From NCBI GenBank assembly GCA_014323545.1, contig CP058647.1, positions 3,078,001-3,142,000 of the forward strand: 64,000 nt of DNA, in the 5' to 3' direction. The first letter of the stretch is position 1; the number at the start of each line of letters is the position of its first letter. Shown piece by piece: positions 1 through 64,000 of the stretch. The position numbers were made by a program, and so were the translations under genes. The notes under the pieces were generated by a model, which worked only from the letters and a program-made list of their open reading frames with translations, did not search any database and had not been told where the DNA came from. Source of the stretch: Hyphobacterium sp. CCMP332 (GTDB taxonomy: Bacteria > Bacteroidota > Bacteroidia > Cytophagales > CCMP332).

Positions 1-545
1 TTTCGAATCCCTCCAATAAGGTATGGGTTCTCCGGGTCCTCAATACATAAAACATCCAAAGGATAATACGAACCACCTCTTGTGTTGCTTATAAGATATA
101 AGCGATCATTGTTCACGTGAATATTATGACAATTTGAACTAAAAGTATTGTCATCATAGACTTTCACCACAGAATCGGGCAGGTATTGCAGGTCAAAAAT
201 TTGCAAAGTATTACCCGATGTCACATCGGCCACACCGAATGCATAATGCTTATAGGTTTTAAAATCCCTCCATATTCCGGTGCCTCCACCTGGAAAATAA
301 TCAATTTCCATTGGACTTGCCGCATTAGTAACATCAATAAAATAAGTACCGGAAACGCTACCGAAAATGGCATATTCTCTACCATCTGGTGCCACATAGC
401 CCCAAATATCATTGAATTGTTCAGGATTGCCGGGTGTGACATTACTCGGATAAAAATTAGAGACCTCCGTCATATTCATACTCTGCTGGGCAATTGAAGT
501 AAGTACGATTAGCGAAAGGATTATTGTAAGTATATTTTTGATCAT
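1..545 (-). CDS. Secreted LVIVD / choice-of-anchor-B type repeat protein (3' end outside window)
   Basis: The frame is open from an ATG at 543-545 to the window edge, about 181 codons, so the C-terminus is missing. The first 20 residues form a signal peptide (MIKNILTIILSLIVLTSIAQ). The mature part has beta-propeller-like repeats such as DIWGYVAPDGREYAIFGS and YFIDVTNAASP, a pattern I associate with LVIVD repeat or choice-of-anchor B proteins of Bacteroidota, which are exported. The cysteine and histidine pair in SSNCHNIHV also fits that family. The molecular role is unknown. It stands upstream of the nifU-like gene on the same strand in genome order, but its direction means it is transcribed away to the left; 58 bases separate it from that gene's stop. 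Confidence 0.7.
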   Translation of the reverse strand, partial: MIKNILTIILSLIVLTSIAQQSMNMTEVSNFYPSNVTPGNPEQFNDIWGYVAPDGREYAIFGSVSGTYFIDVTNAASPMEIDYFPGGGTGIWRDFKTYKHYAFGVADVTSGNTLQIFDLQYLPDSVVKVYDDNTFSSNCHNIHVNNDRLYLISNTRGGSYYPLDVLCIEDPENPYLIGGIR

Positions 546-603
546 AGTTTTAATTATATAATTATTCTAAATAAGGAGAAAAAGGGTAATTTGTATAAGT
601 ATT

Positions 604-846
604 TTATTTAACGGGTAAATTAAGGGCTTTGACGTACTTAATTTCAGGTACAGCCTTTATAACAGATTCTTCTATTCCCGCTTTGAGAGTCATATTGGAC
701 ATTGTACAGGAACTGCAATTTCCCTCAAATTCGATTACAAGCACGTTGTGTTTGATTTCTACTACTTTAACATCTCCACCGTCTTTGTTTAAATAGGGTC
801 GTACCGTATCAAGTGCCTTTTCAATTCTTTCAAGCATATCCACCAT
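604..846 (-). CDS. NifU C-terminal-domain Fe-S scaffold protein
   Basis: This 80-residue protein is a stand-alone NifU C-terminal domain, a cytosolic scaffold or carrier for iron-sulfur clusters. The signature is the C-x2-C motif in GNCSSCTMSNMTLKAGIE (residues about 43-60), whose two cysteines bind the cluster in this family. The N-terminal helix (LERIEKALDTVRPYLNKDGGD) and the following VKVVEI strand also match. It starts 6 bases after the mrp stop on the same strand, so the two are almost certainly co-transcribed, and pairing a NifU domain with an Mrp ATPase points to one cluster-delivery unit. Length is normal for the single-domain form. Confidence 0.93.
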   Translation of the reverse strand: MVDMLERIEKALDTVRPYLNKDGGDVKVVEIKHNVLVIEFEGNCSSCTMSNMTLKAGIEESVIKAVPEIKYVKALNLPVK

Positions 847-852
847 TCTTCA

Positions 853-1953
853 TCACATTTTCATTTCTACTATTTTTGTTTTTTCGTGATTTGCATTTCG
901 TATGGCCACCTGTCGAGCCAAGTTACTGGATATTTCTAAAAATGAATCTTTAGTTGCACCATCTACTTGCTCCATCACAGGTTTTCCACTATCACCACTT
1001 TCACGAATGCTTTGCACAAGTGGAATTTGACCCAGGAAAGGAACATTATTTTTTTCAGATAAATTCACTCCTCCGTTTTTACCAAATATAAAATACTTAT
1101 TTTCAGGCAATTCCTCAGGAGTAAAATAAGCCATATTCTCAACGATCCCTAGTACAGGCACATTAATTTGTTCCTGCTGAAACATAGCGAGACCTTTTTG
1201 TGCATCAGCTAAGGCAACCTTTTGCGGGGTAGTCACTATAAGAGCGCCTGTAACAGGTATACTTTGCACTAATGTGAGATGAATATCACTTGTTCCAGGA
1301 GGCAGGTCAATTATTAAATAATCCAAAGGACCCCAGTCGCAATCACTAAAAAATTGTTTTAAGGCTGAGCTCGCCATAGGTCCTCTCCAGACGATGGCAG
1401 AATCAGCAGGTGTAAGAAAACCAATTGAAATGAGTTTAACCCCGTATCTGGAAATAGGGATAATTTTATTTTTTCCATCTTCTTCAACAATGCCCGGTTT
1501 TTGATCTTCACATCCAAACATGGTGGGTTGAGAGGGCCCGAAGATATCAGCATCGATCAATCCTACTTTTGCACCTTGCTGAGCAAGCGCAACTGCCAGA
1601 TTTGCACTTACCGTAGACTTGCCAACCCCCCCCTTACCACTGGCAACAGCGATTATATTTTTTACATTGGGAAGTAATGGAGCATCGTTTAATCGCGTAC
1701 TTGTTACATTAGAACTCATAGTAATATTGAGTTCTATCTCGCTTCCAAAATCTTTTTGAAGTTCCTCAACGCAGCTTTTTCGGATCATTTCCTTTAATGG
1801 ACAGGCCGGAGTTGTAAGCATAACGGTAAAGGAAATTTCATTAGTACTGAAATTAACATCCTGAATCATATTTAAGGAAACCAGATCTTTCTTTAAGTCC
1901 GGATCAATTACTCTTGAGAGGGCTTTGAGAATTTTTTCTTTTGATACGTTCAT
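853..1953 (-). CDS. mrp: Mrp/NBP35-family Fe-S cluster carrier P-loop ATPase
   Basis: This cytosolic ParA-like ATPase is thought to carry and transfer Fe-S clusters. Residues 1-85 form a MIP18/DUF59 domain (VIDPDLKKDLVSLNM, TTPACPLKE). The deviant Walker A motif GKGGVGKST sits at 106-114, followed by the GLIDADIFGPSQP switch and the LIIDLPPGTSD Walker B region. The C-x2-C pair found in the middle of many Mrp proteins is not present: the segment after GIVENMA reads YFTPEELPENKYFIFG. I recall this cysteine-free version from other Bacteroidota, but cannot check it here. It is the first gene of a two-gene unit with the nifU-like gene. Length of 366 residues is usual. Confidence 0.95.
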   Translation of the reverse strand: MNVSKEKILKALSRVIDPDLKKDLVSLNMIQDVNFSTNEISFTVMLTTPACPLKEMIRKSCVEELQKDFGSEIELNITMSSNVTSTRLNDAPLLPNVKNIIAVASGKGGVGKSTVSANLAVALAQQGAKVGLIDADIFGPSQPTMFGCEDQKPGIVEEDGKNKIIPISRYGVKLISIGFLTPADSAIVWRGPMASSALKQFFSDCDWGPLDYLIIDLPPGTSDIHLTLVQSIPVTGALIVTTPQKVALADAQKGLAMFQQEQINVPVLGIVENMAYFTPEELPENKYFIFGKNGGVNLSEKNNVPFLGQIPLVQSIRESGDSGKPVMEQVDGATKDSFLEISSNLARQVAIRNANHEKTKIVEMKM

Positions 1954-2041
1954 ATGCTTCTAAGCAATTAAGCATTCAATTGGTTTCAAAAATATTGATT
2001 TTAATCCACAAAAAAGCTATATGAGATTATCAATCAAACAC

Positions 2042-2049
2042 TATCTTTG
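2042..2049 (+). promoter_or_regulatory. -7 promoter element of dnaG
   Basis: TATCTTTG matches the Bacteroidota -7 consensus TANNTTTG. It ends 8 bases before the dnaG ATG, so transcription would begin only one or two bases from the start codon, an almost leaderless mRNA. I see no clear TTTG box about 20 bases upstream, so the promoter call rests on the -7 element alone. Confidence 0.4.
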
Positions 2050-2057
2050 AATACTCT

Positions 2058-3998
2058 ATGGCCATAAGTCAGGATTCCATTCGCAAAGTAAAGGAAGTCG
2101 TTGATATTCTTGATGTTATCGGCGATTTTGTCAATCTGAAGAAAAAAGGGCAGAATTGGTTTGGTCTTTCACCATTTCAGGATGAAAAAACGCCATCGTT
2201 TTCGGTTTCTCCGGGCAAGGGAATATTCAAGGATTTCAGTTCAGGGAAAGCCGGAGATTCTATCACCTTTATTATGGAGCATGAACGGCTAAGCTATCTT
2301 GAAGCCATAAGATATTTAGCCAAAAAATACGGCATTGAATTAGAGGAAAGCGAACCCAGTCACGAAGAAAAACAAAAGGCAAGTGAAATCGAAAGTTTGC
2401 ACATTGCTTTGAATTTCGCTAGAGATTACTTTATTAATCAATTAAAGAATTCTGAAAGTGGCAAGGCGATTGGGCTTTCCTATTTTAAAGAACGCGGGTT
2501 TACATCTCAAACAATTGAAAAATTTGAGTTGGGATATTCACAAACAAATTGGGATACATTTCTCAAGGAAGCCGAATCCAAACAATTTTCAAGAGAAATC
2601 CTAGAAAAAGCCGGTTTAATTATTGTAAAAGATGGAAAGGTTTACGATCGCTATCGTGGAAGGGTAATATTTCCTATCCACAACTTGATTGGGAAAGTAA
2701 TTGGTTTTGGTGCGAGAATTTTGGGTAATGATAAAAATCAACCCAAATACATCAACTCACCGGAGACACCTGTTTATAATAAAAGCAAAGAGCTCTATGG
2801 ATTTTATTTTGCTAAAAATGCCATACGCAATGAAGATGAATGCATCCTGGTTGAAGGTTATACAGATGTTATATCGCTAAATCAGGCCGGAATAGAAAAT
2901 GTTATTGCATCAAGCGGCACGTCGCTTACTGAAGAACAGGTAAAGGTCATTCGTCGATTCACTAAAAATATCACTCTGATTTTTGATGGGGATGAAGCCG
3001 GACTTAAGGCTTCTGAAAGAGGTTTGCGATTGGTGCTTAAGGCAGGGATGAATTTAAAAGTAGTAACCCTTCCCGAAGGGATGGATCCGGATTCATTTGT
3101 CAAGCAAAAAGGCGGTGTTGATTTTAAAGACTTCCTGACCCGAAATAAGCAGGATTTCCTCAGCTTCAAAACAAAGGTTCAACTTGAATCAATACAGGGA
3201 GAACCATTTAAAAAAGCTGAACTTATCCGCGAAATAGTAGAAATTATTGCTTTGATACCCGATGCCATCACTCGTTCGGTATATTTTAAAGCATGTAGTG
3301 AATTACTGGATATTGATGAACAGGTACTGGTCTCCGAATACAACAAAAAAGTATTCAATCAAAACAGAGATAAGTACAAAAAAGGTTATTCTCAACAAAA
3401 CGCAAGAGATTCGGAGCTATCCACTCCACATGATGATGTAAAGCAAAAAGTTAATATTAAAAGAGAAACGGAGTCTGAAATCAATGAGATGGAGGTGCTC
3501 AAATACCTCTTAAACTTTTCCAATATTTTTATAGAGCCCGACAATGTTAGTCTTGGTAAATACCTTCTCAATTCTATTTCAGATGTTGAATTTAAAAATC
3601 AAAAATATAACAAGGTACTCCAGGTTTATAAACAATTTGAGGATAAAGAAGCGTTTCCGGAAGTGAAGGATTTTTTAAACAATGAAGAATTTGAAGAATT
3701 AAGAGAAACTGTGATAAATATCATTTCAGAAAAGTATTCTGTTAGCGATAATTGGGAAAAGCAAAATATTTTTGTTCCACCTGCCGATCATGATTTAGTA
3801 AATAAATTATACTCAGACATTCATCGGTTGAAATGGAACAAAGTCAGAGAATTAAAGGAATCGGCTAGATATGAACTCAAAAAAATGAGTGAAAGCGGGG
3901 AAGCTGAGGAAAACTATATGAAAGTTTTAAAATATTTTAATGAGCTTAAAAAAATCGAGAAACATATATCAGGTGAATTGGGTAATGTGATTTCCTAA
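2058..3998 (+). CDS. dnaG: DNA primase DnaG lacking the usual zinc ligands
   Basis: DnaG makes the RNA primers for chromosome replication. Order of domains: N-terminal CHC2-type fold (residues 1-95), catalytic core, TOPRIM (about 258-340, with EGYTD and FDGDEAG metal-binding motifs), and a divergent C-terminal helicase-binding region. In the N-terminal domain the framework is intact (DEKTPSFSVSP) but the four zinc ligands are all replaced: the C-P-F-H position is SPFQ (38-41) and the C-F-G-C position is DFSS (59-62). I recall the same change in Flavobacteriia primases, so it may be lineage-typical rather than a defect. The length of 646 is normal. The stop overlaps the start of the next gene in TAATG, which suggests translational coupling. 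Confidence 0.96.
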   Translation: MAISQDSIRKVKEVVDILDVIGDFVNLKKKGQNWFGLSPFQDEKTPSFSVSPGKGIFKDFSSGKAGDSITFIMEHERLSYLEAIRYLAKKYGIELEESEPSHEEKQKASEIESLHIALNFARDYFINQLKNSESGKAIGLSYFKERGFTSQTIEKFELGYSQTNWDTFLKEAESKQFSREILEKAGLIIVKDGKVYDRYRGRVIFPIHNLIGKVIGFGARILGNDKNQPKYINSPETPVYNKSKELYGFYFAKNAIRNEDECILVEGYTDVISLNQAGIENVIASSGTSLTEEQVKVIRRFTKNITLIFDGDEAGLKASERGLRLVLKAGMNLKVVTLPEGMDPDSFVKQKGGVDFKDFLTRNKQDFLSFKTKVQLESIQGEPFKKAELIREIVEIIALIPDAITRSVYFKACSELLDIDEQVLVSEYNKKVFNQNRDKYKKGYSQQNARDSELSTPHDDVKQKVNIKRETESEINEMEVLKYLLNFSNIFIEPDNVSLGKYLLNSISDVEFKNQKYNKVLQVYKQFEDKEAFPEVKDFLNNEEFEELRETVINIISEKYSVSDNWEKQNIFVPPADHDLVNKLYSDIHRLKWNKVRELKESARYELKKMSESGEAEENYMKVLKYFNELKKIEKHISGELGNVIS

Positions 3999-5026
3999 TG
4001 ATAATACGACGATACAATTATTTTAAACTTGTGACAGCTATTATAGTAGTGATTGCAAGCTTAACAACCGGGATTCTGGGATTTATGCTTATTGAGGGGT
4101 ATAATCTCAGCGATGCATTTTATATGACGGTTATTACGATCTCTACGGTGGGGTACAAAGAAGTTCAACCTCTTTCACAAGCCGGAAGAATGTTTACGGC
4201 TGTATATATTTTTTTCAATCTGGGTATTTTTGCCTACATACTTTCTGTAATTTCGACCTATGTATTTGAGGGTGAGATTAGGCAAATGCTCACTAATTAT
4301 AAAATTCTGCGAAAAATGAGGAATTTAAAAGGACATGTGATCGTCTGCGGTTTTGGTAGAAATGGAAGCAAGGCTTGTGAAGAATTGCTTGCAGGAAAAC
4401 ATACCGTTGTTATTATCGACAGCAATGAAAACGTTATTGAAAATGAAGAGTTAAAAAATAACCCTGAAATTTTCTTTATCAAAGGAGATGCAACTCACGA
4501 TGAAACTTTGAAAAATGCAGGAATTGAAAATGCCAGAGCATTGATTTCTACCATGCCTAAAGATTCGGATAACGTGTTTGTAACCTTAACCGCGCGTCAA
4601 TTGAATCCTAGTGTCAATATAATTTCACGGGCTTCGGAAGAAACATCTGAAAGCAAACTCATAAGAGCCGGAGCCAATAAAGTGGTTATGCCCGATGCGG
4701 TGGGAGGAAGGCATATGGCCACACTTGTGACTAAACCCGATGTTGTGGAATTTATTGAAATGATGAATGGAATAGGGCAGGATTCCTTGCGACTTGATAA
4801 TATTAACTATTATCAATTAAAAGATGAATGGAGAAATAAAAGCATAGGCGAACTGGATATTCGTAAAAAAACGGGCGCGACCGTAATTGCCATCAAGGAT
4901 CAGTTTGGTTTTACTCTAAATCCACAAGCAGGAAAATCATTAATTGAAGGGCAGACCATGATTGTGCTGGGAAGTTCTCAGGAATTGGAAAAGCTCAGCC
5001 ATTACAAAAAAAATCATTTTGATTGA
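3998..5026 (+). CDS. Two-TM potassium channel with RCK (TrkA-N) domain
   Basis: This is an inner-membrane K+ channel of the Kch/MthK type. Two hydrophobic helices (about residues 9-30 and 68-90) flank a pore loop with the selectivity filter TISTVGYKEV. A Rossmann RCK domain follows (VIVCGFGRNGSKACEEL from about 113, then VIIDSN), and a TrkA-C-like segment fills the last 90 residues. RCK domains gate such channels by binding nucleotide or ions. The ATG overlaps the dnaG stop by one base, so it is probably expressed with primase, although no functional link is known to me. It ends two bases before the converging Wzz-like gene, with no obvious terminator between. Confidence 0.9.
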   Translation: MIIRRYNYFKLVTAIIVVIASLTTGILGFMLIEGYNLSDAFYMTVITISTVGYKEVQPLSQAGRMFTAVYIFFNLGIFAYILSVISTYVFEGEIRQMLTNYKILRKMRNLKGHVIVCGFGRNGSKACEELLAGKHTVVIIDSNENVIENEELKNNPEIFFIKGDATHDETLKNAGIENARALISTMPKDSDNVFVTLTARQLNPSVNIISRASEETSESKLIRAGANKVVMPDAVGGRHMATLVTKPDVVEFIEMMNGIGQDSLRLDNINYYQLKDEWRNKSIGELDIRKKTGATVIAIKDQFGFTLNPQAGKSLIEGQTMIVLGSSQELEKLSHYKKNHFD

Positions 5027-5028
5027 AT

Positions 5029-5922
5029 TTAATCGATCTTTTTAAGTGACCTATTTAACTCAATGATTAATAAAAAGACAAAACTTATTATTGAGCCAGC
5101 TATTACAAAAGCGATAATAAAAGGTGTCCAACGGGGATAAACGTGTTTGTCATAAATTTCCAGCTTACTTAATTCTTCAAATGAATTGTTGAATTCAGTT
5201 AGGTACCAGGCCTTCACATAATTTTCATAAATCCTCATACTGCCGAAATAGAAATCACCTAATCCCTGAATAATCAAGTCATTTCCTGCAACATTTGGGT
5301 CAAATCCATCTTTTGCAAAACTTTCTTTTATTTTCGACATACTATTAATATCATTTTCGTAGAGTTGCTTGATATCTTTTTGTCTTTCTAAGAAAAATTC
5401 CTGTCTTTTTTTTATGTATTCCTGACTGCGTAAATAGTTTAGCAATGCATCTTTCAAAACTGGCAATTTATTTTTATCTGATGACCTTAATCTCAATTCA
5501 AAAACCTGATCTTTTTCGTATTCCGTAAGATTTTCATTGATGGTAATTTTCCTTTTTGTCACGTATTCCTCATCTATAAGACTCGTAATTTGATATCCTC
5601 CAAAAGATTGTGCCAATTCCGCAGGAATATTTAATGTTTTAGCAATGCTTTGAGGTTTTCTATCATCTATATGATGATTCAAGGGTGTTAAAATTTCAGA
5701 GATAAAATGATATTCAATAATATTTGATTTTACTATCAAACTTCCTTCATAAGACTTTGGAATATAGAGTTTTGCAGAAACAAAAAGGACGGCAAGAAGT
5801 ACATTAATAACCAAAAGAGTCTTGAAATTTGCCCTAATTGAAACTACCAGCCATTTAATTACTTTGAGTAAGTTAATTTGATTGCTATCCTGATTTGACA
5901 TGAATTCTTTACTTTGCGGCAA
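5029..5922 (-). CDS. Wzz-like polysaccharide chain-length / export protein
   Basis: The protein has the Wzz plan: a short cytoplasmic N-terminus, TM1 at about residues 34-52, a roughly 210-residue extracytoplasmic region rich in helix (KKRQEFFLERQKDIKQLYEN), and TM2 at about 268-290 before a short basic tail. The SYEGSLIVKS segment after TM1 resembles the conserved beta region of the family. There is no C-terminal tyrosine kinase domain. Wzz-type proteins set the chain length of O-antigen or capsule glycans together with a Wzy polymerase, which fits the O-antigen ligase-like gene that diverges from it at 5995. The sequence is divergent, so the family call is moderately secure and the exact substrate unknown. 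Confidence 0.65.
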   Translation of the reverse strand: MPQSKEFMSNQDSNQINLLKVIKWLVVSIRANFKTLLVINVLLAVLFVSAKLYIPKSYEGSLIVKSNIIEYHFISEILTPLNHHIDDRKPQSIAKTLNIPAELAQSFGGYQITSLIDEEYVTKRKITINENLTEYEKDQVFELRLRSSDKNKLPVLKDALLNYLRSQEYIKKRQEFFLERQKDIKQLYENDINSMSKIKESFAKDGFDPNVAGNDLIIQGLGDFYFGSMRIYENYVKAWYLTEFNNSFEELSKLEIYDKHVYPRWTPFIIAFVIAGSIISFVFLLIIELNRSLKKID

Positions 5923-5994
5923 ATATAGATCGATACGAAGCTAATTTACAATTATTGTTTCTGATCAGCGTATTTTAGTTTATCAATAACGAAT

Positions 5995-7191
5995 ATGTCC
6001 AAAGAGATTTCATCTAATCAATTAGTTGTTTCAGGAATCAATATCAACCGATCTTCCTTCTTTCTTTATATTCTATTGATTCCATCTTTAATTGCATATC
6101 ATGCTTTTGACAGAGCCAAACTCATTTATTTTATACCTGTAATAATGTTAGCTCTTTTTTTATTTGAGAATCTTTTTACCACTAAAAAAGAGAAGGGGTT
6201 AAGATTTGAACCCAATATGGTCTTCTCTCTGATTCTTTATTTAACCTTGATGCTGGTAGGACTGCTTTTGAATTATGAATCGATCAATTACAAAGCATTT
6301 ATCAGAGATATTTTAATCATTTTAAGTCCGATCATAGTATTTGTAATGAAAATGTCCTTTAATGAAAATCATATTAAATGGCTTTTTATTGCTTCCGTAA
6401 TTTCATATTTCGCCTGGGTTGGAATTGACCTTGAATTCGATTGGTCTTTCAATTTTGTCAGATCAAATTATAATATGTCTTCAGAATTTCACAACGGCGT
6501 AATTCTGGGATGTTTTTTTCTTTTTTTTATTTACAGAAAAATGTTTTTGTGGGCCATTCCCGCCGCTTTACTGATACTCATGTCCGGCAAAAGAAGTATA
6601 ATTTTGGGTATAGTTCCCGCGATGGCTACTTATTATCTTTTGATCAATCCTTTAAATATTGATAAAAATAAATACTTATTGGCCCTAATTTTGGCGATAT
6701 ACTTCTTTATATTTTATGCTATTGGTTCCAACCTTGACACTTTCGCAAAATGGTTTCTTGAAATGATTGGAATGGACTCCCAAGATTCATTGAATCGTTT
6801 TTTAATGGGTAGAGAAGTTTTTATTAGTTATTTAAAAACACATATTGATCAAAGTGAACTACTTCAATATCTTTTTGGATATGGCCCCGGTCAAGCGGAT
6901 GTATTTACACATGACATAATAAGACCTGATTGGGGAGCAGAAAAAAGAGAGTTTGTAAACCCCCATAATGACATATTAAAAATCAGATTCGATTATGGGT
7001 TGATCGGCAGTTTGTCACTTTTTATCTTGTTTTATTCTTCATATATAAGAACGAAAATGGGTATTCAAATATTTCTTTACAGCATACCCTTATTATTGGT
7101 GGACAACTCGTTTATATTTATTTATTACTGGTTTATTGCACTAACAGTTGCTCGTTTTGAAGATAGCGAACCACAATCTATTAAGACTTAG
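5995..7191 (+). CDS. O-antigen ligase / Wzy-type polymerase membrane protein
   Basis: This 398-residue protein has about ten to twelve hydrophobic segments and the hallmark of the O-antigen ligase/polymerase superfamily near its C-terminus: a large extracytoplasmic loop with [13 protein letters not shown] followed by [17 protein letters not shown], where the HN(D/x)xL motif is typical. Such proteins join lipid-linked repeat units or move glycan to lipid A in the periplasm. Sequence alone does not separate polymerase from ligase. It diverges from the Wzz-like gene across about 70 bases and overlaps the converging epimerase gene by 11 bases. A second protein of this superfamily lies at 9907-11214, so one could be the polymerase and the other the ligase. 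Confidence 0.82.
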
Positions 7192-8239
7192 CAATTCTTT
7201 TTTCCCAAGCTTCAGCTATTTCAACAAATGTAGTTTTGAGGTCTTTGGTAATATTCCAATTCGGGTAATGTTCTTTCATTTTTGATAAATCGGAAATATA
7301 GCAAATATGGTCACCAATCCTGTTGTTTTCATCGTACCGATATTTCATTTTTTTTCCGGAAATAGAAGAAATTAAATCAAATGCTTCAAGAATAGAAATA
7401 GAATTATCTCTACCACCTCCTATATTGTATACTTCAGCTTCACGAGGTGAAGTCAAAAATTCATCTATAAATGTCGCTACGTCGTATGAATGAATATTAT
7501 CTCTTACTTGTTTTCCTTTATAACCAAAAATAATATACTCTTTCTCAATCAAATTACATTTTATTAAATAGCTTAGAAAGCCGTGTAGTTCAACGCCACT
7601 ATGGTTTGGACCAGTTAGACAACCACCTCTTAAACAGCAGGTTGGCATACCAAAGTATCTGCCATACTCCTGAACCATAATGTCTGCTGCTACTTTCGAG
7701 GCACCAAAAATCGAATGTTTGGATTGATCGATGGAAAAACTTTCCTTAATTCCATTTTTGTATTGAGAATCATTGTAGTCCCATCTTTTATCTAGCTCAA
7801 TGAGATCAATATTATTTGGAGCGTCTCCGTAAACTTTGTTGGTAGACATATGCACAAATGGGACATCGGTCGAATACAATCTTATACTTTCCAATAAATT
7901 TAATGTACCAACTGCATTGACATCAAAATCATCAAATGGGCGACTCGCTGCCAAATCATGACTTGGTTGTGCTGCTGCATGGATTACAGCATCCGGTTTT
8001 ATTTTTAACACAAATTCAGAAAGCATTTTTCTATCTCTGATATCGATATTATGATGTTCGTAATTTTTAAAAATGGATTCCAACCGATGTGCATTCCAGG
8101 TAGTATCGCCTGAATCACCAAAAAAATCGGCTCTCATGTTGTTATCTATACCAACAATTTTTATTCCTTTTTCTGCAAAATACGTAACTACTTCACTTCC
8201 AATTAGTCCTGCCGATCCTGTTATTAATATTGTTCTCAT
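7181..8239 (-). CDS. SDR-family NAD-dependent epimerase (CDP-paratose/tyvelose epimerase-like)
   Basis: This is an extended short-chain dehydrogenase that would act on a nucleotide sugar in the cytosol. The NAD-binding motif [10 protein letters not shown] is at residues 7-16, DIDIRD-type and AAQPSHD motifs follow, and the substrate region contains [13 protein letters not shown]. It resembles CDP-tyvelose 2-epimerases in overall pattern. The expected catalytic Y-x3-K appears as F-G-A-S-K, so tyrosine is replaced by phenylalanine while lysine is kept. I believe the FGASK form recurs in related proteins but cannot verify this. It is the second gene of a pair: its ATG overlaps the stop of the WecG-type transferase by four bases. 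The substrate is not known. Confidence 0.82.
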
Positions 8240-8910
8240 TGAATAGGTGTCTTTTTAAATAATCTGTAATTGAGAAAAAAGAAAATAAATTTTGTATTAG
8301 TAATCAGATATCTTCGCCATAATCTTTTAGGTTCCTGAATTAATCTAAATAACCATTCCAAACCAGAATCTTGCATCCATTTCGGAGCTTGATTTAATGT
8401 CCCTGCATGAAAATCAAATGCTGCACCAACAGCCATCATAGCTGCATTTATTTTCCCTTTATGATTGGCCACCCATTTTTCCTGTCGGGGACACCCTCTG
8501 CCTACTAATACTATATTCGCGCCTGATTCATTTATTTTTTGAATATCCTCTATATCCTCTTGGGGGCTGGCTTCGCGAAATCTGTCGATATGAATTCCTG
8601 AAATTATTATGTCAGGAAAAGCATTTTCAATAAATAATCTAAATTTATTTAAAGTTTCTTTTGTGCTTCCATAAAGATAAATTTTCATAGAAAGAGCATT
8701 GGCTTTTTTTAATACTTCCAATGTAAGGTCCGGTCCGTAAACGCGGTCTTTCATACCTAATTTATAAATGCTATTCAATGCCCACCTAATTGGTTGACCA
8801 TCAGGAACTATTAAATCAATTTTGTGTATCAAATTTCTTAATTCTTGATCTTCTAATGAAGTAATGAGACCATGAACAGCTAATGCTGATACTCCAAAAC
8901 TTTTTTTCAT
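8236..8910 (-). CDS. WecG/TagA/CpsF-family glycosyltransferase (N-terminus probably longer)
   Basis: The family (WecB/TagA/CpsF) transfers an N-acetyl-mannosamine-type or related sugar to a lipid-linked intermediate at the membrane. Clear motifs are [40 protein letters not shown] and the C-terminal [20 protein letters not shown]. The first ATG gives 224 residues, but the same frame stays open upstream to 9015 and encodes family-like sequence (FLPEYANVDYNSASNII) with no ATG, GTG or TTG. The family normally has around 35 residues before this point, so the true start may be an ATC at 9001-9003, or the start codon has been lost. The gene precedes the epimerase with a four-base overlap. Confidence 0.85.
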
Positions 8911-9015
8911 TTTAGCGTTTTCAATTATAATATTTGAAGCAGAGTTGTAATCTACATTGGCGTATTCCGGTAAAAAGAGTTTATATTTTTTGAATTCTTT
9001 GATAAAGAGGAATTT
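8911..9015 (-). other. In-frame N-terminal extension of the WecG-type gene without a canonical start
   Basis: Thirty-five sense codons lie between a TAA at 9016-9018 and the first ATG at 8908-8910. The translation (KEFKKYKLFLPEYANVDY, then NSASNIIIENAK) looks like the normal beginning of this transferase. No ATG, GTG or TTG occurs in it. An ATC codon at 9001-9003 would give the most natural N-terminus. Confidence 0.5.
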
Positions 9016-9242
9016 TTAGATGAAATCAATTGAAGCGCGAAATAAAGAAAATTGATTATTATTTAATAAAAAGCGATTGATTAAATAATATTGCATTCCT
9101 TTTAGGTTGATAGTTCATTACAATTATTCTTGCTTTATACAATAACACAATTAAATATCCGTATATAATATGTCATTGATGTATTAATTTTTTAGGGTTT
9201 TTTAAAAATGGATTGTACAAGCATATAGTGAATTCATAAAAA
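8911..9242. other. AT-rich divergent intergenic region
   Basis: This gap separates the leftward transferase pair from the rightward sugar transferase. The part up to 9015 appears to be coding for the transferase N-terminus. The rest is very AT-rich and should hold the two divergent promoters. I did not find a convincing TTTG / TANNTTTG pair, hairpin or RNA gene in it. Confidence 0.4.
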
Positions 9243-9926
9243 ATGGGAAAACGCCTGTCGCTTAATATAGATTTAAATCAAGCTCCTCGTATTTACGCCA
9301 AACGGTGGGATACTACAGAAAATAATGTTATTTATTCTGATAAGCTTAAAAGAGCTATTGATTTCATTCTATCACTACTTTTTATCATTACTATTGGCTG
9401 GTTTATTCTTCCATTAATTGCAATATTAATTTCAATCGATTCTAAAGGCCCTGTATTTTTTAGGCAATTGAGAAATGGCTACAAGGGAAAGAAATTTTAT
9501 TGTTTGAAATTCAGAACAATGTATTACCCTTGCGAGCAGCAATTTCAACAAGCTAAAAAGAACGATTCCAGAATTACAGGAATAGGCAAATTGCTTAGAA
9601 AAACCAGTTTAGATGAACTGCCTCAAATTTTTAATATTTTGAATGGAGATATGTCATTGGTAGGCCCAAGGCCACATCCTATTCCTCTGGATGATGAGTA
9701 TTCGGAAAAAATCGGGTCTTATTTGAAAAGATATGAAAGCAAACCCGGCTTAACAGGTTTAGCTCAAATTAAAGGTTTTCGAGGAGAGACTGCAACAGAT
9801 TACGATATGAAAAACAGATTGCGCATGGATTTGGTATATGTCAAGCGCAGAAATGTTTTAATGGATATTGGTATTATTTTCAAATCGTTTCTATTAATTT
9901 TCAAAGGTGGTCCAAACGCCTTTTAG
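9243..9926 (+). CDS. Initiating sugar-phosphate transferase (WbaP/WcaJ-type, Bac_transf)
   Basis: This membrane enzyme moves a sugar-1-phosphate from a nucleotide sugar to undecaprenyl phosphate, starting a surface glycan repeat unit. The single TM helix is at about residues 37-62, followed by the conserved SIDSKGPVFFRQLRNG, the catalytic KFRTM segment, the KTSLDELPQ motif and the MSLVGPRP motif. It is the short, single-TM form (227 residues). The 3' end overlaps the following O-antigen ligase-like gene by 20 bases, so they form a unit. Together with the genes at 5029-8910 it makes a compact polysaccharide locus, although no other classical glycosyltransferases are present here. Confidence 0.92.
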   Translation: MGKRLSLNIDLNQAPRIYAKRWDTTENNVIYSDKLKRAIDFILSLLFIITIGWFILPLIAILISIDSKGPVFFRQLRNGYKGKKFYCLKFRTMYYPCEQQFQQAKKNDSRITGIGKLLRKTSLDELPQIFNILNGDMSLVGPRPHPIPLDDEYSEKIGSYLKRYESKPGLTGLAQIKGFRGETATDYDMKNRLRMDLVYVKRRNVLMDIGIIFKSFLLIFKGGPNAF

Positions 9927-11214
9927 AAAAATAGAAGGATATATTGATAAAGGCTATCTATTATCACTTTTTGTAATAGCTCTAACCTTACCAATAAGTC
10001 CTTTTTTTCTTCAGAATATTTTATCATACAGTACAATTCTGTTCCTGATTTTTTCTCTCGGAAAGATCTTTATAAATAAAGATTTTTCATTAAAAGAGAA
10101 TAAAATATCTCTTACTCTGTTCTCTTCTATTTTTTTATGGTGGGCATTCGGAATTCTATATTCTGAAAATATTAATTCTGCCTTTCGCCTACTGGAAACC
10201 AAATTGGGACTTCTGTTAATTCCATTTTTTATATTGACAATTAGTCCTTTGAGTAAAAAGAATTTTAAATCCTTACTAAAGGCATATGCTTTAGGAATTA
10301 CAGTTTATATGCTTTTTTCATACCTGATGGTATTCATTCAAAATTATCAGTACAATGAATTTAAGCAAATAGTGTTTCCCTTCTATATGTATCACAGCCT
10401 GGTTCATTTTATTGGAATGCACGCTACTTACATGGCCATTCAGGTTGCGATGGCAATAATTATCGTTTTGGACATTAGTATAGATAATAAATTCAAAAAA
10501 TTATCAGTAAATATTTTGAATTTACTCTGGATATCATTCTTAATCTTTGTGTTGTTTAGTCTTACTGTCAAAATGATAATTTTGGCCTTTCTCCTTTCAT
10601 TGATAGTATTCATCTTTGTCAGAATAGGATTCAATCGCGCTTTAAAAATTATCTTGCCTTTATTATTGATAGGTCTTGTGTCAGTTTGGGTTTTGTCAGA
10701 TCATAAGCGATTCAAAGAACGCTTGGGATTAAATGAAAAAATATCCATTGAACACTATGGTATGGATCCGGAAAATAATAAGGGCAAATGGGGAAGTTTA
10801 AATATGCGAATTGCACTGGCAAAAATAAACCTGGAGGTGATAAAGAAAAATCCAGTTTTTGGTGTTGGAATTGGTGATGAGAAAGATGCAAGACTCAATG
10901 CTTACATGGCGTATGATTTTAAATTTGGGATAAACCATGGCTTCAATGAACACAATCAATATTTGAACTTATTACTAAGTGCAGGGATGGTTGGTCTATT
11001 TATTTTTATTATTGTTATTGCCTATCCGGTAGTCCTGGCGTTTAAATCTAAAGATGCAATTTACCTGGCTTATTTATCACTGATAATCATGTCTTTCCTT
11101 ACGGAGAATTATTTATCAAGACAAATCGGAGTAATGTTTTTTGCCTTCTTTCACAGCTTATTTTGGCAACAATTGTCATACGCGAATAAAACTATTCAGT
11201 CAAATTCTGTGTAA
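9907..11214 (+). CDS. O-antigen ligase-family membrane protein
   Basis: A 435-residue polytopic protein with about eleven hydrophobic segments. Near the C-terminus the family motif appears as VFGVGIGDEKDARLN and GFNEHNQYLNLLLSAGMVGL, with the conserved H-N-x-x-L. It should act on lipid-linked glycan at the periplasmic side of the inner membrane as a ligase or polymerase. The first available start is a GTG at 9907 that lies inside the sugar transferase gene (20-base overlap); an internal start would remove part of the first hydrophobic helix, so I keep the GTG. It differs clearly from the paralogue at 5995. Confidence 0.84.
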   Translation: MVQTPFRKIEGYIDKGYLLSLFVIALTLPISPFFLQNILSYSTILFLIFSLGKIFINKDFSLKENKISLTLFSSIFLWWAFGILYSENINSAFRLLETKLGLLLIPFFILTISPLSKKNFKSLLKAYALGITVYMLFSYLMVFIQNYQYNEFKQIVFPFYMYHSLVHFIGMHATYMAIQVAMAIIIVLDISIDNKFKKLSVNILNLLWISFLIFVLFSLTVKMIILAFLLSLIVFIFVRIGFNRALKIILPLLLIGLVSVWVLSDHKRFKERLGLNEKISIEHYGMDPENNKGKWGSLNMRIALAKINLEVIKKNPVFGVGIGDEKDARLNAYMAYDFKFGINHGFNEHNQYLNLLLSAGMVGLFIFIIVIAYPVVLAFKSKDAIYLAYLSLIIMSFLTENYLSRQIGVMFFAFFHSLFWQQLSYANKTIQSNSV

Positions 11215-11216
11215 TG

Positions 11217-11248
11217 TTTGTGAGGTTTTTAAGCTAAACTTACTTTTG
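11217..11248 (+). promoter_or_regulatory. Bacteroidota-type promoter of ribBA
   Basis: TTTG at 11217-11220, a 20-base spacer and TACTTTTG at 11241-11248 match the Bacteroidota consensus TTTG-N19-21-TANNTTTG. The start codon of ribBA follows 18 bases after the -7 box. The -33 box overlaps the stop region of the upstream gene. Confidence 0.6.
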
Positions 11249-11266
11249 TATAATTCAATATAGAAG

Positions 11267-12490
11267 ATGAATTCAGAAAAAATCAAATTAGATACTATAG
11301 AAGATGCCATTCAGGCTATTAAAAATGGTGAAGTGATAATAGTCGTCGATGATGAAGATCGCGAAAATGAGGGTGACTTTATTTGTGCAGCTGAAGCAAT
11401 AACTCCAGAGATCGTCAATTTTATGGCCACTCATGGTAGAGGCTTAATTTGTGCTCCATTAATTGAGGAACGCTGCGATGAACTGGAACTTGAATTAATG
11501 GTAGGTAAGAATACAGCATTGCATGCCACTCCATTTACGGTTTCTGTTGATTTGCTTGGCCATGGTTGTACTACTGGCATATCTGCAAGCGATAGATCCA
11601 AAACCATCATGGCTTTGGTTGATGATTCCACCACACCAAAAGATTTAGGAAGGCCCGGACACATATTTCCATTAAAAGCAAAATCAGGAGGGGTTTTACG
11701 GCGAACAGGTCATACAGAAGCATCCATTGATTTTGCCAGATTAGCCGGATTTAAACCAGCAGGGGTACTTGTTGAAATTATGAATGAAGACGGTACAATG
11801 GCCAGATTGCCTGATTTGAGAGAAGTGGCAGATAAATTTGACTTGAAACTGGTTACTATTCAGGATCTTATTGCCTATAGAATTAAAAAAGAAAGCCTGA
11901 TTAAAAAAGAGATTGAAGTTAATATGCCAACAAAATACGGTGATTTTCTCATGGTAGCTTATAAACAAATTAATTCCGGGGAAATTCATTTGGCAATGAC
12001 CAAGGGAAATTGGGACAAAAATGAGGAAGTGCTTGTAAGAGTTCATTCTTCCTGTGTCACTGGTGATATTTTTGGTTCCTTACGTTGCGATTGCGGAGAT
12101 CAGTTACAATCTGCTTTGAAAATGGTGGCCAAGAATGGGAAAGGCGTGGTTTTGTATATGAATCAGGAAGGCCGGGGAATTGGCTTATTAAACAAACTAA
12201 AAGCATATAAACTACAGGAAGAAGGCCTTGATACTGTGGAAGCCAATCTAAAACTGGGATTTGATATGGATCAAAGGGATTATGGCGTAGGAGCACAAAT
12301 ATTGCGAGACCTTGGGATTCGTAAAATGCGTTTAATCAGCAATAATCCAAATAAAAGAGCCGGATTAATGGGCTATGGCTTAGAAATTGTAGAAAAGGTA
12401 GCAATTGAAGTTTGCCCGAACCCACACAATCAAAATTATCTTAAAACAAAACGAGATAAGATGGGTCATGAGATCCTGAAAAATGAATAG
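11267..12490 (+). CDS. ribBA: Bifunctional DHBP synthase / GTP cyclohydrolase II
   Basis: This cytosolic fusion catalyses the two entry reactions of riboflavin synthesis: ribulose 5-phosphate to 3,4-dihydroxy-2-butanone 4-phosphate, and GTP to the pyrimidine precursor. The RibB half (about 5-205) shows [24 protein letters not shown] and the [13 protein letters not shown] segment. The RibA half (about 208-405) shows the zinc-binding cysteines in [18 protein letters not shown] and the GRGIGL and [12 protein letters not shown] motifs. Both active-site sets look complete. It heads a dense run of genes to 16314. I see no FMN riboswitch in the short leader. Confidence 0.97.
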
Positions 12491-13139
12491 GTTTTTTTTA
12501 ATTATATTAATTATAATCTCTGTTGTTAATTCTGGTAAATCTCAGGAGCTCAGCACCGACATATGGCATGAGGGGACAATCGTATTAAAAACCAATGACA
12601 CTTTAAGGGGAGTTGTAAAATACAACATCGAAGAAAATATTTTACAGTACAGGTATTCAAACAAGATGATCACTCTTTCGCCCAATAAAATCATCTCCTT
12701 CTATTTTTACGATGAATTAATTAAAGCAAACAGGTATTTTAGATCCCTTGAATACAGTCCGTATTCCAGCTATAAGCCGGAAATGTTTTTTGAAGTATTG
12801 GTAGTTGGGAATCTTTCGCTTTTGGCAAGGGAATATATTTCTTATGAAACCAGAATGATCAACGATCCATTTCTAACCAATGACCCATACTATAATATGT
12901 ATGCGAACTCAGCCTCAAACTATGTTACGAGAAGGGTTATCAATTATCATTTCTATTTTTTTAATCACAATAGCAAAAATCAAAATGTAATCCTATACAA
13001 GGAAAAGAAAAAAGATTTGTATCGATTGATGAACGATAAACAAGACGAAATAAAACAGTTTATTAAGGAGAAAAAAATACTTTATAATACCAGAAAAGGA
13101 CTTAGTGTTATTACAGAATATTACAACTCACTAAAATAA
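12483..13139 (+). CDS. Secreted or periplasmic protein of unknown function
   Basis: I do not recognise a named family. The first 20 residues form a signal peptide ([20 protein letters not shown], then QELSTD), so the product is exported. The mature protein of about 198 residues is rich in aromatic residues and lysine, with a beta-rich N-terminal half ([20 protein letters not shown]) typical of small Bacteroidota exported proteins that respond to no known ligand. The start overlaps the ribBA stop by eight bases and the stop is one base from surE, so it is within the ribBA-surE-rnhB unit. The location does not indicate its job. Confidence 0.7.
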
Positions 13140-13140
13140 A

Positions 13141-13914
13141 ATGGCAAACAAACCATTAATATTAATTTCCAACGATGATGGAATTACTGCTCCAGGAATA
13201 AGAGTATTGGTAGAAGAAATGAAGAAGTTGGGAGAGGTCATTGTCGTTGCTCCGAACAGCCCCCAATCGGGCATGGGACATGCCATTACAATAGGAGAAA
13301 CCTTAAGACTGGTCAAATCAAATATATTTGAGGGTGTCCCTGCATATGAATGTTCAGGTACTCCGGCCGATTGCATTAAACTGGCTAAACATCACATTCT
13401 AAATGATAGAAATCCCGATTTGGTTGTCAGCGGCGTTAACCATGGCAGCAATACCTCTGTTAGTGTATTGTATTCGGGCACCATGTCTGCGGCAATAGAG
13501 GCGGCCATAGAAGGCCTTCCAGCCATTGGATTTTCATTGTGTGATTACAGCCATGAAGCCAGTTTTGAACACGTACGAAAGTATATTTACCGCATTGCTG
13601 AATATGTTTTAAAGAATGGCCTGGAAGAAGGTGTCGCATTAAATGTAAATTTCCCACCCGAGAAAAAAGAAAGCATTAAGGGCTTGAGAATTAGCAGACA
13701 GGCAATCGCTAAATGGAAGGAAGCATTCGATGAAAGAGTTGATCCACAGGGCCAAACCTATTTCTGGTTAACCGGTAGATTTATAAATAATGACCTAAGT
13801 GAGGAAACGGATGAATGGGCCATTGCCAACAATTATGTGTCTGTAGTACCTTGTCATTATGATTTAACAGCTTACAAATCAGTGGACAATTTGAAGATTA
13901 AACTGAAAATTTGA
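13141..13914 (+). CDS. surE: 5'/3'-nucleotidase SurE
   Basis: SurE is a metal-dependent phosphatase that removes phosphate from nucleoside monophosphates and is linked to stationary-phase survival. The signature is complete: LISNDDGITAPGIRVL at the N-terminus with the paired metal-binding aspartates, APNSPQSGMGHAITI, YECSGTPADCIKL and SGVNHGSN. Length of 257 is normal. The TGA stop lies inside the TTGA that also holds the start of rnhB, so translation of the two is coupled. Confidence 0.97.
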   Translation: MANKPLILISNDDGITAPGIRVLVEEMKKLGEVIVVAPNSPQSGMGHAITIGETLRLVKSNIFEGVPAYECSGTPADCIKLAKHHILNDRNPDLVVSGVNHGSNTSVSVLYSGTMSAAIEAAIEGLPAIGFSLCDYSHEASFEHVRKYIYRIAEYVLKNGLEEGVALNVNFPPEKKESIKGLRISRQAIAKWKEAFDERVDPQGQTYFWLTGRFINNDLSEETDEWAIANNYVSVVPCHYDLTAYKSVDNLKIKLKI

Positions 13915-14513
13915 GCCTCAGTTACTCATTTTCCAAAAATCAAATTGAAGTTGGACTTGATGAAGCGGGCAGAGGTTGCCTGGCCGGTCCGGTTTTTGCC
14001 GCTGCAGTTATTTTAAAACCTGATATTGAAATAGCGGGTCTAAACGATTCCAAGAAACTAAGTGAAAAAGAGCGGTATCGTTTAGAAGAAGAAATAAAAG
14101 ATTGTGCTGAATATTTTGCTATTGAAATGTGTGACAATTATGAAATTGATGAATTAAACATTTTAAAAGCTTCAATTAGGGCTATGCATAAATGTCTCGA
14201 TACATTAAACTCTAAAGTTGAATTGATTCTTGTCGATGGAAATCAATTCCATAATTACTGCGATATTCCATTTAAAACCATTATAAAAGGGGATTCTAAA
14301 TTTGCGAGCATAGCAGCAGCTTCTATTTTAGCTAAATGTGCCAGAGACAGATTTATGGAATCAATTCACAATGAATTTGAAGTTTATAACTGGAAAAAAA
14401 ACAAGGGGTATCCTACAATTGAACACCGAAAAGCAATTCGGGAATTTGGTACTTGTTCATACCACAGAAAAAGTTTTAAATTACTTCCCGATTCACAATT
14501 AGATATTTTTTAA
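13911..14513 (+). CDS. rnhB: Ribonuclease HII
   Basis: RNase HII removes ribonucleotides from DNA and RNA primers in the cytosol. The active-site motif VGLDEAGRGCLAGPV is at residues 13-27, KKLSEKER follows, and the second acidic site is in ELILVDGN. The KGYPTIEHRKAI segment near the end is also diagnostic. The best start is a TTG at 13911 overlapping the surE stop as TTGA; no ATG lies close upstream of the catalytic motif. The 200-residue length is usual. It belongs to the compact surE-rnhB-gcvT run. Confidence 0.96.
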   Translation: MSLSYSFSKNQIEVGLDEAGRGCLAGPVFAAAVILKPDIEIAGLNDSKKLSEKERYRLEEEIKDCAEYFAIEMCDNYEIDELNILKASIRAMHKCLDTLNSKVELILVDGNQFHNYCDIPFKTIIKGDSKFASIAAASILAKCARDRFMESIHNEFEVYNWKKNKGYPTIEHRKAIREFGTCSYHRKSFKLLPDSQLDIF

Positions 14514-14516
14514 TAA

Positions 14517-15599
14517 ATGGGTATAAAAAAAATAACACTTTACGACACTCATAAAAATTTAGGTGCTAAGCTAATTGAGTTTGCGGGATATGAAATGCCC
14601 GTGAGGTATTCATCCGATATTGAAGAACATATGAAGGTTAGAGAGGGAGTAGGTATTTTTGACGTCTCTCATATGGGGGAATTTTGGATTGAAGGAGATT
14701 CAGCCTTTGACCTTGTTCAATATGCAACGAGCAATGATGTTTCAAAACTTAGCGATGGCAAAGTTCAATACTCATGTTTACCTAATGATCATGGTGGTAT
14801 CGTTGATGATTTGCTGGTCTACAGAATTTCTGAATCAAGTTATATGCTGGTTGTAAATGCAAGCAATATTGAAAAAGACTGGAACCGACTAGTTGATTTG
14901 AACAAGCAATTTGGAGCAAAAATGAGTAATAGGTCTGATGATTATTCACTTTTTGCTGTTCAGGGCCCAAAAGCAATAGAAGTACTCCAAAAGCTATGTT
15001 CAGTTGACCTACGTGAGATTCCCTATTACAATTTTAGAATTGATGAATTTGCCAAAAAATCGGACGTTATAATTTCAGCAACCGGATATACAGGTTCGGG
15101 AGGATTTGAAATTTATGTTAAGAATGAAGATGCCAAAGAGGTATGGGATGCTATAATGCAGGCCGGGCAAAATTTTCAAATTGCGCCGATAGGATTAGGG
15201 GCGCGTGATACCTTGCGTCTTGAAATGGGATTTTGCTTGTATGGCAATGACATTAATGACTCTACAAGTCCACTGGAAGCAGGCCTGGGTTGGATTACTA
15301 AACCGGATACCAATTTTGTGGCAAGTGAATTAATTCTAAAGCAAAAAGCGGAAGGATTAAAACGTAAACTGGTTGGATTTAAAATGCTTGAACGGGGGAT
15401 TCCGAGACATGGATATGACATTGAAATAGAAAATGAAATTGTTGGCCAGGTGACCTCAGGCAGTCAATCACCGGTATTGAATTGCGGAATTGGAATGGGC
15501 TATATACCTTTTGGTAAACATAAGGCAGGAACAGAAATATTCATAAAAGTGAGAAACAGATCCCTCAAAGCAGAGATTGTTAAATTACCATTTATCTAA
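14517..15599 (+). CDS. gcvT: Glycine cleavage system T protein (aminomethyltransferase)
   Basis: GcvT transfers the methylene group from the aminomethyl-lipoyl H protein to tetrahydrofolate, releasing ammonia. Recognisable segments are TLYDTHKNLGAKLIEFAGYEMP, VGIFDVSHMGEF, the folate-binding YTGSGGFEIYV, LGARDTLRLEMGFCLYGNDI and the C-terminal barrel (VGFKMLERGIPRHGYDI). The 360-residue length is normal. It begins three bases after the rnhB stop. The genes for the H and P proteins are not in this window, which is common in this phylum. Confidence 0.97.
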   Translation: MGIKKITLYDTHKNLGAKLIEFAGYEMPVRYSSDIEEHMKVREGVGIFDVSHMGEFWIEGDSAFDLVQYATSNDVSKLSDGKVQYSCLPNDHGGIVDDLLVYRISESSYMLVVNASNIEKDWNRLVDLNKQFGAKMSNRSDDYSLFAVQGPKAIEVLQKLCSVDLREIPYYNFRIDEFAKKSDVIISATGYTGSGGFEIYVKNEDAKEVWDAIMQAGQNFQIAPIGLGARDTLRLEMGFCLYGNDINDSTSPLEAGLGWITKPDTNFVASELILKQKAEGLKRKLVGFKMLERGIPRHGYDIEIENEIVGQVTSGSQSPVLNCGIGMGYIPFGKHKAGTEIFIKVRNRSLKAEIVKLPFI

Positions 15600-15600
15600 T

Positions 15601-16314
15601 ATGTCATCAGTTTCGGTATGCCTCAGCACAGACTTAATTGCGCATCATGGCGATATTAGTGAAAAACAAGTAGTTATAATTGATATTCTAAGAGCTACTT
15701 CTTGTATGCTTAGTGCTTTTATGGAGGGTGCAGAGCATATTAAAGCATTTGATGATCTTGATAAATGCAGGATTATGAAATCAGAGGGGTATTTAATTGC
15801 CGGAGAAAGGGAGGGAAAAAAAGTTGAAGACTTCGATTTAGGTAATTCTCCTTATGATTATATAGATTTTGGGGTAAAGGGTAAGAAAATAGCGATGACT
15901 ACTACCAATGGCACCAAAGCACTTATAAAATCTTCGTCTTCTAAAAATATTTATATAGGGTCTTTTATAAATGCTCAAGCAGTTGCCGATAAATTAAAAA
16001 ATGGAAATTCCGAAGTACTTTTATTTTGTGCTGGATGGAAAGGACGGCCAAATTCGGAAGACTCGCTTTTTGCCGGGATGATAATTTCGCACCTAATTGA
16101 ATCCAATTTTGGATTAGATGGGGATGAAGCGCTGATGTGCTTTGATTTCTACAAAAAGAATGAAAATAACATCTATAATGTCATAAAAAATTCAGCTCAT
16201 GCCAAACGCCTTGCTAAGCACACAGATATTCAAAAAGATCTTGAATATTGTTCTCAAATTAATAAAAGCAGACTTGTACCCGTTTTTACAAATAATGAAA
16301 TAAGACCGGCTTAA
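15601..16314 (+). CDS. comB: 2-phosphosulfolactate phosphatase family protein (ComB)
   Basis: The ComB family dephosphorylates 2-phosphosulfolactate, a step in coenzyme M synthesis in archaea; in bacteria it likely produces sulfolactate or acts on a related substrate. The motifs are DILRATSCMLSAF, AGEREGKKVEDFDLGNSP, MTTTNGTKAL and CAGWKGRPNSEDSLFAG. I chose the ATG at 15601, one base after the gcvT stop, over an in-frame ATG at 15577 inside gcvT. No other coenzyme M or sulfolactate gene is visible nearby, so the physiological role is uncertain. Its stop shares TTAA with the converging gene's stop. Confidence 0.88.
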   Translation: MSSVSVCLSTDLIAHHGDISEKQVVIIDILRATSCMLSAFMEGAEHIKAFDDLDKCRIMKSEGYLIAGEREGKKVEDFDLGNSPYDYIDFGVKGKKIAMTTTNGTKALIKSSSSKNIYIGSFINAQAVADKLKNGNSEVLLFCAGWKGRPNSEDSLFAGMIISHLIESNFGLDGDEALMCFDFYKKNENNIYNVIKNSAHAKRLAKHTDIQKDLEYCSQINKSRLVPVFTNNEIRPA

Positions 16315-16820
16315 TTTTTTGAATTGCTTTCTGTTTCCGCGGGTTTCTGATTTCCTTTTAATGCCTGGTTCATTAAATATTTCTCAGTCAGAGTTTCGAT
16401 GGGTTTTAGTAATAGAGCTATCAAACCTTTAAATAATAATCCAAGCCAAATATTATCCCCGATCTGGGCTTCTATTTGAGGTTCCAAAACACCTTCTGAA
16501 ATTAAGAATAGAGCTACTGCAACCAAAAGCACAATAGTAGTTGCTTTTCGTCCAACTCTGGCCTTAGTGAGCTCGTCTATTGTATTTTGAAGCTCTACAT
16601 TTTTATCCTGAAGTTTACCATTTAGATTGTTAAGCTTATTCTGAAGTCTGTCGCTGACTTTAGTAATGAGCATGCCCTGATCCAGAAGATCTTCATAGTA
16701 GTTTTTAATCTGAAGAAGTTCCTCCTTATATTCATCCTTAGAAACACCATCCTTTTCTAGAAATTCCTGAATGTGTTCTAATATGGCAGTTTCTTTTTCG
16801 AAAACATGCCTTTTTGCCAT
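16311..16820 (-). CDS. Coiled-coil membrane protein ending a SiaABC-like cluster (candidate output)
   Basis: I recognise no named family. Residues about 1-90 are charged and helical with strong heptad character (DRLQNKLNNLNGKLQDKNVE), then two hydrophobic segments follow at about 93-112 (TTIVLLVAVALFLISEG) and 123-143 (IWLGLLFKGLIALLLKPIE), leaving a short polar tail. So the coiled coil is cytoplasmic and membrane-tethered. It begins three bases after the siaC-like stop and is the last gene of the unit. In Pseudomonas aeruginosa the last gene of siaABCD encodes the diguanylate cyclase SiaD, which SiaC binds. No GGDEF domain exists here. I infer that this protein may be the partner of the SiaC-like protein. 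Confidence 0.75.
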   Translation of the reverse strand: MAKRHVFEKETAILEHIQEFLEKDGVSKDEYKEELLQIKNYYEDLLDQGMLITKVSDRLQNKLNNLNGKLQDKNVELQNTIDELTKARVGRKATTIVLLVAVALFLISEGVLEPQIEAQIGDNIWLGLLFKGLIALLLKPIETLTEKYLMNQALKGNQKPAETESNSKN

Positions 16821-16823
16821 AAA

Positions 16824-17210
16824 TTATTCCTCTTCTAGTTCAATAATCTCAAATGGGACATCTAATAGATCGCTGTAGTCTTCACCAGCTTCTTGCATAT
16901 CCTCGTCTTCTTCTTCGTAATACCAATTGATACTCACGTTTAATCCATCCTTAAACAAAGCATTGACTTTTTTGAAAATATCAAGAATACATTTTGAAGA
17001 ACTTGTGTTAAAATACTCTAATTGAATTTTCAGAGTAGTTTTCTCAGTCTTTGAATTACTACCGTACTGATCCAACCATTCCAGCAAAGGTCTGTAAAAT
17101 TCTATAGAGTTTTCAGGAGTAGATCTTCCTTTCAAAGCCAATGTACCAGTATCAGCGTTGAAATTTACATCAGGTGTATGATTGCTTCCTTCTATAATTA
17201 AATTATCCAT
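16824..17210 (-). CDS. siaC: SiaC-family regulatory phosphoprotein (DUF1987)
   Basis: This 128-residue protein matches the SiaC/DUF1987 family: an N-terminal beta region with TPDVNFNADTGTLALKGRS and PENSIEFYRPLLEWLDQY, then the LEYFNTSSSKCILDIF segment. In P. aeruginosa SiaC is phosphorylated on a threonine by SiaB and dephosphorylated by SiaA, and only the unphosphorylated form binds and activates SiaD. The Thr/Ser run in YFNTSSSK is where I expect the phosphosite. The C-terminus is extended and very acidic (EEEDEDMQEAGEDYSD). It lies between the kinase-like gene and the coiled-coil membrane protein with gaps of 12 and 3 bases. Confidence 0.87.
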   Translation of the reverse strand: MDNLIIEGSNHTPDVNFNADTGTLALKGRSTPENSIEFYRPLLEWLDQYGSNSKTEKTTLKIQLEYFNTSSSKCILDIFKKVNALFKDGLNVSINWYYEEEDEDMQEAGEDYSDLLDVPFEIIELEEE

Positions 17211-17222
17211 TTCTAAATTCTT

Positions 17223-17789
17223 TTATGCTTTCGGGATATTTATCTGAAAACTGAAAAATGAGTATTTGTCGTTGATTTCTTTAAACTTGTAATTCAATTT
17301 TTGTCCGGATTTTCTTGCTATATCAATAAATCCAAGACCTCCTCCTCCTTTTTCTGAGAATTTCTCATTGTCGAGTATCCTCTTATAAAGAGCGCGCAGT
17401 TCATCTTTTGTTGTAGAATTGATTTCATCCAACCAACCTTTTAATCCATTTACATTTTCTCCGGTAATATAGTTTCCGGTTGCGACGTGATAAGCGTCAT
17501 CATCGCTGAAAATAATGAGAATTGCACTTTTACGAAGGTAATCATGCTCATCCTTGTTAGGATCGGGTTGTGAATCACTAAAATCAATATGATGACAAAG
17601 ATTTTGCAAACATTCTACCAGAACGTTGTAAACCTTCTTTTTAGTTTTTCTACTATCTTCTAATTGCTCCAAACGACCTTCCATAATTTTCAAAATGGAA
17701 TCAATCAGGTCGAATGTCACTTCACCTTTGAATGTTAGCATGATGTTGTTATCATGCATTCTCTGGTATAAAGCGTAAAGATCGATCAT
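17223..17789 (-). CDS. siaB: SiaB-family protein kinase (DUF6272, GHKL-like)
   Basis: The 188-residue protein resembles SiaB, an atypical GHKL-fold kinase that phosphorylates SiaC. Visible parts are the N-terminal LMLTFKGEVTFDLI-like strand region (IMLTFKGEVTFDLI), an N-box-like helix VYNVLVECLQNLCHHID, and a glycine-rich GGGGLGFIDIARKSG that corresponds to the ATP-lid/G-box area. No receiver or sensor domain is attached, so input must come from partners, presumably the phosphatase encoded upstream. The 96-base gap before it is the largest inside the cluster and could hold a secondary promoter. Confidence 0.85.
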   Translation of the reverse strand: MIDLYALYQRMHDNNIMLTFKGEVTFDLIDSILKIMEGRLEQLEDSRKTKKKVYNVLVECLQNLCHHIDFSDSQPDPNKDEHDYLRKSAILIIFSDDDAYHVATGNYITGENVNGLKGWLDEINSTTKDELRALYKRILDNEKFSEKGGGGLGFIDIARKSGQKLNYKFKEINDKYSFFSFQINIPKA

Positions 17790-17885
17790 CGGTTAAATAC
17801 GATTTTATGAGTACTCAGAACCACTACTAAACTGTGTACCTACACATATTAAGGCTCCAATATAATTTAATTTTTTCAATTTAAA

Positions 17886-19706
17886 TCAAGCTGGTATACG
17901 AATACCAATTACCAGAATATCATCTAATTGTTCCTGGTTCGTGTCGCTCATCCATTTTTCTATGGTTTCATCAAGGATTTTCCTTTGTTCTTCCATGTCT
18001 TTTTTATGGATATCCAATAAAAGATTTCTAAATCTTCTATACATAAATTTCTTCCCTTTAGGCCCGCCAAACTGATCGGCATAACCGTCTGAAAAGATAT
18101 AATAAACATCACCGGATTTTACATCTAACCTGTGATTGGTAAATTCTTCTTTTTCTTCTTGCAGGATATGAATTCCAATAGGAAATTTATTTCCCTTTAC
18201 TATTTCAAGCTCATTGTTTCTGATTCTATACAAAGGGTTAAAGGCCCCTGCAAAATCTAATCTATTCTTTTTTAAATCAAATGAACACAAAGCCAAATCC
18301 ATTCCGTCTTTGGCGGTGGTTCCATCATGGGTTTGCCTCAATGTACTTGTTACAGATTCATTAAGCTGATCTAGTACCATTGCAGCATTCTCACCTTTTG
18401 TAACGTTAACTGCCATATTAAGGTTATTATAACCTACAATAGACATAAATGCACCCGGTACCCCATGACCTGTACAATCAACGGCAGCGATCATAATTTT
18501 ATCTTGAAATGCATCCATCCAATAAAAGTCACCGGAAACAATATCCTTGGGTTTGTAAAGAATAAATGATTCTTTCAAGTGCTTCCTCATAAGGGTGGAA
18601 GGAGGGAGGATTGACTGTTGTATCCTTTTAGCATAGTGAATACTGTCTGTAACTTTTACATAAAGTTCTTCCAGTTTTAAATTTTTGGCTTCAATTTCTT
18701 TAGACTGGCTTTCTATTTCTTCTTTTTGCTTTACGACTTCCTCAGTACGATCTTTAACTTTTTCTTCAAGGTGTTCCTTGAGTTCGTATAGTTCATCTCT
18801 CATCTGCAGCAATGCATGTCCGAGAGTATCTTTATCACTTAAAGGCTTGTACGGTGCATGGAAATTACCAATACCCACTTGTCTTGAAAATTCAACGGTT
18901 TCTTTCAAACCATCCACCAGTTGGTTCATTGCAACACACATTTCACCGATTTCATCATCTCTGGGTGGAATTTTCTCCTGAGGCAAAATACCCTTTCCCA
19001 GAGAATTAAGCATGTTTTTTAGTGTGTGGACCGGGGCTACTATAGAGCGCACAGTGAAAATGGCCACAAATATTCCAATTATAATAAGACCGATTCCGGT
19101 TGATGATATAATGAAATTCAAAAACTGGAAACTTTCCAACATATCCTTACTTACTTCTTCTGTCTGTACAAGCTGGCGCATTGAAAGCTCCTCAACCAAA
19201 TCTAATACCACAGTTGTCTGAGTTTCAATCATACCGTCATTTACTATCTCCTCGGCCATGAATTTGGTAAGCCCATCTTCATAATCGGCAAAGGTTTTGA
19301 GCATGTTCATCACTTGTTCATGCGAAAGAAACAATTGATCGATCATTTTAAAAAGTTCATCCAATTGTTGCTGTTCTTGCTCATCCCAGTTTTCAGAAAG
19401 TGTTTTTAACTCTGTCCTTAATTCCTGGTAATCTTCATAAATAAGTTTTGGAAGTAATTTTTTACTACTCTGATTTTGTTTTTGTTGAGATAACCAGTTT
19501 GTGATTAGCAATTTAGATCGAACGATCATCAGATTCAAAGCTTCCAGCTTATCAACCGAAGGGTTGTAAACTTCTGTGATCTCTTTATTAATGCTGGAAC
19601 TCTCGGTTACAGTTTTAAAGGTTAATATAAAATTGAGTAGCGATAAAAAGATAAGAATAGCAAAACCTAGTCCAATCCTCGTACCTACCGTAAACCTTAT
19701 TCTCAT
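17886..19706 (-). CDS. siaA: SiaA-like membrane PP2C/SpoIIE phosphatase with HAMP domain
   Basis: This inner-membrane receptor phosphatase has TM1 at about residues 7-28, a helical periplasmic sensor region (about 30-195) rich in glutamine and leucine, TM2 (VRSIVAPVH precedes the HAMP linker), a HAMP domain, a coiled coil (KQKEEIESQSKEIEAKNLKL) and a C-terminal SpoIIE/PP2C domain. The metal-binding motifs DIVSGDFYW and DCTGHGVPGAFMS and the later FSDGYADQFGG are intact, so it should be active. I start at the ATG at 19706 (RIRFTVGTRIGLGF), 42 bases inside the longest frame. By analogy it dephosphorylates the SiaC-like protein in response to a periplasmic cue. Confidence 0.85.
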   Translation of the reverse strand: MRIRFTVGTRIGLGFAILIFLSLLNFILTFKTVTESSSINKEITEVYNPSVDKLEALNLMIVRSKLLITNWLSQQKQNQSSKKLLPKLIYEDYQELRTELKTLSENWDEQEQQQLDELFKMIDQLFLSHEQVMNMLKTFADYEDGLTKFMAEEIVNDGMIETQTTVVLDLVEELSMRQLVQTEEVSKDMLESFQFLNFIISSTGIGLIIIGIFVAIFTVRSIVAPVHTLKNMLNSLGKGILPQEKIPPRDDEIGEMCVAMNQLVDGLKETVEFSRQVGIGNFHAPYKPLSDKDTLGHALLQMRDELYELKEHLEEKVKDRTEEVVKQKEEIESQSKEIEAKNLKLEELYVKVTDSIHYAKRIQQSILPPSTLMRKHLKESFILYKPKDIVSGDFYWMDAFQDKIMIAAVDCTGHGVPGAFMSIVGYNNLNMAVNVTKGENAAMVLDQLNESVTSTLRQTHDGTTAKDGMDLALCSFDLKKNRLDFAGAFNPLYRIRNNELEIVKGNKFPIGIHILQEEKEEFTNHRLDVKSGDVYYIFSDGYADQFGGPKGKKFMYRRFRNLLLDIHKKDMEEQRKILDETIEKWMSDTNQEQLDDILVIGIRIPA

Positions 19707-19790
19707 TCTACTCTGGCTATTACTTATAAAGCAATAATAGCTATTCACATAGATTTATAAAAAGATTTAGCTAATGCTTTGCTAATTTTA

Positions 19791-20975
19791 TTATAAAGTT
19801 TTCAGAAGGTCTCTGTAATATCTGGCCTTTTCAGGATTGTTAAGTGCTGTATAGATATTGTCGAGGGCGATTATAGTGTCTTTTCTTTTTGGATTTAATT
19901 CAAAAGATTTTTTCATAAAAGGAAGGGCCTCTTGAAATAATTTGGTCACTTTATCCTGAACTTCAAAAATTGTGAGAATATCAGCATCCGGATCCAGATC
20001 ATTGGCCATGGTTACCCCTCTGTTGTAGTATAGCAGTCCAAGATTATAATTAGCCAAAATAGCATCAGGTTTTAATTCAAGAGCTTTTTTATAGTATTCT
20101 TTGGCTTTATCTATGTAAATATCATAATTAGGTTCCCCAACAAATTTTTCCGCATAACTCTCATACTGAATGGCCAGTAGTATTAAATAGTCAACATTCT
20201 GCGGGTCGAGCTTTATTGCTTTATGAAGCACATGCTCTCTTTCCGTAATATCACCGGCTTCCTGTAAATATTTCAAATGCAATTCCACCAATTCCTTTCT
20301 TGTTGGATGTCTTTCATTTCCTTCATTCAAAATTGCAAAGGCAGATTCTTTATCATTTAATGCCCAGTAGGTTTTAGCAAGATAGAAATACAACTGATAA
20401 GTGTTTAAACCACGTGCTTTTGCCTTTAAAAGGAATTTTTTAGCGTTGCCGAAATCAGTATTACTAAATGCAGCATAACCTGTGAGGAAGATAGCATTGG
20501 CGTCAATATCTGATGGATTCACTTCTTCCATTATATCCAGGTACAAATTGAAAAGCTTATACGCATCCCTGAATTGCTCTGCCTGAAATTTAACAACACC
20601 GTCATTATAATAACGCTTCGCTAACAAATCGTATATTTTTTCGCATTCTTTTGCCCATTCTTTATCTGCTGTTTTATCCAAGTCAATGCATTCAGAGCAG
20701 GAATTGGCTACCGCAGTTCTATATTGAGAGAATGGGTTATCATTATCTTTTTGCTTGAAATACTCATTGTATATGTAAGCTCTGAAATACCATGTATCTG
20801 CTTGTTTTGAGGTCACTTCATTTATTATGGCTACATCAATAGCTTGTCTTGCTTCTTCCAACTTACCTTCCTGTAAATAATTCACAGCCTCTGCTTTTTT
20901 CAAAGGTTGAGCAGTAAGGTTGCTTAGAGCAATCAGAACAAAAACGAGCGATATGTAAAATGCCCTTTTCATCAT
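19791..20975 (-). CDS. Exported TPR-repeat protein
   Basis: A signal peptide (MMKRAFYISLVFVLIALSNLTA, about 22 residues) leads a 370-residue mature protein made of tetratricopeptide repeats, for example YYNDGVVKFQAEQFRDAYKL, AKEYYKKALELKPDAILANY and AKKFLLKAKARG. TPR arrays bind other proteins, here in the periplasm or at the cell surface. The start overlaps the YfiR-like gene by four bases and the stop is about 85 bases before the chosen start of the phosphatase. The context suggests that it works with the YfiR-like protein as the extracytoplasmic arm of the Sia-type module, which is inference. Confidence 0.82.
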   Translation of the reverse strand: MMKRAFYISLVFVLIALSNLTAQPLKKAEAVNYLQEGKLEEARQAIDVAIINEVTSKQADTWYFRAYIYNEYFKQKDNDNPFSQYRTAVANSCSECIDLDKTADKEWAKECEKIYDLLAKRYYNDGVVKFQAEQFRDAYKLFNLYLDIMEEVNPSDIDANAIFLTGYAAFSNTDFGNAKKFLLKAKARGLNTYQLYFYLAKTYWALNDKESAFAILNEGNERHPTRKELVELHLKYLQEAGDITEREHVLHKAIKLDPQNVDYLILLAIQYESYAEKFVGEPNYDIYIDKAKEYYKKALELKPDAILANYNLGLLYYNRGVTMANDLDPDADILTIFEVQDKVTKLFQEALPFMKKSFELNPKRKDTIIALDNIYTALNNPEKARYYRDLLKTL

Positions 20976-21574
20976 TCAATCAATATTCCAAGGTCAGAAA
21001 GTACTGAGCTAACCTGAAGCGAATACGACTCTGCTGTTTTCTTATTTATTTCAAATTTTATTTTGTTATTTCTTACAACGAAATTAATTATGGCACCCTG
21101 CCGGGCCAAACCTTCTCCTTCGGTAATTATAAGTGTGCTTTTTCCCTGTAATTTAGATATAACAGAATTCAGGACATTGCTCTTATCATCAGGGATATAA
21201 AGAATATGACATTTCTCAATTTTAGAAACACTATTGAATTTCTTAATTGCAATTTTTTGACCCTCTACATCGCCGTACCTATCTTTGAGGTCGTTGAGAT
21301 AAGATTCAAGAGGAGAATCCCCTAAAAGTCCTATAACGAACTCTCCGCTGTTATATGAAGATGGCCATTCAATATACTTTGTAAATGCCCAAATAAATGT
21401 TTTCTTGAATTGAAGATTCGGATCATCTGCCGGAAGTGTAAACTTTAGGTCAAAGCTCGACAGGGTGACAAAAAGCAGAAGCAATGAAACGATTCTGTTT
21501 CTCACGAAGTAATTAATTGATGCGATTTGGTTGCTTCTGTGTTTAATATGCCCTTTTTGGTAAGGGGTTATCAA
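20972..21574 (-). CDS. YfiR/HmsC-family (DUF4154) periplasmic protein
   Basis: The pattern of this 200-residue protein fits the YfiR family: FIWAFTKYIEWPSSYNSGEFVIGLLGDSPL near the start (here in pieces FIWAFTKYIEWP and FVIGLLGDSP), KKCHILYIPD-like KCHILYIPDD, STLIITEGEGLARQGAIINF and KIKFEINKKTAE. In Pseudomonas YfiR is a periplasmic repressor of the diguanylate cyclase YfiN. No YfiN is present here. The ATG gives about 25 residues before the hydrophobic signal (IVSLLLLFVTLSS); a GTG at 21503-21505 would give a tidier signal peptide (RNRIVSLLLLFV). It is the first gene of the six-gene cluster. Confidence 0.84.
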   Translation of the reverse strand: MITPYQKGHIKHRSNQIASINYFVRNRIVSLLLLFVTLSSFDLKFTLPADDPNLQFKKTFIWAFTKYIEWPSSYNSGEFVIGLLGDSPLESYLNDLKDRYGDVEGQKIAIKKFNSVSKIEKCHILYIPDDKSNVLNSVISKLQGKSTLIITEGEGLARQGAIINFVVRNNKIKFEINKKTAESYSLQVSSVLSDLGILIE

Positions 21575-21670
21575 ATACTATTCCAAAGTCAAATATGAGA
21601 ATATTTTTATTAAAATGATACTATTTGCATCAATTCAAGCCATTTTTTTTAAGAATGAAGGATTTAAATT

Positions 21671-23458
21671 TTAACGGGAGATATTTCTGTTTTCACTTAT
21701 ATTAATATCACCATTTAATGACATTTCCCTTAATATTCCTGATATTTCAGAGGGGTCTAATTTAAAAAATATTTTATTTAAGTCATTTAGGTTCAGTGAT
21801 TTATGTAAATCCAGAAGATTGAGTATTTTATTTTTCAAAGCTTCTTTGTCAAGGGATTGGAATTTTTCCAAACAATTATCACAAACACCACATTCAGAGT
21901 AGTTTTCTTCTCCAAAATAATCCTGTAAATAATTACTCCTACAGGTGTTTTTTAGTTCTGTAAAGTGAATCATTGACCTCATACGGTCAAAATACCTTTT
22001 GCGATCTATTTCAAGTTGTTTTTCAGTGATAAATGACGAATGTGTATCCTGACGTGGTAGGAGGAATGTAATTTTAGGCAAATCAGAGCGTGGTATATAA
22101 TCAATGATTTTAAGATCATTTAACTTTTTAAGATACTCAATAACCTGATTATGCTCCAATATCGTTTTAGAAGCAATTTGATCTTCATTTATTTTTACAT
22201 AAGAACTAAAAATTTCACCGCCGTACATCCTAATGATGGATTTTAGAAATAGATCGAATTTTGGATTTGCAACCTGAAAACTGTAAAGTTCTTTATTGTC
22301 GGGTAGAATATTTAATGTAGATACAGAGCTGGAATTTTCTTCAAATTGAACAAATCCGTGTTTTTCCAACTCTTTAATGCTATAATAAGTGCTTAGGACG
22401 GAGGTATTAAATTTCTTACTGAATTTTTCAAGATCAAAATTGAAACTCTGCATTTCCCCACTGCCTAATGCCAATTGAAAGTGATTGCAAATTCCGGTAT
22501 AGACTTGTCTTAAAACCTTCAATTCAGGAAAACGCATTGAAGTCTTTGATTTTAATTCTTCAATATCCCTATCCTGGTAGATAATTATAGCTTCCGAATA
22601 CTTTTCATCTCTACCTGCTCTTCCCGCTTCTTGATAATAAGCTTCAAGGCTATCCGGAAGATCTAAATGGGCTACCAGTCTTACATCGCCTTTGTCAATT
22701 CCCATTCCAAATGCATTGGTTGCAACAATTATGCGGATTTTGTTTTTTATCCAATCGCTCTGAATTTTATCACGCATCTGTGTACTCAATCCGGCATGAT
22801 AATAAGCAGACCTGAAGCCATTTTTTTCCAATAAATTTGAATAGTAACGCGTATTTTTTCGACTGCGGACATAAAGAATTACAGCGTCTTTTGTATTGGA
22901 TAAATGATTGAGCAGGACATTTAATTTGTTTTGAGTTTTTATCGCTTTATAACATAGATTCGCTCTTGCAAAGCTTTTTCTAAAAGTAATGGCATCTGGG
23001 ATATTTAACTTTTCAATTATATCCTTTTGTATTTGAGGCGTGGCGGTCGCAGTCAGCGCCAATACCCGAACCTTTTGAGATAAGTGCTCCCTTATATTGG
23101 CGATTTCCAAATAAGCAGGACGAAAATCATAACCCCACTGCGAAATACAATGGGCTTCATCAATTACCAAAAGACTAACCTTCATATTCTTTAGCCTTGC
23201 GATAAACAAATCAGATTTCAATCTTTCTGGCGAGACATAAAGAAATTTGGTGTTTCCGTAAACACAATTATCAAGTGCGATATCGATTTCGTGTTTGTGC
23301 ATTCCACTGATAATTGCTTTTGCTTTTATTCCCCTTTGAACTAACTGCTCAACCTGGTCTTTCATCAAGGCAATCAATGGGGAAATGACAATTGTTAATC
23401 CCGGTAAAATTAGACCCGGTACTTGAAAGCAAATGGATTTGCCTCCACCGGTCGGCAT
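21671..23458 (-). CDS. recQ: RecQ-family DNA helicase with disrupted N-terminus
   Basis: RecQ unwinds DNA during recombination and fork repair. From the ATG at 23458 the frame has Walker A (MPTGGGKSICFQVPG), the DEAH box (VIDEAHCISQWGYDFRP), motifs III-VI (LTATATP, GMGIDKGDVR, QEAGRAGRD), and the zinc-binding region (CRSNYLQDYFGE with CGVCDNC). There is no HRDC domain. The conserved N-terminal part (KFWGFSSFRSLQEDI, the adenine-contacting segment) lies upstream in the same frame but is cut by a TAA at 23543-23545, fifteen codons after an ATG at 23588-23590. So the product is either truncated, or the sequence contains an error, or the gene is decaying. Confidence 0.88.
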   Translation of the reverse strand: MPTGGGKSICFQVPGLILPGLTIVISPLIALMKDQVEQLVQRGIKAKAIISGMHKHEIDIALDNCVYGNTKFLYVSPERLKSDLFIARLKNMKVSLLVIDEAHCISQWGYDFRPAYLEIANIREHLSQKVRVLALTATATPQIQKDIIEKLNIPDAITFRKSFARANLCYKAIKTQNKLNVLLNHLSNTKDAVILYVRSRKNTRYYSNLLEKNGFRSAYYHAGLSTQMRDKIQSDWIKNKIRIIVATNAFGMGIDKGDVRLVAHLDLPDSLEAYYQEAGRAGRDEKYSEAIIIYQDRDIEELKSKTSMRFPELKVLRQVYTGICNHFQLALGSGEMQSFNFDLEKFSKKFNTSVLSTYYSIKELEKHGFVQFEENSSSVSTLNILPDNKELYSFQVANPKFDLFLKSIIRMYGGEIFSSYVKINEDQIASKTILEHNQVIEYLKKLNDLKIIDYIPRSDLPKITFLLPRQDTHSSFITEKQLEIDRKRYFDRMRSMIHFTELKNTCRSNYLQDYFGEENYSECGVCDNCLEKFQSLDKEALKNKILNLLDLHKSLNLNDLNKIFFKLDPSEISGILREMSLNGDINISENRNISR

Positions 23459-23590
23459 TAGGGCAAGCGTGTCATTGCCTTTTAAGGTATTATTTATTAT
23501 ATCCTCCTGAAGTGATCTAAAGGAGGAGAAGCCCCAAAATTTTTAAGAACCTTCTTTTGGATCAGAGGGAATATTATTTCCCTCTTTCAT
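23459..23590 (-). other. recQ: N-terminal recQ coding segment with in-frame stop
   Basis: An ATG at 23590 overlaps the stop of the upstream PLP-enzyme gene as TAATG and opens 15 codons (MKEGNNIPSDPKEGS), then TAA at 23543-23545, then KFWGFSSFRSLQEDI in the same frame running into the Walker A region. RecQ proteins usually have I/V-L-K-K before the aromatic-G. Reading GTT CTT AAA in the shifted frame restores VLK, so a +1/-1 pair of indels, or one base change making the stop, could explain it. Confidence 0.55.
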
Positions 23591-24729
23591 TAAGAAATGG
23601 CTTGTTTTAGGTCATCGACTAGATCTTCAGCATCTTCTATTCCAACACTCAATCGGATCAAAGTGTCTTTTAAGCCGGCTTTTTCTCTTTCTTCTTTTGG
23701 AATACTTGCATGTGTCATTGATGCCGGATGGCCACTAAGCGATTCAACTCCACCTAATGATTCGGCAAGGGTAAAGAGTTTTAATTTTTTCAAAACATCC
23801 AGTGCCACTTCAATTTTATCATTTTTTAAAGTGAATGAAATCATGCCCCCAAAATCTTTCATTTGTTTTTTGGCAATCTCGTGGTTCACATGCGTAGGAA
23901 TACCCGGCCAATAAACTCTTTCGACAGATGAATGATTATGTAAAAAATCGGCAATTACTTTACCATTTTCACAATGTCTTTGCATTCGGATATGAAGTGT
24001 TTTCAGCCCTCTAAGTGTTAAAAAACAATCCTGTGGACCGGGAACGCCACCACAAGAATTCTGGATAAAAGAAAGGTCTTCATGTAATTTATCACTATTA
24101 AGCAAAATAGCACCCATTACTACATCGGAATGGCCTGCCAAATATTTAGTAACAGAATGCATAACCATGTCTGCACCTAAATCCAAAGGATTTTGCAGGT
24201 ATGGGGTTGCAAAAGTATTGTCAACTACAGTTAAAATATTTTTTGATCTCGCAATTTTACATACAGCCTCAATATCAATTATATTAAGAAGCGGGTTCGT
24301 TGGGCTTTCAACCCAAATCAATTTTGTATTTGGTGAAATTGCTTCCTTTAAGGCTTCAATATTTGCCATTGAAATGAAATTGAATTTAATACCGTATTGA
24401 GCGAATACTTTGGTAAATATTCTATAGGTGCCACCGTAAAGGTCATTAGTGGAAACAACTTCATCACCTGGTTTTAAGAGTTTTACAATGGCATCAACGG
24501 CTGCCATTCCGGAAGCAAAGCACAATCCGTGCTTAGCATTTTCTAGGGCTGCTAGATTATTTTGTAAGGCCGTTCTTGTTGGATTGTGAGTTCTGGAATA
24601 CTCATATCCTTTATGATCACCTGGTGCACTCTGCGCATAAGTTGATGTTTGGTAAATGGGAGTCATAACTGCTCCTGTAGCCGGATCGGGTTCTATTCCC
24701 GCGTGTATTGCTTTGGTTCCGAATTTCAT
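23590..24729 (-). CDS. Trans-sulfuration PLP enzyme (cystathionine gamma-synthase or gamma-lyase)
   Basis: A cytosolic fold-type I PLP enzyme of the Cys/Met metabolism family. Motifs: YQTSTYAQ, EYSRTHNPTRTALQ, FASGMAAVDA, ESPTNPLLNI, VVDNTFATPYLQNPLDLGADMVMHS (only parts shown in sequence order), and the PLP lysine in SVTKYLAGHSD. The C-terminal LAESLGGVESL and SHP-like SGHPASMTHAS are diagnostic. Sequence alone does not separate synthase (methionine synthesis) from lyase (cysteine from cystathionine); the family in this phylum is often annotated as either. It begins one base after the MscS gene and is coupled to the recQ start. Confidence 0.92.
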   Translation of the reverse strand: MKFGTKAIHAGIEPDPATGAVMTPIYQTSTYAQSAPGDHKGYEYSRTHNPTRTALQNNLAALENAKHGLCFASGMAAVDAIVKLLKPGDEVVSTNDLYGGTYRIFTKVFAQYGIKFNFISMANIEALKEAISPNTKLIWVESPTNPLLNIIDIEAVCKIARSKNILTVVDNTFATPYLQNPLDLGADMVMHSVTKYLAGHSDVVMGAILLNSDKLHEDLSFIQNSCGGVPGPQDCFLTLRGLKTLHIRMQRHCENGKVIADFLHNHSSVERVYWPGIPTHVNHEIAKKQMKDFGGMISFTLKNDKIEVALDVLKKLKLFTLAESLGGVESLSGHPASMTHASIPKEEREKAGLKDTLIRLSVGIEDAEDLVDDLKQAIS

Positions 24730-24730
24730 T

Positions 24731-26356
24731 TTAGCTGTTTTGATAATTATTGATAAAATCGTTTTTAAGTGATTGAAGCTTTTCCTTATTCAATTCGTAT
24801 GTCGGTGAAAGGGTTTCTTTTCCCGGAAAAGTTTCCATGTGAAGCGTTGTAGTAGGAAAAGCAAAATTTACGCCAATGGCATCTGCAAGTCTTACAATAG
24901 CAAGTAAAATTTCATCTCTTGCTTTTAACTCTTCAGACCATGTAGGAACATCAAAGAAAATGTAGAACATGATATTTAACGAGAAATCCGCCATTTCATT
25001 GAAATGTATTTCCATCCGGTCTTTAACTGTATTGGGATGCTTATTAACGAGTTCTCTTAGCCCCTCTACAAAAACTTCTATAGCTTGAGGAGGTGTGTCG
25101 TACATGAGCCCAATTTTTGTATAAAATCTTCTGTAATTTCTTAAACCGTGATTGTCGATGGCGCTATCGGCCAGTTTACCATTTGGAACCGAAAGAAGAG
25201 AGTTCCGAAAGGTCCGGATTCTTGTAGATCTGAAACCTACCTCTTCAACGGTTCCGTCCACTCCGTCGGTTGTGATCCACTGACCTATTTGAAAGGGTCT
25301 GTCCACAAATATCATTATTGAACCAAAAAAGTTTTTCAAGGTATCCTGAGCGGCCAAAGCCAGGGCCAAACTTCCAATTGATAAACCGGTCAGCAATGGT
25401 ATTATATTGACATTAAGATTTAATAAAACAAACAGGGATCCGATAAGAACAATGAAGACTTTTAATATCTTTCTTAATAATGGAATCAATTGGTCATCGA
25501 GCGTGCTTTCGGTTTGTTCAGCTTTTGCCATCAAATAATCACTGAGCAAATCTGTCATTTTATACACCACGATGGTAATGAGAATAGGCACAACCGCCTT
25601 GATTCCAATAATGAGGTATTTGTTCAACTCAATTGGAAGCATAAGACCGGGAATTAACAATAATACTACCCCCAGAATTATTAGTATGCTGGTAGGTCGG
25701 GTAACGGGTAGAATAACCCTTTTTGCAATTTTATCAACTCCTTTTATTACCAGCAATCGTCTCGCAATTTTGCGAAGTAATAGATCGACTAATCTTTCCA
25801 GCAATACTGCAATTGTTATGATTATGAACAAACCTGTGAGTTGCCATATTTTTAAACCAAAAACCTTTTTTTCGGCTCCTTTTGGTAAAAAATCTATTAA
25901 ATGGTCTATGCCAAGAATAAAAGTGCTACTGTATAGATTTTGAATTGCATTGACGGAATTTTCAGAATACTTCCATTGATCTCCATATTTTTTTAGATAA
26001 ATCTCCGGCAGATCTTTATGTACAATATATTCTCTCGCATCTCTTAAAGAGTCGAAATAATTTGAATTTCTTGGAATTTCCTCAATTGCGATATATAGCC
26101 CCCTCGCGTCGAAGACCATTTTCAATTTTTTGGATAATTCTATAATTTCTTTTTGCGAATAACCTTTCGGACGGATTAATGATTCAGCCGCCAGTCTTGG
26201 TTTATAGTTTTCTTCGTTTAAGTATTTTAAATGATTCAAGACCGAGTGATAAGGACTTTTAAGTTCGACTTGTAATTTGTCCTTTTCTTGAGCCCCGACA
26301 GAATTACAGGGAATAGTTAAAACTATATAAAATATAAAGAAAAATAGTATTCGCAT
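24731..26356 (-). CDS. MscS-family mechanosensitive ion channel
   Basis: A signal peptide is followed by a periplasmic region (about 25-150), then five or so TM helices from residue 170 to 330 and the MscS core: the pore helix and beta domain include LSIGSLALALAAQDTLKNFFGS and MIFVDRPFQIGQWI, followed by VEEVGFRSTRIRTF. Such channels open under membrane tension and release osmolytes. It is longer than E. coli MscS (541 versus about 286 residues) because of the N-terminal module, as in the mid-size MscS group. It sits nine bases after the large anchored protein and one base before the PLP enzyme. Confidence 0.93.
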   Translation of the reverse strand: MRILFFFIFYIVLTIPCNSVGAQEKDKLQVELKSPYHSVLNHLKYLNEENYKPRLAAESLIRPKGYSQKEIIELSKKLKMVFDARGLYIAIEEIPRNSNYFDSLRDAREYIVHKDLPEIYLKKYGDQWKYSENSVNAIQNLYSSTFILGIDHLIDFLPKGAEKKVFGLKIWQLTGLFIIITIAVLLERLVDLLLRKIARRLLVIKGVDKIAKRVILPVTRPTSILIILGVVLLLIPGLMLPIELNKYLIIGIKAVVPILITIVVYKMTDLLSDYLMAKAEQTESTLDDQLIPLLRKILKVFIVLIGSLFVLLNLNVNIIPLLTGLSIGSLALALAAQDTLKNFFGSIMIFVDRPFQIGQWITTDGVDGTVEEVGFRSTRIRTFRNSLLSVPNGKLADSAIDNHGLRNYRRFYTKIGLMYDTPPQAIEVFVEGLRELVNKHPNTVKDRMEIHFNEMADFSLNIMFYIFFDVPTWSEELKARDEILLAIVRLADAIGVNFAFPTTTLHMETFPGKETLSPTYELNKEKLQSLKNDFINNYQNS

Positions 26357-26365
26357 AAATGCAGA

Positions 26366-29146
26366 TTAATGGTCAAATGTTATAAGCGAGACCTCAGTAT
26401 CATAGGCTTTATATACCCTAAACTGCTCATATGAATCAAAATACATAAGGCCTATTTTATTGCTGGATTGAATTTTTTCAGGATTCAAATTTTCACCTTT
26501 TGAATTTAAAAATGAAACTAGTTTGGTATTTCTATCGATTATGACAAAAACTTCGTTATCGGCCCCAAAATTGTAGTATTGAATAATGCTGTTAGGATCT
26601 CCAGCAATATCAAAAATTGGTTTATTGTCCGGCCTGTAAAAATTAATGACATCATTGTCGAACCTTACAATACAATAGGACTTACCGAGGCCATCACTTA
26701 TCAATTCGAATTTTGTCTCTTTCGTAGGTCTGAAAAATTGAATTTCAGATAAAATATCCCCATTAAAATTTACAGACCTTAATAATCCTTCTTCGTCGAT
26801 TATATGAATTTTGGAGCTTTTGAAATCCTTACCCAAATCGATATAATAGTCTGTATTTACCCTATTGTATAAGTCAAGTGGGAAACTGGAATAACTTTTC
26901 CCATTGCGTTTTCTTAAATCGAGTTTACCATTCTTTGTTAATAAGACGATGATGTCTTTATCTAACATTCGGGTATGCTGCGGTTTGGATGCGAGTTCCG
27001 AATTCAATTTCAAAGGATTCCACGATTCTAGTTTTTTCCCGTTTTTATCAGTAATGAAAACTTGTCCTTTATTATCAGAGCAAATGAAACGGTAATTCTT
27101 GGAATTGTCATAGTCGATAACATTAAAGTATTTTAATTCCTGGTTGGCGTCCTTGGTTATTCTTTTAGGGAAATCTTCAATATAATTTCCGTTTCGATCT
27201 ATGAGATAAATATTTTTATCATCGCTGAAACAATACTGAAGTTTTCCATTTTTGTAGTAATCTAACTGATAAATACTTTCGGGCAAAAGTTGTCCGTCTA
27301 ATTGTTTGGTCCATTTTACAATTCCCGATTTATTTAATAGGTGTAACTGTTTTTGGGTATCCTGAACCAGAATTTCAAGTGAATTGTCAGTAAAATTTCT
27401 TACTACTTTTGGTTTTGTTATTAATGTATGATCGAATCGTCTGTTTAATAAGGTTTTTAGATATTCTTTGCTTTTCTTTTCAGAAACGACCGTTTTCTTA
27501 TGTTGAATTACAGCGCCGGTATAGAATTTTTCATCGAGATACTCATATTGCAATGCAATCATTTCAAATCGTTTAAGTGACTCGGAGTTGTTCTCGATTA
27601 ACTCTTTCCAGTAATCACTGGTAACATTTTTGATTAATGACCATGATCTGGCTGTATTGATGATAATATTCACATTGGTTTTTTGAATTACTTCTTCAAG
27701 AAAGAGATTTTGTTTTACTGATTTGCCCCAGACTTTTTCATCGTTAATATCGTCTATCAATTGCCGGGCTGCGGCAATGTCATTTACAAAAATTATATAA
27801 TCATGGATTTTCAGATAATAGCATTTATCAAAGCCTCCGAAGTATTTTGAAAAGGCTAATTGTGGATAATCTGCCTTCATCATTTCACTAATTTTCACGC
27901 CACCGTAATCCTCCTCAAAAGGGATATTTCCATCTTCGATTTTAGAGAACTTTGTGGAAATGGCGTCCAGATAATCCAAATTGGAATTAGGATCATTGCT
28001 TTGCATGTAAAACAAGTGTATGGGTTTGGCAGGATTAACCGATTCCAGGGTTACATAAGCGAAATGAGTTCCTAGAAATTCAAAAATTTTCTCGATGTAG
28101 ATATTCTCATCCACTGATAAATTGTACCAGCTTTCCAAAATTTCATTTTGACCAGAATTTTTTAGAAAGGTTTTAAAATTTTGCTGAAATGAAATACCAT
28201 TATCAAAGGAAAAGCCATAATAGATGGCCGTGTTCATAGGCAAATAGGGGGCTAAGTCCAAAGCATTTCCTGATTCATTTTTAAAAATATCTAGGAAATT
28301 GTTGATACCCTTTGAAGGGATACTGGATCCATTCAAATAAATTTTTTCACCTTTTACTGACAAATCGTAAAATGAAGATTCTGAGAATAGCTTGATTAAA
28401 TCCAGGTCTTCAGAATATTCATCTTTGGTAAAGCATTTTAAGAATTCAGCAAAACGATTAATATTAATGTAAAGATCGCCGTCATCATTGTTGATTCTTG
28501 CTACTTCAAAGTTCTTTTTGTTGATATCGTAAAAAGACATTTCTTTTTTATCGGAAATATGTCTGATTACATCCTCGATAAGAAAGGGCGTCATACTGCC
28601 TATTAAATGATTCTGATATTGGATGAATGAAAATTGATCGCCGCTCTGCTTGTTCTTAATTGTTGTAATTGGAATTTTTTGATAGGCTCTTTCACTAATA
28701 TTATGCTTGTCGGAAGCCTCAAATTTTTCTATCACAAGTCTGTAAAACTGTTTCTCATCTTTAGAGCGAAGGGGTAAATAAAATATAAAATCAAAATCAT
28801 TATTCGATGTTATATGCATTGAACACCGAAAGTATTTGTCTTTAAGAATAAAAGAGAGGTCATTCTTATTTTTAGTTGCAGAATCAATTATTGTTAACCT
28901 TTTTTGAATACTTTCATAAAATGTGGTCTGTTCAAGATTATTCCAAACAGAGCCTCCTTTTAACCTTTCAATACTTTTATAAGTGTTCAGGCTTTCCCAT
29001 ACCATAACGGCATTTCCGGGAATAAAAGAATAGGTGTTTTCAGTTTTTCTTGAACCCAGATAATAACTCAGAAAAGCCACAAAAAAAACGACTATCAATA
29101 AAACGATATAGACAAGAATATTTTTGTTTTTGCTTTTTGTAGGCAT
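26366..29146 (-). CDS. Large membrane-anchored extracytoplasmic protein of unknown function
   Basis: I recognise no named family. One N-terminal TM anchor (about residues 10-29, ILVYIVLLIVVFFVAFLSYY) holds a protein of about 900 residues outside the cytoplasm. Residues 30-560 alternate helix and strand with phrases such as LPMNTAIYYGFSF that recall DUF3352-like proteins. Residues about 580-920 contain repeated blades with short KNGxx turns (NKSGIVKWTKQLDG, DRNGNYIEDFPKR, DKNGKKLESW, TKNGKLDLRKRNGK), so a beta-propeller is likely. It is first in an apparent unit with MscS, PLP enzyme and recQ. The function is not known. Confidence 0.72.
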   Translation of the reverse strand: MPTKSKNKNILVYIVLLIVVFFVAFLSYYLGSRKTENTYSFIPGNAVMVWESLNTYKSIERLKGGSVWNNLEQTTFYESIQKRLTIIDSATKNKNDLSFILKDKYFRCSMHITSNNDFDFIFYLPLRSKDEKQFYRLVIEKFEASDKHNISERAYQKIPITTIKNKQSGDQFSFIQYQNHLIGSMTPFLIEDVIRHISDKKEMSFYDINKKNFEVARINNDDGDLYININRFAEFLKCFTKDEYSEDLDLIKLFSESSFYDLSVKGEKIYLNGSSIPSKGINNFLDIFKNESGNALDLAPYLPMNTAIYYGFSFDNGISFQQNFKTFLKNSGQNEILESWYNLSVDENIYIEKIFEFLGTHFAYVTLESVNPAKPIHLFYMQSNDPNSNLDYLDAISTKFSKIEDGNIPFEEDYGGVKISEMMKADYPQLAFSKYFGGFDKCYYLKIHDYIIFVNDIAAARQLIDDINDEKVWGKSVKQNLFLEEVIQKTNVNIIINTARSWSLIKNVTSDYWKELIENNSESLKRFEMIALQYEYLDEKFYTGAVIQHKKTVVSEKKSKEYLKTLLNRRFDHTLITKPKVVRNFTDNSLEILVQDTQKQLHLLNKSGIVKWTKQLDGQLLPESIYQLDYYKNGKLQYCFSDDKNIYLIDRNGNYIEDFPKRITKDANQELKYFNVIDYDNSKNYRFICSDNKGQVFITDKNGKKLESWNPLKLNSELASKPQHTRMLDKDIIVLLTKNGKLDLRKRNGKSYSSFPLDLYNRVNTDYYIDLGKDFKSSKIHIIDEEGLLRSVNFNGDILSEIQFFRPTKETKFELISDGLGKSYCIVRFDNDVINFYRPDNKPIFDIAGDPNSIIQYYNFGADNEVFVIIDRNTKLVSFLNSKGENLNPEKIQSSNKIGLMYFDSYEQFRVYKAYDTEVSLITFDH

Positions 29147-29196
29147 GGAGGGCTAACTCAGTTTTGAGCTGCAAAAATAGGTAGAAAATAACGGCA

Positions 29197-29223
29197 TAAA
29201 AAAAGCAGACCGATAAGTCTGCT
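29197..29223 (-). terminator. Rho-independent terminator of the M56 peptidase gene
   Basis: AGCAGAC (29204-29210) pairs with GTCTGCT (29217-29223) across a six-base loop. On the minus strand the stem is followed by a run of seven T residues, so it ends the transcript of the upstream M56/BlaI unit about 30 bases after the stop codon. Confidence 0.85.
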
Positions 29224-29251
29224 TATTAAATTCTAAAAAAATCCAATGGAT

Positions 29252-31525
29252 TTAATCTTCGATTTTATTATACCTGATATTGGCAGATTCATCGATATCA
29301 AACATGTCCAAATATTTACGCGTAATCTCTTCATTTTGCACCTCTCCGTTAACTGTCATTTTTCCTTTTTCAAATGCAATTTTAATTTTTTTAATCCCTT
29401 CCTCAATAATTCCATCTTGCTCCAGTTCATTTATCATTTCTGACATTTTCGAACCTTTTTCATTAGCAGTTTTTTCAACTGCGATTGCTTCAGCTCTGAT
29501 TTTCTTTTCTTTAACTTTAACTTTCAATTCTTTCTCTTGAATATTCTCAATTTCCTCTTGAATCTCTTCGATGGCTTCCTGAATCTCTTCTTCAACTTCC
29601 TGCATTTCTACTGCATTTAACTCTTTTTGGAGCGCCTTACTTTTTTCTTCAAGTTTCTTACTTGTCTGCTCTAAAGCCCGGGCTGCTTCTTCGAGATTTT
29701 TTTCAATAGTTTCGGTTCTGTGTTGTCTTAAATGTCTATGGGTAAATTTATTCTCATCATTTTCATCAGATTCTTCATCCTTTTCTTCGAATTCAAATTC
29801 GAAGTCTAAATCCAAATCAGAAAAAAGCTCTTCCAGATCTTCCTGAATTTCCATAAAATTTTCATCTATATCAGGTATTTCAATTATCCGGGTTTGATCA
29901 TCATCACCGTTAATCTTGATTACAATAACATTTTCATCATCAGGGCTGCTATTAATAGAAACAATTGCTTCATTACGGCCAGGTTCGGAATTAATAACTT
30001 TAACTGTGGCATTATCCTCAGCATCGCTATAGGTATAGGCAAATGAATTGGAGTTACGGTTTTTTCCGTGCGAATAGAATACCTCTTTATTCAATAAGTC
30101 TACGTAGTCATCAAAATTTTCTTCTTTAATTTTTTTACCGTCGATTTTCAATTTTTTTATATCTCTGGGATCAACAAAAACAATCTCAATTTTCTTGACA
30201 TCACTGCTGGTTTTTTTAATTGTGATTTCATCATCTCCACCGGGCAGGGTCATAGTAAATGTATTTCTATTTTTATGATCCAGAAGTGAATGCGAACTGT
30301 TTATTTTTGGTTGGACCTTTACTTGTTGTTGGCTTATTTCTTTATTCTTTTTCTGAATTATCGTTTGAATTGGTGCTTCCACCATGGCCATCTGTGTAGT
30401 TTCAGGAACCGGAGGGTACGCCTCCTGAAATGGTAAATCTGAAACCATATTTAGAAAACCGGATTCATCGGGTCCTGCCTCTGACCGATTTGATAATTGA
30501 AATAACGAAAGCCCCAGAATAAAAATGATCAAAGTAATTACCGGAATGAGACTTTTTGTTAATTCGGAATTGTTTTTTTCAACATTCAAAATTCTTTCAA
30601 TTCGTTTACGCAAAACGTATTTTGGGTTATTACTTCCAAGTGCAAGTTCAGGAGTATGGTTGGAGTGCCTTTGAATTTCTACTAAAGCCTTGGCCAAGTG
30701 AATGGGGTTTCTTTGCAAATGCACTGAAAAGTCATCGCATAAATTTTCTCTTTCTGTTCTTATATGCGTTGATAGAATCCAGGTAACGGGGTGAAAGAAA
30801 ACCAAAGCTTCTATAATGTTCTGAATTACATTTATCAGGTAATCGGCTCTTTTTACATGTGCTATCTCATGAATTAATATGGCTTCTACTTGATCATAAG
30901 GAATTTGACTTAGCATACCTATTGGAACCAAGATCACAGGTTTAATAAATCCCAAGGTTAAAGGGGAGTCTATCATATCCGACTCAAATAGACGGATCTT
31001 GCTTTTCATTCGCAGTTTGGACAGTATTTCTTTGAATTTTAATTCCCATTCATTTTCAATCTCATAAATTCCGGTTGTTTTCAGATTTTGTATATACATT
31101 AAATTGGTAATAAAACGCATCATCATTATGAGAGCGCCTATTATCCATAAAACAGATATAAAAGGAGTGCTTATTTCTATTAGTTCAGCAATGTATGATT
31201 CATTTAGTGATGTAATTTGAAAGGGTGAGTCATTTTGTAAATTTTCACTGGCCATAATATTGGCCGCAGGTTCTGAATTTATCGACCCCTTATTTTCAAA
31301 ATTGTAAAAACTTAGCTCGTAGAATACAGCAAAGGAGAAGGAAAAGAAGAGTAAAAATTGCAAGCCTAAAGCCCAGTAATATTTAAATGCTGTCGTTCTG
31401 CCAAATAGGTTTTTACCTAATAAAAATAATACCCATATGAGCATTCCTGACCATAATGTGTGAATAACGGCCCAACCCAAAACAGAGGCGGGTATCAGAT
31501 TATTTAAAAATTCTATCGCATTCAT
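29252..31525 (-). CDS. M56-family (BlaR1/MecR1-type) membrane metallopeptidase with acidic coiled-coil tail
   Basis: This inner-membrane zinc protease is expected to cleave the partner BlaI-type repressor after sensing a signal. Four TM helices flank the catalytic HEIAH motif (ILIHEIAHVKRADYL, about residue 215) and the downstream E in ERENLCDD. The penicillin-binding sensor domain of classical BlaR1 is absent. After a TM helix at about 325-345 the periplasmic part is instead highly charged: an acidic stretch (FEFEFEEKDEESDENDENKF) and a long Glu/Lys coiled coil (about 590-720). The cue is therefore unlikely to be beta-lactam binding by a PBP-like domain. It overlaps the repressor gene by four bases. 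Confidence 0.9.
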   Translation of the reverse strand: MNAIEFLNNLIPASVLGWAVIHTLWSGMLIWVLFLLGKNLFGRTTAFKYYWALGLQFLLFFSFSFAVFYELSFYNFENKGSINSEPAANIMASENLQNDSPFQITSLNESYIAELIEISTPFISVLWIIGALIMMMRFITNLMYIQNLKTTGIYEIENEWELKFKEILSKLRMKSKIRLFESDMIDSPLTLGFIKPVILVPIGMLSQIPYDQVEAILIHEIAHVKRADYLINVIQNIIEALVFFHPVTWILSTHIRTERENLCDDFSVHLQRNPIHLAKALVEIQRHSNHTPELALGSNNPKYVLRKRIERILNVEKNNSELTKSLIPVITLIIFILGLSLFQLSNRSEAGPDESGFLNMVSDLPFQEAYPPVPETTQMAMVEAPIQTIIQKKNKEISQQQVKVQPKINSSHSLLDHKNRNTFTMTLPGGDDEITIKKTSSDVKKIEIVFVDPRDIKKLKIDGKKIKEENFDDYVDLLNKEVFYSHGKNRNSNSFAYTYSDAEDNATVKVINSEPGRNEAIVSINSSPDDENVIVIKINGDDDQTRIIEIPDIDENFMEIQEDLEELFSDLDLDFEFEFEEKDEESDENDENKFTHRHLRQHRTETIEKNLEEAARALEQTSKKLEEKSKALQKELNAVEMQEVEEEIQEAIEEIQEEIENIQEKELKVKVKEKKIRAEAIAVEKTANEKGSKMSEMINELEQDGIIEEGIKKIKIAFEKGKMTVNGEVQNEEITRKYLDMFDIDESANIRYNKIED

Positions 31526-31911
31526 TTTTGACCTCCTTCAATTTTTTCTATAAGTTGTTTAATTGCCTCCAATTCTTCTTTAGATGCTCTGTAATTTCCA
31601 AGGGCCTCCATTACTAATGAATAGGCTGAACCATTGAATGTGCGGTTTAGAAATTTATCAAGCATGTTTTTCTGAATATCCTGCTCATTGACATTTGTAA
31701 AATAAATGTGCTTTTTTCCTTCATTTTTTCTTGTCAAAAGCGATTTTTCATACATCAACTGCATGATTTTCAGGGTAGTTGTATATCCAACTTTCCGGTC
31801 TTTATTTAAAATATCATTTACATCTCTTACAGAAAGTGGTTCTTCTTTCCATAAAACCTGAAGAATTTCAAGCTCCGACTTGGTTGGCTTATTTTCTTTT
31901 TGCTCAGTCAT
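31522..31911 (-). CDS. BlaI/MecI/CopY-family winged-helix repressor
   Basis: A 129-residue DNA-binding repressor. The N-terminal winged helix is typical (TKSELEILQVLWKEEPLSVRDVNDIL, in pieces ELEILQVLWKEEPLSVRDV, then VGYTTTLKIMQLMYEKSLL), and the C-terminal helices (about 80-129) would form the dimer. It is cytosolic and should bind the two dyads just upstream of its own start, giving autoregulation of the pair. The ATGA overlap with the M56 gene shows that they form one transcription unit, which is the normal arrangement for this switch. Confidence 0.94.
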   Translation of the reverse strand: MTEQKENKPTKSELEILQVLWKEEPLSVRDVNDILNKDRKVGYTTTLKIMQLMYEKSLLTRKNEGKKHIYFTNVNEQDIQKNMLDKFLNRTFNGSAYSLVMEALGNYRASKEELEAIKQLIEKIEGGQK

Positions 31912-31912
31912 C

Positions 31913-31928
31913 TACGAATTGTTTCGTA
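31913..31928. promoter_or_regulatory. BlaI-type operator dyad 1
   Basis: TACGAA-ttgt-TTCGTA is a perfect 6-4-6 inverted repeat that begins two bases from the repressor's start codon. The same half-sites recur 24 bases further upstream, as expected for a dimeric BlaI-family repressor controlling its own gene. Confidence 0.75.
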
Positions 31929-31936
31929 CAAATATA

Positions 31937-31952
31937 TACGAATGTTTTCGTA
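31937..31952. promoter_or_regulatory. BlaI-type operator dyad 2
   Basis: TACGAA-tgtt-TTCGTA repeats the half-sites of dyad 1 with a different four-base centre. Centre-to-centre spacing of 24 bases is between two and two and a half helix turns. Confidence 0.75.
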
Positions 31953-32023
31953 GATTAAAAATAAATTGATGAGAGGTTGTAAATTTTTACTTGTGGCGAA
32001 AATCTTATTTGGGAATAGAACCT

Positions 32024-32254
32024 TTAAGGATTGTTTCTTTTCGACTCAATATCATCGTAAAAATGATCCTGAAATGTTCTTGTACTTTCCTTTCCAAATT
32101 TTAAAATAATATATACCATACGGAATAAAAGCACATTTGCTATTATAAAGGCAAAGAAAACCAAGGAGTAGGGCAGGTCCATTGGAGGTAAAAGCGCATA
32201 TAGTAGAGTAAATACGCTTGAAATAAGTATAGCATTGGTCAGTTTAGTATTCAT
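32024..32254 (-). CDS. Small two-TM membrane protein, unknown
   Basis: A 76-residue protein with two hydrophobic helices (about residues 7-27, ILISSVFTLLYALLPP, and 30-50, YSLVFFAFIIANVLLFRMVY) and a polar C-terminus. No family is recognised. It diverges from the holin-like gene with 58 bases between the start codons, so the two may share a control region. It is long enough and codon use looks like its neighbours, so it is probably real. Confidence 0.6.
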   Translation of the reverse strand: MNTKLTNAILISSVFTLLYALLPPMDLPYSLVFFAFIIANVLLFRMVYIILKFGKESTRTFQDHFYDDIESKRNNP

Positions 32255-32312
32255 TTTAAATATTTATAAAAAAACACAAGCTTTGTATTCTTAGTTTGAA
32301 AAAAAAATAAAT

Positions 32313-32654
32313 ATGCTAATAAGATTACTTGTCAATGCACTTAGCGTTTATCTGACTGCTTATTTACTTAGTGGTGTAGTCATTGAAGATTTTCTCTATG
32401 CAATAGGAGTCGCGATTCTCCTGGCCATTGTCAATACTGTGATTCGTCCGATATTAATTATTTTGACAATTCCGATTACAATACTAAGCCTTGGACTATT
32501 TCTACTTGTCATAAATGTTTTCATGATAATGCTTGTGGATTGGATGGTGGATGGATTTTATGTTCAAAATTTCTGGTGGGCTCTTTTATTTGGGATTGTG
32601 ATGTTTTTTATAAATGTCGTCCTGAACTCAATACTGGGTCTGGAAAAAGAATAG
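32313..32654 (+). CDS. Phage-holin-family (superfamily IV) membrane protein
   Basis: A 113-residue protein with four hydrophobic segments and the pattern of the mycobacteriophage-type holin IV family (PF04020): VNTVIRPILIILTIPITILSLGLF around residues 42-65 (NTVIRPILIILTIPIT and ILSLGLF) and the WWALLFGIVM helix. The family name is historical; these proteins are chromosomal and no prophage gene surrounds it. The role is unknown, possibly in membrane or envelope homeostasis. It starts a rightward group that continues with the DUF2911 gene 43 bases downstream. Confidence 0.85.
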   Translation: MLIRLLVNALSVYLTAYLLSGVVIEDFLYAIGVAILLAIVNTVIRPILIILTIPITILSLGLFLLVINVFMIMLVDWMVDGFYVQNFWWALLFGIVMFFINVVLNSILGLEKE

Positions 32655-32697
32655 ATTTAATTTTTATCTTAACATAGAAATCAAAATAAACTTAATA

Positions 32698-33216
32698 ATG
32701 AAAAAAATTAATCTAAGCGTATTTTTATTGTTCTTCTTATTTATTGGAGGAACGGCATTTGCACAAAAAGACAAAGCCACAAGGCCTAGTCCACCGGCTA
32801 CGGCCATGAATACCGTCAATGGAAAAAATATTAAAATTGACTACAGTCAACCGGCGGTTAAAGACAGAGTAATTTGGGGTGAACTTGTTCCATATGAAGA
32901 AGTATGGAGAACAGGCGCTAATGAGGCTACAACAATTGAGTTTTCACAGGATGTATCAATTAATGGAGAATCTGTAAAAGCAGGAAAATATTCTCTTTTT
33001 ACAGTTCCCAATGAAGACAGTTGGATGGTTATTCTTAATAGCGAAGCAAACCAGTGGGGTGCTTATAAATACAACGAAGAAAAAGATGTCCTAAGATTCA
33101 AAGTGAAACCACAAAAAATCGATAAGAAGTCGGAAAGATTGACATTCGATGTTAAGGAAAGCGGCAAAGTAAGCATGATGTGGGATGAACTTATGATTTC
33201 ATTTGATGTAAACTAA
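32698..33216 (+). CDS. DUF2911-domain exported protein
   Basis: The signal peptide is MKKINLSVFLLFFLFIGGTAFA (22 residues). The mature part is a full DUF2911 domain: RPSPPATAMNTVNGKNIKID, YSQPAVKDRVIWGELVPYEEVWRTGANEAT (seen in pieces YSQPAVKDR, GELVPYEEVWRTGANEAT), GKYSLFTVPNEDSW and QWGAYKYNEEKDVLRF. The domain is very common in Bacteroidota, is presumed periplasmic, and has no known activity. The sequence is 172 residues long, so it is a single domain without the TPR extension seen in some members. Confidence 0.93.
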   Translation: MKKINLSVFLLFFLFIGGTAFAQKDKATRPSPPATAMNTVNGKNIKIDYSQPAVKDRVIWGELVPYEEVWRTGANEATTIEFSQDVSINGESVKAGKYSLFTVPNEDSWMVILNSEANQWGAYKYNEEKDVLRFKVKPQKIDKKSERLTFDVKESGKVSMMWDELMISFDVN

Positions 33217-33222
33217 ACATTT

Positions 33223-33432
33223 ATGAGTCTTAAAGTAAAATGGCTGATTTATTCGATTGGCGGTTTGATACTTTGTGGATTTGGAATTAGCCTGGTAGGA
33301 GAGGCCATAATAGCCAAGATTCAAAACGGATCATGGTTTTATTTGGGAACTGCCGGGCTTGTTGTTTTTAATTCCGGCCTGAGCTTTTTTGGACAAGCAG
33401 TAATTTTTCGATCAAAAATGCAAAATATTTAG
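33223..33432 (+). CDS. Small two-TM membrane protein, unknown
   Basis: A 69-residue protein with two hydrophobic segments (WLIYSIGGLILCGFGISLVG and WFYLGTAGLVVFNSGLSFFG). It begins six bases after the DUF2911 gene on the same strand and the GEAI-loop is polar, so a hairpin membrane protein is likely. No family recognised. Confidence 0.65.
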   Translation: MSLKVKWLIYSIGGLILCGFGISLVGEAIIAKIQNGSWFYLGTAGLVVFNSGLSFFGQAVIFRSKMQNI

Positions 33433-33463
33433 CAAATACTAATAATATTAGTAAATTGCTAAA

Positions 33464-34519
33464 ATGATTAGAAAAAATATAAAAGGAAGAGGTTCAGACA
33501 TTCAGTTAGACAATCCATTCTCAACATTTAGCTACAGCAGAGATCATGTTGAGGGTATTGATGATTGGGAAGACCTGAATGAAGCAACTTCTTTTTTTAA
33601 GGAAGCACCAAAAAAAATCTTATCAAAAAACAATAGTCCGGATATTCCCTTTGAATGGTCAATTAATCCCTATCAGGGCTGTGAGCATGGTTGCGTGTAT
33701 TGTTATGCAAGGAATTCTCATAACTATTGGGGTTTTAATGCAGGTCTTGATTTTGAGTCTAAGATTCTAATAAAGGAGGAAGCTCCTGCTCTACTTAAGA
33801 GTGAATTTGAATCGCTTAAATGGAATCCGGCCATTGTGATGCTTTCAGGCAATACAGATTGTTATCAGCCTGTGGAAAGGAAATTGAAAATTACAAGATC
33901 GCTCTTAAGGGTATTTCTTCAATATCGCAACCCCGTTGGAATTATTACAAAAAATGCCTTGGTATCAAGAGATGCTGATATTCTTGAAGAGTTGGCATCC
34001 ATGAATCTGTGCAAAGTGATTTTTTCTATAACATCCCTGGAGGAGAGTCTTAGGCAAAAACTTGAGCCAAGAACCTCCACGATAAAGAAAAAGTGGGAGG
34101 CAATCGACCATTTAATTGCAAAAAAAATCCCAGTTGGAATATTGATTGGTCCGATTATTCCGGGGCTGAATGATCATGAAATGCCCGAAATAATCCGGGA
34201 AGCAGGAAAGAGAGGTGTTGGAAGTGTTTCCTATACTATGATTCGTCTGAACGGTCAACTAAATACACTTTTTGAGTCCTGGTTGCTTCGGAATTTTCCG
34301 GAGCGCAGCGATAAGATTTTATCGCAAATTAGAACAGCCCACAATGGGAATTTAAACGATTCCAAATTCGGAAGACGTATGAGAGGGGAGGGTGAATGGG
34401 CGGAGACCATTAAAAAGCTTTATAAAATTTCTCTCAATAAATATCTGCCTGTCGTAAAAAGTTTTGAACCGGATTTAAGCAAATTTAGGAGAAATCCGAA
34501 TCCCGGATTGTTTGATTAA
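33464..34519 (+). CDS. PA0069-family radical SAM protein
   Basis: A cytosolic radical SAM enzyme of the PA0069/Rv2578c type, whose substrate is unknown. The 4Fe-4S-binding C-x3-C-x2-C is in GCEHGCVYCYARNSHNYWG (about residues 73-91). Other family marks are the N-terminal GRGSDIQLDNPFS, NTDCYQPVERKLKITR, the ITKNALVSRD segment and EPRTSTIKKKWEAI. The length of 351 is normal. It stands alone on the strand, 14 bases before the MBL-fold gene, so the two could be co-transcribed. Confidence 0.93.
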   Translation: MIRKNIKGRGSDIQLDNPFSTFSYSRDHVEGIDDWEDLNEATSFFKEAPKKILSKNNSPDIPFEWSINPYQGCEHGCVYCYARNSHNYWGFNAGLDFESKILIKEEAPALLKSEFESLKWNPAIVMLSGNTDCYQPVERKLKITRSLLRVFLQYRNPVGIITKNALVSRDADILEELASMNLCKVIFSITSLEESLRQKLEPRTSTIKKKWEAIDHLIAKKIPVGILIGPIIPGLNDHEMPEIIREAGKRGVGSVSYTMIRLNGQLNTLFESWLLRNFPERSDKILSQIRTAHNGNLNDSKFGRRMRGEGEWAETIKKLYKISLNKYLPVVKSFEPDLSKFRRNPNPGLFD

Positions 34520-34533
34520 TTATAAATTGCAAT

Positions 34534-35265
34534 ATGGCTGAATTGCAAGTAATGGGTTCCGGTGATGCATTTGGTAGTGGTGGAAAAATGCAGACCTGTT
34601 TTTGGATTAATTGGAACAAAAAAAACCTCTTGGTGGACTGTGGTGCGACAAGCTCTGTAGCCATTAAGTCAATTGGTAAAAAAATTGAGGATATCGATGT
34701 CATATTTATAAGCCATTTGCACGGCGACCATATAGGTGGAATACCCTTTATACTTATGGAATTGGCATATGTTGCAAAAGATAAAAATCACAGGATTGAG
34801 ATATTCGGTCCTGGCGGAACCAAAAAACGGCTACAGACTTTGCAAAATTTACTTTATCCTGATTCACTGCGTTATACCGAAGCAATTACCGAGTTTAGAG
34901 AATACAGTGGAGCAGATACATGGCATGATTTTTCAATTGAGACTTATGATGTCCAACACTCGGAGTTGTCCTATCCAAAAGGGTTAAGAATTAGTCATAA
35001 GGGTAAAATATTTGCTTTTTCTGGAGATGGAGAATGGAGCAATAATCTATTGAAATTATCCGATTCTGCCGAACTCTTTATCTGCGAATGTTATAATTAT
35101 CAAAAAACGACACCAGGTCATTTGAATTATTTAAAATTGACGGAAATGTATCATTTATTATCCTGTAAAAACATCTTTCTCAATCATCCGGGACCCGAAC
35201 TTTTAGACAATATTGAAAAAGTTGAAATACCATTTCTTCAGGATTCCCAAATAATTAAATTTTAA
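34534..35265 (+). CDS. MBL-fold metallohydrolase
   Basis: A 243-residue metallo-beta-lactamase-fold hydrolase resembling RNase Z-like and phosphodiesterase-like members. The zinc-binding motif SHLHGDHIGGIP is at residues 60-71, a preceding LLVDCGATSS strand and the FSGDGEWS aspartate segment follow the family plan, and a late histidine occurs in LNHPGPE. Substrate unknown; no tRNA-processing extension is visible, so I do not call it RNase Z. It is transcribed with the radical SAM gene. Confidence 0.87.
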   Translation: MAELQVMGSGDAFGSGGKMQTCFWINWNKKNLLVDCGATSSVAIKSIGKKIEDIDVIFISHLHGDHIGGIPFILMELAYVAKDKNHRIEIFGPGGTKKRLQTLQNLLYPDSLRYTEAITEFREYSGADTWHDFSIETYDVQHSELSYPKGLRISHKGKIFAFSGDGEWSNNLLKLSDSAELFICECYNYQKTTPGHLNYLKLTEMYHLLSCKNIFLNHPGPELLDNIEKVEIPFLQDSQIIKF

Positions 35266-35276
35266 GGGCTATCATA

Positions 35277-35284
35277 TATCTTTG
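35277..35284 (+). promoter_or_regulatory. -7 promoter element of the FAD oxidoreductase gene
   Basis: TATCTTTG matches TANNTTTG, with the ATG 19 bases downstream. No clear TTTG box is seen at the expected distance upstream. Confidence 0.35.
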
Positions 35285-35302
35285 TCAAAATGATTTTTTA
35301 GA

Positions 35303-36547
35303 ATGGATTTTGATGTTATAATCATTGGGGCAGGAATGTCTGGGTTGACAGCAGCAAACTATTTGCACGGCCACGACTTGAAAATAAAAATATTTGAAGC
35401 AGAACCTGAAGTAGGTGGTAGAGTACGATCTTTTGTAAAGAATGGCTTTATTCTGGATCGCGGCTTTCAGGTTTTTTTACCTGCTTATCCAGAGGCTTCA
35501 CGCTTATTGAATTATGATGACCTGGATTTAAAATACTTTTTAAATGGGGCCTATATTTTGAATAGGAGAAAATCCTATTATCTGATAGACCCTATCCAGA
35601 GACCTTCTTTTTTATTTAACACCTTATTTAAATCCGGTGTCAGTTTAAAAGATAAAATCAAATTATTTCAATTAAAACAATCATTAAAAAATAAAAGCCT
35701 AGACTCTGTTTTGAAGGGAAACAATCGAAATACCAGACAGGAATTGGCCCGCAGAAAATTTGATTTAAAAACAATTACAGATTTTTTTCAACCCTTCTTA
35801 TCGGGGATATTTCTAGAAAAAAATTTAGAGACAAATTCTGCAATGTTTGAATTTGTAATAAAGATGTTTAATGAGTACGGAGCAGCAGTTCCGGCAAAAG
35901 GAATAGCTGAAATTCCAAAACAACTGGCGCGCAATTTGACACCGGGGATGATAGAATGTTCCAGTAGAGTCAAGGATATTGAAAAAAATAAAATTACACT
36001 TGAAAATGGCAAAAGCTATTCCTCAAGGAATATTGTCATTGCTATCGAAGGGAGTAGCCATCTTCTGGATCCATTTTTGCCAAATAGAAATTCAAAATAC
36101 GTAAGTGTAAGCAATTATTACTTCTCATCTGACAAAGCCTTGATTGATGAACCAATACTTATTCTTAATTCGGATGAAAGTGCATTGATCAATAACATGT
36201 GTTTTATTTCCAATGTTTCAGGAAAATACACTCCTGAAAACAAAAAATTACTTTCAGTTACAGTTTTAAATAAGTTAGAGACAAAAGTAGAAGATGTTAT
36301 TGCTGAGTTAAATAACATAATGCCGGATAATGAATTTAATTGGCAATTCATCGACAGTTATCATATTAATTACGCACTTCCCAAACAGGAAAAAGTAAAA
36401 TCTTCAATACCAATAAAGGAATTAAACCCTAAGGAAGGTATTTATATCGCCGGGGATTTTGCCTTATACGGTTCTCTTAATTCAGCCATGCAATCGGGTA
36501 GAGAAGTGGCTGATCAATTACTGAAAGATTTAAGTTTAATCGATTAA
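35303..36547 (+). CDS. FAD-dependent amine-oxidase / phytoene-desaturase-like oxidoreductase
   Basis: A flavoprotein of the amine oxidase superfamily. The N-terminal dinucleotide-binding motif reads VIIIGAGMSGLTAANYL (residues 5-21), followed by FEAEPEVGGRVRSF; the C-terminal FAD contact is GIYIAGDFALYGSLNSAMQSGREVADQLL (as GIYIAGDFALYGSLNSA). The 414-residue length is normal for the single-domain form. The substrate cannot be inferred; no carotenoid genes accompany it. The stop overlaps the stop of the converging hydrolase-OsmC gene by four bases. Confidence 0.88.
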   Translation: MDFDVIIIGAGMSGLTAANYLHGHDLKIKIFEAEPEVGGRVRSFVKNGFILDRGFQVFLPAYPEASRLLNYDDLDLKYFLNGAYILNRRKSYYLIDPIQRPSFLFNTLFKSGVSLKDKIKLFQLKQSLKNKSLDSVLKGNNRNTRQELARRKFDLKTITDFFQPFLSGIFLEKNLETNSAMFEFVIKMFNEYGAAVPAKGIAEIPKQLARNLTPGMIECSSRVKDIEKNKITLENGKSYSSRNIVIAIEGSSHLLDPFLPNRNSKYVSVSNYYFSSDKALIDEPILILNSDESALINNMCFISNVSGKYTPENKKLLSVTVLNKLETKVEDVIAELNNIMPDNEFNWQFIDSYHINYALPKQEKVKSSIPIKELNPKEGIYIAGDFALYGSLNSAMQSGREVADQLLKDLSLID

Positions 36548-37755
36548 TCCCACCAGCGACTATTTATTACGGTTGGTGAATGCAAAGTTCGATGTACCGG
36601 ACATTTGTCTGCAATTTCAATGATCTTGTTTCTTTGTTCCTTTGTAAAATCTCCTTCAACTTTTACATCTCTTTCGATTTCATCAATTTTCCCGCTTGGG
36701 TTTTCAGGATTTTTAGCATCTTCTGAATGGTTATGCTTGTGGCTGAGATGTACTTCAATATTTCTGTATTTCCATCCTTTTTTATCTAGGTACAATTTTA
36801 ACGTCATCGATGTACAAGTACCAAGTGCAGATAAGAGCAATTCATAGGGGGAAGGGCCGAGATCATCGCCACCCACATCTTTTGGTTCGTCGGCAATCAT
36901 TGTATGTTTTCCGCTTACAATCTCTGTTGTAAAACTATCGGAATGAGTTCTGACAGCTACTGACTGATGTGTTTTAAAGACTTCTATTTCTTTTTTGTTC
37001 AAATATCGTAGTGCCCATTTTGCAATTAACTCTCCTGCATAACTAGCATCCTCTTTTAATGATATTAAATGGTCTGAACCATCAAGAGTGATAAAGCTTT
37101 TTGGGTGCATCAGTTTTTCGTAGATTTCCCTGGCATTATTGATACCCACAATTTTGTCCTGTGGCGAATGCATAATTAATATTGCAGGCTGATCTTTATG
37201 ATTTTTGAAATTGTAATCTGTGTTGTTAACATCTTCCAGGAATTGCTTTTTTATTTTAAATGAACGGCCTCCAATATTTACCTCGGCTTCTCCTTCTTTT
37301 TTAATTACTTCAATTTTTTCGGTGAACAAGTTCTTTATATGTTCCGGATTAGATGGTGCTCCAATAGTGGCAATTGCCTTGATTGATTCAATGGCATTGG
37401 CTGCAAACAATACTCCTGCACCGCCAAGAGAATGCCCAATGAGTAGCTCCGGTTTTTCATAGGTCTTTTTAAGAAATTCTGAGGCGGCAATGATATCATT
37501 GACATTGGAGCTAAAATTTGTCTCAGAAAAATCCCCTTCACTATCTCCAAGACCTGTGAAATCAAAACGCAATACAGCAATCTGATTTTTTGTCATTGCA
37601 CTGCTGATACTTCTAACGGCATTCAGGTTTTTATTACAGGTAAAGCAATGGGCGAAAATTGCATAATGTTGCACCTTACCGCTTATTGGAAAGTCTAATT
37701 TGGCGGATAATTGAATGCCTTCTTTATTGGTAAATTGAACATTTTCTGAATTCAT
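36544..37755 (-). CDS. Fusion of alpha/beta hydrolase and OsmC-family peroxiredoxin-like domain
   Basis: Residues about 1-250 form an alpha/beta hydrolase with the nucleophile motif LIGHSLGGAGVLF (serine) and a late HSPQDKIVG (Asp) and GSDHL (His). Residues about 270-403 are an OsmC/Ohr-type domain with its two redox cysteines in LGTCTSMTLKLY and in CPVHRTLHSPTVI. OsmC proteins reduce organic hydroperoxides, while the hydrolase could release or act on esterified substrates. I recall the same two-domain fusion in other bacteria, so it is a known architecture. It is probably cytosolic, without a signal peptide. Confidence 0.93.
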   Translation of the reverse strand: MNSENVQFTNKEGIQLSAKLDFPISGKVQHYAIFAHCFTCNKNLNAVRSISSAMTKNQIAVLRFDFTGLGDSEGDFSETNFSSNVNDIIAASEFLKKTYEKPELLIGHSLGGAGVLFAANAIESIKAIATIGAPSNPEHIKNLFTEKIEVIKKEGEAEVNIGGRSFKIKKQFLEDVNNTDYNFKNHKDQPAILIMHSPQDKIVGINNAREIYEKLMHPKSFITLDGSDHLISLKEDASYAGELIAKWALRYLNKKEIEVFKTHQSVAVRTHSDSFTTEIVSGKHTMIADEPKDVGGDDLGPSPYELLLSALGTCTSMTLKLYLDKKGWKYRNIEVHLSHKHNHSEDAKNPENPSGKIDEIERDVKVEGDFTKEQRNKIIEIADKCPVHRTLHSPTVINSRWWD

Positions 37756-37808
37756 AATTTGAGTTTATAAATTTTGAATTACTGAAAAGGTCGTTCTAAT
37801 GACCTGTA

Positions 37809-39077
37809 CTATACTTCTTCTATTTCACTGTTTTCTGCAGATCTTAAAGGATTAAAAAAGTTTCGGATTGTTAAGCCCTGAACAAGAATAGAAAATAAAA
37901 CAACGCTATAGGTTATGGCAACGATCATATCCTTACTTTCCAGCGATTTAGGTAGAGAAAGAGCCAGAGCAACGGAAATACCTCCTCTTAGTCCACCCCA
38001 GGTTAAAATGGTTATTGTGTTTTTTTCAAATTTTCGACTCAAACTCATGAAAGCAATTGGTAAACCTACACCAACCCACCTCGATAATAATACAATTTGG
38101 ATTGCAAAAAGGCCGGCAACAAAAAAGTCAAAACGAAATGTAATTATAATCATCTCAAGGCCTATTAAAATAAATAGAATGGCATTCAGGGCTTCATCTA
38201 TCAAATGCCAGAATTTGTAAACGTATTCACCGGTTACATTTGAAAGAGCCTCACTTCTTCCTTCATTACCAACAATGATCCCCATAACCACCATGCCAAG
38301 AGGACCGCTAACATGAAATATTTCAGCCAATTGAGCTCCTCCCATGACCATCGAAAGTGTAATTAAGACTTCCAATTCAACATGGTCATTGTCCACAATT
38401 TTTAATAACCAAAATCCCAATAAACCCAAGGCCATTCCCAGTGCAATACCGCCAATCACCTCTTGTCCAAAAAGAGCCAAAGCGGAAAATGGGTCAAATA
38501 CATCAGAACCACTTCTTGCAATATGCAGAATAGTTAAAAACACAACCACACCGATGCCATCATTAAAAAGTGATTCACCGGCAATTTTAATTTCAAGATT
38601 TTTAGCGATTGGGTTTTTTTTAACCATTGCCAATACTGCAATAGGATCAGTTGGAGAAATTAAGGCTCCAAAAAGCAAACAGTGGATATAGGAAATATGC
38701 AATCCGAGATAAGGTAAAACCAGATAAACAATGCTTCCGGTTATAAATGTAGATATCAATACTCCAAGGGTAGCCAGAGTCAGTATGGACCATTTTTCTT
38801 CTGCGAGTTTGCTCAAATCAATATGCAATGCCCCGGCAAAAAGTAGAAAACTCAGCATTACATTGAGCAAAACATAGGAAAAATCGAATTCCATAATGTT
38901 TACAGCTATTTCTGTAATTCCGGGAAAGAAATACCCAAATATTACCACGGTAAAGGAAAGCCCAAGCGCTAAAAGCATTAGGCCAATCGTGGAAGGTAGC
39001 TTAAGAATGGATATATTGATAAATGTAAACAGGGCTGCCAGAATAATTAAAATCGTGATAATCTGAAGTATACCCAT
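37809..39077 (-). CDS. CPA1-family Na+/H+ antiporter (NhaP-like)
   Basis: A 422-residue membrane protein with about twelve TM helices. The ion-binding centre of the CPA1 family is visible as GALISPTDPIAVLAMV and AGESLFNDGIGVVVFL, where the Asn-Asp pair is catalytic. The C-terminal WGGLRGGISVALALSLP is also characteristic. It exchanges cytoplasmic Na+ (or K+) for H+, relevant to a marine lifestyle. No cytoplasmic regulatory domain follows the last helix. It is 53 bases from the hydrolase-OsmC gene on the same strand. Confidence 0.93.
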   Translation of the reverse strand: MGILQIITILIILAALFTFINISILKLPSTIGLMLLALGLSFTVVIFGYFFPGITEIAVNIMEFDFSYVLLNVMLSFLLFAGALHIDLSKLAEEKWSILTLATLGVLISTFITGSIVYLVLPYLGLHISYIHCLLFGALISPTDPIAVLAMVKKNPIAKNLEIKIAGESLFNDGIGVVVFLTILHIARSGSDVFDPFSALALFGQEVIGGIALGMALGLLGFWLLKIVDNDHVELEVLITLSMVMGGAQLAEIFHVSGPLGMVVMGIIVGNEGRSEALSNVTGEYVYKFWHLIDEALNAILFILIGLEMIIITFRFDFFVAGLFAIQIVLLSRWVGVGLPIAFMSLSRKFEKNTITILTWGGLRGGISVALALSLPKSLESKDMIVAITYSVVLFSILVQGLTIRNFFNPLRSAENSEIEEV

Positions 39078-39312
39078 GTGAATTCTTAATGAATTAAATT
39101 AAACGGCTGTCAAAATAAGAAAATCATATTGAACAAGGCTTAATTCTTGAATTAATGATTTTTAGAATTTAACAGATTTTACATTTAGCTATATTCGCGT
39201 TTTAAAAGCTGCTCTTATTCTAAAAAAGTTAAAACATATCAGATCCAATCAATTAGCAAAGTCCAGTGGAATAATATTATTCTTTAAAATCGGGACGATT
39301 GGCTTTAATTAT

Positions 39313-40521
39313 TTGTTTTTTCTATTGCTGTCAACTACTTATGGTGCTTCTGAAGTTGGGTATTTCGCACTTTCATTTACTGCCATCCAGTTATTTTCAA
39401 TCATTGCAAGAAGTGGTCTTGGAATTGGAATGTTTAAGGAAATTAGTTATTCAAGAAATACAAAAAAAGGAATAAGGTATCTTCAGATCCGATCTACACT
39501 TTTTATTAGCATTGCTTCTGCAGTAATTCTGGGATTGGTCTTTATGATCAAACCTTTAGTGTTTCAATATGCTTTTTCTTCCGATACAATGGCGGCATAT
39601 GTGATGACTTTTTTGCTCTCTCTACCATTTTACACGCTCATGTTTTTTAATGGTGAAATCCACAGAGCAAAAAAACGTTATGGCCTTTTTGCAATTTTTC
39701 AAAATTTTGGCATGTATTTACTTTTAAGTATTTACATGCTAATTCAAAAGTTTAATGGATTGGGGGCTTTTGATAATTTGGTTGTTTACTTTATTATTTC
39801 GCTTTCGGTTCTTGCACTTTTAAGTTTTTGGGGAACATTTAATCATTCAGAAAGGGAGTTTAAAAAGGAAAATAGAAATTTTAGAGGATTATTGTCTGAC
39901 TCTATTCCAATTGGTGTTTCTTCTCTTTGTTTTTTTCTGATGAGTTATTTTGATGGAATAGTAATCGGTCAGTTTTACAGCGAAACTGAGGTAGGTACAT
40001 ATGCAATTGCTTTCAAAATAGCGCTGCTAGGTAGTTTTATTCTCATTTCCATTAATTCGGCGCTTGGGCCAAGAATTACAGAACTCGCTTCATTGAAAAA
40101 AGAGGATTTATTATTTAAAGAACTAAGAAAGACAACCCAAATGGGTTTTTGGGCTACTGTACCTTTGATTATAATTACTTTGTTAATTCCTGAACAAATA
40201 TTGGGAGTGTTTGGAGAAGAATTTCAATCAGCTGCCATTCCCCTAATTATATTAATGATTGGTCAGATATTTAACACTTTGAACGGACCAACAGGTATTG
40301 TATTACAGCTGACAGGTCATCAAAAGGTATTTAAGAATATAATTTTAGTTTCTTCAATAATAAATATTGTGCTCAACTATTTATTAATTCCATTGTATGG
40401 TTTGGTAGGTGCTGCCATTGCAAATAGCTTCAGTTTGATTTTATGGAATATTTGGTGTACAATAATCATAAAACAACTTTTTGGTAAGTCTTTTTTCTAT
40501 TTACCTTTCTTCCAAAGATGA
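39313..40521 (+). CDS. Polysaccharide flippase (Wzx/MATE-like), start probably upstream
   Basis: A lipid-linked oligosaccharide flippase of the MOP superfamily with about twelve TM helices and internal PIGVSSLCFFLMSYFDGI-type repeats. The first canonical start, TTG at 39313, lies inside the first membrane helix. The frame is open back to 39166 and encodes a natural N-terminus (LKKLKHIRSNQLAKSSGI) without ATG, GTG or TTG, so the true start may be the ATT at 39217. It would flip sulfated or modified glycan units. The stop overlaps the sulfotransferase start by four bases. It is separate from the polysaccharide locus at 5029-11214. Confidence 0.88.
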   Translation: MFFLLLSTTYGASEVGYFALSFTAIQLFSIIARSGLGIGMFKEISYSRNTKKGIRYLQIRSTLFISIASAVILGLVFMIKPLVFQYAFSSDTMAAYVMTFLLSLPFYTLMFFNGEIHRAKKRYGLFAIFQNFGMYLLLSIYMLIQKFNGLGAFDNLVVYFIISLSVLALLSFWGTFNHSEREFKKENRNFRGLLSDSIPIGVSSLCFFLMSYFDGIVIGQFYSETEVGTYAIAFKIALLGSFILISINSALGPRITELASLKKEDLLFKELRKTTQMGFWATVPLIIITLLIPEQILGVFGEEFQSAAIPLIILMIGQIFNTLNGPTGIVLQLTGHQKVFKNIILVSSIINIVLNYLLIPLYGLVGAAIANSFSLILWNIWCTIIIKQLFGKSFFYLPFFQR

Positions 40522-41408
40522 ATGATTTTTTACCTAATTTTTTAATAGTAGGAGCTGCCAAAAGCGGAACAACCAGTTTATTTGATCAGCTTTGTAGGCA
40601 TCCGGAGGTTTTCAAACCTTATATTAAAGAACCAGGCTATTTTATTCCTCTGAATCAATACTCTAGCATCAATACCTGGGAAGAGTACCAGAATATTTTC
40701 AGGGGCGCCAATAATTTTAAAGCCAGAGGCGAGGCTTCAGTAACGTACTTATTTGATGAACAAAGCCCGGAATTGATCAAAGAAAAGTTGGGTGAAGAAG
40801 TCAGGATTCTTATTATATTAAGAAATCCCATAGACATGTCTTATTCCCTGTGGCAGCATCGCAAAAGAGACTTAAAAGAGGAGTTTGATTTTTTTGAAGC
40901 CTTGAAATTAAGAGACACAAAAAATCCGAATGCCATTTCAGTAAAATCTATTGAATATGACTGGGATTATCTTAACAGGGCCAAATATTATGAGCAGGTA
41001 AAACGATATATTGACAAATTCAAGAATGTCAAAATTTTGATATTTGAAGACTATATCAAAAATGTCAATCTTCAATTTAAGGAGGTTTGCGAGTTTCTTG
41101 GAATCAATCCGCAAATAACGGTTGAACTTGAATCGAAAAATACGGCATATAAACCCAGGTTTCCACTTATTCAAAAGGCATTGACCTATCAACTTTCAAT
41201 CAAGAAAATATTGAAGAAAATATTACCGCATAATTTTTTGGTTGGACTAAAATCAAAAGTGGAAAACTTAAATAAGGTTGAAACGACAAGCCAGAAATTA
41301 GATAGCAAAGACCGAATTAAACTGGCGTCTCAATTCAAAGAAGATGTAGAAAACCTATCCAAATTGATAGGAAAAGATCTAAAAGTTTATTGGAATGAAT
41401 TTAATTAA
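40518..41408 (+). CDS. PAPS-dependent sulfotransferase
   Basis: This cytosolic enzyme transfers sulfate from PAPS to a hydroxyl or amino group, probably on a glycan or lipid precursor. The 5'-phosphosulfate loop is NFLIVGAAKSGTTSLFDQL (residues 8-26), the 3'-phosphate-binding segment is VRILIILRNPIDMSYSLW, and the KYYEQVKRY helix matches heparan-type sulfotransferases. The overlap with the flippase stop (ATGA) indicates joint expression and suggests that flipped repeat units are sulfated. Confidence 0.92.
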   Translation: MNDFLPNFLIVGAAKSGTTSLFDQLCRHPEVFKPYIKEPGYFIPLNQYSSINTWEEYQNIFRGANNFKARGEASVTYLFDEQSPELIKEKLGEEVRILIILRNPIDMSYSLWQHRKRDLKEEFDFFEALKLRDTKNPNAISVKSIEYDWDYLNRAKYYEQVKRYIDKFKNVKILIFEDYIKNVNLQFKEVCEFLGINPQITVELESKNTAYKPRFPLIQKALTYQLSIKKILKKILPHNFLVGLKSKVENLNKVETTSQKLDSKDRIKLASQFKEDVENLSKLIGKDLKVYWNEFN

Positions 41409-41458
41409 TCAAACTGGATTGCTGATTAAAATTTTACCTAATTAAATTCACTATTTTT

Positions 41459-42550
41459 TTAATATGGCACAGCAATAAACGAGTCTTTGTCTTTGTAAAG
41501 AGCCAATTCTTCGGCTTCATCATTCGTAAAATTTAACCAACTTTCGATGGCATCCAGCCATTGGTTAAATTGTTTTTTATTGAAATCTGGCGTTCCGCTT
41601 ACATGAGCGGAGGCTTTTGAATCAGCTTTTTCTAAATGTTCGAGAAAATCACCATATACAAAATAATTGATCCCAACTTTTCCTTTTTTAATTTCATATG
41701 TAGTATAAACTAAATTTTCATGGAGGAAATAGGCACTCGCGGTGATTTGACCTTTTGGTCCTTTATAATCGAGTTCCATTTTATCAAGAATTTTGTTGTT
41801 TTCTCCTTCATAGAATGCGCTTAATTTACCTGAGGAACCATCGTCCATTTCAAACTTTTTCACAATTTTAAAACAATCAAAATTATAACTGATGGTATTT
41901 CTAGATTGCACAAATTCATCGACTGTTCTTTTGTGTTTTACATAATCCGAAACCCTGTACGAATTATAACGAACGAGGGGATAACCGTCGATTTCAGCAA
42001 CATCTAAATCGGGCTGGCTTCTTCCAATTTGAGAATTAGAAGAAAAGCTATTATTTCTAATTTCCACTGATGCTGTAGCAGTTTTAATCCCGCTATCATG
42101 ACATGATTTAATTCTAGAATTATACAATTTGATCCCTTTGCTTGATTCATCAATTTCTAAGGCATTGATTCCATATTCACCCAAATCGAGATTGTCTAAT
42201 AAGATATTTGTACAATTTTCAATGACAATTATTGGGCCTCCAACATTTTTCACACCAACTCTCATTCGAATGTTGCTTATTGAAATCTCGTGACAATGTT
42301 CGAGTTTTATAATGTTTGGTATATTGTTGAAAGTAAAAAGCTCAGCATTTTCTTTGCCATTTATTTGTAGATTTTTAACACCACTCAATGTAATTCCTTC
42401 GGTTAATGCTATTTTTTGATCTATCACAATTGACTGTCCATCAGATGCATGCGATAATATTTGAAGCATTTCTTTTTCAGTGGTCTGAGCTATTAGTTCG
42501 CCGCTCATCGAAGCGAAAATGAAAAGAAAAATAAGCTTTGTTTTATACAT
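41459..42550 (-). CDS. Secreted right-handed beta-helix repeat protein
   Basis: I choose the ATG at 42550, which begins a signal peptide (MYKTKLIFLFIFASMSGELIA); the longer frame from 42637 adds an unconvincing 29-residue extension. The mature N-terminal half (about 30-190) repeats short strand-turn units such as NLQINGKENAELF, HEISISNIRMRVG and NILLDNLDLGEYG, typical of a right-handed parallel beta-helix. The C-terminal half (about 200-360) is different, with lipocalin-like strands (FDCFKIVKKFEMDDGSS). The fold suggests carbohydrate contact, but no catalytic residues are identifiable. Confidence 0.75.
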   Translation of the reverse strand: MYKTKLIFLFIFASMSGELIAQTTEKEMLQILSHASDGQSIVIDQKIALTEGITLSGVKNLQINGKENAELFTFNNIPNIIKLEHCHEISISNIRMRVGVKNVGGPIIVIENCTNILLDNLDLGEYGINALEIDESSKGIKLYNSRIKSCHDSGIKTATASVEIRNNSFSSNSQIGRSQPDLDVAEIDGYPLVRYNSYRVSDYVKHKRTVDEFVQSRNTISYNFDCFKIVKKFEMDDGSSGKLSAFYEGENNKILDKMELDYKGPKGQITASAYFLHENLVYTTYEIKKGKVGINYFVYGDFLEHLEKADSKASAHVSGTPDFNKKQFNQWLDAIESWLNFTNDEAEELALYKDKDSFIAVPY

Positions 42551-42685
42551 AAATCCGAAAATTTTATTCGTATTGCAAAGTTCATCCTTTGACAAAACTT
42601 CTCCAAAAGAAGACAATATGGCATGAATATTTACCACAATTAATCAAAAAAAGACAAAATGACATAAAAAACAATAATTTATACA

Positions 42686-42711
42686 TTGGTATAGCAATTG
42701 ATAAATACCAA
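42686..42711. promoter_or_regulatory. Inverted repeat upstream of hsp20
   Basis: TTGGTAT (42686-42692) and ATACCAA (42705-42711) form a perfect 7-12-7 inverted repeat 40 bases before the chosen start of hsp20. It is not CIRCE (TTAGCACTC-N9-GAGTGCTAA) or HAIR. It may be an operator. Confidence 0.4.
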
Positions 42712-42750
42712 TTGGATTCAAATTAAATGTTAAACAAAAAAATAAAAGCT

Positions 42751-43194
42751 ATGACACTTGTAAAATATAATCCGAGCAAAAGAAGTTATTTCCCAGGTTT
42801 CTCAAATCTGTTTGACGACTTCTTTAATGATGAATTGTACAGCAACAGAATGGTAGGTACAATGCCATCAGTGAACGTAAAAGAAACAGAAGACACATTT
42901 CATGTTGAGCTTGCAGCTCCGGGAATGTCTAAAAATGATTTTAAAGTAGAGGCTGATAATAATCAGTTGACTATTTCTTCAGAAAAAGAATCAAATAATG
43001 AAGAAAAAGATGAGAATGGTAAATACACCATGAGGGAGTTTAATTATCAGTCATTTAGGAGATCATTTACGTTGCCTGAAAGCGCAAATGCTGATAAAAT
43101 CGCAGCTACTTACAAAGATGGTGTTTTGAATATCAGTATTCCTAAAAAAGAGGAAGCAAAACAAAAACCAATAAGAACAATAAAAATAGGTTAA
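42751..43194 (+). CDS. Hsp20/alpha-crystallin small heat-shock protein
   Basis: A cytosolic ATP-independent chaperone of 147 residues from the ATG at 42751 (MTLVKYNPSKRSYFPG). An in-frame ATG at 42727 would add eight unlikely residues (MLNKKIKA). The alpha-crystallin domain spans about 33-130 (PSVNVKETEDTFHVELAAPGMSK in pieces PSVNVKETEDTFHVEL and AAPGMSKNDFKVEAD), with GVLNISIPKK at its end, and a C-terminal I-x-I anchor (RTIKI). It stands alone with its own terminator 30 bases downstream. Confidence 0.95.
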   Translation: MTLVKYNPSKRSYFPGFSNLFDDFFNDELYSNRMVGTMPSVNVKETEDTFHVELAAPGMSKNDFKVEADNNQLTISSEKESNNEEKDENGKYTMREFNYQSFRRSFTLPESANADKIAATYKDGVLNISIPKKEEAKQKPIRTIKIG

Positions 43195-43223
43195 TAAGCT
43201 AGTAGTAGTTTTTTCTAAATAAT

Positions 43224-43252
43224 GCAGCGACATTGTCGCTGCTTTTTTTTTT
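43224..43252 (+). terminator. Rho-independent terminator of hsp20
   Basis: GCAGCGAC (43224-43231) pairs with GTCGCTGC (43235-43242) around a three-base loop and is followed by ten T residues. The stem is symmetric, but the T run lies on the plus side, so it serves hsp20. Confidence 0.9.
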
Positions 43253-43260
43253 GCTGAATA

Positions 43261-43737
43261 TTATTTTACTACAACAACAACATTATTCATTCGGCCATTG
43301 GTCACTGTCTTTGCAGAACCAACAAAGGTAGAATCAGTAGAAAAATTAAAATTGCCACTTATCAGTTGTCCTGCATTGTACTTGGTTATTTCAAGGCTGC
43401 CAGAACTTGCAAAATTAAACCCTGAGCTAAAACCACCATAATAGGCACTGGCATCAGCAGTGCTATCACCAAAACTATATGTTTTTTCTTCCGGGTTAGC
43501 AATCTGAATTAAAATGGATGATGAATCATCATTGTTATAGCCTGTAACATAAAGAAATCCTGCACTGTCAACAGCTGCCGGAGCACCGGTTGCGGTCCAT
43601 GCCTCGCCATTTACGTTAGCACTCATTGAAGGAACCAAATCGGTTGGATTTGTTATTGGATTGCCTTCGTCATCGGTGCATGCGTTAACAAAAATTAGGA
43701 GCACTAGACTCATTACAATTGTATATATTTTATTCAT
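43261..43737 (-). CDS. DUF6252-like outer-membrane or periplasmic lipoprotein
   Basis: A 158-residue exported lipoprotein: the signal is MNKIYTIVMSLVLLIFVNAC, with a lipobox cysteine (NAC-TDDEG). The mature protein has the pattern of small Bacteroidota DUF6252 proteins (VNGEAWTATG near the start, then FLYVTGYNNDDSSSILIQIA and ITKYNAGQLISGNFNFS). Its activity is unknown. The downstream region shares the hsp20 terminator, which may act on both strands. Confidence 0.78.
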   Translation of the reverse strand: MNKIYTIVMSLVLLIFVNACTDDEGNPITNPTDLVPSMSANVNGEAWTATGAPAAVDSAGFLYVTGYNNDDSSSILIQIANPEEKTYSFGDSTADASAYYGGFSSGFNFASSGSLEITKYNAGQLISGNFNFSTDSTFVGSAKTVTNGRMNNVVVVVK

Positions 43738-43779
43738 AATTGATTATTTAAGCTGCAAAGCTAGTGAATTGAAAATATT

Positions 43780-44961
43780 TTACCCGATTACACCCGAACC
43801 TAATAATTCATCCTGATCGTACCAGGCCGCAAATTGACCGGCTGTTATCCCTCTTTGTTTATTTTCAAAGATGATATAAAGCCCAGCTTCCTCTTTATGT
43901 AATTTTGCTTTTTGTAAAGGTTGTCGATACCTTATTCTGCAAAGATAGTTTCTGACCTCCCCGTTATTCATTTTAAGATCCTCGCGAAGCCAGTGGATAT
44001 CTGAATTTGGGATAAACAATCCATAGCGATACAAACCGGGATGATCATCGCCTTGACCTGTATAGGTTATGTTGTTTTTAACATCGGTGTCAATAACAAA
44101 TAGGGGTTTTTCTTTACCTCCTACATTCAATCCTTTTCTTTGGCCAATAGTAAAATAATGTGCGCCATTGTGCTCTCCTACGATTTCACCATTTTCAGGA
44201 GCGTACTCAAAGGTTTTGGAAAGCTGGTTTAAATCAGTGTTAAAATCACTTTTTGGAAGAGAAGAATATATTTCAGAATTGGCCGGGATTTCTATGATTT
44301 TCCCCTTTTTCGGTTTTAACTGTTGCTGTAAGAATTCCGGAAGTGAGATTTTGCCAACAAAACACAATCCCTGAGAATCTTTTTTTTCAGCTGTTACAAG
44401 ATCTAAATCTTTAGCAATTTTTCTTACTTCCGCTTTTTGCAAATGGCCTATTGGAAAAAGAGCCTTGCTCAATTGGTATTGATTTATTTGACATAAAAAA
44501 TAACTCTGATCTTTGCCTTTGTCAAGTCCGGATAACAAGGAGTAAACCTTTTCCCCATTTATATCTTTTTCAGATTTTCTGCAATAATGTCCAGTGGCGA
44601 CAAAATCAGCTTTTAATTTCAAGGCAGCTTTAAGGAATATATCAAATTTAATTTCCCTATTGCACAGAACATCAGGATTTGGAGTCCGGCCTGCAGCATA
44701 TTCATTAAACATATAGTCAACTATGCGTTTTTTGTATTCCTTGCTCAGATCAATGGTTTGAAAGGGAATACCTAGTTTTTCTGCAACTATGAGCGCGTCA
44801 GCGCTATCTTCAACCCATGGGCAGTCATCATCGAGAATTACGGATTCGTCATGCCAGTTTTTCATAAACATGGCAATTACATCATAACCCTGTTCTTTTA
44901 GTAAATAGGCAGCAACACTGGAATCCACTCCTCCGGAAAGACCCACCACAACTCTTTTCAT
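43780..44961 (-). CDS. mnmA: tRNA-specific 2-thiouridylase MnmA
   Basis: MnmA thiolates U34 of several tRNAs. The PP-loop ATP-binding motif [15 protein letters not shown] is at residues 7-21. The catalytic cysteine pair is in [12 protein letters not shown] (about 104) and QGLCFVGKI (about 201). The C-terminal barrel ([17 protein letters not shown]-like [10 protein letters not shown]) is normal. The second cysteine is present, so the cysteine-persulfide mechanism is expected. The window does not contain the rest of the sulfur relay. Confidence 0.97.
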
Positions 44962-44992
44962 ATTGCAAAATTATTCTAAAATAACCTCAAGC

Positions 44993-45024
44993 AAAAAAAA
45001 TGGTTCCATTATAAGAACCATTTT
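44993..45024 (-). terminator. Rho-independent terminator after the RsmF-like gene
   Basis: AAAATGGTTC (44997-45006) pairs with GAACCATTTT (45015-45024) across an eight-base loop. On the minus strand the stem runs into eight T residues. It ends the transcript of the NUDIX and methyltransferase genes. Confidence 0.8.
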
Positions 45025-45094
45025 AGTCTAACACAGACCAGAAAATCATTTATTCAAAAAGCTTTTACACTATTACGGCTTATATTTTTAAGAG

Positions 45095-46474
45095 TTACAG
45101 AAATTCATCGATATTCTTGCGAATTCTGAATGTTTTAGGAATGTGAATGTTAATTCTGTTTTTAAGGTTTTTTGCCAATGCCAGGGTGTTGCCTTTATAT
45201 TTTAATGCAATCCACTCTGTATAGTCATCATTACTTTTTAAATGTGAGGCATCTCTTTGCAATACTCTTAAGGCCCCCGACTCGTCGAGGTCAATACAAA
45301 AAATATCTTTTGACAACAATAGTGATAATGCCAAGCCATGAGAGGGGACAAACTTATCCCGATTGAAATCACCTATGTGCGTACCAAATTTTATAATTCT
45401 TAATGGATTTAATTGTGAAAGAATTTTCTCCGGAATTAATGATTTTATTGCAAAAACTTCATTCTCTCTTTTGACATAGGAAATTTTCGAATTTTCATTT
45501 AAGATTTTGATAGAGGGACTAAAATCGGTTTTGCTGAATTTATTTTGTCCTTTTTTTGATTTGGTTTTTGAAAATATTCCAGCAGTAGATTTTTTTCTGA
45601 GAATACAAATACTCAAACCTTCACCTTTTATATTGTGCGGGAATAAGCGATAAAATATGGCATTACCATGCCTATTTTTAACAATACTAAAATCTTCAAT
45701 TCCATCAATTTCAATACATTCAAAGTCATATTGACTTAAAAATTTATCGATAAGGGATTCATTTTCCAGGAAGTTGTAAGTACAGGTTGAATAGATTAGA
45801 TAGCCTTCATTTTTGAGGCTCGATGCAATATCTTCAAGGATTGTGGACTGTCTTAAAGCACAAGACTCAACATTGGAAGGAGACCATTCCTGTATAACCC
45901 TAGGATCCTTGCGAAACATACCTTCACCGGAACAAGGTGCATCGACAAGAATCAAATCAAATACCTGATTGAGTTTTCTAAAATCGCCGGAATTATTATG
46001 CGTTATAATCGTGTTGCTCTGGCCCCATCTTTCCAGATTCTCCTGAAGAATAAGGTTGCGTTTCCAAACGATCTCATTCGAAACCAAAACGCCATTATTC
46101 TCTAGAAAAGTAGATAAAATAGTGCTTTTACCGCCAGGGGCAGCGCATAAATCCAAAGCGAGCAATTCTTCATTATTTATTTGGAGCTTTTTCAGAATGT
46201 ACTCTACTATCATTGAAGATGCTTCCTGGACATAATACCCTCCGGAATGAAAAAAAGGATCTGCGTAAAAGGCAGGCCTTTTTGATAAATAGAAGGCCTT
46301 GTCTGTCCAGGGGACTTTTTCAAGAGATTTTGTATCGGGATTATTTTTAAATGGATTTAATCGTATACTAATAGGAGAGTCTTTTTCCAATGCTTTCAAT
46401 AAATCCTCGGCATGTGAAGGCAGATTTTCTTTTATTGATTTTTGAAATGATTTGGGTAATTCCTTTTTGTTCAA
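45095..46474 (-). CDS. rsmF: NOL1/NOP2/Sun-family rRNA (cytosine-5) methyltransferase, RsmF-like
   Basis: This enzyme puts a methyl group on a cytosine of rRNA using S-adenosylmethionine. The N-terminal region binds RNA (PISIRLNPFK), the SAM site is ALDLCAAPGGKSTIL (about residue 107), and the catalytic cysteines are in VDAPCSGEGMFRKDP and STCTYN. The C-terminal 150 residues (ending in KTFRIRKNIDEFL) match the RsmF-type RNA-binding extension. Length of 459 agrees. Position-specificity (16S C1407 in E. coli) is assumed from the family. Its ATG overlaps the stop of the NUDIX gene by four bases. Confidence 0.9.
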   Translation of the reverse strand: MNKKELPKSFQKSIKENLPSHAEDLLKALEKDSPISIRLNPFKNNPDTKSLEKVPWTDKAFYLSKRPAFYADPFFHSGGYYVQEASSMIVEYILKKLQINNEELLALDLCAAPGGKSTILSTFLENNGVLVSNEIVWKRNLILQENLERWGQSNTIITHNNSGDFRKLNQVFDLILVDAPCSGEGMFRKDPRVIQEWSPSNVESCALRQSTILEDIASSLKNEGYLIYSTCTYNFLENESLIDKFLSQYDFECIEIDGIEDFSIVKNRHGNAIFYRLFPHNIKGEGLSICILRKKSTAGIFSKTKSKKGQNKFSKTDFSPSIKILNENSKISYVKRENEVFAIKSLIPEKILSQLNPLRIIKFGTHIGDFNRDKFVPSHGLALSLLLSKDIFCIDLDESGALRVLQRDASHLKSNDDYTEWIALKYKGNTLALAKNLKNRINIHIPKTFRIRKNIDEFL

Positions 46475-47058
46475 ATCTTTATTGTATTTGATTCCGGAAT
46501 GCGAATTTGATTTTTGTCATAGTCTGCGAAAATGTGCGCTTTTAATATTCCAGCCTGACTTAATGAATCAGTAATTTCATTTTTCATTACTAGCTCAAAA
46601 GCTTCCAGCAGGGGTAATTTTTTAATTTCCAATCGTTCTGTTTCTTCAAATTCTGTATCCTCAAAGCTTAAATCTTGCGCCAGATACGTAAAACCAAGCT
46701 CATCTGTCACCGAATTGGAAGTGTGTATTTTAGAAATCAAATCCCAATTTTTAGCAATAATTCCCGTTTCTTCTTTCAGTTCGCGTTTTGCCGATTCAAT
46801 TGCCGGAATACCAATTTTGCCACCTCCCATTGGGATTTCCCATGAGTATTCGTCAATGGTATATCTATATTGACCTACCAACCATGTATTTAATTCATTA
46901 TCGATGGGAATAATACCTATGGCTAGATTTTTAAAACTTACTTTGCCATAAATCCCTTCACCTCCATTTGGGTTAATCACCCGGTTATGACTTACTTGTA
47001 TCCAGGGGTTATCATAAACATTTTCTTCACTTAGTGTTTTCCAGGGATTCTCTTTCAT
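46471..47058 (-). CDS. NUDIX hydrolase
   Basis: A 195-residue NUDIX hydrolase, likely an ADP-ribose or similar nucleoside diphosphate-X pyrophosphatase. The NUDIX box is GGGKIGIPAIESAKRELKEETGI (seen as IGIPAIESAKRELKEETG, about 75-97); the usual glutamate of the first GX5E is an isoleucine, but the REL-x-EE-x-G core is intact. The preceding WEIPMGG strand and VTDELGFTYLA loop fit ADP-sugar pyrophosphatases. It is followed by the RsmF-like gene with a four-base overlap; a functional link is unlikely. Confidence 0.9.
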   Translation of the reverse strand: MKENPWKTLSEENVYDNPWIQVSHNRVINPNGGEGIYGKVSFKNLAIGIIPIDNELNTWLVGQYRYTIDEYSWEIPMGGGKIGIPAIESAKRELKEETGIIAKNWDLISKIHTSNSVTDELGFTYLAQDLSFEDTEFEETERLEIKKLPLLEAFELVMKNEITDSLSQAGILKAHIFADYDKNQIRIPESNTIKI

Positions 47059-47124
47059 TGTATTTATTAGCTTTCTGCAAAAGTATGATTATTTTGAGCT
47101 TCAAATCTAAAGTATGGACAAAGC

Positions 47125-50016
47125 ATGAGGAATAATCAGAATGCATTTATTGAGAATTTGATTCTTGCAATAGTTGCTGAAAAAAAGTCGAATTATTCGG
47201 ATACCTGTTTGATTTTTCCAACAAAAAGGGCTGTGCTCTATGCCAAAGAATATTTTGTCAAACACGCTGAAGGAAGCTTGATTTTGCCGGAAATTCAAAG
47301 TTTTGAAGAATTTGTATATCAGTGTATCCCATTGGATATCGCTTCTCAGGAACTCGCCTTAATGAATTTGCATAAGGTTTATAAAGACATACAGTCAAAA
47401 TACGATTTTCCATTTGAGGATTTTCTAAATTATTCGATGTTACTCCTTAAAGACTTTGATAGCATAGATCAAAATCTTGTTAATGATGAATCTGTTTTCA
47501 AATTAATGAGTCAAAGCGCAAGCCTCGAACGCTGGTCAAATGATCTTGGTGTTGATAATCTTTCCTTTGATGAAAATGGAATAGTGAGTGATTATTTTAC
47601 TTTCTGGGACATTGCAGCGGAACTGTATAAAAAAAACAAATCCTACCTTCTTTCAAAAAATATTTGCTACACAGGTTTAGCCTATCGTTTTTTCTTCGAA
47701 AATTTTGAGTCGCTAAAAAATGACATCAATTTTAATAGAATTTTTGTTGGAGGATTCAATTACCTGACTGAATCGCAGAAGAAAATTTTAAGTATTCTTA
47801 AATCGAACTACGAAGTTCATTTCAGTTGGGATATCGATAATTATTATTACTCCAGAAATTATCATGAGGCCGGAAAGTACTTCAGAACTTATAATTCATA
47901 TGATATCAATAAAGATGTTCATGAATTAATAAGCATAGAAAATTTCCCAGCAGTTCAGATAAAATCCTGTCCAAATAAAAATGCACAGGTTAAGAAAGTG
48001 GTTGACGATGTTCTTGACCTACTGAAAGAGCTGGATTATGAAAATGAGATAAAACCCAATAAAAATTTAATGGCCATAGTCCTGGCGGACGAGTCCTTGC
48101 TAAAAATTCTACTCGAAAGTTTTCCATTAACAATACAGGACAAAAAGGGAAGAGAAATTGATATTACTGATTTATTAAATATCAGTATGGGAAGGCCTCT
48201 AAAAGAAAGTCAATTCTATCAACTACTGCGATTGATCTTTGAACTTCATGAATCACTAATTCAAAACGATAATCGGGGTATTCACTACAAAATCCTTAAA
48301 ACTGTTTTAACTCATCCTTTGATTAAGGCTTGTTTTAAAAACCGTAAAAAAATTGAAAAACTCGATTCACGGGTTCGTAAGCACAACAAGGCTTATTTGA
48401 AGAAAAAAGAGGTTTTGGAAATTGAGAAAAACAAAGTCATTCCACTCTTGATGGATACCTGGAATGAAAACGGGGTAGGATTTTGTGATTTTGGATTAAG
48501 ACTGACCCAAATAATATTAGAAAATTTCAAGAATATTCCTGAGGATGAAAGAATTTTTCTAAATGCTTTTCAAAGAGTATTTGAGAAAATGGAGGATCTT
48601 TTGGATCAATTCCAAAAGGATCTGGATTCAAAAACATTCAGGAAACTGCTTTTTCAATTACTTAATCAGTACAATATCCCTTTTGCCGGAGAACCTATAA
48701 GTCCAATTCAGATAATTGGATTACTGGAAACGAGAGCACTCGATTTCGACTATACCTTTATCATTTCCTGCAATGAAGGTGACCTTCCAAAAAAACGGAT
48801 TCAGGATAGTCTTTTTCCATTTGATATTCGAAGTCAATTTAATATTCCAACATTTATTGATAAGGATGCCTCCTTGTCTTATACCTTTTATCGTTTGTTT
48901 CACAGAACTAAAAGTTTAAACCTTTATTATCACAATTCAAATGACCCTATGAATGGAAAGGCAAGTCCTAGTAGGTTTATAAAGCAATTGGAGTTTGAGA
49001 TGTTCCCTTTTTTTAACAGGGAAACAGGACAGGAAACTGTATTACATTATTTCCCGGAAAACCCGGATAAGTTAATTTCCATTCGAAAAAATGAGGATAT
49101 GATTCGTAAAATCGAATCTTACATATCCCGAAAAAACTACAAAGGGGAGGATCGTGGTATTTCACCCTCCTTAATTAATACTTATTTAAGAGACCCCATT
49201 ACTTTTTTCAAAAGGGTTATTTTGGAAGTTCGTGAGCCTGATGTACTTGAAGAGGGTTTCGAGGCCAATACATTTGGTTCTATTATTCACGAAGCTTTAG
49301 ACAGGATATTAAGACCTTATAAAAATGAAATAATAGATGAGAAATTAGTAGATCTTATAATAGCGAAAACCGATTTAAATCAATTACTGGAAGAAGAAAC
49401 CAAAAAATTAGCAAAGGATATTGAGACCGAAAAAGGTATAAATAAGCTCTATTTATTTACTGCAGGAACGCTGATCGAAAAGTACTTAAATCTTATTAGA
49501 ACGGATAAGTTTTTACTTCTTGAGACAGAAAGAGACCTCACTCATATTTTTACATTTCAGCATAAGGTTCTCAATAAAGAAATTAAGGTAACGCTGCATG
49601 GTAAAGCAGACCGAATTGATTTACAGGGAGATATAATTCGTATTGTTGATTATAAAACCGGCCGGATTGAAAATTCCGAAAAATTTAAATTTGATTTAAG
49701 TGAGGCCCTTTGGGATACCAAAAACAAAGATAAAATTCTTCAGCTTCTCATCTATAAATATTTGCTATTAAAAAATAAAGCAAATCTTGACTTTATGCGT
49801 CCTTATCAAAATCACAGAATTGAATCGGGATTTTACTTTTTTCGAAAAGGCAATGATCCTTTTATAAAATTAGAAACGGCCGAACATCTGAACGATGAAA
49901 TTAATTTCTGTCAGAGCGTCGAAACTGTACTCATTGATATTATTCATGAGATTTTAAATCCCGAAATTTCATTTACTGAAGAAATTACAGAAAATATTTG
50001 GACTGAAATTAATTAA
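47125..50016 (+). CDS. AddB-like PD-(D/E)XK nuclease-helicase subunit
   Basis: A 963-residue protein of the AddB type, in which the N-terminal region is a degenerate helicase and the C-terminus a PD-(D/E)XK nuclease. The start (CLIFPTKRAVLYAKEYFVK) has no Walker A lysine motif. The nuclease domain (about 690-940) includes ANTFGSIIHEALDRIL, GKADRIDLQGD and IVDYKTGRIENSEKF, with the DYKTG active-site motif. Typical AddB iron-sulfur cysteines are not seen. The partner helicase AddA is expected elsewhere, since no UvrD-like gene is in the window. It acts in double-strand break repair together with RecA. Confidence 0.86.
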   Translation: MRNNQNAFIENLILAIVAEKKSNYSDTCLIFPTKRAVLYAKEYFVKHAEGSLILPEIQSFEEFVYQCIPLDIASQELALMNLHKVYKDIQSKYDFPFEDFLNYSMLLLKDFDSIDQNLVNDESVFKLMSQSASLERWSNDLGVDNLSFDENGIVSDYFTFWDIAAELYKKNKSYLLSKNICYTGLAYRFFFENFESLKNDINFNRIFVGGFNYLTESQKKILSILKSNYEVHFSWDIDNYYYSRNYHEAGKYFRTYNSYDINKDVHELISIENFPAVQIKSCPNKNAQVKKVVDDVLDLLKELDYENEIKPNKNLMAIVLADESLLKILLESFPLTIQDKKGREIDITDLLNISMGRPLKESQFYQLLRLIFELHESLIQNDNRGIHYKILKTVLTHPLIKACFKNRKKIEKLDSRVRKHNKAYLKKKEVLEIEKNKVIPLLMDTWNENGVGFCDFGLRLTQIILENFKNIPEDERIFLNAFQRVFEKMEDLLDQFQKDLDSKTFRKLLFQLLNQYNIPFAGEPISPIQIIGLLETRALDFDYTFIISCNEGDLPKKRIQDSLFPFDIRSQFNIPTFIDKDASLSYTFYRLFHRTKSLNLYYHNSNDPMNGKASPSRFIKQLEFEMFPFFNRETGQETVLHYFPENPDKLISIRKNEDMIRKIESYISRKNYKGEDRGISPSLINTYLRDPITFFKRVILEVREPDVLEEGFEANTFGSIIHEALDRILRPYKNEIIDEKLVDLIIAKTDLNQLLEEETKKLAKDIETEKGINKLYLFTAGTLIEKYLNLIRTDKFLLLETERDLTHIFTFQHKVLNKEIKVTLHGKADRIDLQGDIIRIVDYKTGRIENSEKFKFDLSEALWDTKNKDKILQLLIYKYLLLKNKANLDFMRPYQNHRIESGFYFFRKGNDPFIKLETAEHLNDEINFCQSVETVLIDIIHEILNPEISFTEEITENIWTEIN

Positions 50017-50338
50017 ATGAATAGGCCGATTCACCCCCTCTGTTGAAATAGTATATTTTATCGATCAGTCTTATACAAAGCTTTAATACCTTAAAACTCA
50101 TTTCCCCAATTTTCACCGAAGTCTCATCGTATTGATGAATTACTTCTTTCAGCAAATCGGCAAAATAGTTTGCCAACTTGTCTAATGGAGAAATGATTTC
50201 AGTATTTAATGATTTTGGGTTTAATTCAAATTGAATGTGTAATTCTTTAATATTGTCCCAGGCCAATGAAAGATTATTCATCGAGTCATCTTTGGAGATG
50301 CAAATGCTTTCAATTTTTTCAACGATAGTATTATTCAT
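50009..50338 (-). CDS. Small helical protein of unknown function
   Basis: From the ATG at 50338 the product has 109 residues (MNNTIVEKIESICISKD), all-helical in appearance, with a C-terminal tyrosine-rich tail (YYFNRGGESAYSFN). An in-frame ATG at 50359 adds MFLNLNL and is less likely. No family is recognised. Its stop converges with and overlaps the AddB-like stop by eight bases. It may be a cytosolic regulatory or adaptor protein; nothing in the context says which. Confidence 0.55.
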   Translation of the reverse strand: MNNTIVEKIESICISKDDSMNNLSLAWDNIKELHIQFELNPKSLNTEIISPLDKLANYFADLLKEVIHQYDETSVKIGEMSFKVLKLCIRLIDKIYYFNRGGESAYSFN

Positions 50339-50451
50339 GAGATTAAGGTTTAAAAACATTCTAAATTTAGAATTGATTTAATTGCGAAAAGTGGAATCTA
50401 ATTGCACTTTTTGTTTGACGTAAGTTTTTCCATCATTTTAAAATATTATTC

Positions 50452-51000
50452 ATGTCTTACTGCATAGCTGTTGAGTCAATGCCTGATGATAGCCCACATA
50501 TTCGCTATCACAATGAAGAGTATGGATTTCCTCTAAAATCCGACAATGACCTATTTGGAAGATTGATTCTTGAAATCAATCAGGCAGGACTTAGCTGGAC
50601 AACAATTTTGAATAAGGCAGATAATTTCCGGGAGGCATATTCAGACTTTAGTATTGATAAAGTTGCTGCTTATAGTGAAATGGACCGTAAAAGATTACTT
50701 CAAAATGCCGGCATTATTAGAAATAAATTGAAAGTAAATGCGGCCATTCACAATGCCCGAATAATTATGGAAATGAAGAAAAGTCATGGAAGTTTCAAAA
50801 ACTGGCTTGATGAAAAGCATCCTCTTTCAAAGGAAGAATGGGTAAAATTATTTAAGAAAACTGGTTTTAAATTTGTCGGAGGTGAAATTATAAATGAATT
50901 TCTTATGAGTTCAGGTTATCTGCCGGGAGCGCATGATAAGAATTGCCCGGTTTATAAAGAAATAGAAAAACTCAATCCAATGTGGTTAAAGCATCGCTAG
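50452..51000 (+). CDS. tag: DNA-3-methyladenine glycosylase I
   Basis: Tag removes 3-methyladenine from alkylated DNA in base-excision repair. The residues for the zinc-snap are present: the N-terminal cysteine (MSYC, C4), the histidine of RYHNEEYG, and the C-terminal GAHDKNCPVYK with His and Cys. Substrate-pocket segments LILEINQAGLSW and NAGIIRNKLKVNA fit the family. The length of 182 is normal. The stop overlaps the converging sulfotransferase stop by four bases. Confidence 0.95.
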   Translation: MSYCIAVESMPDDSPHIRYHNEEYGFPLKSDNDLFGRLILEINQAGLSWTTILNKADNFREAYSDFSIDKVAAYSEMDRKRLLQNAGIIRNKLKVNAAIHNARIIMEMKKSHGSFKNWLDEKHPLSKEEWVKLFKKTGFKFVGGEIINEFLMSSGYLPGAHDKNCPVYKEIEKLNPMWLKHR

Positions 51001-51848
51001 AAATTGACTTTCCCATAGTGTTTTTCTGCATAGGCGATGCATTTTTCCCAATCTTCACTAAAATAATCTTTCACTGCTTGCAATTCATCTGGTTCGATAA
51101 GTGGCCCCTGATTAAACATAGAATCGGGCAATATTTTGGCGATGTATAAAATAGAATAGCGTATGCTTCCCAGATACAAGCGCCAAAGAAAATGCAAAAA
51201 GGAATTGTTAAATACCCTTCGCTTTCTGATGTTAAAATAATTACCAACCCAATAAATTGCTCTTATCTGATTTTTATTATAAGAGGAATGCCTTTTGTCT
51301 AAATTGATGTCATCTCTTTTGTACGATGCATTCATAACATCGGCGATTCTGTCAATAAAAGTGAATGGTTCATTGATCATTTCTTCATAAAAAACCACCA
51401 GAGGCTTATTTGTAAAATGCTTTTCCAGGTAATTGATTTTGGGATAGTAGGAGAGGTCTGCTATCGAGAACAGGCCATTATCATTTTCCAGATCGATAAA
51501 TTCCTTAAAGGTCAAATGGTTACCATTTTTTACAAATCGTCGGTATTGTGATGCAATCCAGCCATCGTGCCGTCTGAAAACCACAATGGGATGGGCATCG
51601 GGGAATTGTTTTGAAAATTTTTCTACTTCTTCTTCAAATTGTTGATCGTATTCCCTGGAGACAAAATATTTGTCTGATTTTCCACGCTTGACGATCTTAT
51701 TAAAATACTTAAATCGAGTGCGTTGGATATAAGTAACATTTTTGAAAAAAGGAAAGACATCGTATTGCAAATAGGTGCTCGCAGCTCTGCCCATGCCAAC
51801 ATGATAAAACACTTTCGGTATTTTATTTTGATGCTCCTCCATTATCAA
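50997..51848 (-). CDS. Sulfotransferase-like protein
   Basis: A 283-residue protein with a P-loop resembling PAPS-binding sulfotransferases: FYHVGMGRAASTYLQ near the start, then IVVFRRHDGWIASQYRRFVKN, which corresponds to the 3'-phosphate site. It is more divergent than the sulfotransferase at 40518. The middle (EMINEPFTFIDRIADVMN) also agrees with the fold. The acceptor is unknown. Its ATG overlaps the stop of the TonB-C domain gene by four bases, so the two are expressed together. Confidence 0.7.
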   Translation of the reverse strand: MIMEEHQNKIPKVFYHVGMGRAASTYLQYDVFPFFKNVTYIQRTRFKYFNKIVKRGKSDKYFVSREYDQQFEEEVEKFSKQFPDAHPIVVFRRHDGWIASQYRRFVKNGNHLTFKEFIDLENDNGLFSIADLSYYPKINYLEKHFTNKPLVVFYEEMINEPFTFIDRIADVMNASYKRDDINLDKRHSSYNKNQIRAIYWVGNYFNIRKRRVFNNSFLHFLWRLYLGSIRYSILYIAKILPDSMFNQGPLIEPDELQAVKDYFSEDWEKCIAYAEKHYGKVNF

Positions 51849-52228
51849 TTGAAAAATATGGGAAGGGTCATTTCCGAGATGACAAATTCACCCTCTCGTC
51901 TTGCCGGTTGCCATTTGGGCATTCTTTTAAACATATCGCGAATTGCATTTTCATATCCCTTGTCCGGAGATTCGAGAATAACTACTTTAATTATAGTTCC
52001 ATCTTTATCAACCAAGAATTTGACCCAAGCCGGATCGGAACTTGTGCCGTCAAGATCGAGGGTTTCAAGTTCTTTTTGCACAAACTTATAAAAGGCCTCA
52101 AGGCCCCCCGGAAAACTTGGTTCTGGCCCATAAGTTACATAGCTTTTACTGGTATCAGCCGGTACCACTTCCTGTGCTGAAAGACTTAAAGCGAATATCA
52201 CAAAAGCAAATGTCAGCCAAATTTTCAT
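51845..52228 (-). CDS. Exported stand-alone TonB C-terminal domain protein
   Basis: The signal peptide is MKIWLTFAFVIFALSLSA (18 residues). The remaining 109 residues resemble the TonB C-terminal domain of Bacteroidota energy transducers: PEPSFPGGLEAFYKFVQKEL, then FLVDKDGTIIKVVILESPDK and the W-motif MFKRMPKWQPARREGEFVIS (all within the residues after 30). There is no TM anchor or proline-rich spacer, so it cannot act as a complete TonB. It is in a unit with the sulfotransferase-like gene. Confidence 0.72.
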   Translation of the reverse strand: MKIWLTFAFVIFALSLSAQEVVPADTSKSYVTYGPEPSFPGGLEAFYKFVQKELETLDLDGTSSDPAWVKFLVDKDGTIIKVVILESPDKGYENAIRDMFKRMPKWQPARREGEFVISEMTLPIFFN

Positions 52229-52335
52229 TTAGGTGCGAAGTTATATAATTGACAAGAATCTTTATTAATGAATAAAGGAATCGAGGGAAGGACGCAATCA
52301 CCGTCCTGATTACAAGTACAATCGGGATAAGCGTA

Positions 52336-53379
52336 TTAAGTTAATGAACCACCACAGCTAGAGCCAGCACCTGCAGTACAAGCAAAGCAATGCTGATTAA
52401 TATTGATATTCCTGTTGTTTTGTTGTTCCAGATCCCATTCACTAATATGCATTCCATAGGGGACATCAACTTTCATACCAAGCATCTGATTAAAGTCACA
52501 GTCATAAACATATCCATCCCAGCCAATACTAATAGTATTTCTGCACATGACACCCATGGCTGCTGAAGGATTAAAAGCATTAACCAACTCGTTCATATAG
52601 GACTCGAGATTTTCGCTTGCGATTAAATAATCCAAAAAACGGCTCACCGGAACATTAGTAATGGCGAAAAGACTATTAAATACAATGTTAAAGCCTTCTT
52701 TTAGTTTTCTCTTAAATTCTGCTTCCAGTCCTTGCTGATCGCCGGGTAAAAATGCACCTGTTGGGTTATATACAAGGTCCAATTGTAAATTGGGGTCCTT
52801 TCCATAGCCTACTTCGTTGAGCATTTTCAAGGCTTGAATTGATTTTTCAAACACGCCTTCACCTCTTTGAGCATCTGTTCTTCTTGCATTGAAATAGGGC
52901 AATGAGCTTACCACATTGACTTTATGTTTTTTAAAAAATTCCGGCAGGTCATTGTATTTGGGATTGGCTAGTATTATAGTGAGGTTGCATCTCACGATAA
53001 CATTTTTACCCAGTTTCCTTATTTCTTCTACAAACCATCGAAAATCCGGATTCATTTCCGGCGCTCCTCCGGTGAGATCAACCGATTGTATGTCAGAATT
53101 TTTTAATGCTTCCAAACAAGCCTGCATTGTCTCCCTTGTCATTATTTCCTTGCGATCGGGCCCGGCATCTACATGACAGTGTTTACATACCTGATTACAC
53201 ATTTTTCCCACATTTATCTGAAATATTTCTATGCCGGTGGGTTTGAGAGGGAAAATTCCTAAATCTTCAATTTTATCCCGAAAAGTCGGAATTTTCAGTT
53301 TGTCGGCATTGTTGAGAATGGCAATCTGATGTTCGTTTTTTGAAAGCTCGTGTTTTCTTCTGAGAAGTGTTTTCTCCAT
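52336..53379 (-). CDS. arsS: Arsenosugar biosynthesis radical SAM protein ArsS
   Basis: ArsS is a radical SAM enzyme thought to join a ribose-type unit to dimethylarsenate in arsenosugar synthesis. The Fe-S motif is CNQVCKHCHVDAGP (C61, C65, C68). Other family segments are SVDLTGGAPEMNPDFR, RCNLTI, VVSSLPYFNARRTDAQRG and the C-terminal cysteine-rich CFACTAGAGSSCGGSLT. In some species the last part has selenocysteine; here the codon is TGT, plain cysteine. The gene follows the peroxidase-like gene by one base. Length of 347 matches. Confidence 0.95.
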   Translation of the reverse strand: MEKTLLRRKHELSKNEHQIAILNNADKLKIPTFRDKIEDLGIFPLKPTGIEIFQINVGKMCNQVCKHCHVDAGPDRKEIMTRETMQACLEALKNSDIQSVDLTGGAPEMNPDFRWFVEEIRKLGKNVIVRCNLTIILANPKYNDLPEFFKKHKVNVVSSLPYFNARRTDAQRGEGVFEKSIQALKMLNEVGYGKDPNLQLDLVYNPTGAFLPGDQQGLEAEFKRKLKEGFNIVFNSLFAITNVPVSRFLDYLIASENLESYMNELVNAFNPSAAMGVMCRNTISIGWDGYVYDCDFNQMLGMKVDVPYGMHISEWDLEQQNNRNININQHCFACTAGAGSSCGGSLT

Positions 53380-53380
53380 A

Positions 53381-53716
53381 TCACATCATCTTTTCTTTGG
53401 CAATGTTCATCATCTGAGTACTGTGAACCAGAGAAGCTCCTCCACGAATAGCAGCCGCCACATGAACTGCTTCCATCATTTGTTCCTCATCGACTCCTTT
53501 TTTCATGGTATCGTCGGTATAGGCTTCTATGCAATACGGACATTGAATGGCATGTGCCACGGCTAGCGCTATTAAAGATTTTTCACGTGCAGTTAATGCG
53601 CCTTCTTTAAAAACCTCATTGTAATATTGAAAAAACTGATCTCCAAGCTTTTTTTGAAATTCTGTGATATTGCCAAATTTACCGAGATCCTCTCGGTTAT
53701 AATAGGTGTCTTTCAT
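53381..53716 (-). CDS. Arsenosugar-associated carboxymuconolactone-decarboxylase-type (peroxidase-like) protein
   Basis: A 111-residue CMD/AhpD-fold protein from ATG 53716 (MKDTYYNREDLGKFG), with the redox pair C-P-Y-C at residues 59-62 (AIQCPYCIEAY) and the HVAAAIRGGASLVHS helix. Such proteins are found beside arsS and are presumed to reduce arsenic intermediates or protect the pathway. An in-frame ATG further upstream (53749) would add 11 residues and run into the upstream gene's stop; I prefer the shorter. It is one base from arsS. Confidence 0.9.
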   Translation of the reverse strand: MKDTYYNREDLGKFGNITEFQKKLGDQFFQYYNEVFKEGALTAREKSLIALAVAHAIQCPYCIEAYTDDTMKKGVDEEQMMEAVHVAAAIRGGASLVHSTQMMNIAKEKMM

Positions 53717-53722
53717 TTTGAT

Positions 53723-53799
53723 AAATTTTAGGATTAAAAAATAGTACAATTAGTTCGCCAAAGAGGGGGGCGCGCGCAATTGCCTAAATCCTAAAATTT
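53723..53799. repeat. 13-bp inverted repeat around a GC-rich tract at the transferase 3' end
   Basis: AAATTTTAGGATT (53723-53735) and AATCCTAAAATTT (53787-53799) are perfect inverted copies separated by 51 bases. Between them lies the stop of the upstream gene and a run GGGGGGCGCGCGC (53766-53778) unlike the AT-rich surroundings. One arm sits just upstream of the peroxidase-like start, where a hairpin could hide its ribosome site. Confidence 0.5.
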
Positions 53800-54442
53800 C
53801 AAACGATCGGCTAGACTCAGATTTTTTGATTAAACTGATTGAATCCGAGGCCAGGATAGAATTGATATAGAGTGAAAATCTATGTAGTGGATGATTTTTG
53901 ATGTGATTTATTAAATCTTCCTGATTGTCAATATCATCCAGTTGTCCGCAATTAACAATAGTCAGCGAATTTGAATCGGAATACTCATTAAAAGCGTGAT
54001 AAACCCTATCGCTTAACCATGGAAGATTAATAAACTGATGTCTGTTTAAATTTTTTCTGTGAATTCCAATGAGATATACTCCACCGTCACTGGAAGGGCC
54101 CAAAACAATTCTTTCTTTTTCAATGTCTTCTGAAGCATTTATTAATGTCTCTGAGGTTAACTCAGGGCTATCATTGCCGATGACAATTATTTTTTTATAA
54201 CCGGCGTTATAGACCCTCTGCATCTCATTGTAAAGTCGTTCACCGAATGAATCGCCGTATTGATATTCATCCGAACTGATAAAATAGGGGAGACAGGATT
54301 TTTTTACAGTCTTTTCTGTCTGATCCATTAACCTTCTAATGATTTTACCATTTTGAAATTCAGAAAGCTTTTTGTGCTTGCATTCGCTTTCCAGACTTCT
54401 GGTAAAAACTAAAATGGCAGTATCGGATTGGAATTTCTTCAA
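53750..54442 (-). CDS. TIGR04282-type arsenosugar biosynthesis glycosyltransferase (DUF2064)
   Basis: A 230-residue GT-A-like transferase resembling the DUF2064/TIGR04282 family found with arsS. Marks are AILVFTRSLESECKHKKL near the N-terminus, IIVIGNDSPELTSETLIN, LGPSSDGGVYLIGIH and the LDDIDNQEDLI metal-binding region. It is the first gene of the arsenosugar unit. The C-terminal 20 residues (ILGFRQLRAPPSLAN) come partly from an unusual GC-rich tract with an inverted repeat and may be a late addition to the gene. Confidence 0.88.
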   Translation of the reverse strand: MKKFQSDTAILVFTRSLESECKHKKLSEFQNGKIIRRLMDQTEKTVKKSCLPYFISSDEYQYGDSFGERLYNEMQRVYNAGYKKIIVIGNDSPELTSETLINASEDIEKERIVLGPSSDGGVYLIGIHRKNLNRHQFINLPWLSDRVYHAFNEYSDSNSLTIVNCGQLDDIDNQEDLINHIKNHPLHRFSLYINSILASDSISLIKKSESSRSFEILGFRQLRAPPSLAN

Positions 54443-54966
54443 TTATACAAAAATGCAATTCTTTTGATGATAAAAAAGAAATTTTAGCAGAAGCGGCTAA
54501 ATTGTCGAGTGAAAGACTAAGGCTTTAGCATTTGAGAATTTACCATCTACATCATATAATTTATCCTGGTATCATTTGATATAATGGTAGAAAATAGATT
54601 TTAAGAACCAATCATTCTATTTAATTACAGGATGGCATGGCTTGTTGGCTTGATAATTTATATGCCGTGCAAAATCAGGCATTACCTTCCGCCCCAATTA
54701 TCAATCCCGTAAACCAAGCCAAACATATAAGGATCAATATATAGGACATATCATGTTTAATGAATTTTAAAAGGGATAATAATCATATCAATAAAAATAT
54801 TTAATAAAATTATTATGATTTGAGTTAAAAAATTAATAAATAGTGAAAGCAAATTTTCAAGCATGTCCAAGATTCCCTACTCAGGGAAAATGATGTATAG
54901 ATACTCGATTCGCTCCGGATGATGCTTGATTATTTATGAGTTTTATTTTCAACTTAACACATAATT
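54443..54966. other. Intergenic region between the arsenosugar cluster and the T9SS metalloprotease
   Basis: No open frame of note is present. It is the divergent promoter region for the two flanking genes. An imperfect nested hairpin lies at 54639-54720. No tRNA or clear TTTG / TANNTTTG promoter was found. Confidence 0.5.
54639..54720. other. Nested imperfect hairpin, possible structured RNA or DNA element
   Basis: Three concentric stems occur: GGCTTG (54639-54644) with CAAGCC (54715-54720), TTGATAATT (54650-54658) with AATTATCAA (54696-54704), and ATGCC (54662-54666) with GGCAT (54678-54682). The order is consistent with one 82-base folded element. No family is recognised. Confidence 0.3.
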
Positions 54967-57558
54967 ATGATCAAACGATTACTATTGATTGGCGCTGTTG
55001 TAGGCTGTTTTCAGTTTGCCGGCGCTCAGCAGAGAAACTGTGCTTCTGATGAAGTGCATGAACGGCTTTTAGCCACAGACCCGGATTACGCAAAGCGTCA
55101 GGCTGAAATAAATGAACTGACTGAACGCTACGCTCAAAACCCAGTCAAACGACTGTCTGGTGGGCAAATTATCATTCCTTGTATAATTCAGGTTGTATAT
55201 GCCAATTCACAGGAAAACATTTCAACCGCGCAGATTCAATCTCAAATTGACCGACTCAATAAAGATTTTAGCGCTACGAATAGTGATTACAACAATGTAC
55301 CATCAATATTCACGAGTGTAAGATCAGGGGATACGGATATAAGATTTGAGATACTGGAAATACAAAGACACTCCAACAGTCGCTCGACATGGGGAACCAA
55401 TGATCTGGTAAAGCAAACCTATCCGCCAATTGAACCTGATAGGATTTTGAATATGTGGGTGGCCGACATCGGTGGTGGAATTCTTGGATATGCCCAATTC
55501 CCGGGTGGTAATCCTTCAACCGACGGTGTTGTGATGTCTCCACAATATTTTGGCGATGCCTCTGTCTCCGGAGGAGGTAGTTTTTATCTTTCGGCTCCAT
55601 TTGACCGTGGTAGAACTGCCACTCATGAGGTTGGACACTGGCTAAACCTAAGACACATATGGGGTGATGGCGGATGTGGAGTAGACGACTTTGTAAACGA
55701 TACACCTGTAGCTGGAAATCCTAATTATGGATGCCCTGCACCCGGTACCAATAGTTGTTCCGGTGGCCAAAGCGATATGTTTATGAATTACATGGATTAT
55801 GTTGATGATGCATGTATGTTTATGTTTTCTGCAGGTCAGGATACAAGAATGCAGGCTACTTTCTCTTCAGGAGGTGGCCGTGAAGGTTTCTTGCTGGATC
55901 CGGTTTATAATCCCGGAGGTGGGGGAGGTTCTTTCACATGTGAAAGCACTGTTTCTTCATTCCCTTACAGCGAAGGTTTTGAGTCAGGTCTTGGTGGATG
56001 GGTTCAGTCGACTTCTGATGACATCAATTGGACCAGAGATGCGAATGGCACACCATCAAGTAGCACCGGCCCGAGTTCGGCAAGTGAAGGTTCGTACTAT
56101 CTATACGTTGAAGCTTCCAGTCCGAATTACCCAAGCAAGGTTGCTATAGTTGAAAGCCCATGTTTCGACCTATCCGGTGAAACCAGCGCTTCATTTGATT
56201 TTGACTATCATATGTATGGCTCCAATATGGGTACATTGGCTTTGGAAGCATCAACCGATGGCAACTGGAGTCAGGTTTGGTCTCTTAGCGGTAATCAGGG
56301 TAATAGCTGGGCGAGCGCAAGCGTAGATCTTTCGTCTTATTTAGGTGAAACTGTAAAATTGAGATTTAAAGGAACGACGGGTTCTTCATTCAGAGGAGAC
56401 ATGACCGTTGATAATTTATCACTGACAACAGCCGGTGGAGGCGGAGGCGGAGGCTTCACATGTGGAGCTACTGAAAACCCGGGATATAGCGAAGGGTTTG
56501 AAAGTGGACTCGGTAACTGGACACAGGCAAGTGGAGATGACTTTGATTGGACAAGAAGAAGTGGTGGAACACCTTCAAACAATACAGGGCCTTCCGGTGC
56601 TTATGCAGGTAGCTTTTATATGTATGTTGAATCCTCCAGTCCCAATTACTCTAATAAAGTAGCGATTTTTGAAAGCCCATGTTTTGATCTTTCGGGTACA
56701 AGCAGCGCCACTTTTTCATTTAGATATCATATGTATGGTGCTTCTACTATGGGAGGACTTGAGCTACAAGCTTCTACAGATGGCAGCAACTGGTCTAATG
56801 TATGGTCTAGAAGTGGCAACCAGGGGAATAGCTGGTTAGAAGCTAATGTAGATATTGGAGCTTATACGGGCAGTGATGTGAAATTAAGATTTGTAGGTAC
56901 AACAGGTACTACCTGGCAAGGGGATATGGCAGTTGATGCTGTAAACCTTTCTTCCGGTGGTGGCGGTGGTGGCACTACCACAGTGAATCTTTCTATTACA
57001 TTAGACAACTATCCTGAAGAAACAAGATGGGAAATTAGAAGCGGTTCTACAATCGTAGCTTCCGGTGGAACATATGGCTCTCAACCGGATGGATCAACAA
57101 TAAGCGGAGATATTGTCCTGGCTGATGGTTGTTATGATTTTATTATCTACGATTCTTATGGCGATGGAATTTGCTGCTCTTATGGTAATGGATCATACTC
57201 GTTGACTTCCGGAGGCACAACATTAGCTTCCGGTGGAGCATTTGGTTCAAGCGAAACAACCAACTTCTGTGTTGGAGCGGGCGCAAGGACCTCGGCAGGT
57301 TTGGCCATTTCAGAAGGTGTCCGTCCACCCGGATTCTCTGTATTCCCGAATCCTGTAAAAGACAGACTAACGATCTATTCGGGAAAAATGATCTCCCCGG
57401 ATTATGTTATAATGAATGCAGCAGGCAAGGTTTGGCAAAGCGGAATGCTGAGCGGAAACAAGTCTGAAATCAATGTAACAGAATTGACCTCCGGTGTTTA
57501 TTTTGTACGCGTTAGCGATATTGATAACACAATTGTTTACAAGCTTGTAAAGCAATAA
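54967..57558 (+). CDS. Secreted M43 (pappalysin-like) metalloprotease with T9SS C-terminal domain
   Basis: An 863-residue exported zinc protease. The signal peptide is MIKRLLLIGAVVGCFQFAGA. The catalytic site is TATHEVGHWLNLRHIWGD (HExxHxxxxxH type, about residues 217-234), with the Met-turn MNYMDY at about 273. Two homologous MAM-like jelly-roll domains follow (about 325-490 and 497-660), separated by poly-glycine linkers, then a beta domain (NLSITLDNYPEETRWEI and ICCSYGNGSYSLTSGG), and a type A T9SS sorting domain (FSVFPNPVKDRLTIYSGK to YKLVKQ). Its GC is higher than its neighbours. It is likely cell-surface or secreted and degrades external protein. Confidence 0.93.
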   Translation: MIKRLLLIGAVVGCFQFAGAQQRNCASDEVHERLLATDPDYAKRQAEINELTERYAQNPVKRLSGGQIIIPCIIQVVYANSQENISTAQIQSQIDRLNKDFSATNSDYNNVPSIFTSVRSGDTDIRFEILEIQRHSNSRSTWGTNDLVKQTYPPIEPDRILNMWVADIGGGILGYAQFPGGNPSTDGVVMSPQYFGDASVSGGGSFYLSAPFDRGRTATHEVGHWLNLRHIWGDGGCGVDDFVNDTPVAGNPNYGCPAPGTNSCSGGQSDMFMNYMDYVDDACMFMFSAGQDTRMQATFSSGGGREGFLLDPVYNPGGGGGSFTCESTVSSFPYSEGFESGLGGWVQSTSDDINWTRDANGTPSSSTGPSSASEGSYYLYVEASSPNYPSKVAIVESPCFDLSGETSASFDFDYHMYGSNMGTLALEASTDGNWSQVWSLSGNQGNSWASASVDLSSYLGETVKLRFKGTTGSSFRGDMTVDNLSLTTAGGGGGGGFTCGATENPGYSEGFESGLGNWTQASGDDFDWTRRSGGTPSNNTGPSGAYAGSFYMYVESSSPNYSNKVAIFESPCFDLSGTSSATFSFRYHMYGASTMGGLELQASTDGSNWSNVWSRSGNQGNSWLEANVDIGAYTGSDVKLRFVGTTGTTWQGDMAVDAVNLSSGGGGGGTTTVNLSITLDNYPEETRWEIRSGSTIVASGGTYGSQPDGSTISGDIVLADGCYDFIIYDSYGDGICCSYGNGSYSLTSGGTTLASGGAFGSSETTNFCVGAGARTSAGLAISEGVRPPGFSVFPNPVKDRLTIYSGKMISPDYVIMNAAGKVWQSGMLSGNKSEINVTELTSGVYFVRVSDIDNTIVYKLVKQ
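55945..56946 (+). repeat. Two tandem MAM-like domain copies within the metalloprotease gene
   Basis: Copy 1 starts near 55945 and copy 2 near 56455. Both read CESTVSSFPYSEGFESGLGGW / CGATENPGYSEGFESGLGNW and then share SSPNY(P/S)(S/N)KVAI(V/F)ESPCFDLSG, DYHMYG / RYHMYG, ASTDG, SGNQGNSW and VKLRF(K/V)GTTG in order. DNA similarity is visible as well, so the duplication is fairly recent or conserved. Boundaries are approximate. Confidence 0.7.
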
Positions 57559-57588
57559 TGACCGCATTTAAATTCAATAAAGGAGAAA

Positions 57589-57613
57589 GGCCGCTTTCAA
57601 GCGGTCTTTTTTT
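57589..57613 (+). terminator. Rho-independent terminator of the T9SS metalloprotease gene
   Basis: GGCCGCTT (57589-57596) pairs with AAGCGGTC (57599-57606) around a two-base loop and is followed by seven T residues, 31 bases after the stop. Confidence 0.88.
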
Positions 57614-57749
57614 ATGTGTTGGGATTGTCTAAGGGTTCACATTTACATTGGACTGACCGTTTGTGAAGGCTGGTTATTTTCTTAGAAGTTATGCTCAAAG
57701 AAATTTTTCATTCTTTCAGTTCTAATTATATGCTATATTCATCTGAATC
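57614..57749. other. Non-coding stretch
   Basis: Between the terminator and the decayed CPBP gene I see no open frame, hairpin or other feature, apart from a possible extension of the decayed gene's 3' end. Confidence 0.3.
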
Positions 57750-58150
57750 TTAATGATTAACCATTTATATATGTGCTAAATTTAAAATCCAAAACTTCTT
57801 TTTTAATTTAATTTAACAAATACCCAAAGCTTATCCCATAAATTCTGTTTGTATCATTCCCATTGGACTTCAATCATAATGAACAAGTCCAAAAATAATT
57901 AAACAAAGGATTACTGCTATTACAGTTTTTTTATTGACTCTTGTTCAATTCCTGAGAATCTTTATATTAGGAAGGCTCGATAAATGGCCTCCTCTCCAAA
58001 AGATGAAACAATATAGACGCTGTCTAATGTCAAAAGAAGGATTCCGAATTTGTCTTCCAAGTAATCATAGCCACTCATATTTGCATTTTACGGAACGTCA
58101 GTAATATTGGCCATAATAATTAACCCTATAACAAAACCGGATAAGGCCAG
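57750..58150 (-). pseudogene. Decayed CPBP-family intramembrane metalloprotease (CAAX/Abi)
   Basis: Translation of the minus strand gives recognisable fragments in two frames broken by stops. First frame: LALSGFVIGLIIMANITDVP, stop (58088-58090), then LLLTLDSVYIVSSFGEEAIYR and AFLI, stop (57962-57964). The EExxxR motif EEAIYR is at 57977-57994. A second frame (shifted by one) carries AVILCLIIFGLVHYD with FGLVH at 57879-57893, SPMGMIQTEFMG, and WILNLAHI at 57770-57800. These are the three metal-site motifs of the CPBP protease family in the right order. At least four stops and one frameshift show that it is non-functional. CPBP proteins are inner-membrane proteases. Confidence 0.75.
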
Positions 58151-58156
58151 AACTTA

Positions 58157-58196
58157 AACAAAAAGAGAAAGAAGGAATATTTTAACTCCTTCTTTC
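58157..58196 (-). terminator. Rho-independent terminator for the minus-strand small membrane gene
   Basis: GAAAGAAGGA (58167-58176) pairs with TCCTTCTTTC (58187-58196) around a ten-base loop. On the minus strand it leads into TCTTTTTGTTT. It lies 55 bases past the stop of the small gene at 58252-58440 and supports that gene's reality. Confidence 0.75.
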
Positions 58197-58251
58197 CAGG
58201 AAATGGCTATTTACCTCAAGCCGAAGTCTTTCCAACTTTCACCACAAAGTT

Positions 58252-58440
58252 TTAGACCTGCCCATATAACAATAACATCAGAATATTGGCTACCCAAACT
58301 ACAGTTTTCTTAAAAACGGGATTATCACCAGCGAGAGGAAGTATTTGTCTAATAAAAGCAATGACTAAAATGAATAGATCCAAGATCTCACCTATTTTAG
58401 CTAGTTTTCTTGTTTGTAGTAGTATCCCAATTTTGGTCAT
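58252..58440 (-). CDS. Small two-TM membrane protein (tentative)
   Basis: A 62-residue protein with a basic N-terminus (KIGILLQTRKLAKIG) and two hydrophobic segments (EILDLFILVIAFIRQILPLAG and VFKKTVVWVANILMLLLYGQV). No family is recognised. The frame is open upstream to about 58586 with lysine-rich protein-like sequence (SQIKRKQKKQRKANKAS) but no canonical start, so the first ATG may not be the real start. A strong minus-strand terminator follows. The context of decayed sequence makes a pseudogene possible. Confidence 0.4.
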   Translation of the reverse strand: MTKIGILLQTRKLAKIGEILDLFILVIAFIRQILPLAGDNPVFKKTVVWVANILMLLLYGQV

Positions 58441-58626
58441 AGATGCTTTATTGGCTTTTCTTTGCTTTTTCTGCTTTCTCTTAATTTGAGAATAGCCGTC
58501 TAGGATATGAGTATAAGTGAAATTTATTTCTGGACTTTTAAATCTATCACTGACCTTTATTTTATGTTTATAATTTCGTTTAGAACTGCATACCTAATTG
58601 CTTATGGCCATTAACAAAAACATTTA
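58441..58626. other. Gap between small membrane gene and GNAT gene
   Basis: The minus strand is open to a TAG near 58587, so part of this gap may be coding. No hairpin or promoter of standard type is evident. Confidence 0.3.
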
Positions 58627-59178
58627 TTATTTAATCCATTCATCTTTCAATATGCTATAATATAATGTGTCTCGTCTTCGATTATTAGTCATTAAAGTAT
58701 GACTTCTTAAAACTCCTTCCTTTACAAGCCCAACCTTTTCCATTCCTTTTCTGGCAGGGATATTCAAAACGTCTGTCTTAAATTCAATTCTTAAAGTATC
58801 CGTTTCTTCAAATAGATACTTAAAAAGTAGTTTTTTTACATGCCCATTAATTCCGGTGCCTTGATAATCTTTTGAAATCCAAGTCCATCCAATTTCCACG
58901 CGTTTATTTACCTCTGAGATATTACCAATTCTTGTCGTCCCAATAACATTCTTATTATTAGTATCTATAATTGTAAAAGGTAATGCTTTATGTTCTTTGA
59001 GTTCAGATGCGGCATTTTCAATCCATTGCTTTAAGATTATTTCGTCTGACAAGTCAGCCGTAAAGTAATACCACATTTTTGGGTCCCTTGTCAAACTTTT
59101 CATTTTTTCAAAGTCGTCAGTTTTTATTGGTCTCAAAAAGACTTTTTCGGAACGTATTGTTTTTTGAAAATCAATCAT
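58627..59178 (-). CDS. GNAT-family N-acetyltransferase (RimJ/RimL-like)
   Basis: A 183-residue acetyl-CoA-dependent transferase. The N-terminal FLRPIKTDDFEKMKSL and the acetyl-CoA-binding ISKDYQGTGINGHVKKLLFKYLF (Q/R-x-x-G-x-G/A version: YQGTGINGHVK) are typical. The later DVLNIPARKGMEKVGLVKEGVLR is the shared C-terminal motif of RimJ/RimL-like enzymes. The substrate is unknown; such proteins acetylate ribosomal proteins, peptides or drugs. It is single on the minus strand with 160 bases of promoter space upstream. Confidence 0.92.
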   Translation of the reverse strand: MIDFQKTIRSEKVFLRPIKTDDFEKMKSLTRDPKMWYYFTADLSDEIILKQWIENAASELKEHKALPFTIIDTNNKNVIGTTRIGNISEVNKRVEIGWTWISKDYQGTGINGHVKKLLFKYLFEETDTLRIEFKTDVLNIPARKGMEKVGLVKEGVLRSHTLMTNNRRRDTLYYSILKDEWIK

Positions 59179-59341
59179 TTTAAGATTCGCTTTAATTGTT
59201 TACGGTCTCGTGTAGGAATAGCGGATTTCTAACTACAAACTTTTCGGTTTAACACTAACCTTTGCTTTATATTTTTTTTGTTTTATCACTTAAACCGCTA
59301 TTACATATACACATTTTTATATGCTTTTTTAGGTATTAAAA

Positions 59342-60790
59342 TCAGTTGATTTTTTTCAAGTCTCCCACGTAAACATCAAATCCTAAACCGTAATTTTCAT
59401 AAACCTTAAATCCAATTTCATTTTCATTGTTCAAAAATTCAAAAGTGAATTCGACAAAAACGGGACCCCATGACAATTGCAACCATCTTTGATTTTCTAA
59501 TTTAGCCAGCTTATAGCTTTTACGGTATTTTTTTTTGGCTGGATACTCAATCCAAAGCTCATTTTCTTTTAGTAAGATCTCCATTATAAAAGAATCTTCC
59601 AGATAATAGTTTTCATTTGGTAAAAAACTGTATTCACCAATAAGCATTTTCAATTCTTTTTTAACTGGTTTTGTTGAGATTACAGATTGCGTTTTTACAT
59701 CTTTTTCATTGATACTAGTTGAAATACCAATTATCTCTGCAATTTTTTGGGATATTGCTCTTTCATATTTCGCTTGGTTTGTCAGTACTATAATGCTAAT
59801 CCCGTCATCCACAAACCTCAAATATTCGGTACCTGCTACACCGGGATGATAGATTATTCTATTGTCATTGATAATTTGGGTGTTCCAGCAAAATCCATAG
59901 TAAGTTAAATACCCATTTTTTAATTTAAATGAACTCCACATCAAATCTTTGCTTTTTTGAGTAAGTAACATATTGTTACTCATCGCATATTCCCAATTTA
60001 TCATATCATCAATTGTAGCATAAATTCCTCCAGCTGCATTAAGTTCCGTATCTATTAAGCGGTAAGAATTTCTATCCGGAATAATTTCCCCACTGTTCAA
60101 TGAATATCCAGTCACTTGATTGGGATGAACTTTAAAATGATTCATCAAGTAAGCGGATTTCATTTTCGATGGATTGAAAATCTTATCTTGCATATAATCA
60201 TTGAATGTCAATCCACTTATTTTGTGAGTGATATAGCCTAACAAATATGTGCCTTCGTCACTATAGAGAAAGTCTTCTCCGGGTTTAAAAAGCAATGTGT
60301 CTTTTTTGGCATTATTGTAGATTTGATCAGCGCTATAAGTACCCATTGCAGATCTATTAGCTAAATAAGAAGAATTACTTGATGATGGAAGACCTGAAGT
60401 GTGTGACATTAAGTGTCTTATGGTAATTCCATCCCAATTTTTTGGTGCATCCGGCAGATGTTTATGAATTCTATCATCTAAATCTAAAATTCCATTTTCA
60501 TAAAGCTGCATAATCGTAGTGGCCGTAAAATGTTTTGAAACAGATGCTAACCAAAAAGAAGATGAATCTGTGACTGGAACATTATATTCTAAACTTGCCA
60601 ATCCATAATTTTTCTTTTTTAAGACTTTTCCTTTATAAGTGATTGCTAGAGCTAAACCAGGTATTTTTTGCTCTTGAATTATGTATTCTATATAGCTGTC
60701 AATCTCCAATGAATTTTCATTAGAAATTAAGTTTTGAGAATTTCCAGAAAAAGAGATAATCAGCAAAAATAAAAGCAGAAAAACTCTCAT
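59342..60790 (-). CDS. Serine hydrolase of the class C beta-lactamase family
   Basis: A 482-residue exported penicillin-binding-protein-like hydrolase. Signal peptide MRVFLLLFLLIISFSGNS (18 residues), then the active-site serine motif SVSK at 83-86 (LASVSKHFTATTIM), the YSD box (FLYSDEGTYLLGYI) and a histidine box (HPGVAGTEYLRF). The C-terminal 110 residues (VKKELKMLIGEYSFLP) are the usual DUF-type extension of these proteins in Bacteroidota. The substrate may be a peptide or peptidoglycan fragment rather than a beta-lactam. It is followed by the alpha/beta hydrolase gene with 76 bases between. Confidence 0.92.
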   Translation of the reverse strand: MRVFLLLFLLIISFSGNSQNLISNENSLEIDSYIEYIIQEQKIPGLALAITYKGKVLKKKNYGLASLEYNVPVTDSSSFWLASVSKHFTATTIMQLYENGILDLDDRIHKHLPDAPKNWDGITIRHLMSHTSGLPSSSNSSYLANRSAMGTYSADQIYNNAKKDTLLFKPGEDFLYSDEGTYLLGYITHKISGLTFNDYMQDKIFNPSKMKSAYLMNHFKVHPNQVTGYSLNSGEIIPDRNSYRLIDTELNAAGGIYATIDDMINWEYAMSNNMLLTQKSKDLMWSSFKLKNGYLTYYGFCWNTQIINDNRIIYHPGVAGTEYLRFVDDGISIIVLTNQAKYERAISQKIAEIIGISTSINEKDVKTQSVISTKPVKKELKMLIGEYSFLPNENYYLEDSFIMEILLKENELWIEYPAKKKYRKSYKLAKLENQRWLQLSWGPVFVEFTFEFLNNENEIGFKVYENYGLGFDVYVGDLKKIN

Positions 60791-60865
60791 TTAATTTTGA
60801 TTATTAATTGCATATAACGGACAAGTATATAAGCCGATTGATTGGTATACATTTTTGTGCATAGT

Positions 60866-61768
60866 TTATTCCTTTTTATTCTGTTTTCCTTCGATAAATA
60901 GTTCTATTGATTTGTCAACAGACTTATTCAGTATTTTCAATTTTGTACTATCATCACACAAAGTATACACGTAGGCTTTCACAATAGCATTAATCACAAG
61001 ACCGGGATTATCTTTATAAATGTAATGGCCGCTACCATAGGCAACTATTCCAATACGATTAGGAGCCTCCTTTACAAAATCTTCATGCGTTTTTATAAGT
61101 AAATTCCATTCATCATCAGTGTGATGTCTTTGAATGGGAGAAATTATATCTATTGCTGGAATTGAACGGGGATATTCTGTTTTCCACATTAACCTTACGG
61201 TATTTGCAAAATTTATTCCCATGTAATACATGCCTAAATTCTCGTTTTTCATTTCATGGACAAAATTATCCTGTTCGGTTTTGACCAGGATATCCTCAGT
61301 GTATTGCTGGGCTAGGTTGGCATCTACTCTTATATTATAGAGTACCTTGCTTGGATTTCTGGCCGAAAACAATGTTGTATAAAACCCACCGTATGAATGA
61401 GAAACAAGGATCAGGTTATTGAAATATTTTAATTTTTTCAAACTGGTTTCTAATTCGAGAAGTCCGTTTACAATTCCGAATTCTTCCTCAATCTTGTTTT
61501 TGGGATTTAACTCACTTTTTCCAAAACCAGATCTATCATAATAAATTACTGTTGTTCCAGTAATATCATATACATGTTGAGCAATTTCCTCCCAAACCTT
61601 GCCATCATTGCCTGCGCCTGATTCAAAAAGAATGGGGGTTCCTGTTCCTTTTATAAGATTGAAGTGCATGTTATACCCACCTACATCGACCAAGGTGTCA
61701 ATTACTCTATGTTGAGCATAAGAAATTGAAAAAGTCAACAGTATTATGCAAGTCAATATCTTATTCAT
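60866..61768 (-). CDS. Exported alpha/beta hydrolase
   Basis: A 300-residue alpha/beta hydrolase. Signal peptide MNKILTCIILLTFSISYA (18 residues). The oxyanion region is ILFESGAGNDGKVWEEI, the nucleophile elbow is LVSHSYGGFYTTLF, and YYDRSGFGKSEL precedes it as in dienelactone- and esterase-type members. The expected catalytic histidine is in GSGHYIYKDNP. The substrate is unknown. It lies on the same strand as the serine hydrolase. Confidence 0.9.
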   Translation of the reverse strand: MNKILTCIILLTFSISYAQHRVIDTLVDVGGYNMHFNLIKGTGTPILFESGAGNDGKVWEEIAQHVYDITGTTVIYYDRSGFGKSELNPKNKIEEEFGIVNGLLELETSLKKLKYFNNLILVSHSYGGFYTTLFSARNPSKVLYNIRVDANLAQQYTEDILVKTEQDNFVHEMKNENLGMYYMGINFANTVRLMWKTEYPRSIPAIDIISPIQRHHTDDEWNLLIKTHEDFVKEAPNRIGIVAYGSGHYIYKDNPGLVINAIVKAYVYTLCDDSTKLKILNKSVDKSIELFIEGKQNKKE

Positions 61769-61946
61769 TATTCGTATTGATTTTGCCCGACGATTGGCTA
61801 AAGTTATTGACTTTATGGCAATTATGTCAAATGAAAATCGAATCAGAAAAATGCTTAACTGGGCTTCAAGGAGTACTTTTTTAAAAAGGCTAAAAATCTG
61901 AATTTATACATTTAGCGAAAGCATATATTTCAATCTGGAAGTCTAT

Positions 61947-62462
61947 CTACCTCAAATTATTATAATACTTTATCAACTCATTTATCCTTTTGAAATCCGG
62001 AACATCCTTCATCTCTTTTAAATGATGCGCAATCGCCAGGGCTTTTCTTATTCTGCTGTCTGTGTTTTTGACCTTGTTCACAATATAGATCAGGGTACGC
62101 TGCTTGCCCGGGGTCAATTGCTGAAAACGCTCCCAGGCCAATTCTTCCTGTCCCATTACTTCGATGAACTCTTCAGGCACATCCATTCCAAACTCTGAGC
62201 GGTCTTTTTCAATTAATACTGAAATTTTACTTTCCTCTTCTATTTCCAGTTCTGATCGCACTTTTTTATTTAGTAATATATACCATCCATTTTTGGAAGG
62301 CATGAGGGCAGCTCTTACTTTTTTTATGCCGTTAAGCGTGCAAATGACACGTCTGTTATCGCCTTCTATGTATTTTTTGGCTATCTCTTCGGGTACGATA
62401 AAATGATGCCCCCAGAGATTGGTATTAAAGTTTTCTACCCTTGAATTGAATTGGTCTGTCAT
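61947..62462 (-). CDS. YdeI / DUF1905 family protein
   Basis: A 171-residue cytosolic protein of the YdeI/OmpD-associated type. The N-terminal DUF1905 domain (WGHHFIVPEEIAKKYIEGD and VRAALMPSKNGWYILLNKKV) is followed by the DUF2087-like or OmdA region (LAWERFQQLTPGKQRTLIYIVNKVK, in pieces WERFQQLTPGKQRTLIYIV). The function is unclear: members are linked to stress resistance, with no defined chemistry. No partner gene is visible. Confidence 0.85.
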   Translation of the reverse strand: MTDQFNSRVENFNTNLWGHHFIVPEEIAKKYIEGDNRRVICTLNGIKKVRAALMPSKNGWYILLNKKVRSELEIEEESKISVLIEKDRSEFGMDVPEEFIEVMGQEELAWERFQQLTPGKQRTLIYIVNKVKNTDSRIRKALAIAHHLKEMKDVPDFKRINELIKYYNNLR

Positions 62463-62526
62463 TTTGAATTGCTAATAATGCTTAAAATTTAAATGAATAT
62501 TTTTAGATTCACTTAAAAAAACAGCA

Positions 62527-63606
62527 ATGAAACGTACGTATTGGATCCAATTGATTGTCTTAGTCTTGATTATTTCTTCCTGTGGCAATAATGATGATGA
62601 TTTATTTGATAACCTGAATAGCTTACCAGAAAGCAGCGAGGTTTTCTATTTGATCAATAATGATCGAGTTATGAAATGGACAACCGATGGGGAAGTATGG
62701 ACGGATATCTACATCACTTTTAATGCAACGCAGAATACACCCAACAATGCTCAGTTTCAAACCGATGGCAAAAGAGTGTACGCCTATGCGGGAGGCACAC
62801 TTTACGATGCCGAAAAGGGCGCTTATTACAATGTTCTGGGATTGGGAAATAACCCGGCCAATAAAGCAGACTTTGCACTGACCAATTTGGCTTCTCACAT
62901 ATTGGATTATGTCACCGGCGAAATAAAAACGGTGCCTCACTCATTTGTTCAATTCAGTACCTTTCAATTGAGTTCTACCGGAGTTGACCTTACCAATGTT
63001 ACCGACTTTGTATCAACATTATCTATTGTTTTTGCCAATGTCAATGATGGCCGAATCATTTATTCTGATGATGATGGGGTAAGTTGGAAAGAAACCAATA
63101 CACAGGTTGGTGGACAGGACGTCAGTTTAGAAAAGGTTTGGGCCTATGGTGAAAAATTTTATGGCATAGCCAATGGACGAGTTCATCATTCCACCGATGC
63201 CATAAACTGGACGGAGTACAATGTGGACTATGATTTTATTGCTTCAGGTGGGGATACTACGGTCAATGCGATTGTTTCAAGTGTATTTGCAGAAAATGAT
63301 TATGTCAATTTCCGATTAGAGGAAAATGTAACTGTAGTCGGAGGTACAGCTTTTTCCAAAACTACATTGCTGGAATCGGAAAATGATGGGAATTCCTGGA
63401 CCGGAACTGAAATTGATATTAGTGGCCAAAGCAATGACATGATAATGAACATTTCCGGCATATATGTTACTGAAATTAACAGTGCGGAAAAGGGAGACCG
63501 ATCCTTGCATTATTCAAGTGATCTGGAAAACTGGAACCTGATAGAAGGCGAAAAAATGTATATGGAATATGTTTACCAGTTGTTCAAGGCTCAGACCGTA
63601 CGCTGA
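62527..63606 (+). CDS. Asp-box (BNR-like) exported lipoprotein
   Basis: A 359-residue lipoprotein: signal MKRTYWIQLIVLVLIISSC with lipobox cysteine (ISSC-GNND). The mature part has four recognisable Asp-box-like turns with Ser-x-Asp-x-Gly-x-x-Trp features: SDDDGVSWKET, STDAINWTEY, ESENDGNSWTGTE and SSDLENWNLIEG. This indicates a beta-propeller that may bind or process carbohydrate or polymer on the cell surface, but no sialidase catalytic residues are seen. It is divergent from the YdeI-like gene. Confidence 0.72.
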   Translation: MKRTYWIQLIVLVLIISSCGNNDDDLFDNLNSLPESSEVFYLINNDRVMKWTTDGEVWTDIYITFNATQNTPNNAQFQTDGKRVYAYAGGTLYDAEKGAYYNVLGLGNNPANKADFALTNLASHILDYVTGEIKTVPHSFVQFSTFQLSSTGVDLTNVTDFVSTLSIVFANVNDGRIIYSDDDGVSWKETNTQVGGQDVSLEKVWAYGEKFYGIANGRVHHSTDAINWTEYNVDYDFIASGGDTTVNAIVSSVFAENDYVNFRLEENVTVVGGTAFSKTTLLESENDGNSWTGTEIDISGQSNDMIMNISGIYVTEINSAEKGDRSLHYSSDLENWNLIEGEKMYMEYVYQLFKAQTVR

Positions 63607-63936
63607 TCAGGAAAGTAATTTATTTTTAGCTTTCTTATATTCATCATCATCGATGGCCCCATTGGCGTGAAGCGCATGGAGTTTTCCCAGTTCTTCGCTG
63701 ATACGCTCTCCCTGTGCTTCTTTTAGCTCTTTTATCTGTGCTTTTTCCAGGGCATCGGTTTGTCGGCTTTTTGATGATAACACAGCGATCAATCCGATCA
63801 GTGGACTAAGCAGTACGGATATCAGAATGGTTTTCCAAAAACCGATCAATCGGTTGTCTCCCAAAAGACCTAAAAGTGCGCTGGGTAATAGCCAACCTGC
63901 AATTATTGCAAATGTATACTCATTAAATATTTCCAC
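63607..63936 (-). CDS. Two-TM SHOCT-domain protein
   Basis: A 109-residue protein with two hydrophobic helices (about residues 8-24, AIIAGWLLPSALLGLLG, and 35-53, ILISVLLSPLIGLIAVL), a charged coil, and a C-terminal SHOCT motif (EELGKLHALHANGAIDDDEYKKAKNKLL). SHOCT is a short oligomerisation helix common in envelope proteins. Function unknown. It converges with the Asp-box lipoprotein; the stops are adjacent. Confidence 0.88.
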   Translation of the reverse strand: MEIFNEYTFAIIAGWLLPSALLGLLGDNRLIGFWKTILISVLLSPLIGLIAVLSSKSRQTDALEKAQIKELKEAQGERISEELGKLHALHANGAIDDDEYKKAKNKLLS

Positions 63937-64000
63937 AGAGATAATATTTAATTAATCAGAATATACAATTCATATTTGATTGATCAATCGTTGGGATTTT

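What the first reader, a model, noticed from the sequence alone, without database searches (positions are those of the whole stretch)
16311..19706. SiaABC-type phospho-switch with a coiled-coil membrane protein in place of diguanylate cyclase SiaD
The sequence shows a PP2C/HAMP phosphatase, a SiaB-like GHKL kinase and a SiaC/DUF1987 phosphoprotein in the order SiaA-SiaB-SiaC, then a 169-residue protein with an N-terminal coiled coil and two TM helices, three bases after siaC. In P. aeruginosa dephospho-SiaC binds and activates the cyclase SiaD. No GGDEF, EAL or PilZ gene occurs in this window. Inference: the coiled-coil membrane protein is the SiaC target, so the switch would drive an output other than c-di-GMP. 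This may be an undescribed branch of the Sia system.
Basis: partly seen in the sequence, partly recalled or inferred. Interest (0 to 1): 0.78.

Follow-up and report, generated by a model that had tools for sequence, protein, structure and literature searches.

The report
SiaC switch wired to membrane protein
A bacterial on/off protein switch that in Pseudomonas controls production of the messenger c-di-GMP is here coupled, through the same docking motif, to an undescribed two-helix membrane module in a genome in which no c-di-GMP genes were found, which suggests that the switch is a general adaptor with exchangeable outputs.

Summary
In detail: SiaA (PP2C), SiaB (GHKL kinase), SiaC and a 169-aa protein (ORF4) lie in that order on the minus strand. 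The residues that matter in Pseudomonas (phospho-Thr of SiaC, catalytic Glu of SiaB, acidic residues of SiaA) are kept. The genome has one SiaC and no GGDEF, EAL or PilZ match. ORF4's N-terminus belongs to a docking-stalk family that lies next to siaC across Bacteroidota, fused to GGDEF, histidine kinase, class III cyclase or PP2C domains, or alone; a family profile picks out the SiaC-binding stalk of P. aeruginosa SiaD among all PDB sequences. ORF4 keeps Ser/Asp/Gln at the SiaD positions that contact SiaC. ORF4 genes lie directly behind siaC in 40 of 50 loci; one relative is a natural SiaC-stalk-2TM fusion. The C-terminal two-helix module is unannotated and recurs at the C-terminus of REC-PAS, TPR and propeller sensor proteins, as an output domain would. 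So the fourth protein is very probably the SiaC target, and the output very probably not c-di-GMP. What the membrane module does is unknown. Binding was not shown directly; the AlphaFold run could not test it. New variant of a known kind.

The parts
16311..16820 (-). ORF4, 169 aa: SiaC-docking stalk + two-helix membrane module (proposed SiaC target)
16596..16820 (-). docking stalk domain of ORF4 (residues 1-75), shared with GGDEF, HK, cyclase and PP2C proteins next to siaC elsewhere
16629..16679 (-). SiaC-docking motif, residues 48-64 (QGMLITKVSDRLQNKLN); S56, D57, Q60 align with SiaD S82, D83, Q86
16347..16571 (-). two-helix membrane module (TMM), residues 84-158; E109/K131 covarying charged pair
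16824..17210 (-). SiaC, 128 aa, phospho-acceptor Thr69 (codon 17004-17006) in NTSS
17223..17789 (-). SiaB family kinase, 188 aa, catalytic Glu59
17886..19706 (-). SiaA-like membrane phosphatase: sensor region, HAMP, SpoIIE/PP2C
19791..20975 (-). exported TPR protein, retained upstream of siaA in 7 related loci
20972..21574 (-). YfiR/HmsC-like (PF13689) probable periplasmic protein, first gene of the inferred operon

Best explanation
This is a SiaABC partner switch whose effector is a membrane protein instead of a diguanylate cyclase. SiaA removes and SiaB adds a phosphate on Thr69 of SiaC. Dephosphorylated SiaC binds the KVSDRLQ motif on the helical stalk of ORF4 in the way SiaC binds SiaD, and so stabilises a parallel stalk dimer. 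Because the stalk continues as one helix into the first transmembrane helix, docking sets the oligomeric state or register of the two-helix membrane module, which is the output. The YfiR-like and TPR proteins upstream probably feed a periplasmic signal to SiaA. Shown here: gene content, conserved residues, kinship of the stalk with other SiaC-adjacent docking proteins and through them with the SiaD stalk, linkage to siaC, absence of GGDEF. Inferred: binding, its dependence on phosphorylation, the dimer, and that the membrane module is the output. Not known: what the module does (opening a conductance, recruiting or gating another membrane protein).
For: A docking-domain profile (A2, no SiaD in it) hits SiaD (7e6g_A) at E=4e-6, next best 0.042, over both SiaC-binding motifs. 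Stalks of the ORF4 type match stalks fused to GGDEF/HK/cyclase/PP2C by profile-profile comparison over 75 columns, 4.8e-20. Asp57 is invariant and Gln60 19/20 in A2, aligned with SiaD D83 and Q86, which contact the SiaC NTS loop (PMC8457831). Interchange of outputs behind one dock next to siaC. siaC directly upstream in 40/50 ORF4 loci. Natural SiaC-dock-2TM fusion (L044/L172). All 52 dock-bearing genomes of the order have SiaC, against 123/241 overall. No GGDEF/EAL/PilZ in the genome. The module is C-terminal in REC-PAS, TPR, propeller/Y_Y_Y and dock proteins. AF2: one helix 28-120 from stalk into TM1, pLDDT mostly 85-94.
Against: No binding data. A stalk profile made only of ORF4-type sequences does not find SiaD in PDB, so the tie to SiaD runs through the other docking proteins. 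ORF4 shows one clear motif where SiaD has two. Some SiaC contact residues differ (D79 is Lys, R103 is Asp by alignment). The fused SiaC-ORF4 model has pTM 0.51, gives no interface data, and pLDDT dips at the motif. No activity is known for the membrane module, which might be only an anchor. Most of the best-scoring SiaC loci in the order (26 of 30) have no docking gene within 1.5 kb.
Confidence: 0.66

Rival explanations
1. ORF4 binds SiaC, but the two helices only anchor it. ORF4 then holds SiaC at the membrane, near SiaA or as a sink, and the real output is another SiaC target elsewhere in the genome.
For: Stand-alone docking proteins of 77-99 aa without any output follow siaC in three other genomes (L009, L018, L022), so a dock without effector exists. 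SiaA is itself a membrane protein.
Against: A profile search finds only one docking domain in the whole genome, so no second SiaD-like target is visible. The same two-helix module ends sensor proteins that already have a transmembrane segment (propeller/Y_Y_Y and TPR types), where an anchor would be redundant. It has conserved intramembrane E/K and a KP-(I/L)-E motif, more than an anchor needs.
Confidence: 0.22
2. ORF4 acts upstream: the membrane module senses a signal and hands SiaC to, or withholds it from, SiaA and SiaB, so it sets the switch instead of reading it.
For: Two-helix proteins can be sensors (general knowledge); ORF4 is encoded at the end of an operon that already contains a membrane phosphatase.
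Against: The dock occupies the place of effectors (GGDEF, HK, class III cyclase, PP2C) in other genomes, and the module is C-terminal behind recognised input domains (REC, TPR, propeller).
Confidence: 0.07
3. The neighbourhood is accidental: ORF4 is a generic coiled-coil membrane protein and the SDRLQ resemblance is coiled-coil background.
For: Coiled coils give spurious matches; an ORF4-only profile does not find SiaD.
Against: Linkage in 40/50 loci with differing flanks, a natural fusion with SiaC, and SiaD as the only significant hit among 177,635 PDB sequences that include many coiled coils.
Confidence: 0.04

Closest known systems
SiaABCD partner switch of Pseudomonas aeruginosa (PMC8457831, PMC7647112, PMC7278518)
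   Same: Gene order A-B-C-effector, HAMP-PP2C phosphatase, GHKL kinase, NTSS phospho-loop of SiaC, SiaC-docking stalk with (R/K)(I/V)SDR-Q motif on the effector
   Different: Effector has two transmembrane helices in place of GGDEF; one motif instead of two; equivalog cut-offs of SiaA and SiaC not reached; extra YfiR-like and TPR genes; no c-di-GMP genes found in the genome
Other SiaC-adjacent docking proteins in Bacteroidota (L002-L027): dock-GGDEF, dock-HK, dock-class III cyclase, dock-PP2C
   Same: Same N-terminal docking domain, same place behind siaC
   Different: Enzymatic outputs without the membrane module
2TM effector domains of the SLATT type in conflict systems (PMC7159879, listed; resemblance recalled, not tested)
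   Same: Two transmembrane helices as the effector part of a signalling protein
   Different: No SLATT match at E<=0.1 when 16 module sequences were scanned against Pfam; context is sensory signalling, not NTPase/defence genes
YfiBNR system of P. aeruginosa (PMC4655355)
   Same: A YfiR-like periplasmic protein encoded with a HAMP-containing membrane signal protein
   Different: HAMP protein here is a PP2C phosphatase, not a diguanylate cyclase

Membership tests
SiaC family (PF09345) | profile match and phospho-Thr in NTSS loop | tested here: met
   Pfam 5.1e-45; YFNTSSSK aligned to T68. Under the NCBIfam equivalog cut-off (102.7 vs 150 bits), so family member, not strict equivalog
SiaB family kinase (NF038262) | score over curated cut-off, catalytic Glu | tested here: met
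   157 vs 85 bits; Glu aligned in 6kko_A
SiaA phosphatase | HAMP + PP2C with metal-binding Asp residues | tested here: met
   equivalog cut-off not reached (217 vs 700 bits)
SiaD diguanylate cyclase | GGDEF domain | tested here: not met
   none in ORF4, none in the genome
SiaD diguanylate cyclase | SiaC-binding stalk motif | tested here: met
   through docking-family profile A2 to 7e6g_A and hhalign; an ORF4-only profile fails
SiaC-regulated effectors (works like) | direct binding of dephospho-SiaC | not testable with these tools
   AF2 of a read-through SiaC-ORF4 chain gave no interface information
SiaABCD-type operon | effector gene linked to siaC across lineages | tested here: met
   40/50 loci
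MCU-type channel (considered after weak fold hits) | Pfam MCU match and significant fold match | tested here: not met
   no MCU hit; Foldseek E 5.5-7.1

The most novel reading that the evidence does not exclude
SiaC is a general docking adaptor with exchangeable outputs, and one output is an undescribed, Bacteroidota-wide two-helix membrane effector domain with an intramembrane Glu-Lys pair, controlled by SiaC here and by receiver, TPR or propeller domains elsewhere. Neither the SiaC docking domain as a module nor this membrane domain matched a Pfam model, and no account of them was found in the papers searched.
Probability: 0.55. Interest if true: 0.72.

Novelty: new variant of a known kind. 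Interest (0 to 1): 0.62.

Why it matters
SiaC is so far understood only through a diguanylate cyclase, yet it is common in Cytophagales, where GGDEF domains are nearly absent. The docking motif lets the target of many SiaC proteins be read from sequence: histidine kinases, class III (adenylate/guanylate) cyclases, PP2C phosphatases, stand-alone adaptors and a membrane module. It also brings into view a recurrent C-terminal membrane domain of sensor proteins that has no name and no known activity.

Tried and rejected
PDB search with ORF4 alone or with full-length ORF4 alignments: no relevant hit. ORF4-only stalk profile: SiaD not found. Foldseek with the ORF4 model: nothing significant; two weak hits to mitochondrial calcium uniporter complexes (E 5.5, 7.1) reflect a coiled coil plus TM hairpin, and no Pfam MCU match supports them. 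CapC match of the membrane part (0.0024-0.013) is below cut-off and in a single member. AF2 of SiaC and ORF4 read as one chain through the stop codon (a modelling device, not a claim of read-through): both parts fold, relative placement not resolved, coordinates not available for inspection. Search for one conserved partner gene of the membrane module: none found; a TerB-ABC exporter recurs near some Sia loci but its homologue lies about 98 kb away in this genome. Promoter, terminator and tandem-repeat scans of the region gave nothing above chance. Literature: DUF1987 occurs in one held paper only.

Full report
Observation. The residues on which the Pseudomonas mechanism rests are kept: NTSS with the phospho-threonine (Thr69 here) in SiaC, the catalytic glutamate of SiaB and the acidic PP2C residues of SiaA. 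siaC and orf4 are three bases apart; orf4 is the last gene before a convergent gene.

No c-di-GMP genes. The window lies in a single-contig genome of 3.33 Mb, 98.4% complete, with one SiaC, one docking domain and no GGDEF, EAL or PilZ match (the controls ring in other genomes). In 241 genomes of the order (Cytophagales, judged from the named relatives) SiaC is in 123 and GGDEF in 5; only one genome, G487, has both. So most SiaC proteins of this order cannot act through a diguanylate cyclase.

The stalk. The first ~75 residues of ORF4 find, in genomes elsewhere in the phylum, proteins that lie directly behind siaC and continue into different outputs: GGDEF (L003, L006), histidine kinase (L002, L004, L005, L020, L025), class III cyclase (L019, L027), PP2C (L013), or nothing (L009, L018, L022). 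Sixteen of 27 siaC loci sampled across the phylum have such a gene within 1.5 kb. A profile of 20 of these stalks hits exactly one PDB protein significantly, SiaD of P. aeruginosa in its complex with SiaC (7e6g, E=4e-6; next 0.042), on both SiaC-binding motifs; NCBIfam's SiaD model is matched by 8 of the 20 at E<=0.1, best 2.7e-5. The invariant Asp57 and nearly invariant Gln60 align with SiaD D83 and Q86, and Ser56 with S82; in the crystal structure S82 and Q86 hydrogen-bond SiaC T68, D83 and Q86 contact its neighbours N67, S69 and Y65, and phosphorylation of T68 or an NTS-to-AAA mutation blocks binding (PMC8457831). Limits: a profile of ORF4-type stalks alone does not reach SiaD; the link is through the other docking proteins, to which the ORF4-type profile aligns over 75 columns with E=4.8e-20.

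Linkage. Of 50 loci found through the ORF4 alignment, 40 have siaC directly upstream on the same strand, gaps -8 to 147 bases. The search pattern selected for the motif but not for siaC. Flanking genes differ between groups of loci, so this is not only shared synteny. In one genome SiaC, stalk motif and membrane module are one protein (L044 = L172). All 52 genomes of the order with a docking domain have SiaC (Fisher p 8e-19, not corrected for kinship); proteins with the membrane module but no dock also occur in SiaC-free genomes (G309, G362, G400). Counter-point: of the 30 best-scoring siaC loci of the order only 4 have a dock next door; many genomes carry several SiaC copies whose targets must lie elsewhere.

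The membrane module. Residues 84-158 form a helical hairpin; AlphaFold shows one helix from residue 28 to 120 and a second from 124 to 157. The module has no Pfam model. It recurs at or near the C-terminus behind receiver-PAS-like proteins (L042, L048, L173), TPR proteins (L171, L179, L182), propeller/Y_Y_Y sensor proteins (L165-L169) and coiled coils, in 18 of 296 genomes of the phylum at the sensitivity used, some only marginally (one hit, L195, is not C-terminal and is probably unrelated). In such architectures the C-terminal place usually belongs to a kinase, phosphatase or DNA-binding output (general knowledge), hence the inference that the hairpin is an output domain. Glu109 and Lys131 in the two membrane helices vary together: E/D with K in 40 of 49 sequences, Q with L/F in the other 9, which on the tree needs only one or two events. 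This hints at an intramembrane pair but does not show one.

Mechanism. By analogy with SiaD, where SiaC binding turns an inactive oligomer into a parallel stalk dimer, docking of dephospho-SiaC would order the ORF4 stalk, which is continuous with TM1, and so set the assembly state of the hairpin. Whether the hairpin conducts ions, gates another protein or recruits one cannot be told. The operon probably includes the upstream TPR and YfiR-like genes (7 other loci keep them), which suggests a periplasmic input to SiaA as in YfiBNR (PMC4655355); this is inference.

Verdict.

Noticed in passing
L165-L169, L171, L173, L175, L179, L182-L194: The two-helix membrane module of ORF4 also ends propeller/Y_Y_Y, TPR and receiver-PAS-like proteins; G299 has ten matches in one genome. 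It deserves its own family model.
   Followed up: partly
L009:1233-1532, L018:1227-1484, L022:1253-1486: Stand-alone SiaC-docking proteins of 77-99 aa directly behind siaC, without any output domain.
   Followed up: no
order survey: SiaC is expanded to as many as 17 scored copies in several genomes of the order (G306, G335, G386, G412, G424, G469); the best-scoring copies are mostly siaB-siaC pairs without an adjacent target.
   Followed up: no
L014-L016 (downstream of siaC), L008:1911-3311, L064:6772-9873: A TerB-ABC-ABC2 exporter recurs beside Sia loci; in the window's genome its homologue lies about 98 kb away (G000:C1:2993741-2996752).
   Followed up: partly
L177:3769-5200: A FIST-domain protein is followed by a coiled coil with the membrane module and no docking motif, in a genome without SiaC.
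   Followed up: no
window 19791-21574: A TPR protein and a YfiR-like protein upstream of siaA are kept with the Sia genes in seven other loci.
   Followed up: yes
L063, L071, L096: MAG records titled Bifidobacterium breve, Thalassovita and Rickettsiales carry Cytophagales-like Sia loci and are probably misnamed or contaminated.
   Followed up: no
L017:1883-3229, L032:1985-2950, L066-L069: Natural fusions within the switch: PP2C-SiaB (L017, L067) and SiaB-SiaC (L032, L033, L066, L068, L069).
   Followed up: no
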